Shown here in pieces: positions 1-42,999 of a stretch of DNA of 42,999 bases; position 1 is the first letter of the stretch; each line of letters begins with the position of its first letter. The notes under the pieces are model-generated. The model searched no databases and was not told where the DNA came from. It saw nothing but the letters and a program-made list of their open reading frames with translations. This stretch comes from Chitinophagales bacterium. Lineage in GTDB: Bacteria > Bacteroidota > Bacteroidia > Chitinophagales > UBA2359. Made by a program: the position numbers and the translations under genes. Where the stretch lies: contig JAHDEE010000030.1 in assembly GCA_020629005.1 (NCBI GenBank), positions 1-42,999 on the forward strand. The letters are read 5' to 3'.

Positions 1-134
1 TGCTTCGCATAAAGTGCAATCAATACTAGCAACACGTTTACTTACATTAGCTGCTACGTCAACGAAATTGACAAAGGGCACGAAGGGGGAAACCTACGGA
101 TCCCAAGCCTGTAGTCAGCAGTTCCAAATCTACA
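1..134. other. No gene seen before the first CDS
   Basis: This is the region downstream of the subtilase stop codon. I see no coding frame, RNA gene or clear terminator hairpin in it. Confidence 0.5.
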
Positions 135-2348
135 TCAATGCTTCACAACTTTCCGCTCTAAGATGAGTCTTCCATCTAAAGAGTGCAGGTTTAGATGATA
201 AATACCGGGAGCCAAGTGCTGAAGAGAGATAGACGGATCGCTGGTAAGCAACCGGCGGCAGGTCTGGCCAAGGCTATTGATGATCGTAATAACTTTGTCG
301 CCAGGCACATTGAGATTTAGTTGATCGCTTGTGGGATTTGGATAGACAAGATCGTGAGTTGAGACATAGTGGTCCTGAACAGACACTGGTATTGTTTGTA
401 GCATGGCATGGGCATCTACCTTACCATACCCCCAAACATCAGGATCAGGATTATCCGTGGTATAGATGTCCTTTATCGCTGTCTCTCCTAGCAGGGTGAT
501 CAACTCAGCAGGCGTGGCATGGGGATTGGCTTCTAAGCAAAGGGCAACAATTCCGGCAACCATAGGAGCGGCCATTGAGGTGCCGCTGTTCTCTGCATAG
601 TTATAGACCTGATCCGTGGTCTCGTCGGTGAATTGATGTACGATGAAATCATAGTCGGAACCATCGTCCAGGTATTCGCTATCAAAGGAATTGACGGAGG
701 AAGCTATGGTCATGCCGGGAGCGGTGATGTCCGGCTTCATTCTTCCATCGACTGTTGGACCCTTACTGGAGAAAGGACAAATGTGATTTGGATCCACATA
801 ATTGCTGTAAGATAGGCTTTGATCAGCCAAATTAATAAACGAAACCTTTGAAGCATAGGCTCCAACTGCTATGGCCGATTCTGTACAGGCCATCTCACCA
901 ACTGTCATCACATCGTCGCCAACAGTGGCTCCGGGCAAACCGTTGGTCACGAACTCGCCGTAGTATCCTCTTGATCCAAAAATGTAGCCCATCCAAACAT
1001 TCACTTCTCCGCTGGAGCCCTTTATAGCGAGCGATATATTATCGTTTGTCTTGCTGTGGATATCCAGGAAGGCATGCGGCTTCCCGTTCACATCAGAAGA
1101 GACGGTGCTGAGTTGTACAAACAATGTATCACTGTCCGAACCGATCAGCATCGTATCCATTGTTGTATCTTCAATACACATGAAATCAGTGAGAGCATTG
1201 ACGCTCTGGCCTTCGTAGGTTCCGAGTTGAATACAGAAATTTTCTCCTGTGTCTCCCCAAATGTCTATCCAGGTCTTGTCTTCTCCCAGGTTTGTATTGA
1301 ATCGTACAAAACTCTGCAAGAGGCTATCCGTTGCAGAGAATTGTTTTCTGAGATGCAGATTTTGCTCGCCATTGTTTCCGCCTGAAATGGTAAAAATCTT
1401 TCCCGGTCCTGTTAGGTTGTTTACCGCCTGACTAAACAAGGAGCTGCCATCGTGAGGGCCTATGCTGCAACCCCAACTTAGGTTTGCTACGGCGGGTTTT
1501 CCTTGTGCATCCGCGTACTCAAACACATAGTTTATTCCATCTACCAAGTCTGTCATGCCGGTATTTTGCCATTGCTCCTGAGGTGGAGTAATGCCCACAA
1601 ATACCAGGTCGCTTTCATAAGCCACACCTCTGTATTCGTCGCCATCGCCACCAAAACCCGAACCAGCAGCAATTCCGGCAACATGGGCACCGTGTGATTC
1701 GTTGGCATTGTCTGTTTCTGCTTCGATCATGTCTTCGGTATCTCTAAACTCGTGTCCGTAGGCATATCCCGCTGGCGGTAGCCCCACTGACTTTTGTTCC
1801 CAAATTCGTTTGATTCTATAGTTGGTTCCAAGGGTATCATAAAAGGTGGGATGTGTATAATCAAAACCTACATCCAAAATTCCCATGACGACATCTTTGC
1901 CTGTGAAAGCCTGCGGAAGATCCAGACCCTGGTGAACCTCATCGACATTGGTCGCTGCACGGGCTTCCTCCAGAGTAGGAGAAACTGGTGAATCCAATTG
2001 TACGAAATCAATTCCGGATTCCAATGCGGTAAAAGCCTGCATCTTACCTACCGGAATTTTGACTGTCCAAACATTTCCGGCCTTGGTTCCTACAAGAATG
2101 CCCAAGTCCTCAAAGTCACCAGCTTGCAATTGCTCGTTAATTTTAACAAAGGCACTTACGTACTTTTGGCCGTCTATTCGAGAATGCACAAATTTGGCGT
2201 CCGCAGCATTTTTGTCTGGCGAATTGACAATGGATAGATATTGCTTTGTCAGCGCCGAATGTTTGCCAACTGATTTATTCAATGTTTGCGCTTGCACATT
2301 GTGACAAACGAAAAAAGTGCTTAGAAGAAGTACGATTTTGCCTTTCAT
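135..2348 (-). CDS. Secreted subtilisin-like serine protease (S8) with T9SS sorting domain
   Basis: This is a secreted endopeptidase of the subtilase family. Starting at the ATG at 2348 gives 737 residues opening with a signal peptide (MKGKIVLLLSTFFV, ending near VQAQ). The catalytic triad is visible: Asp159 in GILDVGFDYTHP, His219 in ESHGAHVAG and Ser591 in NSGTSMAAP, with the oxyanion Asn in SGGNNG. More than 200 residues lie between that Asn and the Ser, so the domain carries a large insertion. The C-terminal 80 residues (YPNPTSDQLNLNVPG through LERKVVKH) are a type A T9SS sorting domain, so the enzyme is probably exported by T9SS and attached to or released from the cell surface. An ATG ten codons upstream (2378) is open, but it would place residues before the signal peptide and sit almost on the predicted transcription start. 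Confidence 0.93.
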   Translation of the reverse strand: MKGKIVLLLSTFFVCHNVQAQTLNKSVGKHSALTKQYLSIVNSPDKNAADAKFVHSRIDGQKYVSAFVKINEQLQAGDFEDLGILVGTKAGNVWTVKIPVGKMQAFTALESGIDFVQLDSPVSPTLEEARAATNVDEVHQGLDLPQAFTGKDVVMGILDVGFDYTHPTFYDTLGTNYRIKRIWEQKSVGLPPAGYAYGHEFRDTEDMIEAETDNANESHGAHVAGIAAGSGFGGDGDEYRGVAYESDLVFVGITPPQEQWQNTGMTDLVDGINYVFEYADAQGKPAVANLSWGCSIGPHDGSSLFSQAVNNLTGPGKIFTISGGNNGEQNLHLRKQFSATDSLLQSFVRFNTNLGEDKTWIDIWGDTGENFCIQLGTYEGQSVNALTDFMCIEDTTMDTMLIGSDSDTLFVQLSTVSSDVNGKPHAFLDIHSKTNDNISLAIKGSSGEVNVWMGYIFGSRGYYGEFVTNGLPGATVGDDVMTVGEMACTESAIAVGAYASKVSFINLADQSLSYSNYVDPNHICPFSSKGPTVDGRMKPDITAPGMTIASSVNSFDSEYLDDGSDYDFIVHQFTDETTDQVYNYAENSGTSMAAPMVAGIVALCLEANPHATPAELITLLGETAIKDIYTTDNPDPDVWGYGKVDAHAMLQTIPVSVQDHYVSTHDLVYPNPTSDQLNLNVPGDKVITIINSLGQTCRRLLTSDPSISLQHLAPGIYHLNLHSLDGRLILERKVVKH

Positions 2349-2391
2349 AGGATATGATATCAAGTATGACCCAAACAAGCAGATTCTGGCT

Positions 2392-2399
2392 CAAATATA
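2392..2399 (-). promoter_or_regulatory. Putative -7 box for the subtilase gene
   Basis: The minus strand reads TATATTTG, an exact match to the Bacteroidetes -7 consensus TAnnTTTG. It lies about 45 nt upstream of the preferred start at 2348. A clear -33 TTTG at the usual spacing is not seen. The position argues against the alternative start at 2378. Confidence 0.5.
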
Positions 2400-2669
2400 G
2401 CAAAAATCCACAGTAGCACTATCACTGCGAATAGCAGTCTGCTAGTATAAACGTGTCGCAAATCCTGGCCTTCATGAGAGCACATGGTCTCGAAAATGGC
2501 GGAGCTCAGAAAAAATCGGCGACCAGGAAAATTGCTAATTGCCGTCTATTTTTCATTTCAAAGCAAGATCGGCGCTTAAATTTCTTATTTTGCATATCTT
2601 GTTTTGTAACTTAAAGAATAATCGTAATTACTTTACGCATACTTACAGCTATCTATCTAATACCGTACT

Positions 2670-3290
2670 ATGAAATCCTACCTGACTGTTGTCATGCTCA
2701 TTGTGAGTACAACGCTTCTGTTTTCTCAGAAGTCACGAGTCGACCAGCAATGGCTAATTGTGCCGGGAGAAAGCGTTGGCTATCTAACGAAGAGTACAGA
2801 TCTCAAAAAAGTATTATCCATATACGGCGACACCGATCTTAAGCATCTAACTAGGGAAACGGTTATTTATCCCGATACACCCAATGAATTTACGATTGTT
2901 TGGAGCGATGAGAATCGATCCGAGATTGATGCCGTCCACATTACCGGGACCTTCGGATCAAAATGGAAAACCAAAGAAGGCATAAGCCTAATGCAAGAGC
3001 TTCCGGAGCTAGTGAAAGCCAATGGAGCTGATATAACCTTCCCAAAATTTGGCAAGGAAGCAATGAAGGTCATTGATCGAACACCTAAAAAGACCATTGT
3101 CTCGGACTGGGGTGAAGGTCAGTTCTCCAACTATGGAGAGGACCTGGAAGTAGAGTTGATTTACAATTTTGCCTGTGAAGAAACTGAGTTGAATATTCAT
3201 CGATATCAAGGAAGTGGATTGGTCTCCACCGATGATCCGCTGCTTTACACTGTACAGATTTTCGTGAATGAAATCAGAGTAAAGCTTTAA
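2670..3290 (+). CDS. Exported protein of unknown function
   Basis: I do not recognise the family. The 206-residue product begins with a signal peptide (MKSYLTVVMLIVSTTLLFSQ) with cleavage likely after SQ and no lipobox Cys. The mature part is mixed alpha/beta in look, with no membrane segment and a single Cys. It is probably periplasmic or secreted. The stop codon is 24 nt before the start chosen for the next gene, so the two are probably cotranscribed and this protein may serve the same surface system. It has no T9SS domain. Confidence 0.8.
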   Translation: MKSYLTVVMLIVSTTLLFSQKSRVDQQWLIVPGESVGYLTKSTDLKKVLSIYGDTDLKHLTRETVIYPDTPNEFTIVWSDENRSEIDAVHITGTFGSKWKTKEGISLMQELPELVKANGADITFPKFGKEAMKVIDRTPKKTIVSDWGEGQFSNYGEDLEVELIYNFACEETELNIHRYQGSGLVSTDDPLLYTVQIFVNEIRVKL

Positions 3291-3314
3291 TCACCACCTT
3301 TGAATCGAACCACC

Positions 3315-6300
3315 ATGAAACTCAGATATACACTTACTTTTTTGCTCTCTGTTCTAGCCACTCTCCTATCCGCACAGACGCCGGAATGGTCTCAATTCCC
3401 ATCTCAACCAGGATCTACTGATCGCAGTGATGATATATTTTTTATTTCCGAAACCGTTGGTTGGGCGATAAAGCGGGGAGCTGCGGGAAACTATATCTAT
3501 AAGACCACTGATGGAGGAGAATCGTGGATTACACAATTTAATCAACCCTCAGCCAGCACCCACTTTAGAGCACTGGGATTCGTGAATGACACCAGAGGCT
3601 GGGTGGGAAATTTGGGTCAGGGATCATTTAGCAGTGCTTCTGATACCACGCCTTTGTACGAAACATTTGATGGTGGGACTACCTGGACTGCAGTTCCTGG
3701 CCTGCCCTCCAATATTATTGGAATATGCGCGATCCATGTATTGGATAACAACACCATCTTTGCTGGAGGGCGCGTGAGAGGCCCTGGAGACGGCAATGAC
3801 CCTTCAAACTTTACTAATCTTTTGAAAAGTACGGATCAAGGTGCTACCTGGCAAGTAATCAATGTAAATGATGGGTCTGTGGGCGCAGGACAAGGCTTAA
3901 ATGGTATAATGGATGTATACTTCCACGATGCGAACAACGGTTTTTTGATCGGTATGGAGGATGTCCCATATACCTCTGGAGGCGGAACCTACCGAGGTAG
4001 AATCATAAGAACAACTGACGGAGGAGCTACCTGGAGTCCTGTAGTGACTTCGGATGTTACGGGGACCTATTTTTGGAAGATAAGCTTTCCTTCTCCTGGA
4101 ATCGGCTATGCCTCCTTGCAACAGAACAATGCCTATAGCACTGTGATCTATTACAAATCCACTGATGGTGGACTCAGTTGGGTTCGGGATGATATTCCAC
4201 TTAGTTCCTTGTCTCCACAGCCGAGCAGTTTCTTTGTACAAGGTATAGGTTGTGTTGATGACAATACTTGCTGGATTGGAGGAAGCGGCAATACCAGTAC
4301 CAATTACATTGAAACGACAGATGGAGGAAATACCTGGACGAATGTCACCTACTCGGATACCCGAAGAATGAACAAGTTCAGATTCCTAAATAGCAATTTT
4401 GGTGTATCCTGCGGAGCTAGATTGCATGTGTACAGGGCGCCTCAAACTGCAAGTGGGGACGAGCCTTGTACTGCAGGCTATCTAGTAGCAGATGGTTCAA
4501 CTGTAACAGGAAGTATCAGTGATGATTTAACCCAAACAAGTGGTGTCCCAGTACCTACCTTGTTTTCCAATACTGGTTCTACAGATGCTGCGATCTTTAA
4601 TACGGACAATGTTTGCGAAGATAGATGGTATCGGGTAACTGTTCCAGCAAGCGGTGGTTTCAGAGTTACAATGGATGCAATTTCCGGCAGTACGGATTTG
4701 GCTATTGCAGCTTACACCGGAAATTGCTCTGGAAGCACAGCCTCTGGTTTTGCACTTATAGGCGCAGATGATGGTACTCAAGAACCGGAGATTTCTATTT
4801 CCTGCCAAACACCGGGCGATGATGTCTTTCTCAGAGTCTGGGAGTTTGGCTGTAATGGCACTTCCTCCTTCAATATGGTGGTAGAAGATATTGCTAATGT
4901 TGCCGTGGGCGACGAGCCAGAGACAGCTCCAACATTGATTGTGAACCATCCCTCAGCACCAGAAAGTGCTTTTAGCACGTTCAACTTCAACGGCGATTAC
5001 TTTGAGACGAAACAAGAAAACAGGATGCCCACTTGTGCTGATTATAATTATGCCAATGGTTGTGAGGACATCTGGTTTAAGTTCGATATGCCCGCCACAG
5101 GTCTGCTCCACATCGAAGTTGACAATACCAGTTCGGTCTACTGGACGCAACTTGCCCTCTATGATATGCAATGTGGAATTACGGAAGTAGCTTGTAGCGC
5201 TGGAGCTACCAGATACCCAAGAATAGACTACAATGCCACGGTTGGTGATGAGCTCTATTTGCGAGTTTATGATTACGATTGCAACATGGAAGATCAGGAT
5301 ATCAGCAGGACATTGAACGTAAGAGGATTCATGGATTATGTACCGGGAAGTGGTGTTTGTGCAGGTGCTGGAGATGGCGATGAGCCTTGTGATGCTCCTT
5401 GCATTCAAGTGGGCGGAGCAGGTGAGAATGCAGTCATTGACGCTACATTATCGCAGACTGCCAGTGGCATTCCAGATCCTACAGAATTTTCGAATACCGG
5501 GACTTCAGCTCAAGTCTGGAACCCCGCCAATGTTTGTGAAGACAGATGGTATAGAGTAGCCGTACCGGCTTCCGGAGGTTTCCATGCCGACTTCAGCGGA
5601 TCAAGTGATTTAGCTGTGGCAGTATATAACGGCTCCTGCGACAATCTTGACAATCCGCTCGGATTTAGCCAAATTGGCGCGGATGATGGATTGAATATTC
5701 CTTCAATCACTGTAGGTTGTCAGACTCCAGGAGATACCTTGTATATGCGTGTTTGGCATTGGAACTGTAGCAATCTTAGTGGAAGTTCTGTCATCACTTT
5801 AACAGATCTCAATCAGCAGCCTGATGGCGATGAACCAGATTCCGCAATTGGCTTAACGGTAGATGCACCAGCTTTAGCAGCGAGCTTGACTACTGTCTAT
5901 TCAGAATCTAAGTATCCAGGTCTTCCAAATTCTTGTCAAAATGGTGCAAGCGATGGCGTTTTTACCTACACTTCCGGATGTGAAGATATCTGGTATGAAG
6001 TCACAGCACCAGCAGGAGAATTTTTGAAATACTCGATAACTAATCCAAGCGGCGGTTCGTCAGATCTTAATATGGCTTTGTACTTAGGTGATTGCCCGTC
6101 CAATTTAAATCAAGTCGCTTGCGATGTGGATGGAGGAACCGGCTCTAATCCAGAAATTGTGTATTTCAGTAACCCCGGAGGCGTTTTCTATCTGAGAGTT
6201 TGGGAATCAGGTTGTGACTTCACGAGTGCCGTTAATTTTGATATTAGTGTTTCTATTGATAGTGATCCGAATGACCTACCCCTGTGTTCTACGCAGGTGA

Positions 6301-8357
6301 TTCCGATGGAGACCAGTGTAGAGATCATTGTTGCACAGGGACAAAGCAATGCAGCCATTACCTTTCCATCGATTCCAGATCCAATGGGCTGTTCAGATAT
6401 GCTGACAAATTCCTGGACCGCCGAAGCGGCTGCGGCCAGAGAAGATTCCTGGGTGCAATTTGTTGTGCCAGCTTCAGGTGCCGTAAAGATTACCGGTGAG
6501 TCTACGGTGCCTGCGGGTGATGCCGAACTTGCAGTATACGCGACTGACCCCAATAATCCTTGCTTACCAGATGTGCTGCTGGCCTGCGATGGCGATACAG
6601 GAGGAGCAGGTTTGGCTACGATCGTCATGGATTGTCTAACACCAGGCGAAGCTTTGTACATCAGATCATGGGACAAAGGAACAGATAACTCCTTCCTCTT
6701 TGACTTGTTTATCACTGAAAATATTGATGCTGGAGATGATCCAACAAATGCCATTTCAGCAGCAGTCGGTTCGGTTGTCACCGTAAATCCAGCTACCGTT
6801 CATCATTCCTGGAGCAATACTGCGCCTAGCTGTGGATCATTTAACACTGCTAATGCCTGCGAGGATACCTGGTATGAAACTACAGTGGGGTCAAGTGGCG
6901 CTATAGATCTCGAGATCCAAAATAATTCAGGAGAAAAAGCCATCGCAGTCTACACTGGCACTTGCTATGATAACTTAAGTGAAATTGCTTGCGCAAATAG
7001 TTCTGCAGGCGTATTGCTGATCACTGGTCGCACAACAGGAGAACAATTGTTGATCCGCTTATGGGATGAAAATTGCGACGATAGTTCTGTATTTGATCTT
7101 GCCATCGGTGGAGGTGCTGACGGCACTTGTACTTTTCCCTATGACGGGGATGATCCGTGCGGAGCACCCTGTGTTGTTGTCGGTGCAGCAACCTTAAATG
7201 GAAGCATCGATGCAACGCTGACGGAGACAATTGGAGTGCCTACTCCTGGTTTGTTTTCTAATACAACCCTATCAGACGCATCGATTTTCGATTCGGCAAA
7301 TGTATGTGAAGATAGGTGGTTCCGGGTAGAGGTGCCTTCGAGTGGTGCCGTCAAAATCAATATTGAGGGAACATCAGGAAGCCAGACTTTGGCTGCGGCT
7401 GCTTACCTCGGTGTTTGCGCTGGCTCTTCGGCTTCCGGCTTTAGCCTTATCGCTGCTGATGCTGGCGGAAATAGTCCCGAGCTGACTTTATCCTGCCAAT
7501 CACCGGGAGACGACATTTACCTGCGCGTATGGGAAACCGGCTGCGATGGAACTGCTGGCTTTACTGTCAGCGCTTCCGATGTTGCGACACAAATTACAGG
7601 TGACGTACCTGAGACAGCTATCAATCTCCTGGTTAATGCCTCAACAGCGCCTGAAAGCACATTTACTTCGCACACTTTAGATGGCTCCTTTAGCGAAACA
7701 AAAGAAAATGGGACAGTCGCTTCTTGTCCGTATTTTGACTTTGAGAATGGATGTGAAGATATCTGGTTCAAGTTTGTTGCACCTGAAACAAATGTGGTAC
7801 ATATTGAAGTCAACAATACTAGTTCCGCAGACTGGACCCAATTGGCGCTCTATGACACGCAATGCGGATTTACTGAAATCGCTTGCAGTGCAGGTCAAAC
7901 AGGATACCCAAGAATTGATTTCAACGCGACTCTTGGAAATGAGTATTATCTGAGAGTCTATGACCACAGTTGTAATCTGGAAAATGAAGATGCCAGTCGT
8001 AAGCTCAGCGTAAGGGCATATTTAGAATATTGCGCTCCAGATTATAAATCTGGCAGTAACGGTGCATTAAGTGGTACCGTTAATACTGGTGGTCTCTACA
8101 GCCTGGACTATGAGGCCAATGGAAGCATTGAGTCGACTCAAACGATCACCGGTGCTGGTACCACTGTCTCCTATGATTCTGGAACGGATATTTGTTTGGA
8201 TTCCGGATTTGAAATCAGTACGGGCTCCGAATTTCAGGCATTGATTGATGGTTGTGGGGGATCTACGCGGAATGCAAATGAAAACAACATCATAAACAAA
8301 TTGAAGCCAGGTAAGCAGAAAAAACAAAAAAAACAGTTCAGGCAACAAGTAAAATAA
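3315..8357 (+). CDS. Giant secreted protein: Ycf48/sortilin-like propeller plus eight Cys/Trp-rich beta-sandwich repeats
   Basis: The product has 1681 residues and is probably a cell-surface or extracellular adhesin-like protein. Starting at MKLRYTLTFL places a signal peptide at the N-terminus (ending SAQ); an ATG five codons upstream is also open. Residues about 15-380 hold at least six TDGGxxW-type strands (TTDGGESW, TFDGGTTW, STDQGATW, TTDGGATW, STDGGLSW, TTDGGNTW), typical of Ycf48/BNR/sortilin beta-propellers. Then come eight repeats of about 150 residues, marked by CEDRWYRV, CEDIWFKF or weaker versions and followed by LRVWxxxC or LRVYDxxC. They resemble PPC-type beta-sandwich domains. 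Residues about 1585-1655 resemble the '3-coathanger stack' domain of Bacteroidetes surface proteins. The protein ends in a Lys/Gln-rich tail (KPGKQKKQKKQFRQQVK) instead of a recognisable T9SS sorting domain. Repeats 1-2 and 7-8 are close paralogues, which indicates internal duplication. Confidence 0.85.
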   Translation: MKLRYTLTFLLSVLATLLSAQTPEWSQFPSQPGSTDRSDDIFFISETVGWAIKRGAAGNYIYKTTDGGESWITQFNQPSASTHFRALGFVNDTRGWVGNLGQGSFSSASDTTPLYETFDGGTTWTAVPGLPSNIIGICAIHVLDNNTIFAGGRVRGPGDGNDPSNFTNLLKSTDQGATWQVINVNDGSVGAGQGLNGIMDVYFHDANNGFLIGMEDVPYTSGGGTYRGRIIRTTDGGATWSPVVTSDVTGTYFWKISFPSPGIGYASLQQNNAYSTVIYYKSTDGGLSWVRDDIPLSSLSPQPSSFFVQGIGCVDDNTCWIGGSGNTSTNYIETTDGGNTWTNVTYSDTRRMNKFRFLNSNFGVSCGARLHVYRAPQTASGDEPCTAGYLVADGSTVTGSISDDLTQTSGVPVPTLFSNTGSTDAAIFNTDNVCEDRWYRVTVPASGGFRVTMDAISGSTDLAIAAYTGNCSGSTASGFALIGADDGTQEPEISISCQTPGDDVFLRVWEFGCNGTSSFNMVVEDIANVAVGDEPETAPTLIVNHPSAPESAFSTFNFNGDYFETKQENRMPTCADYNYANGCEDIWFKFDMPATGLLHIEVDNTSSVYWTQLALYDMQCGITEVACSAGATRYPRIDYNATVGDELYLRVYDYDCNMEDQDISRTLNVRGFMDYVPGSGVCAGAGDGDEPCDAPCIQVGGAGENAVIDATLSQTASGIPDPTEFSNTGTSAQVWNPANVCEDRWYRVAVPASGGFHADFSGSSDLAVAVYNGSCDNLDNPLGFSQIGADDGLNIPSITVGCQTPGDTLYMRVWHWNCSNLSGSSVITLTDLNQQPDGDEPDSAIGLTVDAPALAASLTTVYSESKYPGLPNSCQNGASDGVFTYTSGCEDIWYEVTAPAGEFLKYSITNPSGGSSDLNMALYLGDCPSNLNQVACDVDGGTGSNPEIVYFSNPGGVFYLRVWESGCDFTSAVNFDISVSIDSDPNDLPLCSTQVIPMETSVEIIVAQGQSNAAITFPSIPDPMGCSDMLTNSWTAEAAAAREDSWVQFVVPASGAVKITGESTVPAGDAELAVYATDPNNPCLPDVLLACDGDTGGAGLATIVMDCLTPGEALYIRSWDKGTDNSFLFDLFITENIDAGDDPTNAISAAVGSVVTVNPATVHHSWSNTAPSCGSFNTANACEDTWYETTVGSSGAIDLEIQNNSGEKAIAVYTGTCYDNLSEIACANSSAGVLLITGRTTGEQLLIRLWDENCDDSSVFDLAIGGGADGTCTFPYDGDDPCGAPCVVVGAATLNGSIDATLTETIGVPTPGLFSNTTLSDASIFDSANVCEDRWFRVEVPSSGAVKINIEGTSGSQTLAAAAYLGVCAGSSASGFSLIAADAGGNSPELTLSCQSPGDDIYLRVWETGCDGTAGFTVSASDVATQITGDVPETAINLLVNASTAPESTFTSHTLDGSFSETKENGTVASCPYFDFENGCEDIWFKFVAPETNVVHIEVNNTSSADWTQLALYDTQCGFTEIACSAGQTGYPRIDFNATLGNEYYLRVYDHSCNLENEDASRKLSVRAYLEYCAPDYKSGSNGALSGTVNTGGLYSLDYEANGSIESTQTITGAGTTVSYDSGTDICLDSGFEISTGSEFQALIDGCGGSTRNANENNIINKLKPGKQKKQKKQFRQQVK

Positions 8358-8403
8358 AGGCATGTAGTATATTGCAATGCCGCAGCAGTTGCTTGCAGCC
8401 GTA

Positions 8404-8436
8404 CAATACGATGGAGGAATTAAACTCCGTATTATA
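8404..8436. other. Hairpin between the giant protein gene and the S74 gene
   Basis: AATACG-at-GGAG pairs with CTCCGTATT across a short A/T-rich loop. There is no convincing T-tract, so it may be a weak terminator or an mRNA-processing hairpin that separates expression of the two genes. Confidence 0.35.
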
Positions 8437-8477
8437 TTAAGTAAACACACAATAATATAGCCTAAATATAGTCAATT

Positions 8478-9311
8478 ATGAAAAAGCTAATCTTATTCGT
8501 CTCTTTGAGCATTCTGCCATTCTTCGCATTTGCACAGGCACCTGCTATCAAAGTAATCACAAATGGAAATGTTGGCATCCATACCAGCACCCCTACTACC
8601 GAATTAGAAGTAAACGGAATAGCAAAATCCAAAGGAAACACCATTCAAGAAGCTTCTGCTTCCGGTACGTCCCTATTTGAAAGGACAGATCGGTCTGCAA
8701 TGTTAGTTGGTGCAGGATGGAACGCAGGCTTTACTGTTGATGCAGACTATAACTTTGAAGTTTGGTCAAATACCCGAGCGCAAGTATTAGATCGCAAATT
8801 GTCAGGAAGTGGTGGTACGCTATTGCTTCGAGGTATCGGGTCTACAGGAAATTTCGGCTTTGGTGTTTATAACCCAACGGAGAAAGTACATGTAAGCGGC
8901 AACATCTTTGCAACAGGAACAATTACTCCTTCTGATCGCCGACTAAAAGATAATGTTACCCAGTTTGAAGATGGTTTAGCAATCATTGAAAAGCTCAACA
9001 CCATTCGCTATAAGTACAATGGAAAAGCTGGCTTAGAGACTGAAGATTTTCATATTGGTGTCTATGCCCAGGATTTGCAAGAAGTAGCGCCCTATCTAGT
9101 GGAAGAATTTATCCACCAGGAAGAAGATGGGCAGGGCAATGTAATCGAAGAAGAAGCATACCTTAAGATCAGAGATAGCGAAATCAAGTACTTGCTGCTA
9201 AATGCAATCAAGGAACAACAAAAGAGCATTGAAGCCTTGCAAAAGGAGGTCAAAGAACTTCAAGAAGTGATTGACCAGGATGTAATGGCTAAAGCTGCAA
9301 GTGGTCGATAG
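8478..9311 (+). CDS. Exported protein with C-terminal endosialidase-type intramolecular chaperone (S74) domain
   Basis: The 277-residue product has a signal peptide (MKKLILFVSLSILPFFAFAQ). A short repeat-like region follows (GNVGIHTSTPTTELEVNG, typical of tail-fibre-like proteins). From about residue 155 there is an S74 chaperone-of-endosialidase domain. SDRRLKDNV carries the Ser and Lys expected for autocleavage, and IGVYAQDLQEVAPYLV and YLLLNAIKEQQKSIEALQ are the usual following blocks. The last 35 residues are a heptad-rich coiled coil, consistent with a trimer. In phage this domain folds trimeric fibres and is then cleaved off. Here there are no phage genes nearby, and such proteins occur on Bacteroidetes chromosomes, so a cell-surface fibre or adhesin role beside the giant repeat protein is likely. 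Confidence 0.88.
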   Translation: MKKLILFVSLSILPFFAFAQAPAIKVITNGNVGIHTSTPTTELEVNGIAKSKGNTIQEASASGTSLFERTDRSAMLVGAGWNAGFTVDADYNFEVWSNTRAQVLDRKLSGSGGTLLLRGIGSTGNFGFGVYNPTEKVHVSGNIFATGTITPSDRRLKDNVTQFEDGLAIIEKLNTIRYKYNGKAGLETEDFHIGVYAQDLQEVAPYLVEEFIHQEEDGQGNVIEEEAYLKIRDSEIKYLLLNAIKEQQKSIEALQKEVKELQEVIDQDVMAKAASGR

Positions 9312-9376
9312 AGATACTTAACTAAGTGCGAGCAAGGGGTACAGAGCAAGGAGAAAGGAGCAAAGAGCAAGCGAGT

Positions 9377-9457
9377 GTTCATTTTTTTGTGTGATTGTTG
9401 ATCAATGTTTCCGTACCAAACAAGAAGTAAAGGAATCAATGACACAGAAAAATGAAC
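9377..9457. repeat. Imperfect 24-bp inverted repeat
   Basis: The arms 9377-9400 and 9434-9457 (GTTCATTTTT...TGTGT...) match at about 20 of 24 positions around a loop of about 33 nt. It follows the S74 gene and could be its terminator or a small decayed inverted-repeat element. Just upstream (about 9328-9372) is a low-complexity purine stretch with repeated GAGCAAGG-like words. Confidence 0.5.
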
Positions 9458-9480
9458 GTCCCCTTTTTTAACAACAGCCT

Positions 9481-9900
9481 CCATAACCTTGCTTCTGAAA
9501 ACCTGAAATCCACGTTAAGTAATCTACCGTGAAAGTACAATTCGTAGGTGGCATGATTGGACTGAGTGTAGATGCCGGTCTGCTGCTGTATCAATGCCCA
9601 AGGCCCTAGTGCTACGCAAACGAAATTCGCACCACCTTTGAGGGCTTCTATTTCTAACTCCCGTGTAGCAGAGATAGTTGTCGAGCACTACACCTGGTAA
9701 TCAGCATGCCCCAATTGCCAAAAAGCAAAAGCAGCTCCTTGGAATTGAGTTCAACGACCGGGCAATGAGTGTACACAAAGCCATTGCTGCCAGGAAACCA
9801 GGTCACATGTGCATATGAGTGCGTGATTACCTCTGGCAACAAGGTAGCACTGCGCAAGTCCAAAATAATTAATTCGCTGATGTGTTTTGAATGTAGAAAC
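9481..9900 (-). pseudogene. Frameshifted gene remnant, possibly the N-terminal part of an AraC-type regulator
   Basis: Two coding-like segments lie on the minus strand in different frames. The upstream part reads LRSATLLPEVITHSYAHVTW and THCPVVELNSKELLLLFGN. The downstream part, after a shift near 9690, reads RELEIEALKGGANFVCVALG and PWALIQQQTGI. Amino-acid composition and the GGANFVxVALxPWAL pattern resemble N-terminal regions of Bacteroidetes AraC-family regulators, but I cannot confirm this by eye. There is no proper start codon, no DNA-binding C-terminus and no continuous frame, so it looks inactivated. The family assignment is weak; the remnant itself is more secure. Confidence 0.4.
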
Positions 9901-9965
9901 GCTGCACAAAGATGTCAAATTATCATCAATTTTTGGAGCGAAACAGTAACGGTCGTGGAAACGGT

Positions 9966-10107
9966 CTACTCGCTCTCCGTTCCAATGCAGACGCCAGCCA
10001 GGGGCTTCACACTACCAGCATCTTCGTCTCTTTTTGGAGCCGCAGCTGCTGGGTGTTCAGTCCCCTGTCTGGCGCCTGCATTTCCTCTGCGATCGAGGCT
10101 ATTTTGC
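9966..10107 (-). repeat. Structured dispersed repeat, copy 3 (minus orientation)
   Basis: Read on the minus strand, this copy begins GTGCAAAATAGCC-TCGAT, has a 15-nt spacer ending GAA, then a 20-bp stem (arms 10062-10081 and 9985-10004, about 18 pairs) starting ATG and ending CAT. Inside are ACTGA, an inner stem CCAGCA/TGCTGG, GGCTCC, GAGAC and GTGAAG. After the stem come TTGGAACGG and AGCGAGTAG. The same motifs at the same spacing occur in the two other copies. It lies just downstream of the DTW gene. It is probably a structured RNA or a mobile DNA hairpin; the class is unknown. Confidence 0.75.
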
Positions 10108-10155
10108 ACCATCTGTGGCTCGCGAGGATGAATGGTTTGATTCGAAATTGCTCGA

Positions 10156-10884
10156 TCATGCAGAATGTTCAAAGAAAATAGTTCTTCTAGGATTGTTCTT
10201 GTACTTGTTCTTAGGAGTAATCTTGCCACTTGCATTGGAGCTATATCTTCTATTGTTTGGGTTAAGAATATAGGCAAGTTGATGTTCCATCATTTTTTCA
10301 AAAGGAACAAGAAAATCCTGCGTCTCGCATTGCTCCAAGCCAGCTTTGTTAAATAAATTTAAGACCGCGTAAACTGACTCAATCGTACTTAGACAACGAG
10401 CATCGGGCTGCTGCTTGAAAACAAATTTTGATTTTATCTTGTTATCAAAACTCACTCGTTGTAGTCCCTGTAAGTTCTTGCTCAATTTTAACATTTTTCG
10501 GGCACAGGGCCATGTACCATCAAGAAGGAAGAGGTATGGACTTTCACTCATAAATGAAGTTACCTGAGAACCCGTACTCTGCGACAAGTTAAAACTCTCT
10601 TTGCCCGGATACAGTAAAAATGAAGCGCTTTGTTCCTTAGTCAGTATATCATTGACACGCTTATTGTTGGTAAAATCGACACCAACTATAATTTCAGAAT
10701 TTGCCAGCTGAAGCCTGGTCATATGTCCGGTTCCGTTCTTTTCTCTTTTGTACTCTTTAGGGTGCATAAGAATTATGAAACGAGTCTTCGTCTGGCAAGG
10801 ATCGATGTACTTACAAATACATGAACTCGTCGGCCGCATGCATCGGTAACATTTGCTTCTTGATTGTTCGGCTTCTACTTGCAA
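10156..10884 (-). CDS. DTW-domain protein, probable tRNA-uridine aminocarboxypropyltransferase
   Basis: This 242-residue member of the DTW/TDD family is related to proteins that transfer the 3-amino-3-carboxypropyl group of S-adenosylmethionine to a tRNA uridine (acp3U). The DGTW signature is at residues 122-125. An N-terminal Cys cluster (Cys12, Cys15, Cys22, Cys24) looks metal-binding. HPKEYKREKNGTGHMTRLQL matches the conserved N-terminal block of the family. The enzyme is probably cytosolic. It stands alone, with a decayed region on either side, and has no obvious operon partner. Family confidence is high; the tRNA position modified is inferred from the family. Confidence 0.85.
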   Translation of the reverse strand: MQVEAEQSRSKCYRCMRPTSSCICKYIDPCQTKTRFIILMHPKEYKREKNGTGHMTRLQLANSEIIVGVDFTNNKRVNDILTKEQSASFLLYPGKESFNLSQSTGSQVTSFMSESPYLFLLDGTWPCARKMLKLSKNLQGLQRVSFDNKIKSKFVFKQQPDARCLSTIESVYAVLNLFNKAGLEQCETQDFLVPFEKMMEHQLAYILNPNNRRYSSNASGKITPKNKYKNNPRRTIFFEHSA

Positions 10885-11174
10885 TTTGAGTGACTATTCG
10901 TTCTGCTAATTGTTGATCCGAGCGAGTGGCAAAGATTTGGTGTACCAGGATAAATTCGGACTTAGGGACAGGAATAGAGATAATCCTGCTCGTCCGCAAG
11001 CACTCGAGCAGGGCAAAAATAGTGAACCCAAAGCACTTTGGTATAATTTCAGCTGAAGCCTTTTTTTTCGAACCCAGCAACAACTGGCGAAACCGAAACA
11101 ACATTCAGTGTAAGACAAGCGGAAACTAAAGACCAGAAACTAAACCTCATGCCCTAACTGCCCACGCCTTCGGA
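10885..11174. other. Intergenic region without a convincing gene
   Basis: This is the region upstream of the DTW gene. It holds a short perfect palindrome (CCTGCTCG/CGAGCAGG near 10984-11012) and no reading frame that looks coding. A promoter for the DTW gene must lie here, but I cannot point to one. Confidence 0.4.
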
Positions 11175-11279
11175 TCAAGGAGCATCATCCAAAATATTAT
11201 CCAGCGTTTGACGCTTCATGGTATTGTAGAAATTATTGTTGGTGGCACCGTTGATTTGCACACTTCCCGTACCACTTCG
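11175..11279 (-). pseudogene. 3' fragment of an unidentified gene
   Basis: On the minus strand a coding-like frame enters from the repeat at 11280 and reads GSVQINGATNNNFYNTMKRQ then TLDNILDDAP and a stop at 11175. The composition looks like a real protein terminus, but there is no start codon or upstream body, because an inverted-repeat element abuts it. It is best read as the left-over end of a gene cut by that insertion. I do not recognise the family. Confidence 0.35.
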
Positions 11280-11444
11280 TTTAGGGATAGGGAATCAATA
11301 ACTGTCCGATTTTGACGCCGATGGAAATGATTTAGACGAGGCATTTTTTGACAGCATCCTTGTTGGCTGGTGGAGAAAAATAACGATGGATAAATCATTT
11401 CCAGCAAGTCAAAATGGACATTTATTGATTCGCTGTCCCTTAAA
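11280..11444 (+). mobile_element. MITE-like inverted-repeat element, copy A
   Basis: This element of about 165 bp starts TTTAGGGA and ends TCCCTTAAA. Its imperfect terminal inverted repeats extend about 55 bp (AATCAATAA, TTTTGA, GGAAATGATTTA on the left; their complements on the right), so the whole element can fold back on itself. It encodes no transposase. A second copy, about 90 percent identical by eye and inverted, starts at 42863. Paired changes in the stem (GGAAATG/CATTTCC here, AGAAATG/CATTTCT there) show that the hairpin is conserved. Confidence 0.75.
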
Positions 11445-11603
11445 ACGGATCAGATTCTTGATTGCCAAGTGGCCTTTTGCATTGCATTTCAGAGTCTCTA
11501 CAATTGAAGACAAAATATAATTTATGGCACCTGCAGGAGCAAATTGCCACTGCAGGTTGCGATTGACTCGATTTTTGCTATAATTATGGTCGAAATTGAC
11601 ATG

Positions 11604-12224
11604 ATGGACCAAGGCATATCAGATACTTTTCATACCATCGGAGAATGTGGTGTTTCGGAATTTCGTGCAAAGGGCAGTAAATTTCTTGGATATGGCTGTT
11701 CTGTGTCCAACGAAGACGAAATAAAACGATTTCTGGCTGAAATTGTAGCTTTACATCCTAAGGCGACACATCATTGTTATGCCTGGCGAACTGGCAAGAG
11801 TGGAAAGTTGTTCCGAGCAAATGACGATGGAGAACCTTCAGGTACAGCCGGTAAGCCGATTTTGGGGCAAATTGATTCAAAAGGACTGACCAATACAATG
11901 GTCATCATTGTTCGATATTATGGAGGCACTAAATTAGGCGTGGCGGGATTAATTGAAGCCTACAAAGAATGTACAAAGTCCTTACTGGAAGCTGCTGAGC
12001 CTATTGCTTATGTAGTTCAAAATTTTTACGAACTCGCTTTTGAATATGAATTGATGAACCAGGCCATGAGGCATGTAAAAAATGTCCAGGCAAAAGTTCT
12101 TCGGCAAGAATACGATGAACGTTGCAAATTGTATGTCAGTATCCGTCAGAGTGAAGCAGTGAAACTCGAACAAGCACTTGACCAGGCATACAAGTTAGAC
12201 TATAAATTCCTCCACTCCGCTTAA
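11604..12224 (+). CDS. yigZ: YigZ/IMPACT family protein
   Basis: The roughly 206-residue product belongs to the YigZ (UPF0029/IMPACT) family. The N-terminal domain shows the signature blocks FRAKGSKFLGYG, HPKATHHCYAWR, FRANDDGEPSGTAGKPIL and VIIVRYYGGTKLGVAGLIEAY. The C-terminal half, about 75 residues, is the ferredoxin-like DUF1949-type domain. Cellular function is poorly defined; the eukaryotic relative IMPACT acts in translation-related stress signalling. I chose the ATG at 11604 because it places the first conserved block about 21 residues in, as in relatives. Other in-frame ATGs at 11544, 11586 and 11601 are possible. It is followed by a metalloprotease gene on the same strand. Confidence 0.88.
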   Translation: MDQGISDTFHTIGECGVSEFRAKGSKFLGYGCSVSNEDEIKRFLAEIVALHPKATHHCYAWRTGKSGKLFRANDDGEPSGTAGKPILGQIDSKGLTNTMVIIVRYYGGTKLGVAGLIEAYKECTKSLLEAAEPIAYVVQNFYELAFEYELMNQAMRHVKNVQAKVLRQEYDERCKLYVSIRQSEAVKLEQALDQAYKLDYKFLHSA

Positions 12225-12267
12225 AGGAGAACCAGGGGAGCCCTGAATACCCAAAAATTATTAGACA

Positions 12268-14130
12268 ATGAAGAACACCTTAACCGTTATCCTGATCACA
12301 CTGGTATTTTGCATGGATTTAGCTGCACAACATCAGCACTTTCCAGGAAGTAGTTATGAAGTTGATTCGAGAATTGCAGAAACGGACAGAGAACGGGTAT
12401 TGCTTGCTGGTGAGATTAATGAATCGACAGTGGGGCAGTATCTCCGACTGAAGCTGGGATCAAAGATGGGAGAGCAGGGAGCTCTCGCGTATGACTTTCA
12501 TCAAAAGAGTGGCATTGGCACTCATTGGGTGTTTAGACAAACACTTCATGGGCTGCCGATCTTTATGGGAAAAACTAAAATAAACATCAGTAAGCAGGGC
12601 CGTGTCATGAGCATCTATGATCTGAGCTACAATCTTCCGGAAATAGATGACAAGACTACAGTAATTAGCGAGGAAAAAAGTAAACAACTAATCCAAGAAG
12701 CCCTGATACTGGAAGAAGGGGAGCTACTTAGCGAGCCCGAAATTGTGGTGTACATTAATGAAGGAATTGCAGTTACCGGTGTTAAGATGGACATCGGGAA
12801 ACAAGATCATTCCGGAGCACATACTTACATTGTTTCGGAGGTAGGAGAAAGACTGTACGAGACCGATATCAGAAGATATTGCGCTCCGGCTGTGGGAGAT
12901 AGCCTGGTGAGTATGAAGGTTTTTGACCCTGATCCTCTCACGACTGCCCAACGGACATATGGTGCTCCATATCTGGACAATGATGATCAGGATTCAGAAG
13001 TGCTCAACAATGAGCGGGTGCTCAAAACTATTCGCACCAAATTTGAAAACGGTCAGTTTATACTCGAAAATGACAAGCTCAAAATCAGCGAATTTGATCC
13101 ACCGGTGGTATATCCAGTAACTTCTTCACAGCCCTCATTTGATTTTACTCGTAGTGAGCAGGGCTTTGAAGATGTCAATGCCTACTATCATCTTAGCACC
13201 TATTCCGATTATGTGTCGAGTTTTGACTGCGTTTCGGAAGACCTCTTCGCTGTGCAGCTCCAAGTAGATACACATGGTGCCAATGGAGATGACAACTCTT
13301 TCTTTCAAGGAATTTGGCCTACAATGAAGCTGATCTTCGGAGAGGGTTTTGTTGATGATGCGGAGGATGCCGACGTATTGGTACACGAGCTGGGCCATGC
13401 CCTTTCTTATTATTCCAACCGCAACAATAACACTGGTGGTAATCGAAAAGCGATTGATGAAGGTATTGGCGATTACTTCGCCGCATCGTACTCAAGATTT
13501 CTGAGTGAGTTTCGCTGGGCTTTTGTCTTCTCCTGGGATGGACATAATAACTTCTTTGCAGGTAGAAAAGCAAACACAGATAAGACCTACCCTACCGATC
13601 TGACCAGTGATATTTGGTTAGATGGTGAGTTGATATCCTCTGCCTACATGGACATATGGGATCAATTGGGTAGAGAACAAACTGACGAACTCGTACTAGC
13701 TTCTCTGAACAATTTCTTCGATGGAATGCAATTTGAAGACGTAGCCCGGGAAACTTTGATGGTGGATCTAGCATGCAATGGCGGAGCCAACTGTTCTTTG
13801 ATCTTTAGTGTCTTCAATCAACGAGGAATGCTGAATGGAGATCTCACGGAGTTCTGCCAGTTGGATACTTTTGCCAATGAAATCGAGATTAGTGGTACCA
13901 AGGAGTTCTTTATGAATGCTGATCCCATGTACCTTCGTGTGCCCGAATCCAGTGAGAAGGTAGAGGTTGATCTCTTCGATTCCAATGGAAGACTTTTGCG
14001 CAGTTACGAAAATGACAACAATGCTATGATCATATTGAATGGTTGGGATTTTCTTCCTGCTGGATTTTATTTCGTCAGCGTTCGTACAGAGAAGGAGCAG
14101 TCTACACAAAAGGTGATGAAGTTTCGATAA
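12268..14130 (+). CDS. Secreted zinc metalloprotease (thermolysin/fungalysin-like) with T9SS domain
   Basis: This 620-residue exported gluzincin has a signal peptide (MKNTLTVILITLVFCMDLAA). An FTP-like propeptide covers about residues 45-115 (LHGLPIFMGKTKINI). The catalytic domain carries the zinc motif HELGH at 373-377, and IDEGIGDYFAASY supplies the third ligand, Glu398. The C-terminus (LRVPESSEKVEVDLFDSNGR through PAGFYFVSVRTE and KVMKFR) is a type A T9SS sorting domain, so the enzyme is probably secreted through the same route as the subtilase at 135-2348. It probably degrades extracellular protein. The usual thermolysin NExxSD context is not identical, so the exact peptidase family (M4 or M36-like) is uncertain. 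Confidence 0.88.
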   Translation: MKNTLTVILITLVFCMDLAAQHQHFPGSSYEVDSRIAETDRERVLLAGEINESTVGQYLRLKLGSKMGEQGALAYDFHQKSGIGTHWVFRQTLHGLPIFMGKTKINISKQGRVMSIYDLSYNLPEIDDKTTVISEEKSKQLIQEALILEEGELLSEPEIVVYINEGIAVTGVKMDIGKQDHSGAHTYIVSEVGERLYETDIRRYCAPAVGDSLVSMKVFDPDPLTTAQRTYGAPYLDNDDQDSEVLNNERVLKTIRTKFENGQFILENDKLKISEFDPPVVYPVTSSQPSFDFTRSEQGFEDVNAYYHLSTYSDYVSSFDCVSEDLFAVQLQVDTHGANGDDNSFFQGIWPTMKLIFGEGFVDDAEDADVLVHELGHALSYYSNRNNNTGGNRKAIDEGIGDYFAASYSRFLSEFRWAFVFSWDGHNNFFAGRKANTDKTYPTDLTSDIWLDGELISSAYMDIWDQLGREQTDELVLASLNNFFDGMQFEDVARETLMVDLACNGGANCSLIFSVFNQRGMLNGDLTEFCQLDTFANEIEISGTKEFFMNADPMYLRVPESSEKVEVDLFDSNGRLLRSYENDNNAMIILNGWDFLPAGFYFVSVRTEKEQSTQKVMKFR

Positions 14131-14184
14131 ATTTCGGCATATTACAACTTTAGTTCTAAGTGCAAAAATCAAGAATATTTAGCG

Positions 14185-14706
14185 ATGGCAGTGTTGGAAG
14201 CTCCTATTAGCCTGAACGACGAACAGGCAGTGAAAAATATTGGTCTCATTGGAAGCCAATTCAAGATGAATCTCTGGATGATGGCCAATTTGCCACTAGC
14301 CAGAAAGGCAGGTTTAAAGGTAACAAGTCTTGATGCTGTGAGCTGCGAAGTGCAGGTGCCGTACAAGCATACTAATAAAAATCCCTTCAAGTCTACCTAT
14401 TTTGCCGTGTTGACCATGGCAGCTGAGATGTCTACCGGTTCCCTGTGTATGGCATACCTGAGGGGTCGAAACCCTTCGATCTCAATGTTGTTGGTTGACC
14501 TCAGAGGCAACTTTTCTAAAAAAGCTGTGGGAGTAACCACGTTTACCTGTGAGGAGGGTCAAAAAGTTGTGGATGCACTGAATGAGGCGCATGCTGCTGA
14601 AGATGGATGCAGCACGGTAGAGCTGAACACTATTGGGAGAAATGAGGAGGGAGAGGTTCTCTGTGAATTTACTTTCAATTGGTCTTTTAAGGTTCGGCGA
14701 TCGTAG
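14185..14706 (+). CDS. DUF4442 hot-dog fold protein, thioesterase-like
   Basis: The 173-residue cytosolic protein matches the DUF4442 pattern: VPYKHTNKNPFKSTYFAVLT, AAEMSTGSLCMAYL and a long beta segment ending FTFNWSFKVRRS. These proteins have a hot-dog fold and are usually annotated as acyl-CoA thioesterase-like, but the substrate is unknown. It starts 54 nt after the metalloprotease stop. The downstream region holds a structured repeat, and the next gene is convergent. Confidence 0.8.
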   Translation: MAVLEAPISLNDEQAVKNIGLIGSQFKMNLWMMANLPLARKAGLKVTSLDAVSCEVQVPYKHTNKNPFKSTYFAVLTMAAEMSTGSLCMAYLRGRNPSISMLLVDLRGNFSKKAVGVTTFTCEEGQKVVDALNEAHAAEDGCSTVELNTIGRNEEGEVLCEFTFNWSFKVRRS

Positions 14707-14805
14707 AAGACAAGGTAATCAGCTTGCCCGCCATGAAAATTTATGCAAATTCGATTAGTGTATTTGGAAAATTCTAACTTATACTGGTAAAGCGGGAAGG
14801 TAGTG

Positions 14806-14951
14806 GCAAAATAGCCCGGATAGCAGCGTAAATGGAGGTATAATGCGATCGACTGAATGCCCGCTACTGGGGGCTTGGAGCTTGCGGAAAGACCTCAGTA
14901 GCGGATGCATGAAGCGATCGCATTATGCCTCCATTGCAGCGAATAGCCGGG
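14806..14951 (+). repeat. Structured dispersed repeat, copy 1
   Basis: GGCAAAATAGCC-CGGAT is followed by a 15-nt spacer ending TAA and a 20-bp stem (arms 14832-14851 and 14915-14934, one wobble only) starting ATG and ending CAT. Between the arms lie ACTGAATG, inner stem GCTACTG/CAGTAGC, GGGGCT, GGAAAGACC and ATGAAG. After the stem come TTGCAGCG and ATAGCCGGG. It sits in the spacer between the 3' ends of two convergent genes. See the copies at 9966 and 35809. Confidence 0.8.
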
Positions 14952-14999
14952 ACGCACTTACGCGTAGAAGTCAGTTTCGCTCCAAAAAAAATCAATATG

Positions 15000-15782
15000 C
15001 TATACCTGCTCTGCAGTCTGAGTTGCAGGAATCTGATTGTCTTTGAGAAGCAGAAGGAACTTCTGCAGTGCCGCTTGCTTTGGCTGGTCAAACTCGTAGC
15101 TGATGCGGTTGCTCAGGTAGTTTAGAAGATTGAAATTAGCCGCGAAGTCTTGCTTGTGTTGTCGAACCACCTCAGGGATATTTGCAATACCATGAGCCAA
15201 TGCTTGATTGAAATTTTGTATCTGACTATTGGATATACTTTTCTTTGCGACCCAAATTGCGAAAGTAAATGGGAGCTGATATTGTTGCTGCCATGCCTCT
15301 GCTAAGTCATACTGGTACTGATAATTATCACGCCATTTGAAGACACGATCGCCGATAACCAAAGCTGCAGTTTTTCCCTGTATTTGGTGTTCAAATCCTG
15401 GCTCGGCAGGCAAGAATTCCACCGACTGTTTCCAATGCTCTCGCAACAAAATCTGAACAAGCTGAGCGGAGGTACGAGAGTGGAAATCCAACAAGACAGT
15501 ATCGATTTCCTCGATCGGTACTTGCGAGAATAGTACAACGGTTTCGACAGCTCCTACGGAGCCGATGCAATAGTCCGTGATGATCTTGTAGTCTTGCAAT
15601 TGCGGGAAAACGGCGGCGGGGATGAGGCCAATATCTGCCTTTCCGTCGATCAATCGCTGGGCACCTTGCGATGGAATATGCAGGCTCATATCTATATGTT
15701 TAGACAATGATGACTGCTGAAGACCATAAAGAAAGGGCTTGGTGTTGAGGTAGGAAACTGCGGATACTTTAAGCTTTCTCAT
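15000..15782 (-). CDS. mqnA: Chorismate dehydratase (menaquinone, futalosine pathway)
   Basis: MqnA converts chorismate to 3-enolpyruvylbenzoate, the first committed step of futalosine-dependent menaquinone synthesis. The 260-residue product has the family blocks VSAVSYLNTKPFLYGL, LIDGKADIGLIPAAVF and the later FTFAIWVAKK, and adopts the periplasmic-binding-protein fold while lacking a signal peptide. Its start overlaps the end of the phosphatase gene by 14 nt, so translation is probably coupled. With mqnE two genes upstream this forms a menaquinone operon. The other mqn genes are not in this window. Confidence 0.92.
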   Translation of the reverse strand: MRKLKVSAVSYLNTKPFLYGLQQSSLSKHIDMSLHIPSQGAQRLIDGKADIGLIPAAVFPQLQDYKIITDYCIGSVGAVETVVLFSQVPIEEIDTVLLDFHSRTSAQLVQILLREHWKQSVEFLPAEPGFEHQIQGKTAALVIGDRVFKWRDNYQYQYDLAEAWQQQYQLPFTFAIWVAKKSISNSQIQNFNQALAHGIANIPEVVRQHKQDFAANFNLLNYLSNRISYEFDQPKQAALQKFLLLLKDNQIPATQTAEQV

Positions 15783-16398
15783 GTATTTCTCGTAAACTTT
15801 TTGCGTAAATCAGTTGAGCTTTCCGGCCCTCAAGGTCTATCTTGTAGGAACCAAGATTGCTATGTTTGAAGGAGTACATTTCGGTGAGCGGTTGTTCCAG
15901 AATGGTACAAAGTAGAATGCAAATTGCCCTGCCATGTGAACAAATGAGAATGCGCTTACTGGTCTGGTCATCGTAGATCAGTGTCAGGAATTGTTTCATT
16001 CGTTCCTGAACTTGCATTGGACTTTCGCCTCCTTCCATGGCCAGTTGCAAATCGCCAGCTTTCCAACGATCAATCACCGCAGAGTACTGCTTTCTGAGTT
16101 GTTTATCAGGTTTCTTTCCCTCATGAATACCCCAGTCGATTTCATCCAAATCGCTCTGTATCTGCAGCTCGTGCATATGAGTCCAAGGCTGCATTGTCTC
16201 TTGTGTTCTCTTCAGGGCGGAGGTATAAATTCGATCAAATTGCAGATGCTTATGTAGTTGGTAAAAGGTCTCCGCCTGGCCTCGGCCTCTTGAATTTAGG
16301 CTTGAATCCACTCCCCTACCCTGCACGATCTTTTTCAGATTGTAGTCAGTCTGGCCGTGACGTACTATGTAAATTTCTCTTTTGATGTCGTTTGTCAT
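15769..16398 (-). CDS. Histidine phosphatase family protein
   Basis: The 209-residue cytosolic phosphatase of the phosphoglycerate-mutase superfamily has the catalytic motif VRHGQTDYN near residue 13, a conserved TSALKRTQET block and the second catalytic His in ICSHGRAICILL. The substrate cannot be read from the sequence; sugar phosphates, nucleoside phosphates and cobalamin intermediates are all substrates in this superfamily. It is inserted between mqnE and mqnA, with a TAATG stop/start overlap on one side and a 14-nt overlap on the other. The tight coupling suggests, but does not show, a link to menaquinone or precursor metabolism. Confidence 0.87.
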   Translation of the reverse strand: MTNDIKREIYIVRHGQTDYNLKKIVQGRGVDSSLNSRGRGQAETFYQLHKHLQFDRIYTSALKRTQETMQPWTHMHELQIQSDLDEIDWGIHEGKKPDKQLRKQYSAVIDRWKAGDLQLAMEGGESPMQVQERMKQFLTLIYDDQTSKRILICSHGRAICILLCTILEQPLTEMYSFKHSNLGSYKIDLEGRKAQLIYAKSLREIHEKA

Positions 16399-17579
16399 TA
16401 GCTGTATAGAACTGGCAACTCGATGAAGCCATCGTCCTCGAAAACATGGTCTTTGTAGTCATTGATTTCATTGTACACGGTGTCTCGCTCGATTGGGTGG
16501 CGATCTACCGCCTTAATTAGTTCAACGATTTCTCGAGTGCTCATCACTGGTGACTGCTCTTCGGCGCCGGCCATAGAGTAGATTTTTGTGGTATCATCGA
16601 TGGTTCCGTCGATATCATCGACACCATATTGTAATAGCAATTGTGCTGTTTGGCGGCCGATCATTGGCCAATATGCCTTTACATGGGCGAAGTTATCAAG
16701 GTAGATGCGACCGACTGCATAGGTGCGAAGATCGTCTATGATGGTGGTCTCACCGAGATGGCTCATTTCATTGTTTCCGCTTCTAAACTTAAGCGGAATG
16801 AAAGTATTGAAGCATTTCGTTTCGTCTTGCAATGCCCGGAGGCGTTGCATGTGGTCGACTCGGTGATGGCTTTTCTCGACGTGTCCATAGAGCATGGTAG
16901 CGTTGGAAGGAATGCCCATTTGATGGGCTGTGCGATGCAGGTCCAGCCATTGATCGGAGGAGCATTTGTCTGCACAAATTTCATTTCTAACCGCTTCATC
17001 AAAAATTTCGGCTCCGCCGCCGGGAATGCTATCCAAACCGCATTCCTTCAGATATTGAAGCCCTTCCTGATAGTTCATTTTGGCTTTTCTGAACATGTAG
17101 TCATACTCTACCGCTGTGAAAGCCTTGATGTGCAACTCGGGGCGATAAGCTTTGATTTTTTTGATCAGCTCACCAAAGAACTTGAGGCTAAGTTTTGGGT
17201 GTACCCCCCCTACGATATGGACTTCCGTAACGGGCTTGTCGTCATATTTTTTGACTTCATCCATCATCTGCTCCTCGGTTAGAAACCAGCCATCTTCTTT
17301 CTGTTTGAGCAATCTGGAATAAGAGCAAAACTTACAGGTAAATATGCATAAGTTGGTTGGTTCCAGATGGAAGTTGCGGTTGAAGTAGGTTTTATCTCCG
17401 TGCCGCTTCTCCCGAATGTAGTTGGCCAATGCGCCCACAAAAGAAAGCTCCGCTTTATCGTAGAGGTACACACCTTCGTCAAAGGTAATTCGCTCCTCGT
17501 TAAGTACTTTTTCAGCGATGCTTCTGGATGTTGCATCCAGCTGTGGGTTGTTAAGGAAGAGGTCTAATGATCTTCTCAT
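16398..17579 (-). CDS. mqnE: Aminofutalosine synthase (radical SAM)
   Basis: MqnE joins 3-enolpyruvylbenzoate (the MqnA product) with S-adenosylmethionine to give aminofutalosine. The 393-residue product carries the radical SAM cluster motif CxxxCxxC (Cys78, Cys82, Cys85 in NLCIFTCKFC). Further family blocks are VHIVGGVHPKL, IPGGGAEIFDEAVR, SNATMLYGHVE and FIPLKFRSGN. The GGGAEIF plus ICADK context fits MqnE better than its relative MqnC. Its stop overlaps the phosphatase start in TAATG. It leads the mqnE-phosphatase-mqnA operon. Confidence 0.92.
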   Translation of the reverse strand: MRRSLDLFLNNPQLDATSRSIAEKVLNEERITFDEGVYLYDKAELSFVGALANYIREKRHGDKTYFNRNFHLEPTNLCIFTCKFCSYSRLLKQKEDGWFLTEEQMMDEVKKYDDKPVTEVHIVGGVHPKLSLKFFGELIKKIKAYRPELHIKAFTAVEYDYMFRKAKMNYQEGLQYLKECGLDSIPGGGAEIFDEAVRNEICADKCSSDQWLDLHRTAHQMGIPSNATMLYGHVEKSHHRVDHMQRLRALQDETKCFNTFIPLKFRSGNNEMSHLGETTIIDDLRTYAVGRIYLDNFAHVKAYWPMIGRQTAQLLLQYGVDDIDGTIDDTTKIYSMAGAEEQSPVMSTREIVELIKAVDRHPIERDTVYNEINDYKDHVFEDDGFIELPVLYS

Positions 17580-17657
17580 GATTTCAATTTTTACTGAAAG
17601 TTGTGAAATCTACTATTTAACAGTTGATTGACCAATAATGTTGTACAAAATTTGAGT

Positions 17658-18734
17658 TTATCTGTTGAGTTTTGTTGAACCTGCCATGTATCTGTCCCAT
17701 TTTTCAATCACTTCCGTCATATCAGCAGCTAGCGGCGAGTCGAAAGACATCATTTCTCCTGTATTTGGGTGTTCAAAGCCCAGTGTTTTGGCGTGTAGCG
17801 CCTGCCTTGGGAGCATGTTGAAGCAGTTGTGTACAAACATTTTGTACTTGGAGTAGACGGTGCCTTTCAATATTCGATCTCCGCCGTATTTCTTGTCATT
17901 GAACAAGGGGTGGCCAAAGTGCTTGAAGTGGACTCGAATCTGGTGCGTTCTTCCAGTTTCCAGCTTGCATTCCACGAGGCTGACGTAACCCAGACTGCGA
18001 ATCAGTTTGTAATGCGTAATAGCATGCTTTCCTGTCTCGCCATCCGTAAACACTTCCATCATTTGCCTATGCCTATGATGTCGTCCAATATGGCCCTCGA
18101 TCATTCCTGCTTCGTCCTCTAATTCTCCCCAGACGATTGCCTGGTAGGTACGTTGTGTTGTGCGTTCGTAGAACTGGCGAGAGAGATGTGTCTTCGCAAA
18201 TTCATTTTTGGCAACAACCATCAATCCTGTAGTGTCCTTATCGATTCGATGCACAAGGCCTGGTCGAGGTTCTTCCTGATCTTTTTTATAGGAGATTGGC
18301 CCTTGTTGAAAGTGGTGCAATAGGCCGTGGATCAGCGTTCCTGTATAGTTACCACAGCCAGGGTGGACCACCAAACCTGCCTGCTTGTTGAGGACCAACA
18401 GATGCTCATCTTCGTAGATGATGTTAAGGTCCATTGGTTCCGGATTGATGACATACTGCTCTTGCGGGCGAGGTAAAAGGATCTGGATATTATCCAGTGG
18501 CTTGACCTTGTAATTGGATTTCACCACCTTGTCGTTCACCTTTATGCAACCGGCTTTGGCGGCGTTTTGTAGCTTTGAGCGTGACAGTTTTTCGATCCTG
18601 TTGGCCAGAAACTTGTCCAGTCTGATGGCACCTTGCCCTGGGTCCGTCTGGATTGCGTAATGCTCATATAGGGTTTCATCCCCGTTAAGCTCTTCTTCCT
18701 GTTGATTTAGTTCTTCCACTGCCATGGCTTGCAA
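17658..18734 (-). CDS. rluD: Large-subunit rRNA pseudouridine synthase, RluD family
   Basis: The enzyme isomerises uridines in 23S rRNA to pseudouridine. The 358-residue product has an N-terminal S4 RNA-binding domain (IRLDKFLANRIEKLSRSKLQ) and a catalytic domain with HRIDKDTTGLMVVAKN, where Asp165 is the nucleophile, plus GRTHQIRVHFKHFGHPL. An extra acidic segment of about 25 residues precedes the S4 domain. It follows the hypothetical gene by 28 nt. The RluD/RluC distinction is based on overall length and motif spacing; the target sites are inferred. Confidence 0.9.
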   Translation of the reverse strand: MQAMAVEELNQQEEELNGDETLYEHYAIQTDPGQGAIRLDKFLANRIEKLSRSKLQNAAKAGCIKVNDKVVKSNYKVKPLDNIQILLPRPQEQYVINPEPMDLNIIYEDEHLLVLNKQAGLVVHPGCGNYTGTLIHGLLHHFQQGPISYKKDQEEPRPGLVHRIDKDTTGLMVVAKNEFAKTHLSRQFYERTTQRTYQAIVWGELEDEAGMIEGHIGRHHRHRQMMEVFTDGETGKHAITHYKLIRSLGYVSLVECKLETGRTHQIRVHFKHFGHPLFNDKKYGGDRILKGTVYSKYKMFVHNCFNMLPRQALHAKTLGFEHPNTGEMMSFDSPLAADMTEVIEKWDRYMAGSTKLNR

Positions 18735-18762
18735 GGTTGTATGTGCATGGAAGCGAGGTGGG

Positions 18763-19170
18763 CTATTTGATCATCACACCGGGCTTGTTGATTACCGGTA
18801 TCTGGGTGTAGTTCTGCTCAATGATGCTTCCTGGCACAAAGGTATATTTTTTATCGTACAAATAGTTCTCGTACCAGAAGCTCACCCAATATTCATTGCT
18901 CAGATTTAGCAGTTCGTCCGGCACGAGCTCGATCTTGACTCCCTGCTTAGGTCCTACTTCTTCAAACAGATGTCTCAGCACGGAGGTTTGCACTTTCTGA
19001 TCATCCACAATACCAGACCCTTTGGAACGAATAAGGACGTTGTTAATGGACTGATCCTTGAGGTTTATGAGGTAGGTTTGGAAGGTGGTGGTGCCGTCTT
19101 CGTTGATTTCGGGCACAACAGCTAAAGCTACTTCAGTAACTTTTAGGTATTCAATATCCTTTTTCATCAA
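18763..19170 (-). CDS. Conserved hypothetical cytosolic protein
   Basis: The 135-residue soluble protein has no signal peptide and no membrane segment. I do not recognise the family. It has an N-terminal beta-rich half (TEVALAVVPEINEDGTTTFQ, YLINLKDQSINNVLI) and a C-terminus rich in Tyr and aromatic residues (EYWVSFWYENYLYDKKYTFV). The start could also be the next ATG (19167). It has its own candidate promoter and is transcribed toward rluD, so it may be the first gene of an rluD-containing unit. Confidence 0.75.
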   Translation of the reverse strand: MMKKDIEYLKVTEVALAVVPEINEDGTTTFQTYLINLKDQSINNVLIRSKGSGIVDDQKVQTSVLRHLFEEVGPKQGVKIELVPDELLNLSNEYWVSFWYENYLYDKKYTFVPGSIIEQNYTQIPVINKPGVMIK

Positions 19171-19228
19171 TCCGCTTTTATTGGCCAGCGCTACACTAGC
19201 GCTTCAGGCACTAGCGTGAAAATAACCA

Positions 19229-19236
19229 CAAATATA
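19229..19236 (-). promoter_or_regulatory. Putative -7 box upstream of the hypothetical/rluD unit
   Basis: The minus strand reads TATATTTG, an exact TAnnTTTG match, about 60 nt before the start at 19170. The -33 element is not clear. The leader contains two direct CACTAGCG words (about 19193-19217), which can form small hairpins. Confidence 0.45.
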
Positions 19237-19256
19237 ATTCCTAAAACGCAAAGGCA

Positions 19257-19991
19257 TTAGGAGAAGTTTTGCTCCATGATGACAGTTGCTTCGAAAAGCT
19301 GCATGAAGTGTGCTAAGAGCTTGGATTTCACTTCCTGTGGCTCCACGAATCGGCCTAATTCCTTTTGCATGCTTGTGACTTGCTTGTCGTCTATTCCACA
19401 CGGGATTATGAATCCAAAGTAATCAAGATTTGTGTTTAGATTGAAAGCCCATCCATGCATGGTAACCCAACGGGAACTGCGGATTCCCAGGGCACAAATC
19501 TTGCGTGCTTTTGCAGGATTTTCGGGTTCGATCCATACTCCGGTTGCACCATCTAGTCTGCCAGATTCTATATCGTACTCAGCAAGGGTCCTGATAACGG
19601 CTTCCTCCAGGAAGCGCAGATACTTATGAATGTCGGTGAAGAAGTTGTCAAGGTCCAGTATTGGATAGCCCACTATTTGACCAGGACCGTGATAAGTTAT
19701 GTCTCCTCCACGGTTGATCTTAAAGAATTCAATTCCTTTCTGCTTTAGTTGTTGGTCATCCAGGAGTAGATTATCGATGGAACCGCTCTTTCCTAATGTG
19801 TAAACATGTGGATGTTCACAGAGCACCAGAAAGTTATCTGTGATTGTTTGCCTCTGCTCTTCGACAATTCGATTAGAAATCTTGCGGTCGATGGTCGCAC
19901 GGAAGAGTTCTTCCTGTTTCTGCCAGGCTTCCTTGTAGGAGATATTACCCCAATCGAGGACACAAATCTTCTTGTTTTGCTTCAAAGTCAC
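19257..19991 (-). CDS. lipB: Octanoyltransferase (lipoate biosynthesis)
   Basis: LipB moves the octanoyl group from acyl carrier protein to lipoyl domains of dehydrogenase complexes, the first step of endogenous lipoate synthesis. The 244-residue product shows RGGDITYHGPGQIVGYPIL, the conserved Lys (Lys164 in KARKICALGI) and the acyl-accepting Cys198 in FIIPCGIDDKQVTS. The start codon is GTG at 19991. It lies just after the dcw terminator, so its promoter must overlap the terminator region. No lipA is in the window. Confidence 0.93.
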   Translation of the reverse strand: MTLKQNKKICVLDWGNISYKEAWQKQEELFRATIDRKISNRIVEEQRQTITDNFLVLCEHPHVYTLGKSGSIDNLLLDDQQLKQKGIEFFKINRGGDITYHGPGQIVGYPILDLDNFFTDIHKYLRFLEEAVIRTLAEYDIESGRLDGATGVWIEPENPAKARKICALGIRSSRWVTMHGWAFNLNTNLDYFGFIIPCGIDDKQVTSMQKELGRFVEPQEVKSKLLAHFMQLFEATVIMEQNFS

Positions 19992-20006
19992 TTTGCTAAA
20001 TTGCCA

Positions 20007-20043
20007 TAAAAAAAGGAGAAATCCATTTTAGATTTCTCCTTTC
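20007..20043 (-). terminator. Intrinsic terminator after ftsZ
   Basis: A perfect 12-bp stem (AAAGGAGAAATC with GATTTCTCCTTT, loop of about 7 nt) is followed on the minus strand by a T7 tract. It lies about 30 nt after the ftsZ stop and marks the end of the dcw transcript. Confidence 0.88.
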
Positions 20044-20073
20044 TCGTTTCACCTATTATTGATCAGTCTGAAC

Positions 20074-21600
20074 TCAATCAACATTGTCGTGCAAATAAGA
20101 ATTACCGTCTCTAATCTCCTTGTCTTCATCAACTGTAAAGCGCGAGCTTAGGGGATCGGAGGAATGGTCTGTCTCATCCAGTTCCCGATCCATTCTCTTA
20201 TAGGCAGGTTCCTTTTCCAGCTGATTTAGGTCATCATGAATTTTGAGACTCATTTTCTTCAGGCGCTTTTTGCGCTCTAGTGCCTTTCTTGCTTCCTGCA
20301 GTTCTTGCAGTGAATCGTCTTCAGCCATATCGATTCGTGGAGCAGGTGATTGCTCTTCCTGCTTTCGGTACACGGTATTCTCCATGCGGTCCGGGGCAGG
20401 GTTTTGCACAGGGTTATCAAAAATGAAGGTATTGCCTTCACGTTTAGCAGTAGGCTCGATTGTATTTTGAATATCTACCAAAGAGCTGTATTCGCTTTCG
20501 TCTTGCCCTTCCGGGAATAGCGGTGTAACCGTTTTCTTCTTTGGTTCCGGAGCTGGCGAAGGGCCAGGATTAGCCTGTTTTCCTTGTCCTGCAAACCTTA
20601 GAGCATTTGGATCAGCATCACCTTGAAGTTCAATTGGTTCTCGTCCAAAGCCTGTTGCTATTACTGTAACACAGATTTTGTCTTCCAGATTTTCGTCTTC
20701 ACAGTTACCCCAAATTACATTGCAACCATAGTCAGCTTCTTTTTGGATATGACTGGTGATCAGTGTAATCTCATCCATGGTGATTGGCTTGGTACCACTG
20801 GAGATATTCAATAGAATATCCTGTGCTCCCTTAATGCTATCATCATTGAGCAGCGGTGAGTTGATGGCCTCTTTTACTGCGGTCATCGCACGATCTTCAC
20901 CACCGGCAATTGAAGATCCCATAATGGCTACTCCCCCAGACCTCATTACTGTATTGACATCCTCAAAATCCACATTGATATGGCCTGGAACGGTAATAAT
21001 TTCTGCAATCGAGCGTGCTGCGGTTGCCAGCACATCATCCGCCTTAGCCAGGGCTTGTTTTAGTCCCAAATCACCGTAGGTTTCGCGAATCTTGTCGTTG
21101 TTGATGACAATTAGGGTGTCTACATTTTGGCGTAGCTCTTCCAGTCCTTTTCGCGCTTGATTTAGACGAGCATTTCCCTCAAAGCTGAATGGGGTTGTGA
21201 CAATGCCAACGGTCAGTATGCCTTCATCACGCGCGGCTTTGGCTATGATTGGAGCCCCACCTGTTCCGGTCCCTCCACCCATACCAGCGGTAATGAATAC
21301 CATTTTGGTTCCATCGTCGAGAACACTTTTGATTTTATCTATGGACTCGTAGGTGGCATTTTTCCCCTTTTCGGGCTGATTTCCAGCACCCAAACCTTTG
21401 AGCAGATCTGAACCCAGCTGAATTTTTGCTGGAACAGTGCTCATTTCGAGTGCTTGCGAGTCGGTATTACAAATTAGGAAGTTCACGCCTACGATACCTT
21501 CCGAGTACATGTGGTTGACTGCGTTTCCGCCGCCGCCACCAACACCTATCACCTTAATGATAGAGTTTGTTTCTATTGGTAGATCGAATTCAATTGGCAT
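20074..21600 (-). CDS. ftsZ: Cell division GTPase FtsZ
   Basis: This is the tubulin-like GTPase that forms the division ring. The 508-residue product has the GTP-binding loop GGGTGTGG at 108-115, the early [15 protein letters not shown] block and the NVDFEDV synergy (T7) loop. After the polymerising core (to about residue 320) comes a linker of about 170 residues rich in Pro, Glu and Lys. It ends in the conserved C-terminal peptide with NSYLHDNVD, the Bacteroidetes form. The length is long compared with E. coli (383) because of this linker. It is the last gene of the dcw cluster and follows ftsA by about 70 nt. Confidence 0.98.
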
Positions 21601-21672
21601 AATTAAGTTTTAGTTGGACAAACTGGGGTATATCTCGTGAGTCTATCGATTTGTCTAAATGATATAAATGGG

Positions 21673-23049
21673 TTATTCGTCGCTGAAGACATTCCCTAAG
21701 AATTTGTAGAGTCGGTCTTTCCACCAGGTTTCACTTTGGGGTTCCGGACTGCTACTGTCCCCATTTTCCGGTTCTTCTACAAAGGAAGGTTCTTCAACAT
21801 TTTCTCCTGCTGACTTTGCTGTATTGGTTGAATGATCGACAATATTTTCGGGGTAATCGCTTAGGACAGCGTTCAGCTGAGCAGAATCTTCGTAAATTTC
21901 TTTGTTCTCGATTCCTTTCATTAATAATCCAACACCAGTAGCGAATATCGGGTTTGCCAAACCGCTAACACTGGCTTTGGACAGACGTTCTGCCGGGAAG
22001 CCAACTCTGGTTCTCAAACCAGTGACAAACTCGGCTAGTTTGTCTAGTTGAGAGAGTTGAGAGCCGCCTCCGGTCAATACCATTCCGGCAATCAGCTTAT
22101 CTCCGAATTCGGATTTTTGTATTTCTTCTCTAACGTAGCTTAGGATCTCTTCCATCCGCGCTTCAATTATATAGGCGAGGTTTTTGGCGGAGATTTCCCG
22201 AGGCTCCTGATCTCTAAAACCAGTGATTGTGATGTATTCATCAGCCAGGTGATCCATCGCTAAAGCGTGTCCAAATTTGACTTTGAGGGCTTCAGCCTGG
22301 TGCTTCATTACATGACACCCTTGCTTTATGTCACTGGTAATGATGTTACCTCCTAAAGGAATAACAGCTGTGTGACGGATTATTCCTTCGTGAAAAATGG
22401 CTACATCTGTGGTGCCACCGCCTATGTCAACCAGCACGACTCCTGCTTCCATCTCGTCAGCATCCAGAACGGCACTTGCGGAAGCCAGTGGCTCAAGGAT
22501 CAATTCCTTCACCTTCAGCCCTGCTCTCTTGACACATTTGTGAATATTTTCGGTAGCAGACGACTGGCCAATGATGATATGGAAAGAGGCCTCTACCCTG
22601 GCCCCGGACATGCCTACCGGGTCTTTAATTCCTTCTTCACTGTCGATGGTATACTCCTGTGGTAATACATGTATGATCTTCTCTCCCGGTTGGAAGGCCA
22701 TTCCGTACATGTCAGTCACCAGCTTATCAATGTCACTTTTACTGATTTCATTATCGATGTGTCGTGTCATCAGATAGCCTCTGTGTTGCATACTGCGGAT
22801 ATGCTGACCAGCGATACCTACGTATACTTCTTCGAAGTTGACTCCACTGACTTTTCGAGCCTTTTCAACTGCGATGTTGATGGCTTCAACGGTTCTGCCG
22901 ATATTATGGACAACACCTCTTCTGATTCCGTCTGATTCTGCAACGCCCAGACTTAGTACTTCTACCAGCCCATTACTGCCGGCGCGCGCAACCATGCAGC
23001 ATATTTTGGTGGTCCCTATATCCAGGCTTACAACAATATCGCTCTTCAT
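21673..23049 (-). CDS. ftsA: Cell division protein FtsA
   Basis: FtsA is an actin-like ATPase that anchors FtsZ to the membrane. The 458-residue product has the phosphate-1 loop VVSLDIGTTKICCMVAR, phosphate-2 VVLVDIGGGTTDVAIFHEG and the adenosine motif VLTGGGSQLSQL. An acidic linker of about 60 residues follows the core. The C-terminal WWKDRLYKFLGNVFSDE is the amphipathic membrane-targeting helix. It lies between ftsQ (27 nt upstream) and ftsZ. Confidence 0.97.
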   Translation of the reverse strand: MKSDIVVSLDIGTTKICCMVARAGSNGLVEVLSLGVAESDGIRRGVVHNIGRTVEAINIAVEKARKVSGVNFEEVYVGIAGQHIRSMQHRGYLMTRHIDNEISKSDIDKLVTDMYGMAFQPGEKIIHVLPQEYTIDSEEGIKDPVGMSGARVEASFHIIIGQSSATENIHKCVKRAGLKVKELILEPLASASAVLDADEMEAGVVLVDIGGGTTDVAIFHEGIIRHTAVIPLGGNIITSDIKQGCHVMKHQAEALKVKFGHALAMDHLADEYITITGFRDQEPREISAKNLAYIIEARMEEILSYVREEIQKSEFGDKLIAGMVLTGGGSQLSQLDKLAEFVTGLRTRVGFPAERLSKASVSGLANPIFATGVGLLMKGIENKEIYEDSAQLNAVLSDYPENIVDHSTNTAKSAGENVEEPSFVEEPENGDSSSPEPQSETWWKDRLYKFLGNVFSDE

Positions 23050-23076
23050 TATGATCTAAGTTTTGGATAGTTCTGC

Positions 23077-23892
23077 TTATAAATCCTGATGAGATTTGAT
23101 TTCGACACCGGCGAGGCCCTCTTTTTGACTATTGATACGAGTGAAATCGTTCCATAGCATGTCTTGTCGACCAAGTCCTTTTTTGTACAAGGCTTTGATC
23201 TGGGCGAGCTTCTTGTCCATGTTGGACATTCTTCCTAATGCAATCTCAAAATCACCAACGATGGGGTATATGGTAAATTCGCTATTTTTTATTTCGATTT
23301 GACTGACCAGTGCCCTAAAAAAAGGATCTCGGTCGATCATGCCAGCAAAGGCATAGAGTTGCGCTTCTGCTCCCTCTTGCACCATGCCTTTTGTAGTTCC
23401 GCTGTCCCTGAAATTTGTGACAATAGGTACTTTTGCTGTGTATTTGCTCATCAAGGGCATCTTGTTTCCTTCCAGGTCGATATAATAGCTCTGGCCAATC
23501 TTATTGAAGACTCTCACCAGTGGCCTCATTGGCAATACACGAATGTGCAATTCTCCCTTTACATCAACGAATACTTCCGACTTTTGCACATAAGGATTGT
23601 CGTTAATTCTTTGTTCGAGAACCTGTGTGCCTTCTAGTTCTTCAAGAGCCAGCTTAGGAAAGTCTCCCGCAAGCTCAGATGGAAGCATCTGTTTAATGTC
23701 GGACTCCGTCAGGAAGAAAAGTCGCCCTTCTGAGGCAATATCAATGTGCACCGCTGTACAATATTGTTTGGCGTGTTTTCTCTCCACAAAAGACAGCATC
23801 ACGAGCAGCAACAGACAGGTCACAGACCATAGAATAAGTTGGTCTCTGTCCGTCAGATTTCTTCTGCTATGTTTCGATTTGGTTGCCATCAA
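23077..23892 (-). CDS. ftsQ: Cell division protein FtsQ
   Basis: FtsQ is a bitopic membrane protein that links early and late divisome parts. The 271-residue product has a basic N-terminal tail (KHSRR), a single membrane helix at about 19-36 (LILWSVTCLLLLVMLSF) and a POTRA-like domain (AVHIDIASEGRLFFLTESDI). The beta domain follows (VRVFNKIGQSYYIDLEGNKM). Sequence conservation in this family is low, so the call also rests on its place between murC and ftsA. Confidence 0.88.
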   Translation of the reverse strand: MMATKSKHSRRNLTDRDQLILWSVTCLLLLVMLSFVERKHAKQYCTAVHIDIASEGRLFFLTESDIKQMLPSELAGDFPKLALEELEGTQVLEQRINDNPYVQKSEVFVDVKGELHIRVLPMRPLVRVFNKIGQSYYIDLEGNKMPLMSKYTAKVPIVTNFRDSGTTKGMVQEGAEAQLYAFAGMIDRDPFFRALVSQIEIKNSEFTIYPIVGDFEIALGRMSNMDKKLAQIKALYKKGLGRQDMLWNDFTRINSQKEGLAGVEIKSHQDL

Positions 23893-23953
23893 TATACTGT
23901 TCTGCCAGGATGCAATTCATGCCGTTCGCAAGATAAAAAGACTACTCTCTAAA

Positions 23954-25315
23954 TTAACTTTTTTTTAGCAAAGTTTTTATATTATCAACACATTTATCGA
24001 TATCTCCAGCCCCACTTATCAATAGTAATTCAATTTTATTATTGGTCTCTATAATTTGTGGCAGTTCTTCCTTCGAAATTATCGACACCGGAATTCCCGC
24101 CATTCGCTCTGCGAGCATAGAACTACTAACCCCTGAGATTGGTTCCTCACGTGCCGGATAAATGTCAAGAAGCAAGACTTCATCCGCCTTGCTGAGTTCT
24201 TTGGCGAAGTCATCCGCCAGATCCTGGGTTCTCGAATACAGGTGGGGCTGGAACGCAATACAAAGGTATTTACCTTTATGTAGCTGGCGAGCTCCCTTGA
24301 TTAGGGCAGCTATTTCTTTGGGATGATGTGCGTAATCGTCTATTATTGTTAAGTCTTGCGAACGATGAATGTACTCGAATCTTCGCTTAATTCCTTGAAA
24401 ATCATAGAGTGCTCTCTTGATACTTGTTTCGCTTATGCCCAGATTAAGTGCTAAAGCGGTGGCTGCAATCGCATTCTCGAGATTGTGTAAGCCAGTAGCC
24501 GGGAACAGCCAGTTGACCATCTTGCCGTGCGGCGTTTGCAGGTCATAGAGATAGAACCATCCGCTTCTGAGCAGGTTAAGTGCATGATAGTCAGACTTGC
24601 CGGAGGTTGTATGATAAGTCTGGAATTCGGTTCCATTCGCTAGGCTTACTTTGTCTTTGATATCTGCATTTAGTAAGACACTTGTTCGAACCTTACTTAT
24701 AAAATCTGAAAATCCCTTTCTAACACCCTTAAGGTTTTTGTAGATATCCAAATGATCGGCATCAACAGATGAGACGACTGCTAAATCTGGACTCAGCTGC
24801 AGAAACGAACGATCATACTCGTCTGCCTCTACAATCATAATATCTTCATTATCAAACAGAAAATTCGTACGATAATTTTTGCTGATGCCGCCAATAAATG
24901 CTGTGCATCCTTTGTCCGAATGCTTAAGAATGTGTGCTAGTATGGCAGTAATCGTTGTTTTACCATGTGTTCCTGCTATGCCCACAGTGTAGGTCCCTTC
25001 GCTGATCATTCCCAATACTTCTGATCGCTTTTTTACCTGAAAATCACCTTGCAAATAGTAGGACAGTTGTTTATGTTTCGTCGGAATAGCCGGGGTATAC
25101 ACAACCAAATCGGCATCTTCTCTCAGCAGTTTGACATCATCCTCAAAGTGAATTTGAATGCCTTCCGACTGAAGTTGTTGTGTCAGCTTGGTTTTAGAAC
25201 GATCATAGCCATATACCGCTTTTCCCTTGCGTTTGAAAAAGCGAGCTAATGCACTCATCCCGATACCGCCAATGCCGATGAAATAAACAACTTTTATGTC
25301 CTTGATGCTCTTCAT
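23954..25315 (-). CDS. murC: UDP-N-acetylmuramate--L-alanine ligase
   Basis: MurC adds L-alanine to UDP-MurNAc, the first peptide step of peptidoglycan precursor synthesis in the cytosol. The 453-residue product has the N-terminal dinucleotide-like loop FIGIGGIGMSALARFF, the ATP loop GTHGKT at 115-120, VEADEYDRSFLQLSP and the C-terminal DDYAHHPKEIAALI. It starts 8 nt after the murG stop. Confidence 0.97.
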   Translation of the reverse strand: MKSIKDIKVVYFIGIGGIGMSALARFFKRKGKAVYGYDRSKTKLTQQLQSEGIQIHFEDDVKLLREDADLVVYTPAIPTKHKQLSYYLQGDFQVKKRSEVLGMISEGTYTVGIAGTHGKTTITAILAHILKHSDKGCTAFIGGISKNYRTNFLFDNEDIMIVEADEYDRSFLQLSPDLAVVSSVDADHLDIYKNLKGVRKGFSDFISKVRTSVLLNADIKDKVSLANGTEFQTYHTTSGKSDYHALNLLRSGWFYLYDLQTPHGKMVNWLFPATGLHNLENAIAATALALNLGISETSIKRALYDFQGIKRRFEYIHRSQDLTIIDDYAHHPKEIAALIKGARQLHKGKYLCIAFQPHLYSRTQDLADDFAKELSKADEVLLLDIYPAREEPISGVSSSMLAERMAGIPVSIISKEELPQIIETNNKIELLLISGAGDIDKCVDNIKTLLKKS

Positions 25316-25323
25316 GGCTACGG

Positions 25324-26418
25324 CTAGTTTAGGCTTAGTACTTGCTTGGCAATTTGTTCAGCTGAATCTATTCTCGCCAATTTTCTGATGGAAGCTCCCA
25401 TCTGTTTTCTTTGGCTCTCATTCTGCCAAAGTGCGTCTACCATTTCAAACAATTTTTGCTCTCCTTCAGTATCTTTCAGCATCTGAGCAGCATCCTTATT
25501 GACTAGTGAGAGCGCATTGTTAGTTTGATGGTCTTCTGCTACATTTGGTGAGGGCATTAAAATTGCAGGTTTGCCAACAATACAGAGTTCGGATATGATT
25601 CCTCCGGCTCTCGAAACGATGATATCGGCCGCCTCATAAGCATGATCCATTTTTCCAATGAAAGCGTAGACTTTAATGAGATCTTCAAAACCTTTTACCT
25701 TTTCGATCGCCTCGTCTAAATACAATTTGCCCGACTGCCAGATCAGCTGATATCCTGCTTGATGAAAAGCTTTCAGATTTGCCATTACAGCATTATTTAC
25801 TCCTCTGGCTCCAAGACTGCCTCCCGTAATGAAAACTACTGGCTTATCAGCCGTAAAACCGAAGTAATCTAAAGCGGCTTTCTTCTCAACCTTCATGTGT
25901 ATGATGGCATCGCGCACAGGATTTCCGAGGTTTATGATCTTTTCGGCTGGAAAGTATTTTTCCATTCCATCGAATGCGACGCAGATTTTCCTCACCTTGC
26001 TACTCAGCAGCCGGTTAGTAACACCTGGATAAGCATTTTGCTCCTGAATCAGGGTTGGGATACCCATCCAATTAGCTACTTGTAGGACAGGGCCAGAAGC
26101 GTAACCACCGACACCAACGACCAAGTCTGGTTTGAATTTTCGAAGTATTGATCGGGCCTTGATCAGGCTATGGCCTAGTTTAAAGGGAAACATCAAATTT
26201 TTGACTGTAAGCTTCCTATGGAAACCACTGATCCATAAACCTTCTATTGGATAGCCAGCTGCTGGCACCTTTTCCATCTCGATCTTGCCTTTCGCTCCTA
26301 CAAACAGGAAATCTGCATTCGGAGCTTGCTGCTTGATCGCATTTGCAATTGCTATTGCGGGGAATACGTGTCCACCTGTCCCACCTCCACTCATAAGTAT
26401 TTTGATCTTATCCTGCAT
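25324..26418 (-). CDS. murG: UDP-GlcNAc transferase MurG (lipid II synthesis)
   Basis: MurG transfers GlcNAc to lipid I on the inner face of the membrane, making lipid II. The 364-residue GT-B fold protein has SGGGTGGHVFPAIAIAN at the N-terminus, VVGVGGYASGPVL, FITGGSLGARGVNN and SRAGGIISELCIVGKPAIL. The start overlaps the end of ftsW by 11 nt. Confidence 0.97.
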   Translation of the reverse strand: MQDKIKILMSGGGTGGHVFPAIAIANAIKQQAPNADFLFVGAKGKIEMEKVPAAGYPIEGLWISGFHRKLTVKNLMFPFKLGHSLIKARSILRKFKPDLVVGVGGYASGPVLQVANWMGIPTLIQEQNAYPGVTNRLLSSKVRKICVAFDGMEKYFPAEKIINLGNPVRDAIIHMKVEKKAALDYFGFTADKPVVFITGGSLGARGVNNAVMANLKAFHQAGYQLIWQSGKLYLDEAIEKVKGFEDLIKVYAFIGKMDHAYEAADIIVSRAGGIISELCIVGKPAILMPSPNVAEDHQTNNALSLVNKDAAQMLKDTEGEQKLFEMVDALWQNESQRKQMGASIRKLARIDSAEQIAKQVLSLN

Positions 26419-27553
26419 GCAACTCTCTTTGCTTTTTCAATTTGGTTACCCGAACATGTTGGCTGACTGCCTGGATCATGCCAATCATGATAGCCGTGAT
26501 TACCAGAGAGGTCCCTCCCCAGCTTATCATTGGCAGCGTTAGCCCGGTAATGGGAACCAAACCAACGGTCACGCCCATAGTAACTAATGCTTGTAAGGTT
26601 AGCATGAAGGAGAGGCCAATAACAAGGAATCCGCCAAACTTGTCTTCACATTGTGCGTAAATTACTATCCCTCTGTAAGCAATCAGCAGATAGAGAATCA
26701 CCAATACGATACCCATCAAGATTCCATACTCTTCAATGACAATTGCATAAATGAAGTCTGTATGAGATTGAGGAAGCAAGGAGAACATATCGCTTTTTCC
26801 GATCCCTTTTGGAAGGATGCCTGAATTGTAGATTGTAGCGTAGGATCTTTGGAGTTGGTCCGGAAGATCTCCCGAATACCAGGGAGACAAACGCTTGATC
26901 CAGGTGGTAGCACGCGCAGGCGAAACACCCAGAGGAGTCATCATTGCGATCATTCCTATCAGAGCAATTGCCACTGTATTTAGCAAGTACTTGATTCTGA
27001 CACGACCTACGTACATCAGTGTCATAGCTGAAGCAAAAATCAGAGCCGCAGTGGACAAGTCCTGAGTGAAAATAATGCCGCAAACCAGGATTACCGGGAA
27101 GAAGACCGGCCAAAATACTTGTTTGATATCTTTATGCTTCTTGCTTTGTCGCTTCGACAATGCAAAAGCGAGGTAGTAGATTAGCGAGAACTTTGCGATT
27201 TCAAAGGGCTGTATTCCCATTATGCTTCGCTTTGCTTGTTCCATTTCTTCCCCATAGATCAGGAGAGCAAACAATATCGGCACAATCGCCAGCAAAGGAA
27301 GTTTACAGTATTTTTTCAGAGAGGCGAGCTTAACGTGATGCACAGCAAAGAGACAGATTCCTGCTATTACCCATCTGGTTAGGTGTATCCACCAAAAGTG
27401 CTCAGGCTCACGAAGGTTTTCATCATAAGCAAGAGCCCGGCTGGCGCTGAAGACCGTCCAGATAGAGAAGGGAAGAATAAACAAACAGATCCCCCAGATC
27501 CAGCTGTCTCCCTTGAAGAACTTCGGCTGTTTAATCATTACATCCTTACTCAT
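26408..27553 (-). CDS. ftsW: Lipid II polymerase FtsW (SEDS family)
   Basis: This 381-residue polytopic membrane protein of the SEDS family polymerises glycan strands together with FtsI at the septum. About ten hydrophobic segments are visible. Conserved blocks include the FTQDLSTAALIFASAM region, with the Asp typical of SEDS enzymes, IYNSGILPKGIGKSD, HTDFIYAIVIEEYG and the C-terminal VPITGLTLPMISWGGTS. It lies directly between murD (9-nt gap) and murG (overlap). Confidence 0.95.
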   Translation of the reverse strand: MSKDVMIKQPKFFKGDSWIWGICLFILPFSIWTVFSASRALAYDENLREPEHFWWIHLTRWVIAGICLFAVHHVKLASLKKYCKLPLLAIVPILFALLIYGEEMEQAKRSIMGIQPFEIAKFSLIYYLAFALSKRQSKKHKDIKQVFWPVFFPVILVCGIIFTQDLSTAALIFASAMTLMYVGRVRIKYLLNTVAIALIGMIAMMTPLGVSPARATTWIKRLSPWYSGDLPDQLQRSYATIYNSGILPKGIGKSDMFSLLPQSHTDFIYAIVIEEYGILMGIVLVILYLLIAYRGIVIYAQCEDKFGGFLVIGLSFMLTLQALVTMGVTVGLVPITGLTLPMISWGGTSLVITAIMIGMIQAVSQHVRVTKLKKQRELHAG

Positions 27554-27562
27554 GGCAGCTCT

Positions 27563-28927
27563 TTAATGTGCGTTCTTTTTGTCCAAAGCAATTACTGCTG
27601 CTTTGAACTGATTACCTCTGTCAATATAGCTTTTATAGAAATCGAAGCTAGCACAAGCCGGAGAGAGCAAGACGGTATCTCCCGAGACTGAAATCTTTCT
27701 TGCGTATGCTACGGCTTCACTCATTTTCTCATATTGTACAATTGTTGGTATGTCTTCTTTGAAGACTTCCAGTATTTTTTTGTTGTCCTTACCAATAGCA
27801 ATGATTGCTTTGACACGATCTGCTGCGATTCCCAGCAATTCGCTATAGTCATTACCCTTGTCCGTTCCTCCGACCAACCAGATAATCTGGCTTGAAATTG
27901 CATCTAGTGCATACCATACAGAATCAACATTGGTTGCTTTGGAATCATTTATATAAACGACCTGGTCGATGACTGCAACTTCCTCCATTCTGTGCTCCAA
28001 GGCAGCAAAGTCGTAGACTGCAGTCTCGATTACTTCTGTCGAAACCCCCAGTGTCATGGCGGCCAAAGTTGCTGCCATCACATTGTAATGATTGTGCATA
28101 CCTTTGAGTCGCATTTTTTGTGTATCGAGTACCACCTGCTGCGAATTATGCCGCATGATCAGATCATCGAATCTTCGATAGGCACCTTCACGTACAGGAT
28201 CGGGGCCTTGACTGAAGTGGAGTTCGCTGGCTGTCATTTTGTTACCTTTTAGATACAAGCTGGTCATTTCATCGTCAGCGCAGAGAATCAACCAATCATC
28301 TTCGCGTTGATTCAGGGATATCTTGAACTTTGATTCAAGATAATTTTCCATTTTGTAATCATAACGATCCAGATGATCCGGCGTAACGTTTGTGATTACT
28401 GCGATATCCGGTTGAAAGTCTTCGATGCCATCTAACTGGAAACTGCTTAATTCAAGCACATAGATATCTTTTGGCTCTTCCGTCAACAATCTTGCGAAGC
28501 TCTTTCCGATGTTTCCTCCCAAACCGACATTGCCACCGGCCTTCTTAAGGATTTCGTAGATCAAACTGGTGGTAGTGGTTTTCCCATTGCTGCCGGTGAT
28601 TGCAACTACCGGAACTTCAGGCGTAAACCAGGATGCAAACTCGATTTCAGAAATTGAGTTGAGTCCTTTTTTTGACAGTTCTTTAAGCCATTTCAGTGAA
28701 TCTGGAATGCCGGGACTTTTCACCAGCACATCTGCAAGAGCAATGCGGTCCATACTGTGACCACCCTGCTCATAATCGACATTTGCTGCGTCAAGCTCTT
28801 GCTTGAATACAGGCTTGATTTCAGCCGAATCTGAAAGAAAGACATCATATCCTTTCTGCAAACCGAGAAGGGCAGCACCTACACCACTCTCTCCTCCACC
28901 AAGAATCACCAATTTTTCTTTTTTCAT
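27563..28927 (-). CDS. murD: UDP-MurNAc-L-alanine--D-glutamate ligase
   Basis: MurD adds D-glutamate to UDP-MurNAc-L-Ala. The 454-residue product has ILGGGESGVGAALLG at the N-terminus, the ATP loop GSNGKT at 112-117, VLELSSFQLDGIEDF, NVTPDHLDRYD and INDSKATNVDSVWYAL. It starts 4 nt after the mraY stop. Confidence 0.97.
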   Translation of the reverse strand: MKKEKLVILGGGESGVGAALLGLQKGYDVFLSDSAEIKPVFKQELDAANVDYEQGGHSMDRIALADVLVKSPGIPDSLKWLKELSKKGLNSISEIEFASWFTPEVPVVAITGSNGKTTTTSLIYEILKKAGGNVGLGGNIGKSFARLLTEEPKDIYVLELSSFQLDGIEDFQPDIAVITNVTPDHLDRYDYKMENYLESKFKISLNQREDDWLILCADDEMTSLYLKGNKMTASELHFSQGPDPVREGAYRRFDDLIMRHNSQQVVLDTQKMRLKGMHNHYNVMAATLAAMTLGVSTEVIETAVYDFAALEHRMEEVAVIDQVVYINDSKATNVDSVWYALDAISSQIIWLVGGTDKGNDYSELLGIAADRVKAIIAIGKDNKKILEVFKEDIPTIVQYEKMSEAVAYARKISVSGDTVLLSPACASFDFYKSYIDRGNQFKAAVIALDKKNAH

Positions 28928-28931
28928 TGGA

Positions 28932-30188
28932 TTAACGGGTTTTCAGTGTGGTGAATGTGAGAATCGCCAGGAGCAAGCTAACAATCCAGAATCTAGTCAC
29001 GATCTTACTTTCATGCATTCCCAACTTTTGATAATGATGATGAAGCGGAGCCATCAAAAAGACTCTTCTTCCTTCTCCGTATTTTCGCTTGGTGTATTTG
29101 AAATAAGCAACCTGAATCATCACTGATAGGTTTTCAACCAGAAATACACCGCATAAAATTGGAAGTAGGAGCTCTTTGCGGATCAAGATCGCCATTGATC
29201 CGATGATACCGCCAAGTGCCAAACTGCCTGTATCTCCCATAAATACCTTTGCCGGGAAAGAATTGAACCAAAGAAAGCCAATACATGCCCCTGTGAAGGC
29301 TGCCGAAAATATTACCAGCTCGCCGACTCCCGGAAGGTGGTGTATGTTCAAATAGTTTGCAGCTATACTGTTTCCAGAGACGTAAGCAAAAATACCTAGT
29401 GTGACACCGATAATTCCGGAAACACCCGTTGCCAGACCGTCCAATCCATCGGTCATATTTGCCCCATTGCTGACTGCGGTGATAATGATGATTACCAAGG
29501 GAACGTAGATCAGCCAAGCGTACTTTTCGAGCCCTTTTCCAAACAGGCCCAGTATCGTTCCATAGCTTCCATCCCATTGTTTGATCAGAGGAATGGTGGT
29601 AACCGGAGCCTTAAAATCCACCATTTGCCGCACAGAGCCATCAGGGTTTTTGACTTCGAAACGATTGAGTTCTCGTTGAATAGTGAGACCTTCAATTTCG
29701 TTCACTTGCGCACGTACCTTCACGTCATCATGCTGCAGCATTATAAGTCCCACTATTAGTCCCAATCCAATTTGGCCGATCACTTTAAAACGACCCGCAA
29801 GTCCAGCTTTCTTCCCTTTGAAAACTTTGATGTAGTCGTCAAGAAAGCCCACAGTTCCCATCCAGACTGTTGCAAGCAAGAGCACTCCGACATAGATATT
29901 GTCTAATCTAGCGCAAAGCAATGTAGGAACGAGTATCGCAGTTAAAATGATCAGGCCACCCATAGTGGGTGTTCCTTGTTTCAGATTTTCACCTGCCAGA
30001 CCTAGATCACGTACGCTTTCCTTGATCTGTTGTTTTTGCAGGAATTTTATCCACTTCCCTCCGAAAAGTAAGGATATGATGAGCGCAAGGATCACAGCCA
30101 TTGCTGCCCGAAAGGATATATAGCGAAATACCCCTGCGCCGGAAAGCTCGGTAACCTGATCCAAATACTCGAAAAAATAATACAACAT
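28932..30188 (-). CDS. mraY: Phospho-MurNAc-pentapeptide transferase
   Basis: MraY makes lipid I by attaching phospho-MurNAc-pentapeptide to undecaprenyl phosphate. The 418-residue polytopic protein has [10 protein letters not shown], the Asp pair in [43 protein letters not shown] and [15 protein letters not shown]. It is longer than the E. coli enzyme (360) because of an insertion of about 50 residues (around 160-215: [20 protein letters not shown] and following), a feature common in Bacteroidetes MraY. Confidence 0.97.
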
Positions 30189-30222
30189 TCCTTACTCTTA
30201 TTAAATCGCTAATCGATTCCTG

Positions 30223-31683
30223 TTAATGCAAGCCAAGCGCAGCCTGCACAATTTCTTTGTCATCAAAGGGATACCTGACTCCATGTATTTCCTGATAAGA
30301 CTCATGACCTTTCCCCGCAATCAATATGATGTCGCCAGGATTTGCCATCATGCAAGCAGTTTGTATGGCTTCTCTGCGATTGGTTATTGCAACCGCTTTG
30401 GAATATCCTTCAGGGGGAACCCCTTCTTTCATTTCTTTTATTATCAACTCCGGATCTTCCGTTCTCGGATTATCCGAGGTTAGAATCACCTTGTCACTCA
30501 TCTTTGTGGCTATCGAAGCCATTTTGGGCCGCTTGCTTCGATCTCTGTCGCCTCCGCAGCCGACCAGTGTAATTAGTTGTTCATTTCTTGTACGCAATCC
30601 GTTGATTGTCGACAAAACGTTTTCTAAGGCATCCGGTGTATGTGCATAGTCGACAATGGCCACCACATTGGTTTTCGGATTTCTCACGCAATCAAATCGA
30701 CCGGCAGCGGCTCTGAGTTTGCTTAGGATTGTTAGTGCATCCAGTTTTTCTACTCCTAATAGTCGTGCCGTTCCATAGACTGCCAGTAGGTTGTACACAT
30801 TAAACTTGCCCACCAGAAGGCTGTGCATTTCAGAACCATCAATTTCGATATGGGTGCCGGTAAAGGAAGGTTCGATGATACGCGCCTTGAAGTCGGCCAT
30901 GCGTTGCAAGGCGTAGCGGTATTTTGAGGAGCTTGTGTTTTGCAACATGACAGACCCGTTTCTATCGTCGTCGTTGATTAAGCTAAAGGCTGAAGAAGGC
31001 AGCTGATCGAAGAAGGTCTTTTTAGCTCTAATGTATTCTTTAAAGGTGCCGTGATAATCCAGATGATCATGTGAAATATTGGTAAAGAGGGCACCTTTAA
31101 AACGAATTCCCGAAATTCGCTTTTGGACTACTGCATGAGAACTGACCTCCATAAAACAATACTCGCAACCAGCCTGTACCATTTCAGCTAATAGTTGATT
31201 GAGTTTGAGCGCGTTTGGGGTTGTATGTGTTGCTTCGATCACTCTTTTTCCCACCAGGTATCTGATGGTGGAAATGAGCCCTACTTCATAGCCTAGTTCT
31301 GTAAAAAACTGGTACAGCAGAGTGGCTGTAGTCGTCTTTCCGTTGGTGCCAGTGATCCCAACCAAGGATAATTTTGAAGAGGGATTTCCGTAAAAATTGT
31401 CAGCAATAATGCCGAGGGCCTGACTGGAGTCCTCCACTTTGAGATAGGTAATTCCTTGCTGAAGACTTGAAGGTAATTCTTCGACTAGGACTGCTGCGGC
31501 ACCTGCCTCAATCGCATTTGGCAGGTAATGATGGCCATCCGTCAGTACACCCCTGGTAGCAACAAATAGGGCTCCTGGACTCACTTTACGTGAGTCCATG
31601 CAGATACTCTTTACCTCTATGTCTGTATTGCCATGCACTTCCCGAAGCGAGGTGCCGTATAATATGTCTTTTAGATTGGCCAA
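30223..31683 (-). CDS. murE: UDP-MurNAc-tripeptide synthetase (meso-diaminopimelate-adding)
   Basis: MurE adds the third residue of the stem peptide. The 486-residue product has the ATP loop GTNGKT at 112-117, VSSHAVVQKRISG, FTNISHDHLDYHG and VDYAHTPDALENVL. The DNPR motif near residue 404 (TSDNPRTEDPE) is the determinant for meso-diaminopimelate rather than lysine, so the organism's peptidoglycan is probably of the direct meso-DAP type. It lies 33 nt after ftsI. Confidence 0.96.
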   Translation of the reverse strand: MANLKDILYGTSLREVHGNTDIEVKSICMDSRKVSPGALFVATRGVLTDGHHYLPNAIEAGAAAVLVEELPSSLQQGITYLKVEDSSQALGIIADNFYGNPSSKLSLVGITGTNGKTTTATLLYQFFTELGYEVGLISTIRYLVGKRVIEATHTTPNALKLNQLLAEMVQAGCEYCFMEVSSHAVVQKRISGIRFKGALFTNISHDHLDYHGTFKEYIRAKKTFFDQLPSSAFSLINDDDRNGSVMLQNTSSSKYRYALQRMADFKARIIEPSFTGTHIEIDGSEMHSLLVGKFNVYNLLAVYGTARLLGVEKLDALTILSKLRAAAGRFDCVRNPKTNVVAIVDYAHTPDALENVLSTINGLRTRNEQLITLVGCGGDRDRSKRPKMASIATKMSDKVILTSDNPRTEDPELIIKEMKEGVPPEGYSKAVAITNRREAIQTACMMANPGDIILIAGKGHESYQEIHGVRYPFDDKEIVQAALGLH

Positions 31684-31716
31684 TCTTAACTCCTGTTTGT
31701 TTTTTGAATACGTTAT

Positions 31717-33807
31717 TTAGCGAAGCGCTAAGTTGACAACAATATTTGATTGAAAAGACGATCCTGGTTTAGGAAATTGCTCAACAACCTTACCTGTACC
31801 TTTAGCCGACACTTTCAATCCTTTATTTTCCAGGATATAGACTGCTTCCCTCATGCCCATTCCTGTTACGTCCGGAACGATCTTTTGACCTTGATATAAT
31901 TCTCCGGAGGGCTTCATAGCAATAACTCTGCCTTCTACATCCGGGGCTACCCACTCCGTTTCATAATTGCGCTCAATGGGAATACTAGCCTGCACAAGTA
32001 CTTCCATAATATCTTCCTGCGCAGCAGTTTTAATCTCTGGTATTGAGCTTTCTGCAATAATTTTCAAATCACTTTCTACATTGGGCAATAATTCTGGGTG
32101 TAACAAGAGCATTTTCTCAGCGATTTCCCGAACAAGTGGTGCAGCCACCTTTCCTCCACTGGGATCGTCCGGGTAGATTGGATAGTATACGGAAACGATG
32201 CAGCTGTAGAGTGGGTTGTCTGCTGGGAAATAACCTGCGAAGGTGCAGACATGGTCGGTTACATCCCATTGTTCTTCCTGATTGTAGATCAGTGCTGTTC
32301 CGGTTTTGCCGGCGATGTCCAACATCGGAGAATCTGCATTTTTGGCTGTCCCTTCGGATACTACTTTTCTCAGCATATCCTGCATTTCCTGAATTGCGTT
32401 TGGATGCTTTACGATACTGTTGTTAATCACTTCCGGAGGAAACTCTTCTATGATCCCGCCTTCGTGCACAATGGCTTCGACCAGACTAGGCTTCATATAT
32501 TTGCCGTCATTAGCGACGGTGTTGTAGAAGTTCAGAATTTGTAATGGCGTTACCGTAAGCGCGTAGCCGATACCGAGGTTTGGCAGGGAAACAGAAGAAT
32601 AGGGAGCATAGTAGGGTGCCTTTTCTCCGACCAATTCTATTCCCGTAGGACGCTTAAAGCCGTAGCGATTGAGGTAAACATCAACATAATCTTCTGGTTT
32701 TTGGTAATGTCTGGTCATCAAGTCTAACATCGCCACATTGGAGGAGAGTTGTAGCGCACGTGCAACCGTAATGACTGTGTCTCCATGATATAGTACCGGA
32801 TCTTTGAAACGTTGTTTGCGATAGTACTGAATGCCATCACCAATATTGATTTCAGTATTGGGATGAAGCTTGCCTTGATCGAGTAAAGAAAGTATTGCTG
32901 CAGGTTTCATGACCGACCCCATTTCCCTGCGCTCGACTACTGCAAAATTTTCGCTTGAGTTTTTGATTTCACCGCTGCGACTTTTGATCAAGTTAGATAC
33001 TGCTCTGATCTTTCCTGTTTTCACCTCCATTACGATGGCTGCCCCGTGTTTGGCTCCTGAATCCTTGATGCCTTTTGCCAGCACATTTTCGACAAGCTCC
33101 TGGGTGGGGGTGTCTAAGGAGACGATTAGATCGTGTCCTGGTTCGGGGGTCATCTTAGGGCCGTCTTCAGGAAGAAAAGTACCGTGAGAATCCCTTTTAT
33201 AGAGTACATCCAGGGAATCTCCACTGAGTTGCTGTTCGAAATAGGCTTCCAATCCACGTTTGCCGTGTCCTTCATCTACGAATCCCAATGCAACTTGCGC
33301 AAGACCGTCATAGAGGTACAGTCGGTCTTCTCTTGGAATAGCAATGAGTCCGCCTACGTTTCTGTTCTTTTCCAGTATTGGGCATTGCTTGAGTGATCTG
33401 TATTGCAGAACAGACAGTTCCCCTGCGAGTCTGAGATATTCACTTTTCCTCTCTCTATTGTCCAGGATTTTCCTTTGCCAATGTTCCGGTGTCTTTCCTA
33501 TGGCAGCTGCTATACACTCGCAGGCTTCGGGCAGCTGCGCCATGTCTCGTTCCGAAATGACCATTGGATCGATTCCTCCTTTGTAGGTGACAGTTGGTGC
33601 AACCAGTACCTCTCCGTTGGAAGCTCTGAGGGTTCCTCTAACTCCTCTTTGTTGTTCAATTCGGAAGTTCTTTTTAATCAATGTGGCGTGGCGTGCACCG
33701 TCGCGGAAGCGGATCTTAAGTACATTGAAAATGATCAATAGTCCGACCAGGCAAAAGCAGCCAAAAACGACATATATACGGGGTAGTATTTTGGGGCGGT
33801 AGTCCAT
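31717..33807 (-). CDS. ftsI: Septal transpeptidase FtsI (class B PBP) with PASTA domain
   Basis: This penicillin-binding protein crosslinks septal peptidoglycan. The 696-residue product has one N-terminal membrane helix (about 11-30), a dimerisation/pedestal domain and a transpeptidase domain. The active-site motifs are SVMK (298-301, Ser298 nucleophile), SSN (355-357) and KTG (501-503). A PASTA domain occupies about 641-696 (KIVPDVTGMGMREAVYILEN), which E. coli FtsI lacks but which is usual in Bacteroidetes. It lies between ftsL and murE in the dcw cluster. Confidence 0.96.
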   Translation of the reverse strand: MDYRPKILPRIYVVFGCFCLVGLLIIFNVLKIRFRDGARHATLIKKNFRIEQQRGVRGTLRASNGEVLVAPTVTYKGGIDPMVISERDMAQLPEACECIAAAIGKTPEHWQRKILDNRERKSEYLRLAGELSVLQYRSLKQCPILEKNRNVGGLIAIPREDRLYLYDGLAQVALGFVDEGHGKRGLEAYFEQQLSGDSLDVLYKRDSHGTFLPEDGPKMTPEPGHDLIVSLDTPTQELVENVLAKGIKDSGAKHGAAIVMEVKTGKIRAVSNLIKSRSGEIKNSSENFAVVERREMGSVMKPAAILSLLDQGKLHPNTEINIGDGIQYYRKQRFKDPVLYHGDTVITVARALQLSSNVAMLDLMTRHYQKPEDYVDVYLNRYGFKRPTGIELVGEKAPYYAPYSSVSLPNLGIGYALTVTPLQILNFYNTVANDGKYMKPSLVEAIVHEGGIIEEFPPEVINNSIVKHPNAIQEMQDMLRKVVSEGTAKNADSPMLDIAGKTGTALIYNQEEQWDVTDHVCTFAGYFPADNPLYSCIVSVYYPIYPDDPSGGKVAAPLVREIAEKMLLLHPELLPNVESDLKIIAESSIPEIKTAAQEDIMEVLVQASIPIERNYETEWVAPDVEGRVIAMKPSGELYQGQKIVPDVTGMGMREAVYILENKGLKVSAKGTGKVVEQFPKPGSSFQSNIVVNLALR

Positions 33808-33865
33808 TTCGTGGGAGGGGTTTCACATGATGTGTTAGCTTGCATGTAAGAATTGATGGCAAATT

Positions 33866-34246
33866 TTAGTTCTCTACGTGAATCACTTTTGGTACTTGTT
33901 TTGACCATTTAAGTCCACGCGCTTTTGCCTTTCGTTCCAGCGTAGCCAGCTCTGTTTCTCTGTTGACCTCTCGCTGGATTTCCAAATCTTTATAACGCAG
34001 ATCTTCCAGTTCAACGGTAAGGATTTCTATGGACCTTTTGGACTTATCTGAAATCACTGTATTCCAGATGTAGAGACATCCGAGCATAATAATAAAGCCA
34101 TAAAGTGGGGCATTTTTCAGGAAGTTACCGGAGGTTACGAGATCTCCCATTCCAAGTGGTTCCAGAGCTGCACGAAGATTTAGCGTGAGGTTGCGTCTCC
34201 ACTTTCGTTGCTTAGGGGGTTTGATGCTATTTCTTTCTTTCGCCAT
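33866..34246 (-). CDS. ftsL: FtsL-like cell division protein
   Basis: The 126-residue bitopic protein has a basic cytoplasmic tail of about 45 residues, one membrane helix (LYGFIIMLGCLYIWNTVI) and a periplasmic coiled-coil segment (SIEILTVELEDLRYKDLEIQ). FtsL forms the FtsQLB complex that activates FtsW-FtsI. Sequence conservation is low, so the call rests on size, topology and position between rsmH (3-nt gap) and ftsI. Confidence 0.85.
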   Translation of the reverse strand: MAKERNSIKPPKQRKWRRNLTLNLRAALEPLGMGDLVTSGNFLKNAPLYGFIIMLGCLYIWNTVISDKSKRSIEILTVELEDLRYKDLEIQREVNRETELATLERKAKARGLKWSKQVPKVIHVEN

Positions 34247-34249
34247 AGG

Positions 34250-35146
34250 TTAGATTTTCACTGCAATCCGCATTTTGGCGCTTCGCGCGCGACTGTTTGC
34301 TTTGATTTCAGCGTGAGAAGGAACAATGACCTTTTTGTTTACTGCTTTAAATGGTCGATCAATATTCCCGTAAAAATCTTTTTTTATTGAACCATCAAAA
34401 CTTCCGCTTTTGAAGAAGTTCTTGATGATTCGGTCTTCAAGCGAATGGTAGGCGATCATAACGATTCGCCCTCCGGGCTTGAGGACCTCTGCGGTTTGCA
34501 CCAGCAACTGCTTGATACCTTCCAGCTCCTGATTAACTTCAATTCTAAGTGCTTGAAAAAGTTTAGCAAAAAACTTGTTTCTCAAGCCTTTGACAGCAGG
34601 TTCCAATACTCCCATCAATTGGAAGGTTGTTCTTATACGGACTCTGCTGCGCTCTGAGATAATCAGATCAGTGATCTCCTTGGCATTTCGAAGTTCGCCG
34701 TATTGCCAAAGTAAATCTGTAAGCGCGTCGCGTTCATAGTGATTGACAATCTCTTCAGCTGTAAGCTCTTGTCTGTGGTCCATTCTCATATCCAAGGGAC
34801 CGTCAAAGCGGATGGAGAAGCCTCTTTCTCCTACATCCAATTGATGACTGGATACGCCACAGTCGCAAAGCAGACTGTCAATCTCTGTGAAGTTGTGCAA
34901 CCTCAAAAATCGCTTTAGATGCGCATAGTTTTCCTGAATCATGATCAAACGATCATCATCAAGCAAGTTTGCCGAGGCATCTGCGTCTCTATCGAAAGCG
35001 ATTAGTGTTCCCCTCTCTAAAGTATTCAAAATGGCACGGGCGTGACCGCCTGCACCAAATGTAGTGTCAACAACAATGTGATCCGGTTGAATAGCCAAGG
35101 CATCAACGGCCTCTTTGAGTAGTACTGCTTCATGATAGCTACTCAT
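34250..35146 (-). CDS. rsmH: 16S rRNA (cytosine-1402-N4)-methyltransferase
   Basis: RsmH (MraW) methylates the N4 of C1402 in 16S rRNA. The 298-residue product shows HEAVLLKEAVDAL, the SAM-binding loop VDTTFGAGGHARAIL (about 27-41), LCDCGVSSHQLDVGERGFS, FQALRIEVNQELE and MIAYHSLEDRIIKNFF. It overlaps the end of mraZ by 8 nt, so translation is probably coupled. Confidence 0.97.
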   Translation of the reverse strand: MSSYHEAVLLKEAVDALAIQPDHIVVDTTFGAGGHARAILNTLERGTLIAFDRDADASANLLDDDRLIMIQENYAHLKRFLRLHNFTEIDSLLCDCGVSSHQLDVGERGFSIRFDGPLDMRMDHRQELTAEEIVNHYERDALTDLLWQYGELRNAKEITDLIISERSRVRIRTTFQLMGVLEPAVKGLRNKFFAKLFQALRIEVNQELEGIKQLLVQTAEVLKPGGRIVMIAYHSLEDRIIKNFFKSGSFDGSIKKDFYGNIDRPFKAVNKKVIVPSHAEIKANSRARSAKMRIAVKI

Positions 35147-35618
35147 CTTCTGCTATTTGCATTCCTGGTAATTCATCTGCGAAGATGTCGGAGCCCAGTT
35201 TATCGAGGGCATCAACATCTACCTGATGCAAGGATGCAAACTTTTGCACTCCCCAAAGTTCAATGTAATCGTCTTGACCTAGAAGGTATACTTCTTTTTC
35301 TGCTACGACTTCTTTGAACAAGAGCTTGGGAATTAGCATTCGATGATTGCTGTCGAAGGAAATCTCTTCCGCTCCATGCAGCATCAGGCGTTTGAACTCC
35401 CGATGCTTACGATTGAAGGGGTTGAGACTGGTTCTCAACTGCTGAATCAACAGATCCCATTCCGGTTTGGCTCGTATGTTCAAGCAGCCGTCAAAACCGA
35501 TGGAAATGAAGACAGACTTATCTGCTTCTGCAGGTAACTGACGAAGAAATTTTGCAGGAAAACTAATCCTGCCTTTATCATCGACTTTACATTTATGCTT
35601 TCCAAAGAAGTTTACCAC
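35139..35618 (-). CDS. mraZ: Transcriptional regulator MraZ
   Basis: MraZ is a ring-forming DNA-binding protein that controls the dcw operon from repeats in its own promoter. The 159-residue product has two SpoVT/AbrB-like domains: residues 1-55 (CKVDDKGRISFPAKFLRQLP) and about 80-130 (ISFDSNHRMLIPKLLFKEVV), each with the D-x-(K/H)-x-R-(I/M) core. The acidic C-terminal tail is extended. It is the first gene of the cluster and is preceded by AAAGTG-type boxes. Confidence 0.96.
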   Translation of the reverse strand: MVNFFGKHKCKVDDKGRISFPAKFLRQLPAEADKSVFISIGFDGCLNIRAKPEWDLLIQQLRTSLNPFNRKHREFKRLMLHGAEEISFDSNHRMLIPKLLFKEVVAEKEVYLLGQDDYIELWGVQKFASLHQVDVDALDKLGSDIFADELPGMQIAEDE

Positions 35619-35651
35619 AAGATTGCTTGAACAACATCACCACCCTTCTTA

Positions 35652-35659
35652 CAAAATTA
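35652..35659 (-). promoter_or_regulatory. Putative dcw promoter -7 box
   Basis: The minus strand reads TAATTTTG, an exact TAnnTTTG match, with a T5 run about 15-20 nt upstream in place of a perfect -33 TTTG. The expected start is near 35645, giving an mraZ leader of about 27 nt without a Shine-Dalgarno sequence. Confidence 0.55.
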
Positions 35660-35679
35660 AGTTATTTAGTAGCTAAAAA

Positions 35680-35718
35680 CCTACTTTCTCCCACTTTTCT
35701 ACACTTTTCTCCACTTTT
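35680..35718 (-). promoter_or_regulatory. Putative MraZ operator: four direct repeats with 10-bp period
   Basis: On the minus strand AAAGTGGAGA, AAAGTGTAGA, AAAGTGGGAG and AAAGTAGG follow each other with a 10-bp period. MraZ binds short G-rich boxes (TGGG type, or AAAGTG in Mollicutes) repeated every 10 bp. These boxes lie just upstream of the -33 region of the mraZ promoter, as expected for autoregulation. Confidence 0.75.
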
Positions 35719-35808
35719 GTATTCTATTTTACTTGTGATGTCATTACATCAGGTGACTGGGAATTGATAGTTAAGACGTAAAGTCTTGTTTCCATGGGGA
35801 TTACAGGT

Positions 35809-35961
35809 GCAAAATAGCCCCGATGGAAATGGAAATGGGACTGCCGAATGGGCGACTGAGCGTGCCAGTGGCGGGGGCTCCGACCTTAGGAGGAGACCTC
35901 GCCACTGGATACGCGAAGCGCGCAGGCGGTAGTCCCATTGCAATGGACAGCGGGTAGCCCG
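35809..35961 (+). repeat. Structured dispersed repeat, copy 2
   Basis: GTGCAAAATAGCC-CCGAT is followed by a 15-nt spacer ending GAA and a 20-bp stem region (arms 35835-35854 and 35919-35938, about 16 pairs) starting ATG and ending CAT. Between the arms lie ACTGAG, inner stem CCAGTGGCG/CGCCACTGG, GGGGCTCC, GGAGACC and GCGAAG. After the stem come TTGCAATGG and AGCGGGTAGCCCG. It sits between the kdsA 3' end and the dcw promoter. See the copies at 9966 and 14806. Confidence 0.8.
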
Positions 35962-36079
35962 CTTCCCGAGGGGATTTATCTCGCTCCTAATCATTGAAAG
36001 TTGAGCAGTACTTGGAAACCTTAGGTGTGGAATCTGCCGACATTCATAGTCGCGACTGTCAGATTTTTAAACATCTCAT

Positions 36080-36895
36080 TTAGAGTTCTTTAACCGCATT
36101 CCGTAAGTGGGAAAGTTTTCGCAATAAGTTGTCCATGGAAGAAAGCGGGAGCATATTGGCACCGTCGGACTTTGCGCTCGAAGGATCGGGATGGGTTTCA
36201 ATAAACAGGCCGTCGACACCAACGGCAATGGCGGCACGGGCCAGGGTCTCGATAAAGCGTGGCGCTCCACCGGTTACTCCTTCGATTTGATTTGGTTTTT
36301 GCAAGCTGTGGGTACAATCCAGAATGACCGGTGCCTTAAGGGCGGCCATTTGCTGTAATCCCCGATAGTCTACAACGAGATCGTGATAGCCGAAAGTGGT
36401 ACCTCGCTCTGTGAGACAAACTTTTTGGTTGCCAGAGTCGAGAATCTTTTGTTTTGCAAAGTTCATAGCTTCAGGAGAGAGGAATTGCCCCTTCTTTATG
36501 TTGACGATTTTACCCGTTTGGGCGGCGGCAACCAGCAATTGTGTTTGTCGGCAAAGAAAAGCAGGAATCTGTATGATGTCGACTATGTCCTGAACTTTGA
36601 GGACATCCTCAACGCTATGCACATCAGTTGTTATGGGAATGGAAAATTGCTCTTTTATAGCAGCAAGAATATCTATGGCTTTTTGATCTCCTATACCTGT
36701 AAAAGAGTCAATTCGAGAACGATTGGCTTTGCGAAAGGATGCTTTGAAAATGAAAGGAATCTGGTGCTTTTGGCAGAGTTGTTTTAGTTCAGCTGCGATA
36801 TCGCTGCAAATCTGCTTTCCTTCGATGGCGCAGGGACCTGCGATAAGGAAAAACTGCTTTGAATTGGCGAAGAATAATTGCTGATAATCGATCAT
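36080..36895 (-). CDS. kdsA: 3-deoxy-8-phosphooctulonate synthase (KDO-8-P synthase)
   Basis: KdsA condenses phosphoenolpyruvate with arabinose 5-phosphate for KDO, the inner sugar of lipopolysaccharide. The 271-residue TIM-barrel product has FLIAGPCAIEG, FKASFRKANRSRIDSF, TDVHSVEDVLKVQDI, IIQIPAFLCRQTQLL, NIKKGQFLSPEAM and LTERGTTFGYHDLVVD. Cys22 in GPCAIE corresponds to the metal-ligand Cys of the metal-dependent class (Aquifex type), where the E. coli enzyme has Asn, so this is probably a metal-dependent enzyme. It stands alone and supports a Gram-negative envelope with LPS. Confidence 0.95.
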   Translation of the reverse strand: MIDYQQLFFANSKQFFLIAGPCAIEGKQICSDIAAELKQLCQKHQIPFIFKASFRKANRSRIDSFTGIGDQKAIDILAAIKEQFSIPITTDVHSVEDVLKVQDIVDIIQIPAFLCRQTQLLVAAAQTGKIVNIKKGQFLSPEAMNFAKQKILDSGNQKVCLTERGTTFGYHDLVVDYRGLQQMAALKAPVILDCTHSLQKPNQIEGVTGGAPRFIETLARAAIAVGVDGLFIETHPDPSSAKSDGANMLPLSSMDNLLRKLSHLRNAVKEL

Positions 36896-36920
36896 TGTCT
36901 ACTAGTTGAGCATTGAGGCT

Positions 36921-36928
36921 CAAAGTTA
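36921..36928 (-). promoter_or_regulatory. Putative kdsA -7 box
   Basis: The minus strand reads TAACTTTG, an exact TAnnTTTG match, 26 nt before the kdsA start. A TTTTTG run lies about 25 nt further upstream, wider than the usual spacing. It implies that kdsA is transcribed separately from whatever ends at the terminator near 37009. Confidence 0.5.
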
Positions 36929-37006
36929 AGCACTTGGGAGGTATGAGAAGATGCAAAAAGGAGAAATTGTGGGGAAATCAGCATTGAGAAGCGATCTAAT
37001 ATGGCA

Positions 37007-37186
37007 CAAAAAAGGCCTCTCGGGGACGAGAAGCCTTTGTCAAGAGAAAAACTGAGAAATAAGAGGTAAATCTTTGACATTTTTTGCGGTGTTGCACCTT
37101 AGTCCGCATTACTGCGGACTAAGGGAACACACGTTAACCAAGAACAATTACACTAAATAATACACTACTAGGGAGTTTGACCTCCC
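37007..37186 (-). ncRNA. Candidate small RNA of unknown class (about 180 nt)
   Basis: On the minus strand an exact -7 box (TATGTTTG, 37193-37200) is followed about 150-180 nt later by an intrinsic terminator (37008-37038). No convincing protein gene lies between. The stretch contains a 5-bp hairpin (GGGAG/CTCCC) near its 5' end and a perfect 12-bp hairpin at 37097-37124, extended by GTGTT/AACAC. The length is like 6S RNA, but I see no diagnostic 6S features, and it does not match tmRNA, RNase P or SRP RNA motifs. Confidence 0.45.
37008..37038 (-). terminator. Intrinsic terminator upstream of kdsA
   Basis: AAAGGC-C-TCTCG pairs with CGAGA-A-GCCTTT (one mismatch, loop of 4 nt). On the minus strand it is followed by a T6 tract. 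It lies upstream of the kdsA promoter and so must end another transcript. Confidence 0.75.
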
Positions 37187-37192
37187 ATGCCT

Positions 37193-37200
37193 CAAACATA
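37193..37200 (-). promoter_or_regulatory. Putative -7 box of the candidate small RNA
   Basis: The minus strand reads TATGTTTG, an exact TAnnTTTG match. No perfect -33 TTTG is seen at 19-21 nt; an ATTTC run lies there. Confidence 0.4.
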
Positions 37201-37697
37201 GGGAATGCGATTTGAAATAGAGAGAGCGAAATTGCCATTGGTTAAAAGTTTGAATAAGGCAAAGGCCCGAATTTATCAAAAACAAACATTGTTATATGCG
37301 TTAGAATCCAGCCAGGTACTAAATCAACACAAGTACTAAGTAGGCCTGAAGGGTTGCATAAAAGCCCGGTTTTGCTTAGAAAACTGATATGAAGCGGCGA
37401 GATTAGACTTTTTTTAGTAGCGGGAGGTAAACGCCAACAATTAAAGACAACAAAGTAAACACGGTTAAATCAACAAAAAAATTACTTAAGCGCTGCGATT
37501 GGCTGTTAGTAGTCTTCTTAAAGAGGATACAAATGTGTTTTGACTGTGGTGGTTGAGTTCAGTTTGCAAATGAGCCGAACAAAAGCAAAGTCAATCATTT
37601 TGTTTGGAGAGCAAAAAACTTTGGCTGGATTCGATTTGGGAAATTAGCGCTATATTCACCGATTAACGCCTTTATCAAGACGACTAAAACGCCAGAT
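37201..37697. other. Long A/T-rich intergenic region without a gene
   Basis: I see no coding frame or known RNA in this stretch of about 500 bp. It must hold the promoter of the gene at 37698. The best plus-strand candidate is TATATTCA near 37651-37658, with a TTTGG at 37620 that is too far upstream for the consensus. Confidence 0.4.
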
Positions 37698-39137
37698 ATG
37701 GATGGACTTAAGTCAATCGGGAAAAACTTAGGGTTGCTTTGCTTGCTATTTGTCATCGGACAATTTTTGGGTGCTCAAGACAGCTTGACTCCCGAAGAGG
37801 AAGCTTTCTTGAAGGAGGAGGCTAGCTATGTAGCTCGCCAGTTTACAGACGCGCTGGAACAGCTAGGCAGGGCTGATGTAAGCGAAACAGAATCAAAGCT
37901 TTATCGGATGAAGATACGCGAGATGTTTAGCGATGATGCTTTTATCGATTCTGATCTTCTAACAATGTCTCGTGGCAGCAAGGTAACTGTTGATGATTAT
38001 CTTCAGTCAATTAAGACTTCTTTTGCATCGAATGGGGTTAAGTTTCTGTTTAGCGATATCAAGACTGCCGGCATCTTCAAGGGGCAATACTACTTTGCGG
38101 TGGTAACGTTGAATCGACAGATCAAGGGAGTGTCAGCAATAGATAGTACTTACATTGCCAATAGATTGCCTCGGGATCTGATTGTGAAATTTGAGCAGAG
38201 TGATGGCATTTGGAAGCACGAGATTACGACCTACCAGTTTCACGAGGGTGTCAATTCCTATAAACAGGCACCTGTGAAAGCGGCTCCCACTACTGAAGAG
38301 GCTGAACATAGAGAGGAGATCATTCTGAATTCGAAGATCAGGGAATATGAAGAACTGAACTCTCAACTGCATGAAATTCAGAAAGATTTACTGAAGAGAT
38401 ATCGTGAGATTGAAGGCGATCGTCCTTCGCAGAAGCTTTCTTCGGAAGGAAGCTATGATAGTAGTAAGGTGACTAGTAGCAATGGATCGGATGATGATGA
38501 GGATGCTATGCTACATGACATCAACAGCCATAATCTTTACCACGGAAATGCGATTCTAAAATTTGCGCCCTTTAGACTCTTTGAAGGTTTGCTGCAGGTG
38601 GGTTTTGAACATCGGCTGGGCCGAAAGAGCAGTGTAGAGATCAATGCTGGTTGGTACTTTGCATTGCCGAACCTTTTGTATCATGAGCCGATGGTGTTGC
38701 TGGACACGATGGATTTTGATTTGGACAACTTGCTGACCAACCTGAAGGATTTGCACGAGCGTTTTGATTACTCCTCATTGGATAATTTCACTCAGGAAAA
38801 CGGGCTGGGCTGGAACCTCCGGGCGGAGATGAGATTTTATAGTCGAAGTGATCTACAAGGCCGGTATTTTGCCCCCAGGATCATGTATAAGAGCACCAGC
38901 TGGGATACGCAAGAGCGTTTTGAGGTTAGCAATCAGGCTTTATCGCTGGACTTCCTGATAGGCTGGCAATGGCATCACAGAAAGCGGCTGCATGATGACT
39001 TCTACCTTGGCTGGGGTATTCGCTATGTTGATTTTGACAATGGGGACCTGGATGTATCTAAGCTGTACTATACCAATTTCAACATTGGATATAAGCTCGG
39101 TCTGCGTTTCAAACAAGACGAAAGCAGGAAAGAATAG
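37698..39137 (+). CDS. Exported protein of unknown function with probable outer-membrane barrel half
   Basis: I do not recognise the family. The 479-residue product has a signal peptide (LGLLCLLFVIGQFLGAQ). Residues about 30-190 resemble a soluble alpha/beta domain (YVARQFTDALEQLGRADVSE, KVTVDDYLQSIKTSF). A charged coiled-coil or linker segment follows at about 195-265, with a Ser/Asp-rich stretch (GSDDDEDAM). The C-terminal 200 residues alternate hydrophobic and polar residues with many aromatics (VEINAGWYFALPNLLY, LSLDFLIGWQWH, FYLGWGIRYVDF, NFNIGYKLGLRF), as in small outer-membrane beta-barrels. It may be an envelope-anchored protein whose periplasmic domain precedes the barrel. Confidence 0.75.
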   Translation: MDGLKSIGKNLGLLCLLFVIGQFLGAQDSLTPEEEAFLKEEASYVARQFTDALEQLGRADVSETESKLYRMKIREMFSDDAFIDSDLLTMSRGSKVTVDDYLQSIKTSFASNGVKFLFSDIKTAGIFKGQYYFAVVTLNRQIKGVSAIDSTYIANRLPRDLIVKFEQSDGIWKHEITTYQFHEGVNSYKQAPVKAAPTTEEAEHREEIILNSKIREYEELNSQLHEIQKDLLKRYREIEGDRPSQKLSSEGSYDSSKVTSSNGSDDDEDAMLHDINSHNLYHGNAILKFAPFRLFEGLLQVGFEHRLGRKSSVEINAGWYFALPNLLYHEPMVLLDTMDFDLDNLLTNLKDLHERFDYSSLDNFTQENGLGWNLRAEMRFYSRSDLQGRYFAPRIMYKSTSWDTQERFEVSNQALSLDFLIGWQWHHRKRLHDDFYLGWGIRYVDFDNGDLDVSKLYYTNFNIGYKLGLRFKQDESRKE

Positions 39138-39198
39138 TTTTTGGTGATTGGTTTTTGGTGATTGGTTTTTGGTGATTGGTTTTTGGTTTTTGGTTTTA
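39138..39198 (+). repeat. Short tandem repeat (14-bp unit)
   Basis: TTTTTGGTGATTGG is repeated three times right after the stop codon of the preceding gene, then decays to TTTTTGG and TTTTGG units. It lies between two convergent genes. The copy number may vary between strains. Confidence 0.9.
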
Positions 39199-39208
39199 GT
39201 ACGACATT

Positions 39209-40834
39209 CTACTTGAGGGGCTTGATCAGGCTAAGTAAGATGCCTGAAGCGATTATCTCACGCGCCTTCTCCATATCGTGACGCAGATAATGATCGCTGG
39301 TATCGGTACCTAATTGCTCTTGTTGCGATGCGAACTTGTGGATTTTTGAGGTTTCTGTTCCCAGTTTTGCCAGTTTTGAAGGCAACCAGTCTTGTGTGAG
39401 TTGCAAGGCTCTGGTTGCGCAAAGTAATTCGATACCCAATAGTGTTTCCAGATTTTGCAGGATTTTTTTGAGGTGCAGTACTGCAAGACTGCCCATGCTC
39501 ACAAAGTCTTCCTGATTGGCGGCTGTGCTGACAGACATCACGGAAGCGGGAGACGAGAGCACCCTATTTTCGGCAGCTCTTGCTGCGCCGGCGTATTGTG
39601 TGATCATCAGTCCTCCGTCTGCTTTGTGTGTATCCTGGGCCAAATCGGCGGGCAGACCAAAATTCAGATTTTTGTCTAGCAAAGAAAATGCTCGTTTGTC
39701 AGAGACTAAGCCAACAGAGGTGATGGCCAGCTTGAGATAATCAACGACGGTTGCCAGGGCCTGACCGTGAAAGTTTGCACCACTGGCAAATTTCACCCCG
39801 CCAGTACTCTTGTCTTTCTCGGCAAAATCAAAGAGTGGATTGTCTGTTGCTGAATTGATTTCTACTTCCAGTGTTTTTTTGAGGTGCAGCAGGGCCTCCC
39901 AGGCTGCTCCATGAATTTGCGGAACTGCGCGGAAGCTATAGCGATCCTGCACTCTTTCTGCTCCGGCAGGACGATTGCCAAAGGCTGCACGCTGAGCAGC
40001 CAGGCTGGTTCGTTTTGAACCCTTCAATAGGGCACGGAGGTGTCGTGCTATTGCCAACTGTCCTTCATGCCGATCGCTTTGTTCGTTGATGAGGGCATCA
40101 AAAGGAATCTTTTCTCCCCTGATAGCTTCCAGAGAGAGGGCAGCACAAATAGATGCATTTTTCATTATATTTTCTGCCCGAAGGGCTGCAAGCGCGGCAA
40201 TGGAAGCCATAAAGTTAGAGCCGTTAGTGATTCCCATTGCTTCTTTAGCTCCCAGCACCAGCGGTTCTATACCTGCAGCCTTGAGGGCTTTGGGGCCGTC
40301 CATGAGCTTACCTTTGTACCAGGCTTTAGATTCTGGTAGTGCAATCATAGTGGCACCCATCATGGCTAGTGGGACGAGGTCGCCACTAGCACCTACGGAG
40401 CCTTCTTCGAGAATCCAGGGGCTGAGACCTGCATTGAGCATGTCTACCATTTGGTCACAAACAGCAAGCGAAATTCCTGACATAGCCTTGGCAAAGGAAT
40501 TGAGCCTAATCAACATGATGCCTCGCACTTCTGCTTCTGTCAATGCTGCTCCGGTGCCACAGTTGTGGACTTTGATGTACTTGACCTGATACTCGGCAAT
40601 GGCATCGAGGGGCACAGGTATGTCTTTCAAATCGCCATGTAGACGGTTTGTGCCATAGATAGCAATTTCAGGAAAGTCTCGAATTTGCTGTTCAAGTTGG
40701 GACCTGTTCTTTGCTATTTTTCGGCGAATGCTATCCGGAATTTGTACCCTGGCTCCCTCCAAAGCCACGGCCCTTACCTGTTCGAGGCTCAATCCTTTGC
40801 CTTTCACAGATACCGTCTTTTGCTCAGTCTTCAT
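39209..40834 (-). CDS. hutH: HAL/PAL/TAL-family aromatic or histidine ammonia-lyase
   Basis: This enzyme of the MIO family removes ammonia from an aromatic amino acid or histidine. Starting at the ATG at 40834 gives 541 residues; the frame is open further upstream into hisS, but the extra 59 residues are not family-like. The MIO-forming Ala149-Ser150-Gly151 lies in GSVGASGDLVPLA, and Tyr60 (AIYGTN) fits the catalytic Tyr. ITNGSNFM, QDRYSFRAVPQIHG and NSATDNPLFDF are conserved. The usual NTGFG is replaced by NRLHG, and the substrate-selectivity pair is Val89-His90. The His favours histidine or possibly tyrosine, but the substrate is not settled. It follows hisS by 55 nt, and no other hut genes are present. 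Confidence 0.82.
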   Translation of the reverse strand: MKTEQKTVSVKGKGLSLEQVRAVALEGARVQIPDSIRRKIAKNRSQLEQQIRDFPEIAIYGTNRLHGDLKDIPVPLDAIAEYQVKYIKVHNCGTGAALTEAEVRGIMLIRLNSFAKAMSGISLAVCDQMVDMLNAGLSPWILEEGSVGASGDLVPLAMMGATMIALPESKAWYKGKLMDGPKALKAAGIEPLVLGAKEAMGITNGSNFMASIAALAALRAENIMKNASICAALSLEAIRGEKIPFDALINEQSDRHEGQLAIARHLRALLKGSKRTSLAAQRAAFGNRPAGAERVQDRYSFRAVPQIHGAAWEALLHLKKTLEVEINSATDNPLFDFAEKDKSTGGVKFASGANFHGQALATVVDYLKLAITSVGLVSDKRAFSLLDKNLNFGLPADLAQDTHKADGGLMITQYAGAARAAENRVLSSPASVMSVSTAANQEDFVSMGSLAVLHLKKILQNLETLLGIELLCATRALQLTQDWLPSKLAKLGTETSKIHKFASQQEQLGTDTSDHYLRHDMEKAREIIASGILLSLIKPLK

Positions 40835-40889
40835 TTTGGGGATCGTCTTTGTGTTGTTGTTACTTTGCTTTACGTTTATGTCTGTTATT

Positions 40890-42464
40890 TCATGCCTTAT
40901 CTGGCATAATGGATCGGATGTGACTGACCAAATCTGCTCTTTGCACTTCCTTTTGTACTCTTTGCTTCCACTCTTGCTTGTCTGCAATTGTGGCGGAAAG
41001 CTCCTTGCCAAGAGCGAGATTTCTCACGGTAACTACTGACTTAGCCAACTCATCTTCTCCTATCAGCACTGCCACTGGACAGTTTTTCTTATCGGCATAG
41101 GACAATTGTTTTTTGAGCTGCTTGCGTGCACCGTAGAATATCTCTGTATCAATGCCCGACTGGCGAAGTTCCTGTGCAATCAGCTGATATTCCATCATTA
41201 AATTGTCGTCAAACATGACGATTAATACAGGCCCCATAGCCTTTGCCATGTCCTGACCGGTTGAGATAAGTACGTCAGCAAGTCGGTCGATCCCGATTGA
41301 AGCGCCGGTTGCGGGCACTTTCATACCCAGGAGATTTTCTACCAGCCCATCGTAGCGACCTCCACCGCAGATCGAGCCGATTCTACGTTTCTTTCCTTTG
41401 GCATCTTTATAGGTCTGCAAGGAAATTGCTTCAAAAACCGGTCCTGTGTAGTATCCGAGTCCGCGTACCAGTGTTGGATCAAAGCAAATTCGACTTTCGT
41501 CAAAACCAAGTTTGCTGAAGACTTCATTCATTCTGTGCAGCTCAGCAAGCCCTTCACGTGCCAATTCATTATCTCCTATCTGACGATCCAGATCGGACAA
41601 CACAGTGTTTCGGTCGCTGCCCTCGGAAAATGAGCCGAGCAGATCCATGATGCCTGTAATCCATTGCTGGTCTAATCCGAGACCTTTGATATTGGCTCCT
41701 GATTTTTCTTTTCTTCCTGGTCCAAGTTCGAGCTCGAGTTCTGTCATGGAAATCTTATCCGCCTTGTCGATTACGCGAATAATGTCCATCTCCTGAGCTT
41801 GATCGGCTACCCCTAGCGCACGTAAATACCCGGACAACATTTTCCGGTTATTTGCCTTGATCACATAATTGCCAGGTTCGACTCCGCAAGCTTCTAAAGC
41901 ATCTGAAAGTATCATGCAGGATTCGGCATCTGTCATTACATCTTCAGCACCCACCGTATCAAAATCAATTTGTCCGAATTGTCGATACCTGCCGGGTTCT
42001 ATTTTGACTTCATAACGAAATACGGGACCATACTGAAAGCGTTTAAACATTGGAGCTTTGCCTTCTACTACTTGCTTACGCATGAAGTCCATCCAGAGCT
42101 TTTCCGCGTACATTCTCGCTAAGGGGGCTGTGAGATCATAACGCAGAGAAAGATAGTGATTATCCATATAGGTCTTCCCCTGCTCATCTTTCAGATCTTT
42201 GCCATCGGTGCCTAGTACAGGCTCTAGTTCGGGGCTCTTAAAAGAGTACACGCCTTTATCTACAGTATCTTCGTCTGGCAGGTACTTTCCCAGACAGTCT
42301 GCATATTCCAGCACTGGTGTGTCCCAGTGTTCAAATCCGTAAGATTTATAGACTTCAGATGCCTTAGTAATGATCTTTTGTTTCAGTTCAGTCAATCCTG
42401 GATCATCGTCGCGAAAACCTCTCACTTTGCGAGGAATATTACCCCTCTTTTTGGTCATTTCCAT
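40890..42464 (-). CDS. hisS: Histidyl-tRNA synthetase, alphaproteobacterial-like type
   Basis: HisRS charges tRNA-His. The 524-residue class II synthetase has SLRYDLTAPLARMYAEKL, motif 2 (FKRFQYGPVFRYE then GRYRQFGQIDFDTVGAED, about 140-175), the His-specific block LVRGLGYYTGPVFE (about 332-345) and motif 3 GGGRYDGL (367-374). The anticodon-binding domain follows (about 412-505, including QLSYADKKNCPVAVLIGEDE). LGKYLPDEDTVDKGVYSF, QIDFDTVGAED and YVIKANNRKML resemble alphaproteobacterial HisRS more than the E. coli type or the common Bacteroides type. The adjacent tRNA-His lacks G-1 and C73, which fits that type. The alternative start MTKKRG lies two codons downstream. Confidence 0.95.
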   Translation of the reverse strand: MEMTKKRGNIPRKVRGFRDDDPGLTELKQKIITKASEVYKSYGFEHWDTPVLEYADCLGKYLPDEDTVDKGVYSFKSPELEPVLGTDGKDLKDEQGKTYMDNHYLSLRYDLTAPLARMYAEKLWMDFMRKQVVEGKAPMFKRFQYGPVFRYEVKIEPGRYRQFGQIDFDTVGAEDVMTDAESCMILSDALEACGVEPGNYVIKANNRKMLSGYLRALGVADQAQEMDIIRVIDKADKISMTELELELGPGRKEKSGANIKGLGLDQQWITGIMDLLGSFSEGSDRNTVLSDLDRQIGDNELAREGLAELHRMNEVFSKLGFDESRICFDPTLVRGLGYYTGPVFEAISLQTYKDAKGKKRRIGSICGGGRYDGLVENLLGMKVPATGASIGIDRLADVLISTGQDMAKAMGPVLIVMFDDNLMMEYQLIAQELRQSGIDTEIFYGARKQLKKQLSYADKKNCPVAVLIGEDELAKSVVTVRNLALGKELSATIADKQEWKQRVQKEVQRADLVSHIRSIMPDKA

Positions 42465-42587
42465 AGCTCAATGTTGTTCCTAGGCGCGGTTGCGTCTGGC
42501 AGGGCAAGGCCCCTGGTAAAAATTCGTTTTGTTTTGCAAAATAGCTTGCTTTGATGCTTGAAGCCGCCGCTGCACCAAATTTGGGTA

Positions 42588-42624
42588 CAAAAAGAAAAAG
42601 CATCATTCATAATGAACAATGCTT
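42588..42624 (-). terminator. Intrinsic terminator after tRNA-His
   Basis: On the minus strand AAGCATTGTTC pairs with GAATGATGCTT (11 bp with two G-T wobbles, 5-nt loop), followed by TTTCTTTTT. It starts 8 nt after the tRNA 3' end, so tRNA-His is its own transcription unit and hisS needs its own promoter or read-through. Confidence 0.75.
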
Positions 42625-42631
42625 CTTCTAG

Positions 42632-42704
42632 TCCCACCGTCCGGGTTCGAACCGGAGGCCTCCTGATCCACAGTCAGGCGCTCTACCAGCTGAGCTACAG
42701 CAGG
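42632..42704 (-). tRNA. tRNA-His (GTG)
   Basis: A 73-nt cloverleaf is visible on the minus strand: D stem GCTC/GAGC, anticodon stem CCTGA/TCAGG with loop CTGTGGA (anticodon GTG), T stem TCCGG/CCGGA with loop TTCGAAC. CCA is not encoded. The acceptor stem has seven pairs, three of them G-T wobbles. Position -1 is T and position 73 is A, whereas nearly all bacterial tRNA-His have G-1 paired with C73. It lies 167 nt upstream of hisS on the same strand. Confidence 0.95.
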
Positions 42705-42751
42705 ATATTTTGTCACTTATGCGCCTTGAAATCCAGGACGCGTTTAGTCCG

Positions 42752-42759
42752 CAAAGATA
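42752..42759 (-). promoter_or_regulatory. Putative tRNA-His -7 box
   Basis: The minus strand reads TATCTTTG, an exact TAnnTTTG match, about 48 nt upstream of the tRNA. A TTTTCC run lies about 21 nt further upstream, near the expected -33 position. Confidence 0.6.
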
Positions 42760-42862
42760 GTTAATTTCTCTGGATTAGGAAAACTTTAGGCGCATTGTAG
42801 TGAACGTAGCAGCTTGCTTTTTGGTTCCATGTTTTCGTCATAAGAATTCCACGCCTTGCTTG

Positions 42863-42999
42863 TTTAGGGACAGCAAATCAATACCTTTCCATTTTGACTT
42901 GCTAGAAATGCTTTATACATCGTTATTTTTCTCCACCAGCCAATAAGGATGCTGTCAAAAAATGCCTCGTCTAAATCATTTCTAGCGGCGTCAAAATCA
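42863..42999 (-). mobile_element. MITE-like inverted-repeat element, copy B (runs off the window)
   Basis: The copy begins TTTAGGGACAG on the plus strand and is cut by the window end after about 137 of about 165 bp. It is the inverted counterpart of 11280-11444, about 90 percent identical by eye, with differences in the stem that keep base pairing (GCTAGAAATG with CATTTCTAGC). Confidence 0.75.

Follow-up and report, generated by a model that had tools for sequence, protein, structure and literature searches.

A linked tRNA-His/HisRS pair with a probable non-standard histidine identity in Bacteroidota and neighbouring phyla, likely spread by horizontal transfer

Introduction

How is histidine assigned to its tRNA in a bacterium whose tRNA-His gene does not encode the G-1:C73 pair? 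The G-1 nucleotide has been called nearly universal in tRNA-His, and bacterial loss of it is regarded in the literature as peculiar to one clade of Alphaproteobacteria, with a likely single origin (PMC3937112). In ordinary HisRS, the Gln of the motif 2 sequence PQKGR contacts G-1:C73 (PMC3937112), and in C. crescentus, histidine identity is reported to lie in A73, U72 and the anticodon (PMC9976931). Our literature search, incomplete in coverage and no proof of priority, found no report of a tRNA-His lacking G-1 in Bacteroidota or related phyla.

The question is raised by one contig of a Chitinophagales draft genome (42,999 nucleotides analysed as a whole, hereafter the window), in which a first-pass annotation had placed a divergent HisRS of alphaproteobacterial type beside a tRNA-His without G-1 and C73. 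Here, we document the gene content, linkage, phylogeny, patchiness and covariation of this gene pair. We are confident, if short of certain, that it represents a self-matched and horizontally moved tRNA-His/HisRS cassette with a non-standard, G-1-less histidine identity in which a second rule change has taken place.

Results

The tRNA-His(GUG) gene lies at 42632..42704 on the minus strand, where ARAGORN and Rfam agree (42631/42632-42704; RF00005, 63.7 bits) and where genome-wide patterns also place it. C1 is position 42704, and the acceptor strands CCTGCTG/CGGTGGG form a C1:G72 first pair. The discriminator at position 73 is A (42632), the nucleotide at position -1 (42705..42705, minus strand) is T and not G, and the G-1:C73 pair is not encoded. 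The T-1 and A73 of the first-pass annotation are confirmed by strand reading, and the C1:G72 pair is a further oddity that comes on top of them. CCA is not encoded in the gene, and the tRNA body is normal. Directly 3' of the gene is an intrinsic-terminator-like hairpin of 17 pairs with a T tail (42593..42629, minus strand), so tRNA-His and hisS may be transcribed separately. Among the tRNAs of this genome (L016, L018), tRNA-Pro(GGG) also carries C1:G72 and A73 and matches tRNA-His in these acceptor-end elements.

The hisS gene starts 167 nt downstream of the tRNA-His gene, a spacing that stands as first annotated, and is an intact open reading frame of 524 aa (40890..42464, minus strand), found by genome and family scans. 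Its product, a divergent histidyl-tRNA synthetase, scores 329.2 bits against the NCBIfam TIGR00442 hisS equivalog, above the curated cut-off of 286.75. It shares 31-39% identity with ordinary Bacteroidota enzymes and stands apart from them in the tree described below, in line with the earlier remark that it is unlike the usual Bacteroides form. Its motif 2 loop, residues 150-159 (RYEVKIEPGR), is encoded at 41988..42017, exceeds the usual length by one residue and includes an E at residue 156 (41997-41999, both minus strand). As the only HisRS found in the genome, this enzyme very likely charges tRNA-His with histidine.

A histidine-ammonia-lyase-like gene follows 55 nt after hisS (39209..40834, minus strand), and the same lyase subfamily is found 3' of hisS in several other cassette loci. 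The aromatic or histidine lyases that adjoin hisS in cassette loci fall into several subfamilies only distantly related to each other (30-35% identity); that of G304 is a 665-aa frame (L094 2028-4022) in which an insert separates two stretches that match the family. We rejected the lyase as a cassette-specific partner, because lyases also adjoin ordinary Bacteroidota hisS, in 19 of 56 loci; this arrangement suggests a more general functional link between hisS and histidine breakdown.

Only one tRNA-His was found in the window genome by a tRNA scan (31 hits; a first look scored 150 of 342 candidates) and tRNA-His patterns, and only one HisRS by genome and family scans. The pattern search found no C73-type tRNA-His, and thus no second canonical G-1:C73 gene of the kind that the first-pass annotation had named as speaking against its reading, and the scans found no ordinary HisRS in this genome. 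These counts rest on searches of a draft genome that is 96.7% complete, and it is unlikely that a second histidine copy is missing from it, because sister genomes show the same single pair. Nearly all of 44 genomes examined (43 of the cassette clade and the alphaproteobacterial G361) have one HisRS; G336 has a second, shortened copy, and the two matches in G352 are pieces of one frame. In G336 (L136, L113), the cassette is present twice, each copy with its own tRNA-His, and a stop codon truncates one of the two HisRS to 257 aa. The Kapabacteria-labelled G360 (L204, L205) holds a cassette tRNA and HisRS at a contig end together with an ordinary G-1:C73 tRNA-His and an ordinary-like HisRS, which points either to a mixed bin or to two systems that coexist naturally.

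Within the family of the window organism, a HisRS was matched in 19 genomes, and in 4 of these it is the divergent enzyme. The three relatives share 82, 62 and 61% identity with the window HisRS, and the remaining family enzymes are ordinary (32-36%; G303 and G300 gave partial matches). All four genomes carry a tRNA-His with T-1, A73 and C1:G72 adjoining hisS, and all 8 other family genomes in which a tRNA-His was found have G-1:C73 (in L090, where ARAGORN starts one base early, G-1 was taken from the sequence). Both types occur within a single genus, with the cassette in G304 and not in G303 and G305. Of the 299 order genomes, 291 have a HisRS, which is of the divergent type in 7. A non-C73 tRNA-His pattern matched six of the 299, all six with divergent HisRS; the seventh divergent genome, G309, reads TAGTTCA, outside that pattern, and its A73 was established separately. 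The C73 pattern matched 60 of 80 sampled order genomes and neither of the two cassette genomes in the sample (60 of the 78 others). HisRS type and tRNA type agree without exception in the order (A73 in 7/7 divergent genomes, non-C73 in none of the 292 others), and the match between enzyme and tRNA first seen in the window is upheld on this larger scale.

A search of 84,980 species genomes returned about 50 relatives of the cassette HisRS at 50-82% identity. Every named cassette genome is a MAG, and the labels are Saprospirales, Bacteroidales, Ignavibacteria, Kapabacteria and Aminicenantes/Acidobacteria, with single Deltaproteobacteria and Oligoflexales; they are taken from record titles, which may be in error for individual contigs. 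Where the contig extends far enough, the tRNA-His gene directly precedes hisS in nearly every member, and the pairing in the window is not due to chance, as neighbouring pairs with these features were seen at about 40 further loci. No cassette member encodes the complete G-1:C73 pair, and G is present at -1 in two, L127 (with T73) and L116 (with A73). In L099, L107, L124, L155 and L171-L175, the ARAGORN start is one base early, and positions -1 and 1 were taken from the sequence. Flanking genes vary between loci. No transfer event with its ends was caught among the cassette loci compared, and where a replacement at the same genome site was sought, in G303, G305 and G310, the flanks differ from those of the window. 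Viral contigs contained no cassette relative, phage records held distant HisRS only, and plasmid matches above ordinary identity were alphaproteobacterial. The pair seems to have spread horizontally between phyla as a unit, and we infer that it was transferred as one piece of DNA. The co-transfer of neighbouring genes that was first suggested for this locus gains support from the linkage in nearly all relatives and from the patchiness within the order.

What replaces G-1:C73? The Gln that reads this pair in motif 2 is absent from all 47 cassette enzymes examined, and the cassette loop, xKLDPGR, is one residue longer than the GPGR or DPGR loop of the alphaproteobacteria. The discriminator is mostly A in the cassette, with G or U in a few members. 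Deep cassette branches mostly have G1.U72 with A73, as in the alphaproteobacterial tRNA-His read here (L206), and the Saprospirales lineage of the window has C1:G72, with U1:A72 in L108 and L112. Asp156, at the position of the Gln, is present in 17 of 17 enzymes that accompany G1.U72 versus 0 of 22 that accompany C1:G72 or U1:A72, and no other HisRS column is fully conserved in the former and absent from the latter. Among tRNAs with G1:C72, L121 and L129 go with Thr at 156, and L116 keeps Asp. The covariation between residue 156 and the 1:72 pair amounts to two joint changes that arose independently and a single change of the pair with residue 156 kept (L116), and is not significant after correction for descent. 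Because the joint changes are too few for significance, we hypothesize only that residue 156 may read the acceptor end, possibly the first pair itself. L116 belongs to G339 (L182, L116), where the cassette HisRS is deep-branching and the tRNA-His, on another contig, has G-1, G1:C72 and A73, a eukaryote-like end.

A site-mixture model was applied to a HisRS tree of 59 sequences, in which the G-1-less alphaproteobacterial enzymes (99/95) are the sister group (100/100) of the cassette clade (100/100), the two being joined by long branches, and ordinary Bacteroidota HisRS are separate (100/100); a quick tree of 100 rows agrees. Forcing the window genus together with ordinary Bacteroidota costs 132 log units and is rejected (AU p 6e-36), so the grouping that the first-pass annotation had named as a counter-finding is not seen. 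The tree does not give the direction of transfer, that is, which of the sister groups was donor and which recipient.

Discussion

Could the window genome have obtained hisS and tRNA-His directly from a member of the known alphaproteobacterial group without G-1? The best non-cassette matches of the cassette HisRS are alphaproteobacterial (36-44% identity), and the two groups have the lack of G-1, A73 and a PGR motif 2 loop in common. However, the tree does not point to known Alphaproteobacteria as the source, because the cassette clade is sister to their enzymes and not nested among them, each clade with 99-100% support; the loop differs in length, and hisS stands in a different context in annotated alphaproteobacterial records (hisZ-hisG). 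We therefore consider such a direct transfer improbable. The alphaproteobacterial assignment in the first-pass annotation holds in so far as the HisRS is divergent, related and G-1-less, but its place is in a separate clade, and the likeness fails for the tRNA, which has C1:G72 in the window versus G1.U72. Convergence, in which an ordinary Bacteroidota HisRS and its tRNA-His lost G-1 and C73 in place, would fit the ordinary bacterial body of the tRNA, yet it conflicts with the AU test and with an acceptor end and gene linkage that are common to other phyla, and has very little probability left. As improbable as convergence is an assembly or binning artefact in which the real histidine genes are absent from the draft: all genomes concerned are drafts and the two systems of G360 might reflect a mixed bin, but the window cassette is located on a 43-kb contig that also carries an mraZ-to-ftsZ cell-wall/division cluster (gene names by ORF reading), the neighbouring genes are retained in another species of the genus, and the near-complete G526, G550 and G558 show the cassette pair and nothing else.

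A further possibility concerns the mature tRNA, in which U-1 might be kept as a U-1:A73 pair or G-1 might be added after transcription. A pair between -1 and 73 could form in most cassette tRNAs (U-1:A73; A-1:U73 in L099/L155; U-1:G73 in L113/L117/L123), but in L122, L126, L130, L121, L129 and L116 such pairing is impossible. Since U-1 is also the commonest leader base in the window genome (17 of 29 tRNA genes read), it needs no special reading in tRNA-His, and we rejected a hidden stem of 8 bp, closed by a conserved -1:73 pair, because of these non-pairing members and common U-1. Addition of G-1 after transcription had been named at the outset as a counter-explanation, but Thg1 (PF04446) has no match in the cassette family genomes G000 (the window genome), G301, G304 and G309, in a search that was positive in two other family members and one control genome; mature alphaproteobacterial tRNA-His also lacks a -1 nucleotide (PMC6471195). 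Retention or addition thus appears rather improbable, and we infer from these comparisons that RNase P probably cleaves at +1, leaving no G-1. Thg1-family proteins are encoded in two family members with ordinary HisRS (G297:C143:2286-2654, G310:C181:807-1163).

The horizontally moved, self-matched cassette is the explanation that we favor. A cassette clade, sister to the alphaproteobacterial G-1-less pair, would have spread with its two genes kept together, and the incoming cassette would have displaced the ordinary tRNA-His/HisRS pair. HisRS, with a rebuilt motif 2 loop, would charge tRNA-His by recognition of its anticodon together with A73 and the 1:72 pair, a specificity predicted by comparison. 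The ancestral rule would be G1.U72 with A73, and in the window lineage, the first pair may have changed to C1:G72 as HisRS lost the Asp that accompanies G1.U72. From the first interpretation, the matched divergent pair, without a second tRNA-His or ordinary HisRS found, and the co-transfer are retained, and the alphaproteobacterial HisRS is not. The arguments for and against a broader proposal seem evenly balanced to us: that the mobile cassette of several phyla forms one wider family with the alphaproteobacterial G-1-less branch, and that histidine identity in it underwent a second rewriting, from G1.U72 to the proline-like C1:G72, with a matching switch at the motif 2 residue that would read the acceptor end.

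The window system is a variant of the known G-1-less histidine system, outside its alphaproteobacterial group. Like the RRCH group (Caulobacter, Sinorhizobium, Rhodobacter), it lacks an encoded G-1 and has A73 and a HisRS without the motif 2 Gln, and the deep members of its clade also have G1.U72. In contrast to that group, the cassette belongs to other phyla and its tRNA-His adjoins hisS, the U72 identity element is absent from the window, and the motif 2 Gln is replaced by Glu (Asp in G1.U72 relatives) where RRCH enzymes have Gly. The ordinary Bacteroidota HisRS is likewise a class II HisRS with the same job in the same phylum, but works with a PQKGR loop and G-1:C73, and a scan of the regions flanking ordinary hisS loci detected no tRNA gene. 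Trypanosoma brucei and Acanthamoeba also charge a G-1-less tRNA-His by an unusual HisRS, in a eukaryotic setting (PMC6471195; literature comparison only), and eukaryote-type G-1 addition differs in its use of Thg1.

The range of G-1 loss is far wider than one alphaproteobacterial clade and takes in Bacteroidota and neighbouring phyla, which is still compatible with the enzyme type having arisen once. As tRNA-His and tRNA-Pro of the same genome both have C1:G72 and A73, the question arises how mischarging is avoided. The C1:G72 lineage offers a natural experiment on how a synthetase adapts when its tRNA changes, and the clade as a whole holds many tRNA/synthetase pairs that are likely orthogonal to the E. 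coli HisRS. Because the adjacent, matched genes appear to move together, the usual barrier to synthetase transfer, mismatched tRNA rules, would be removed. The cassette may thus represent the natural replacement of an identity system, in which a part of the recognition rules of the genetic code is swappable by gene transfer.
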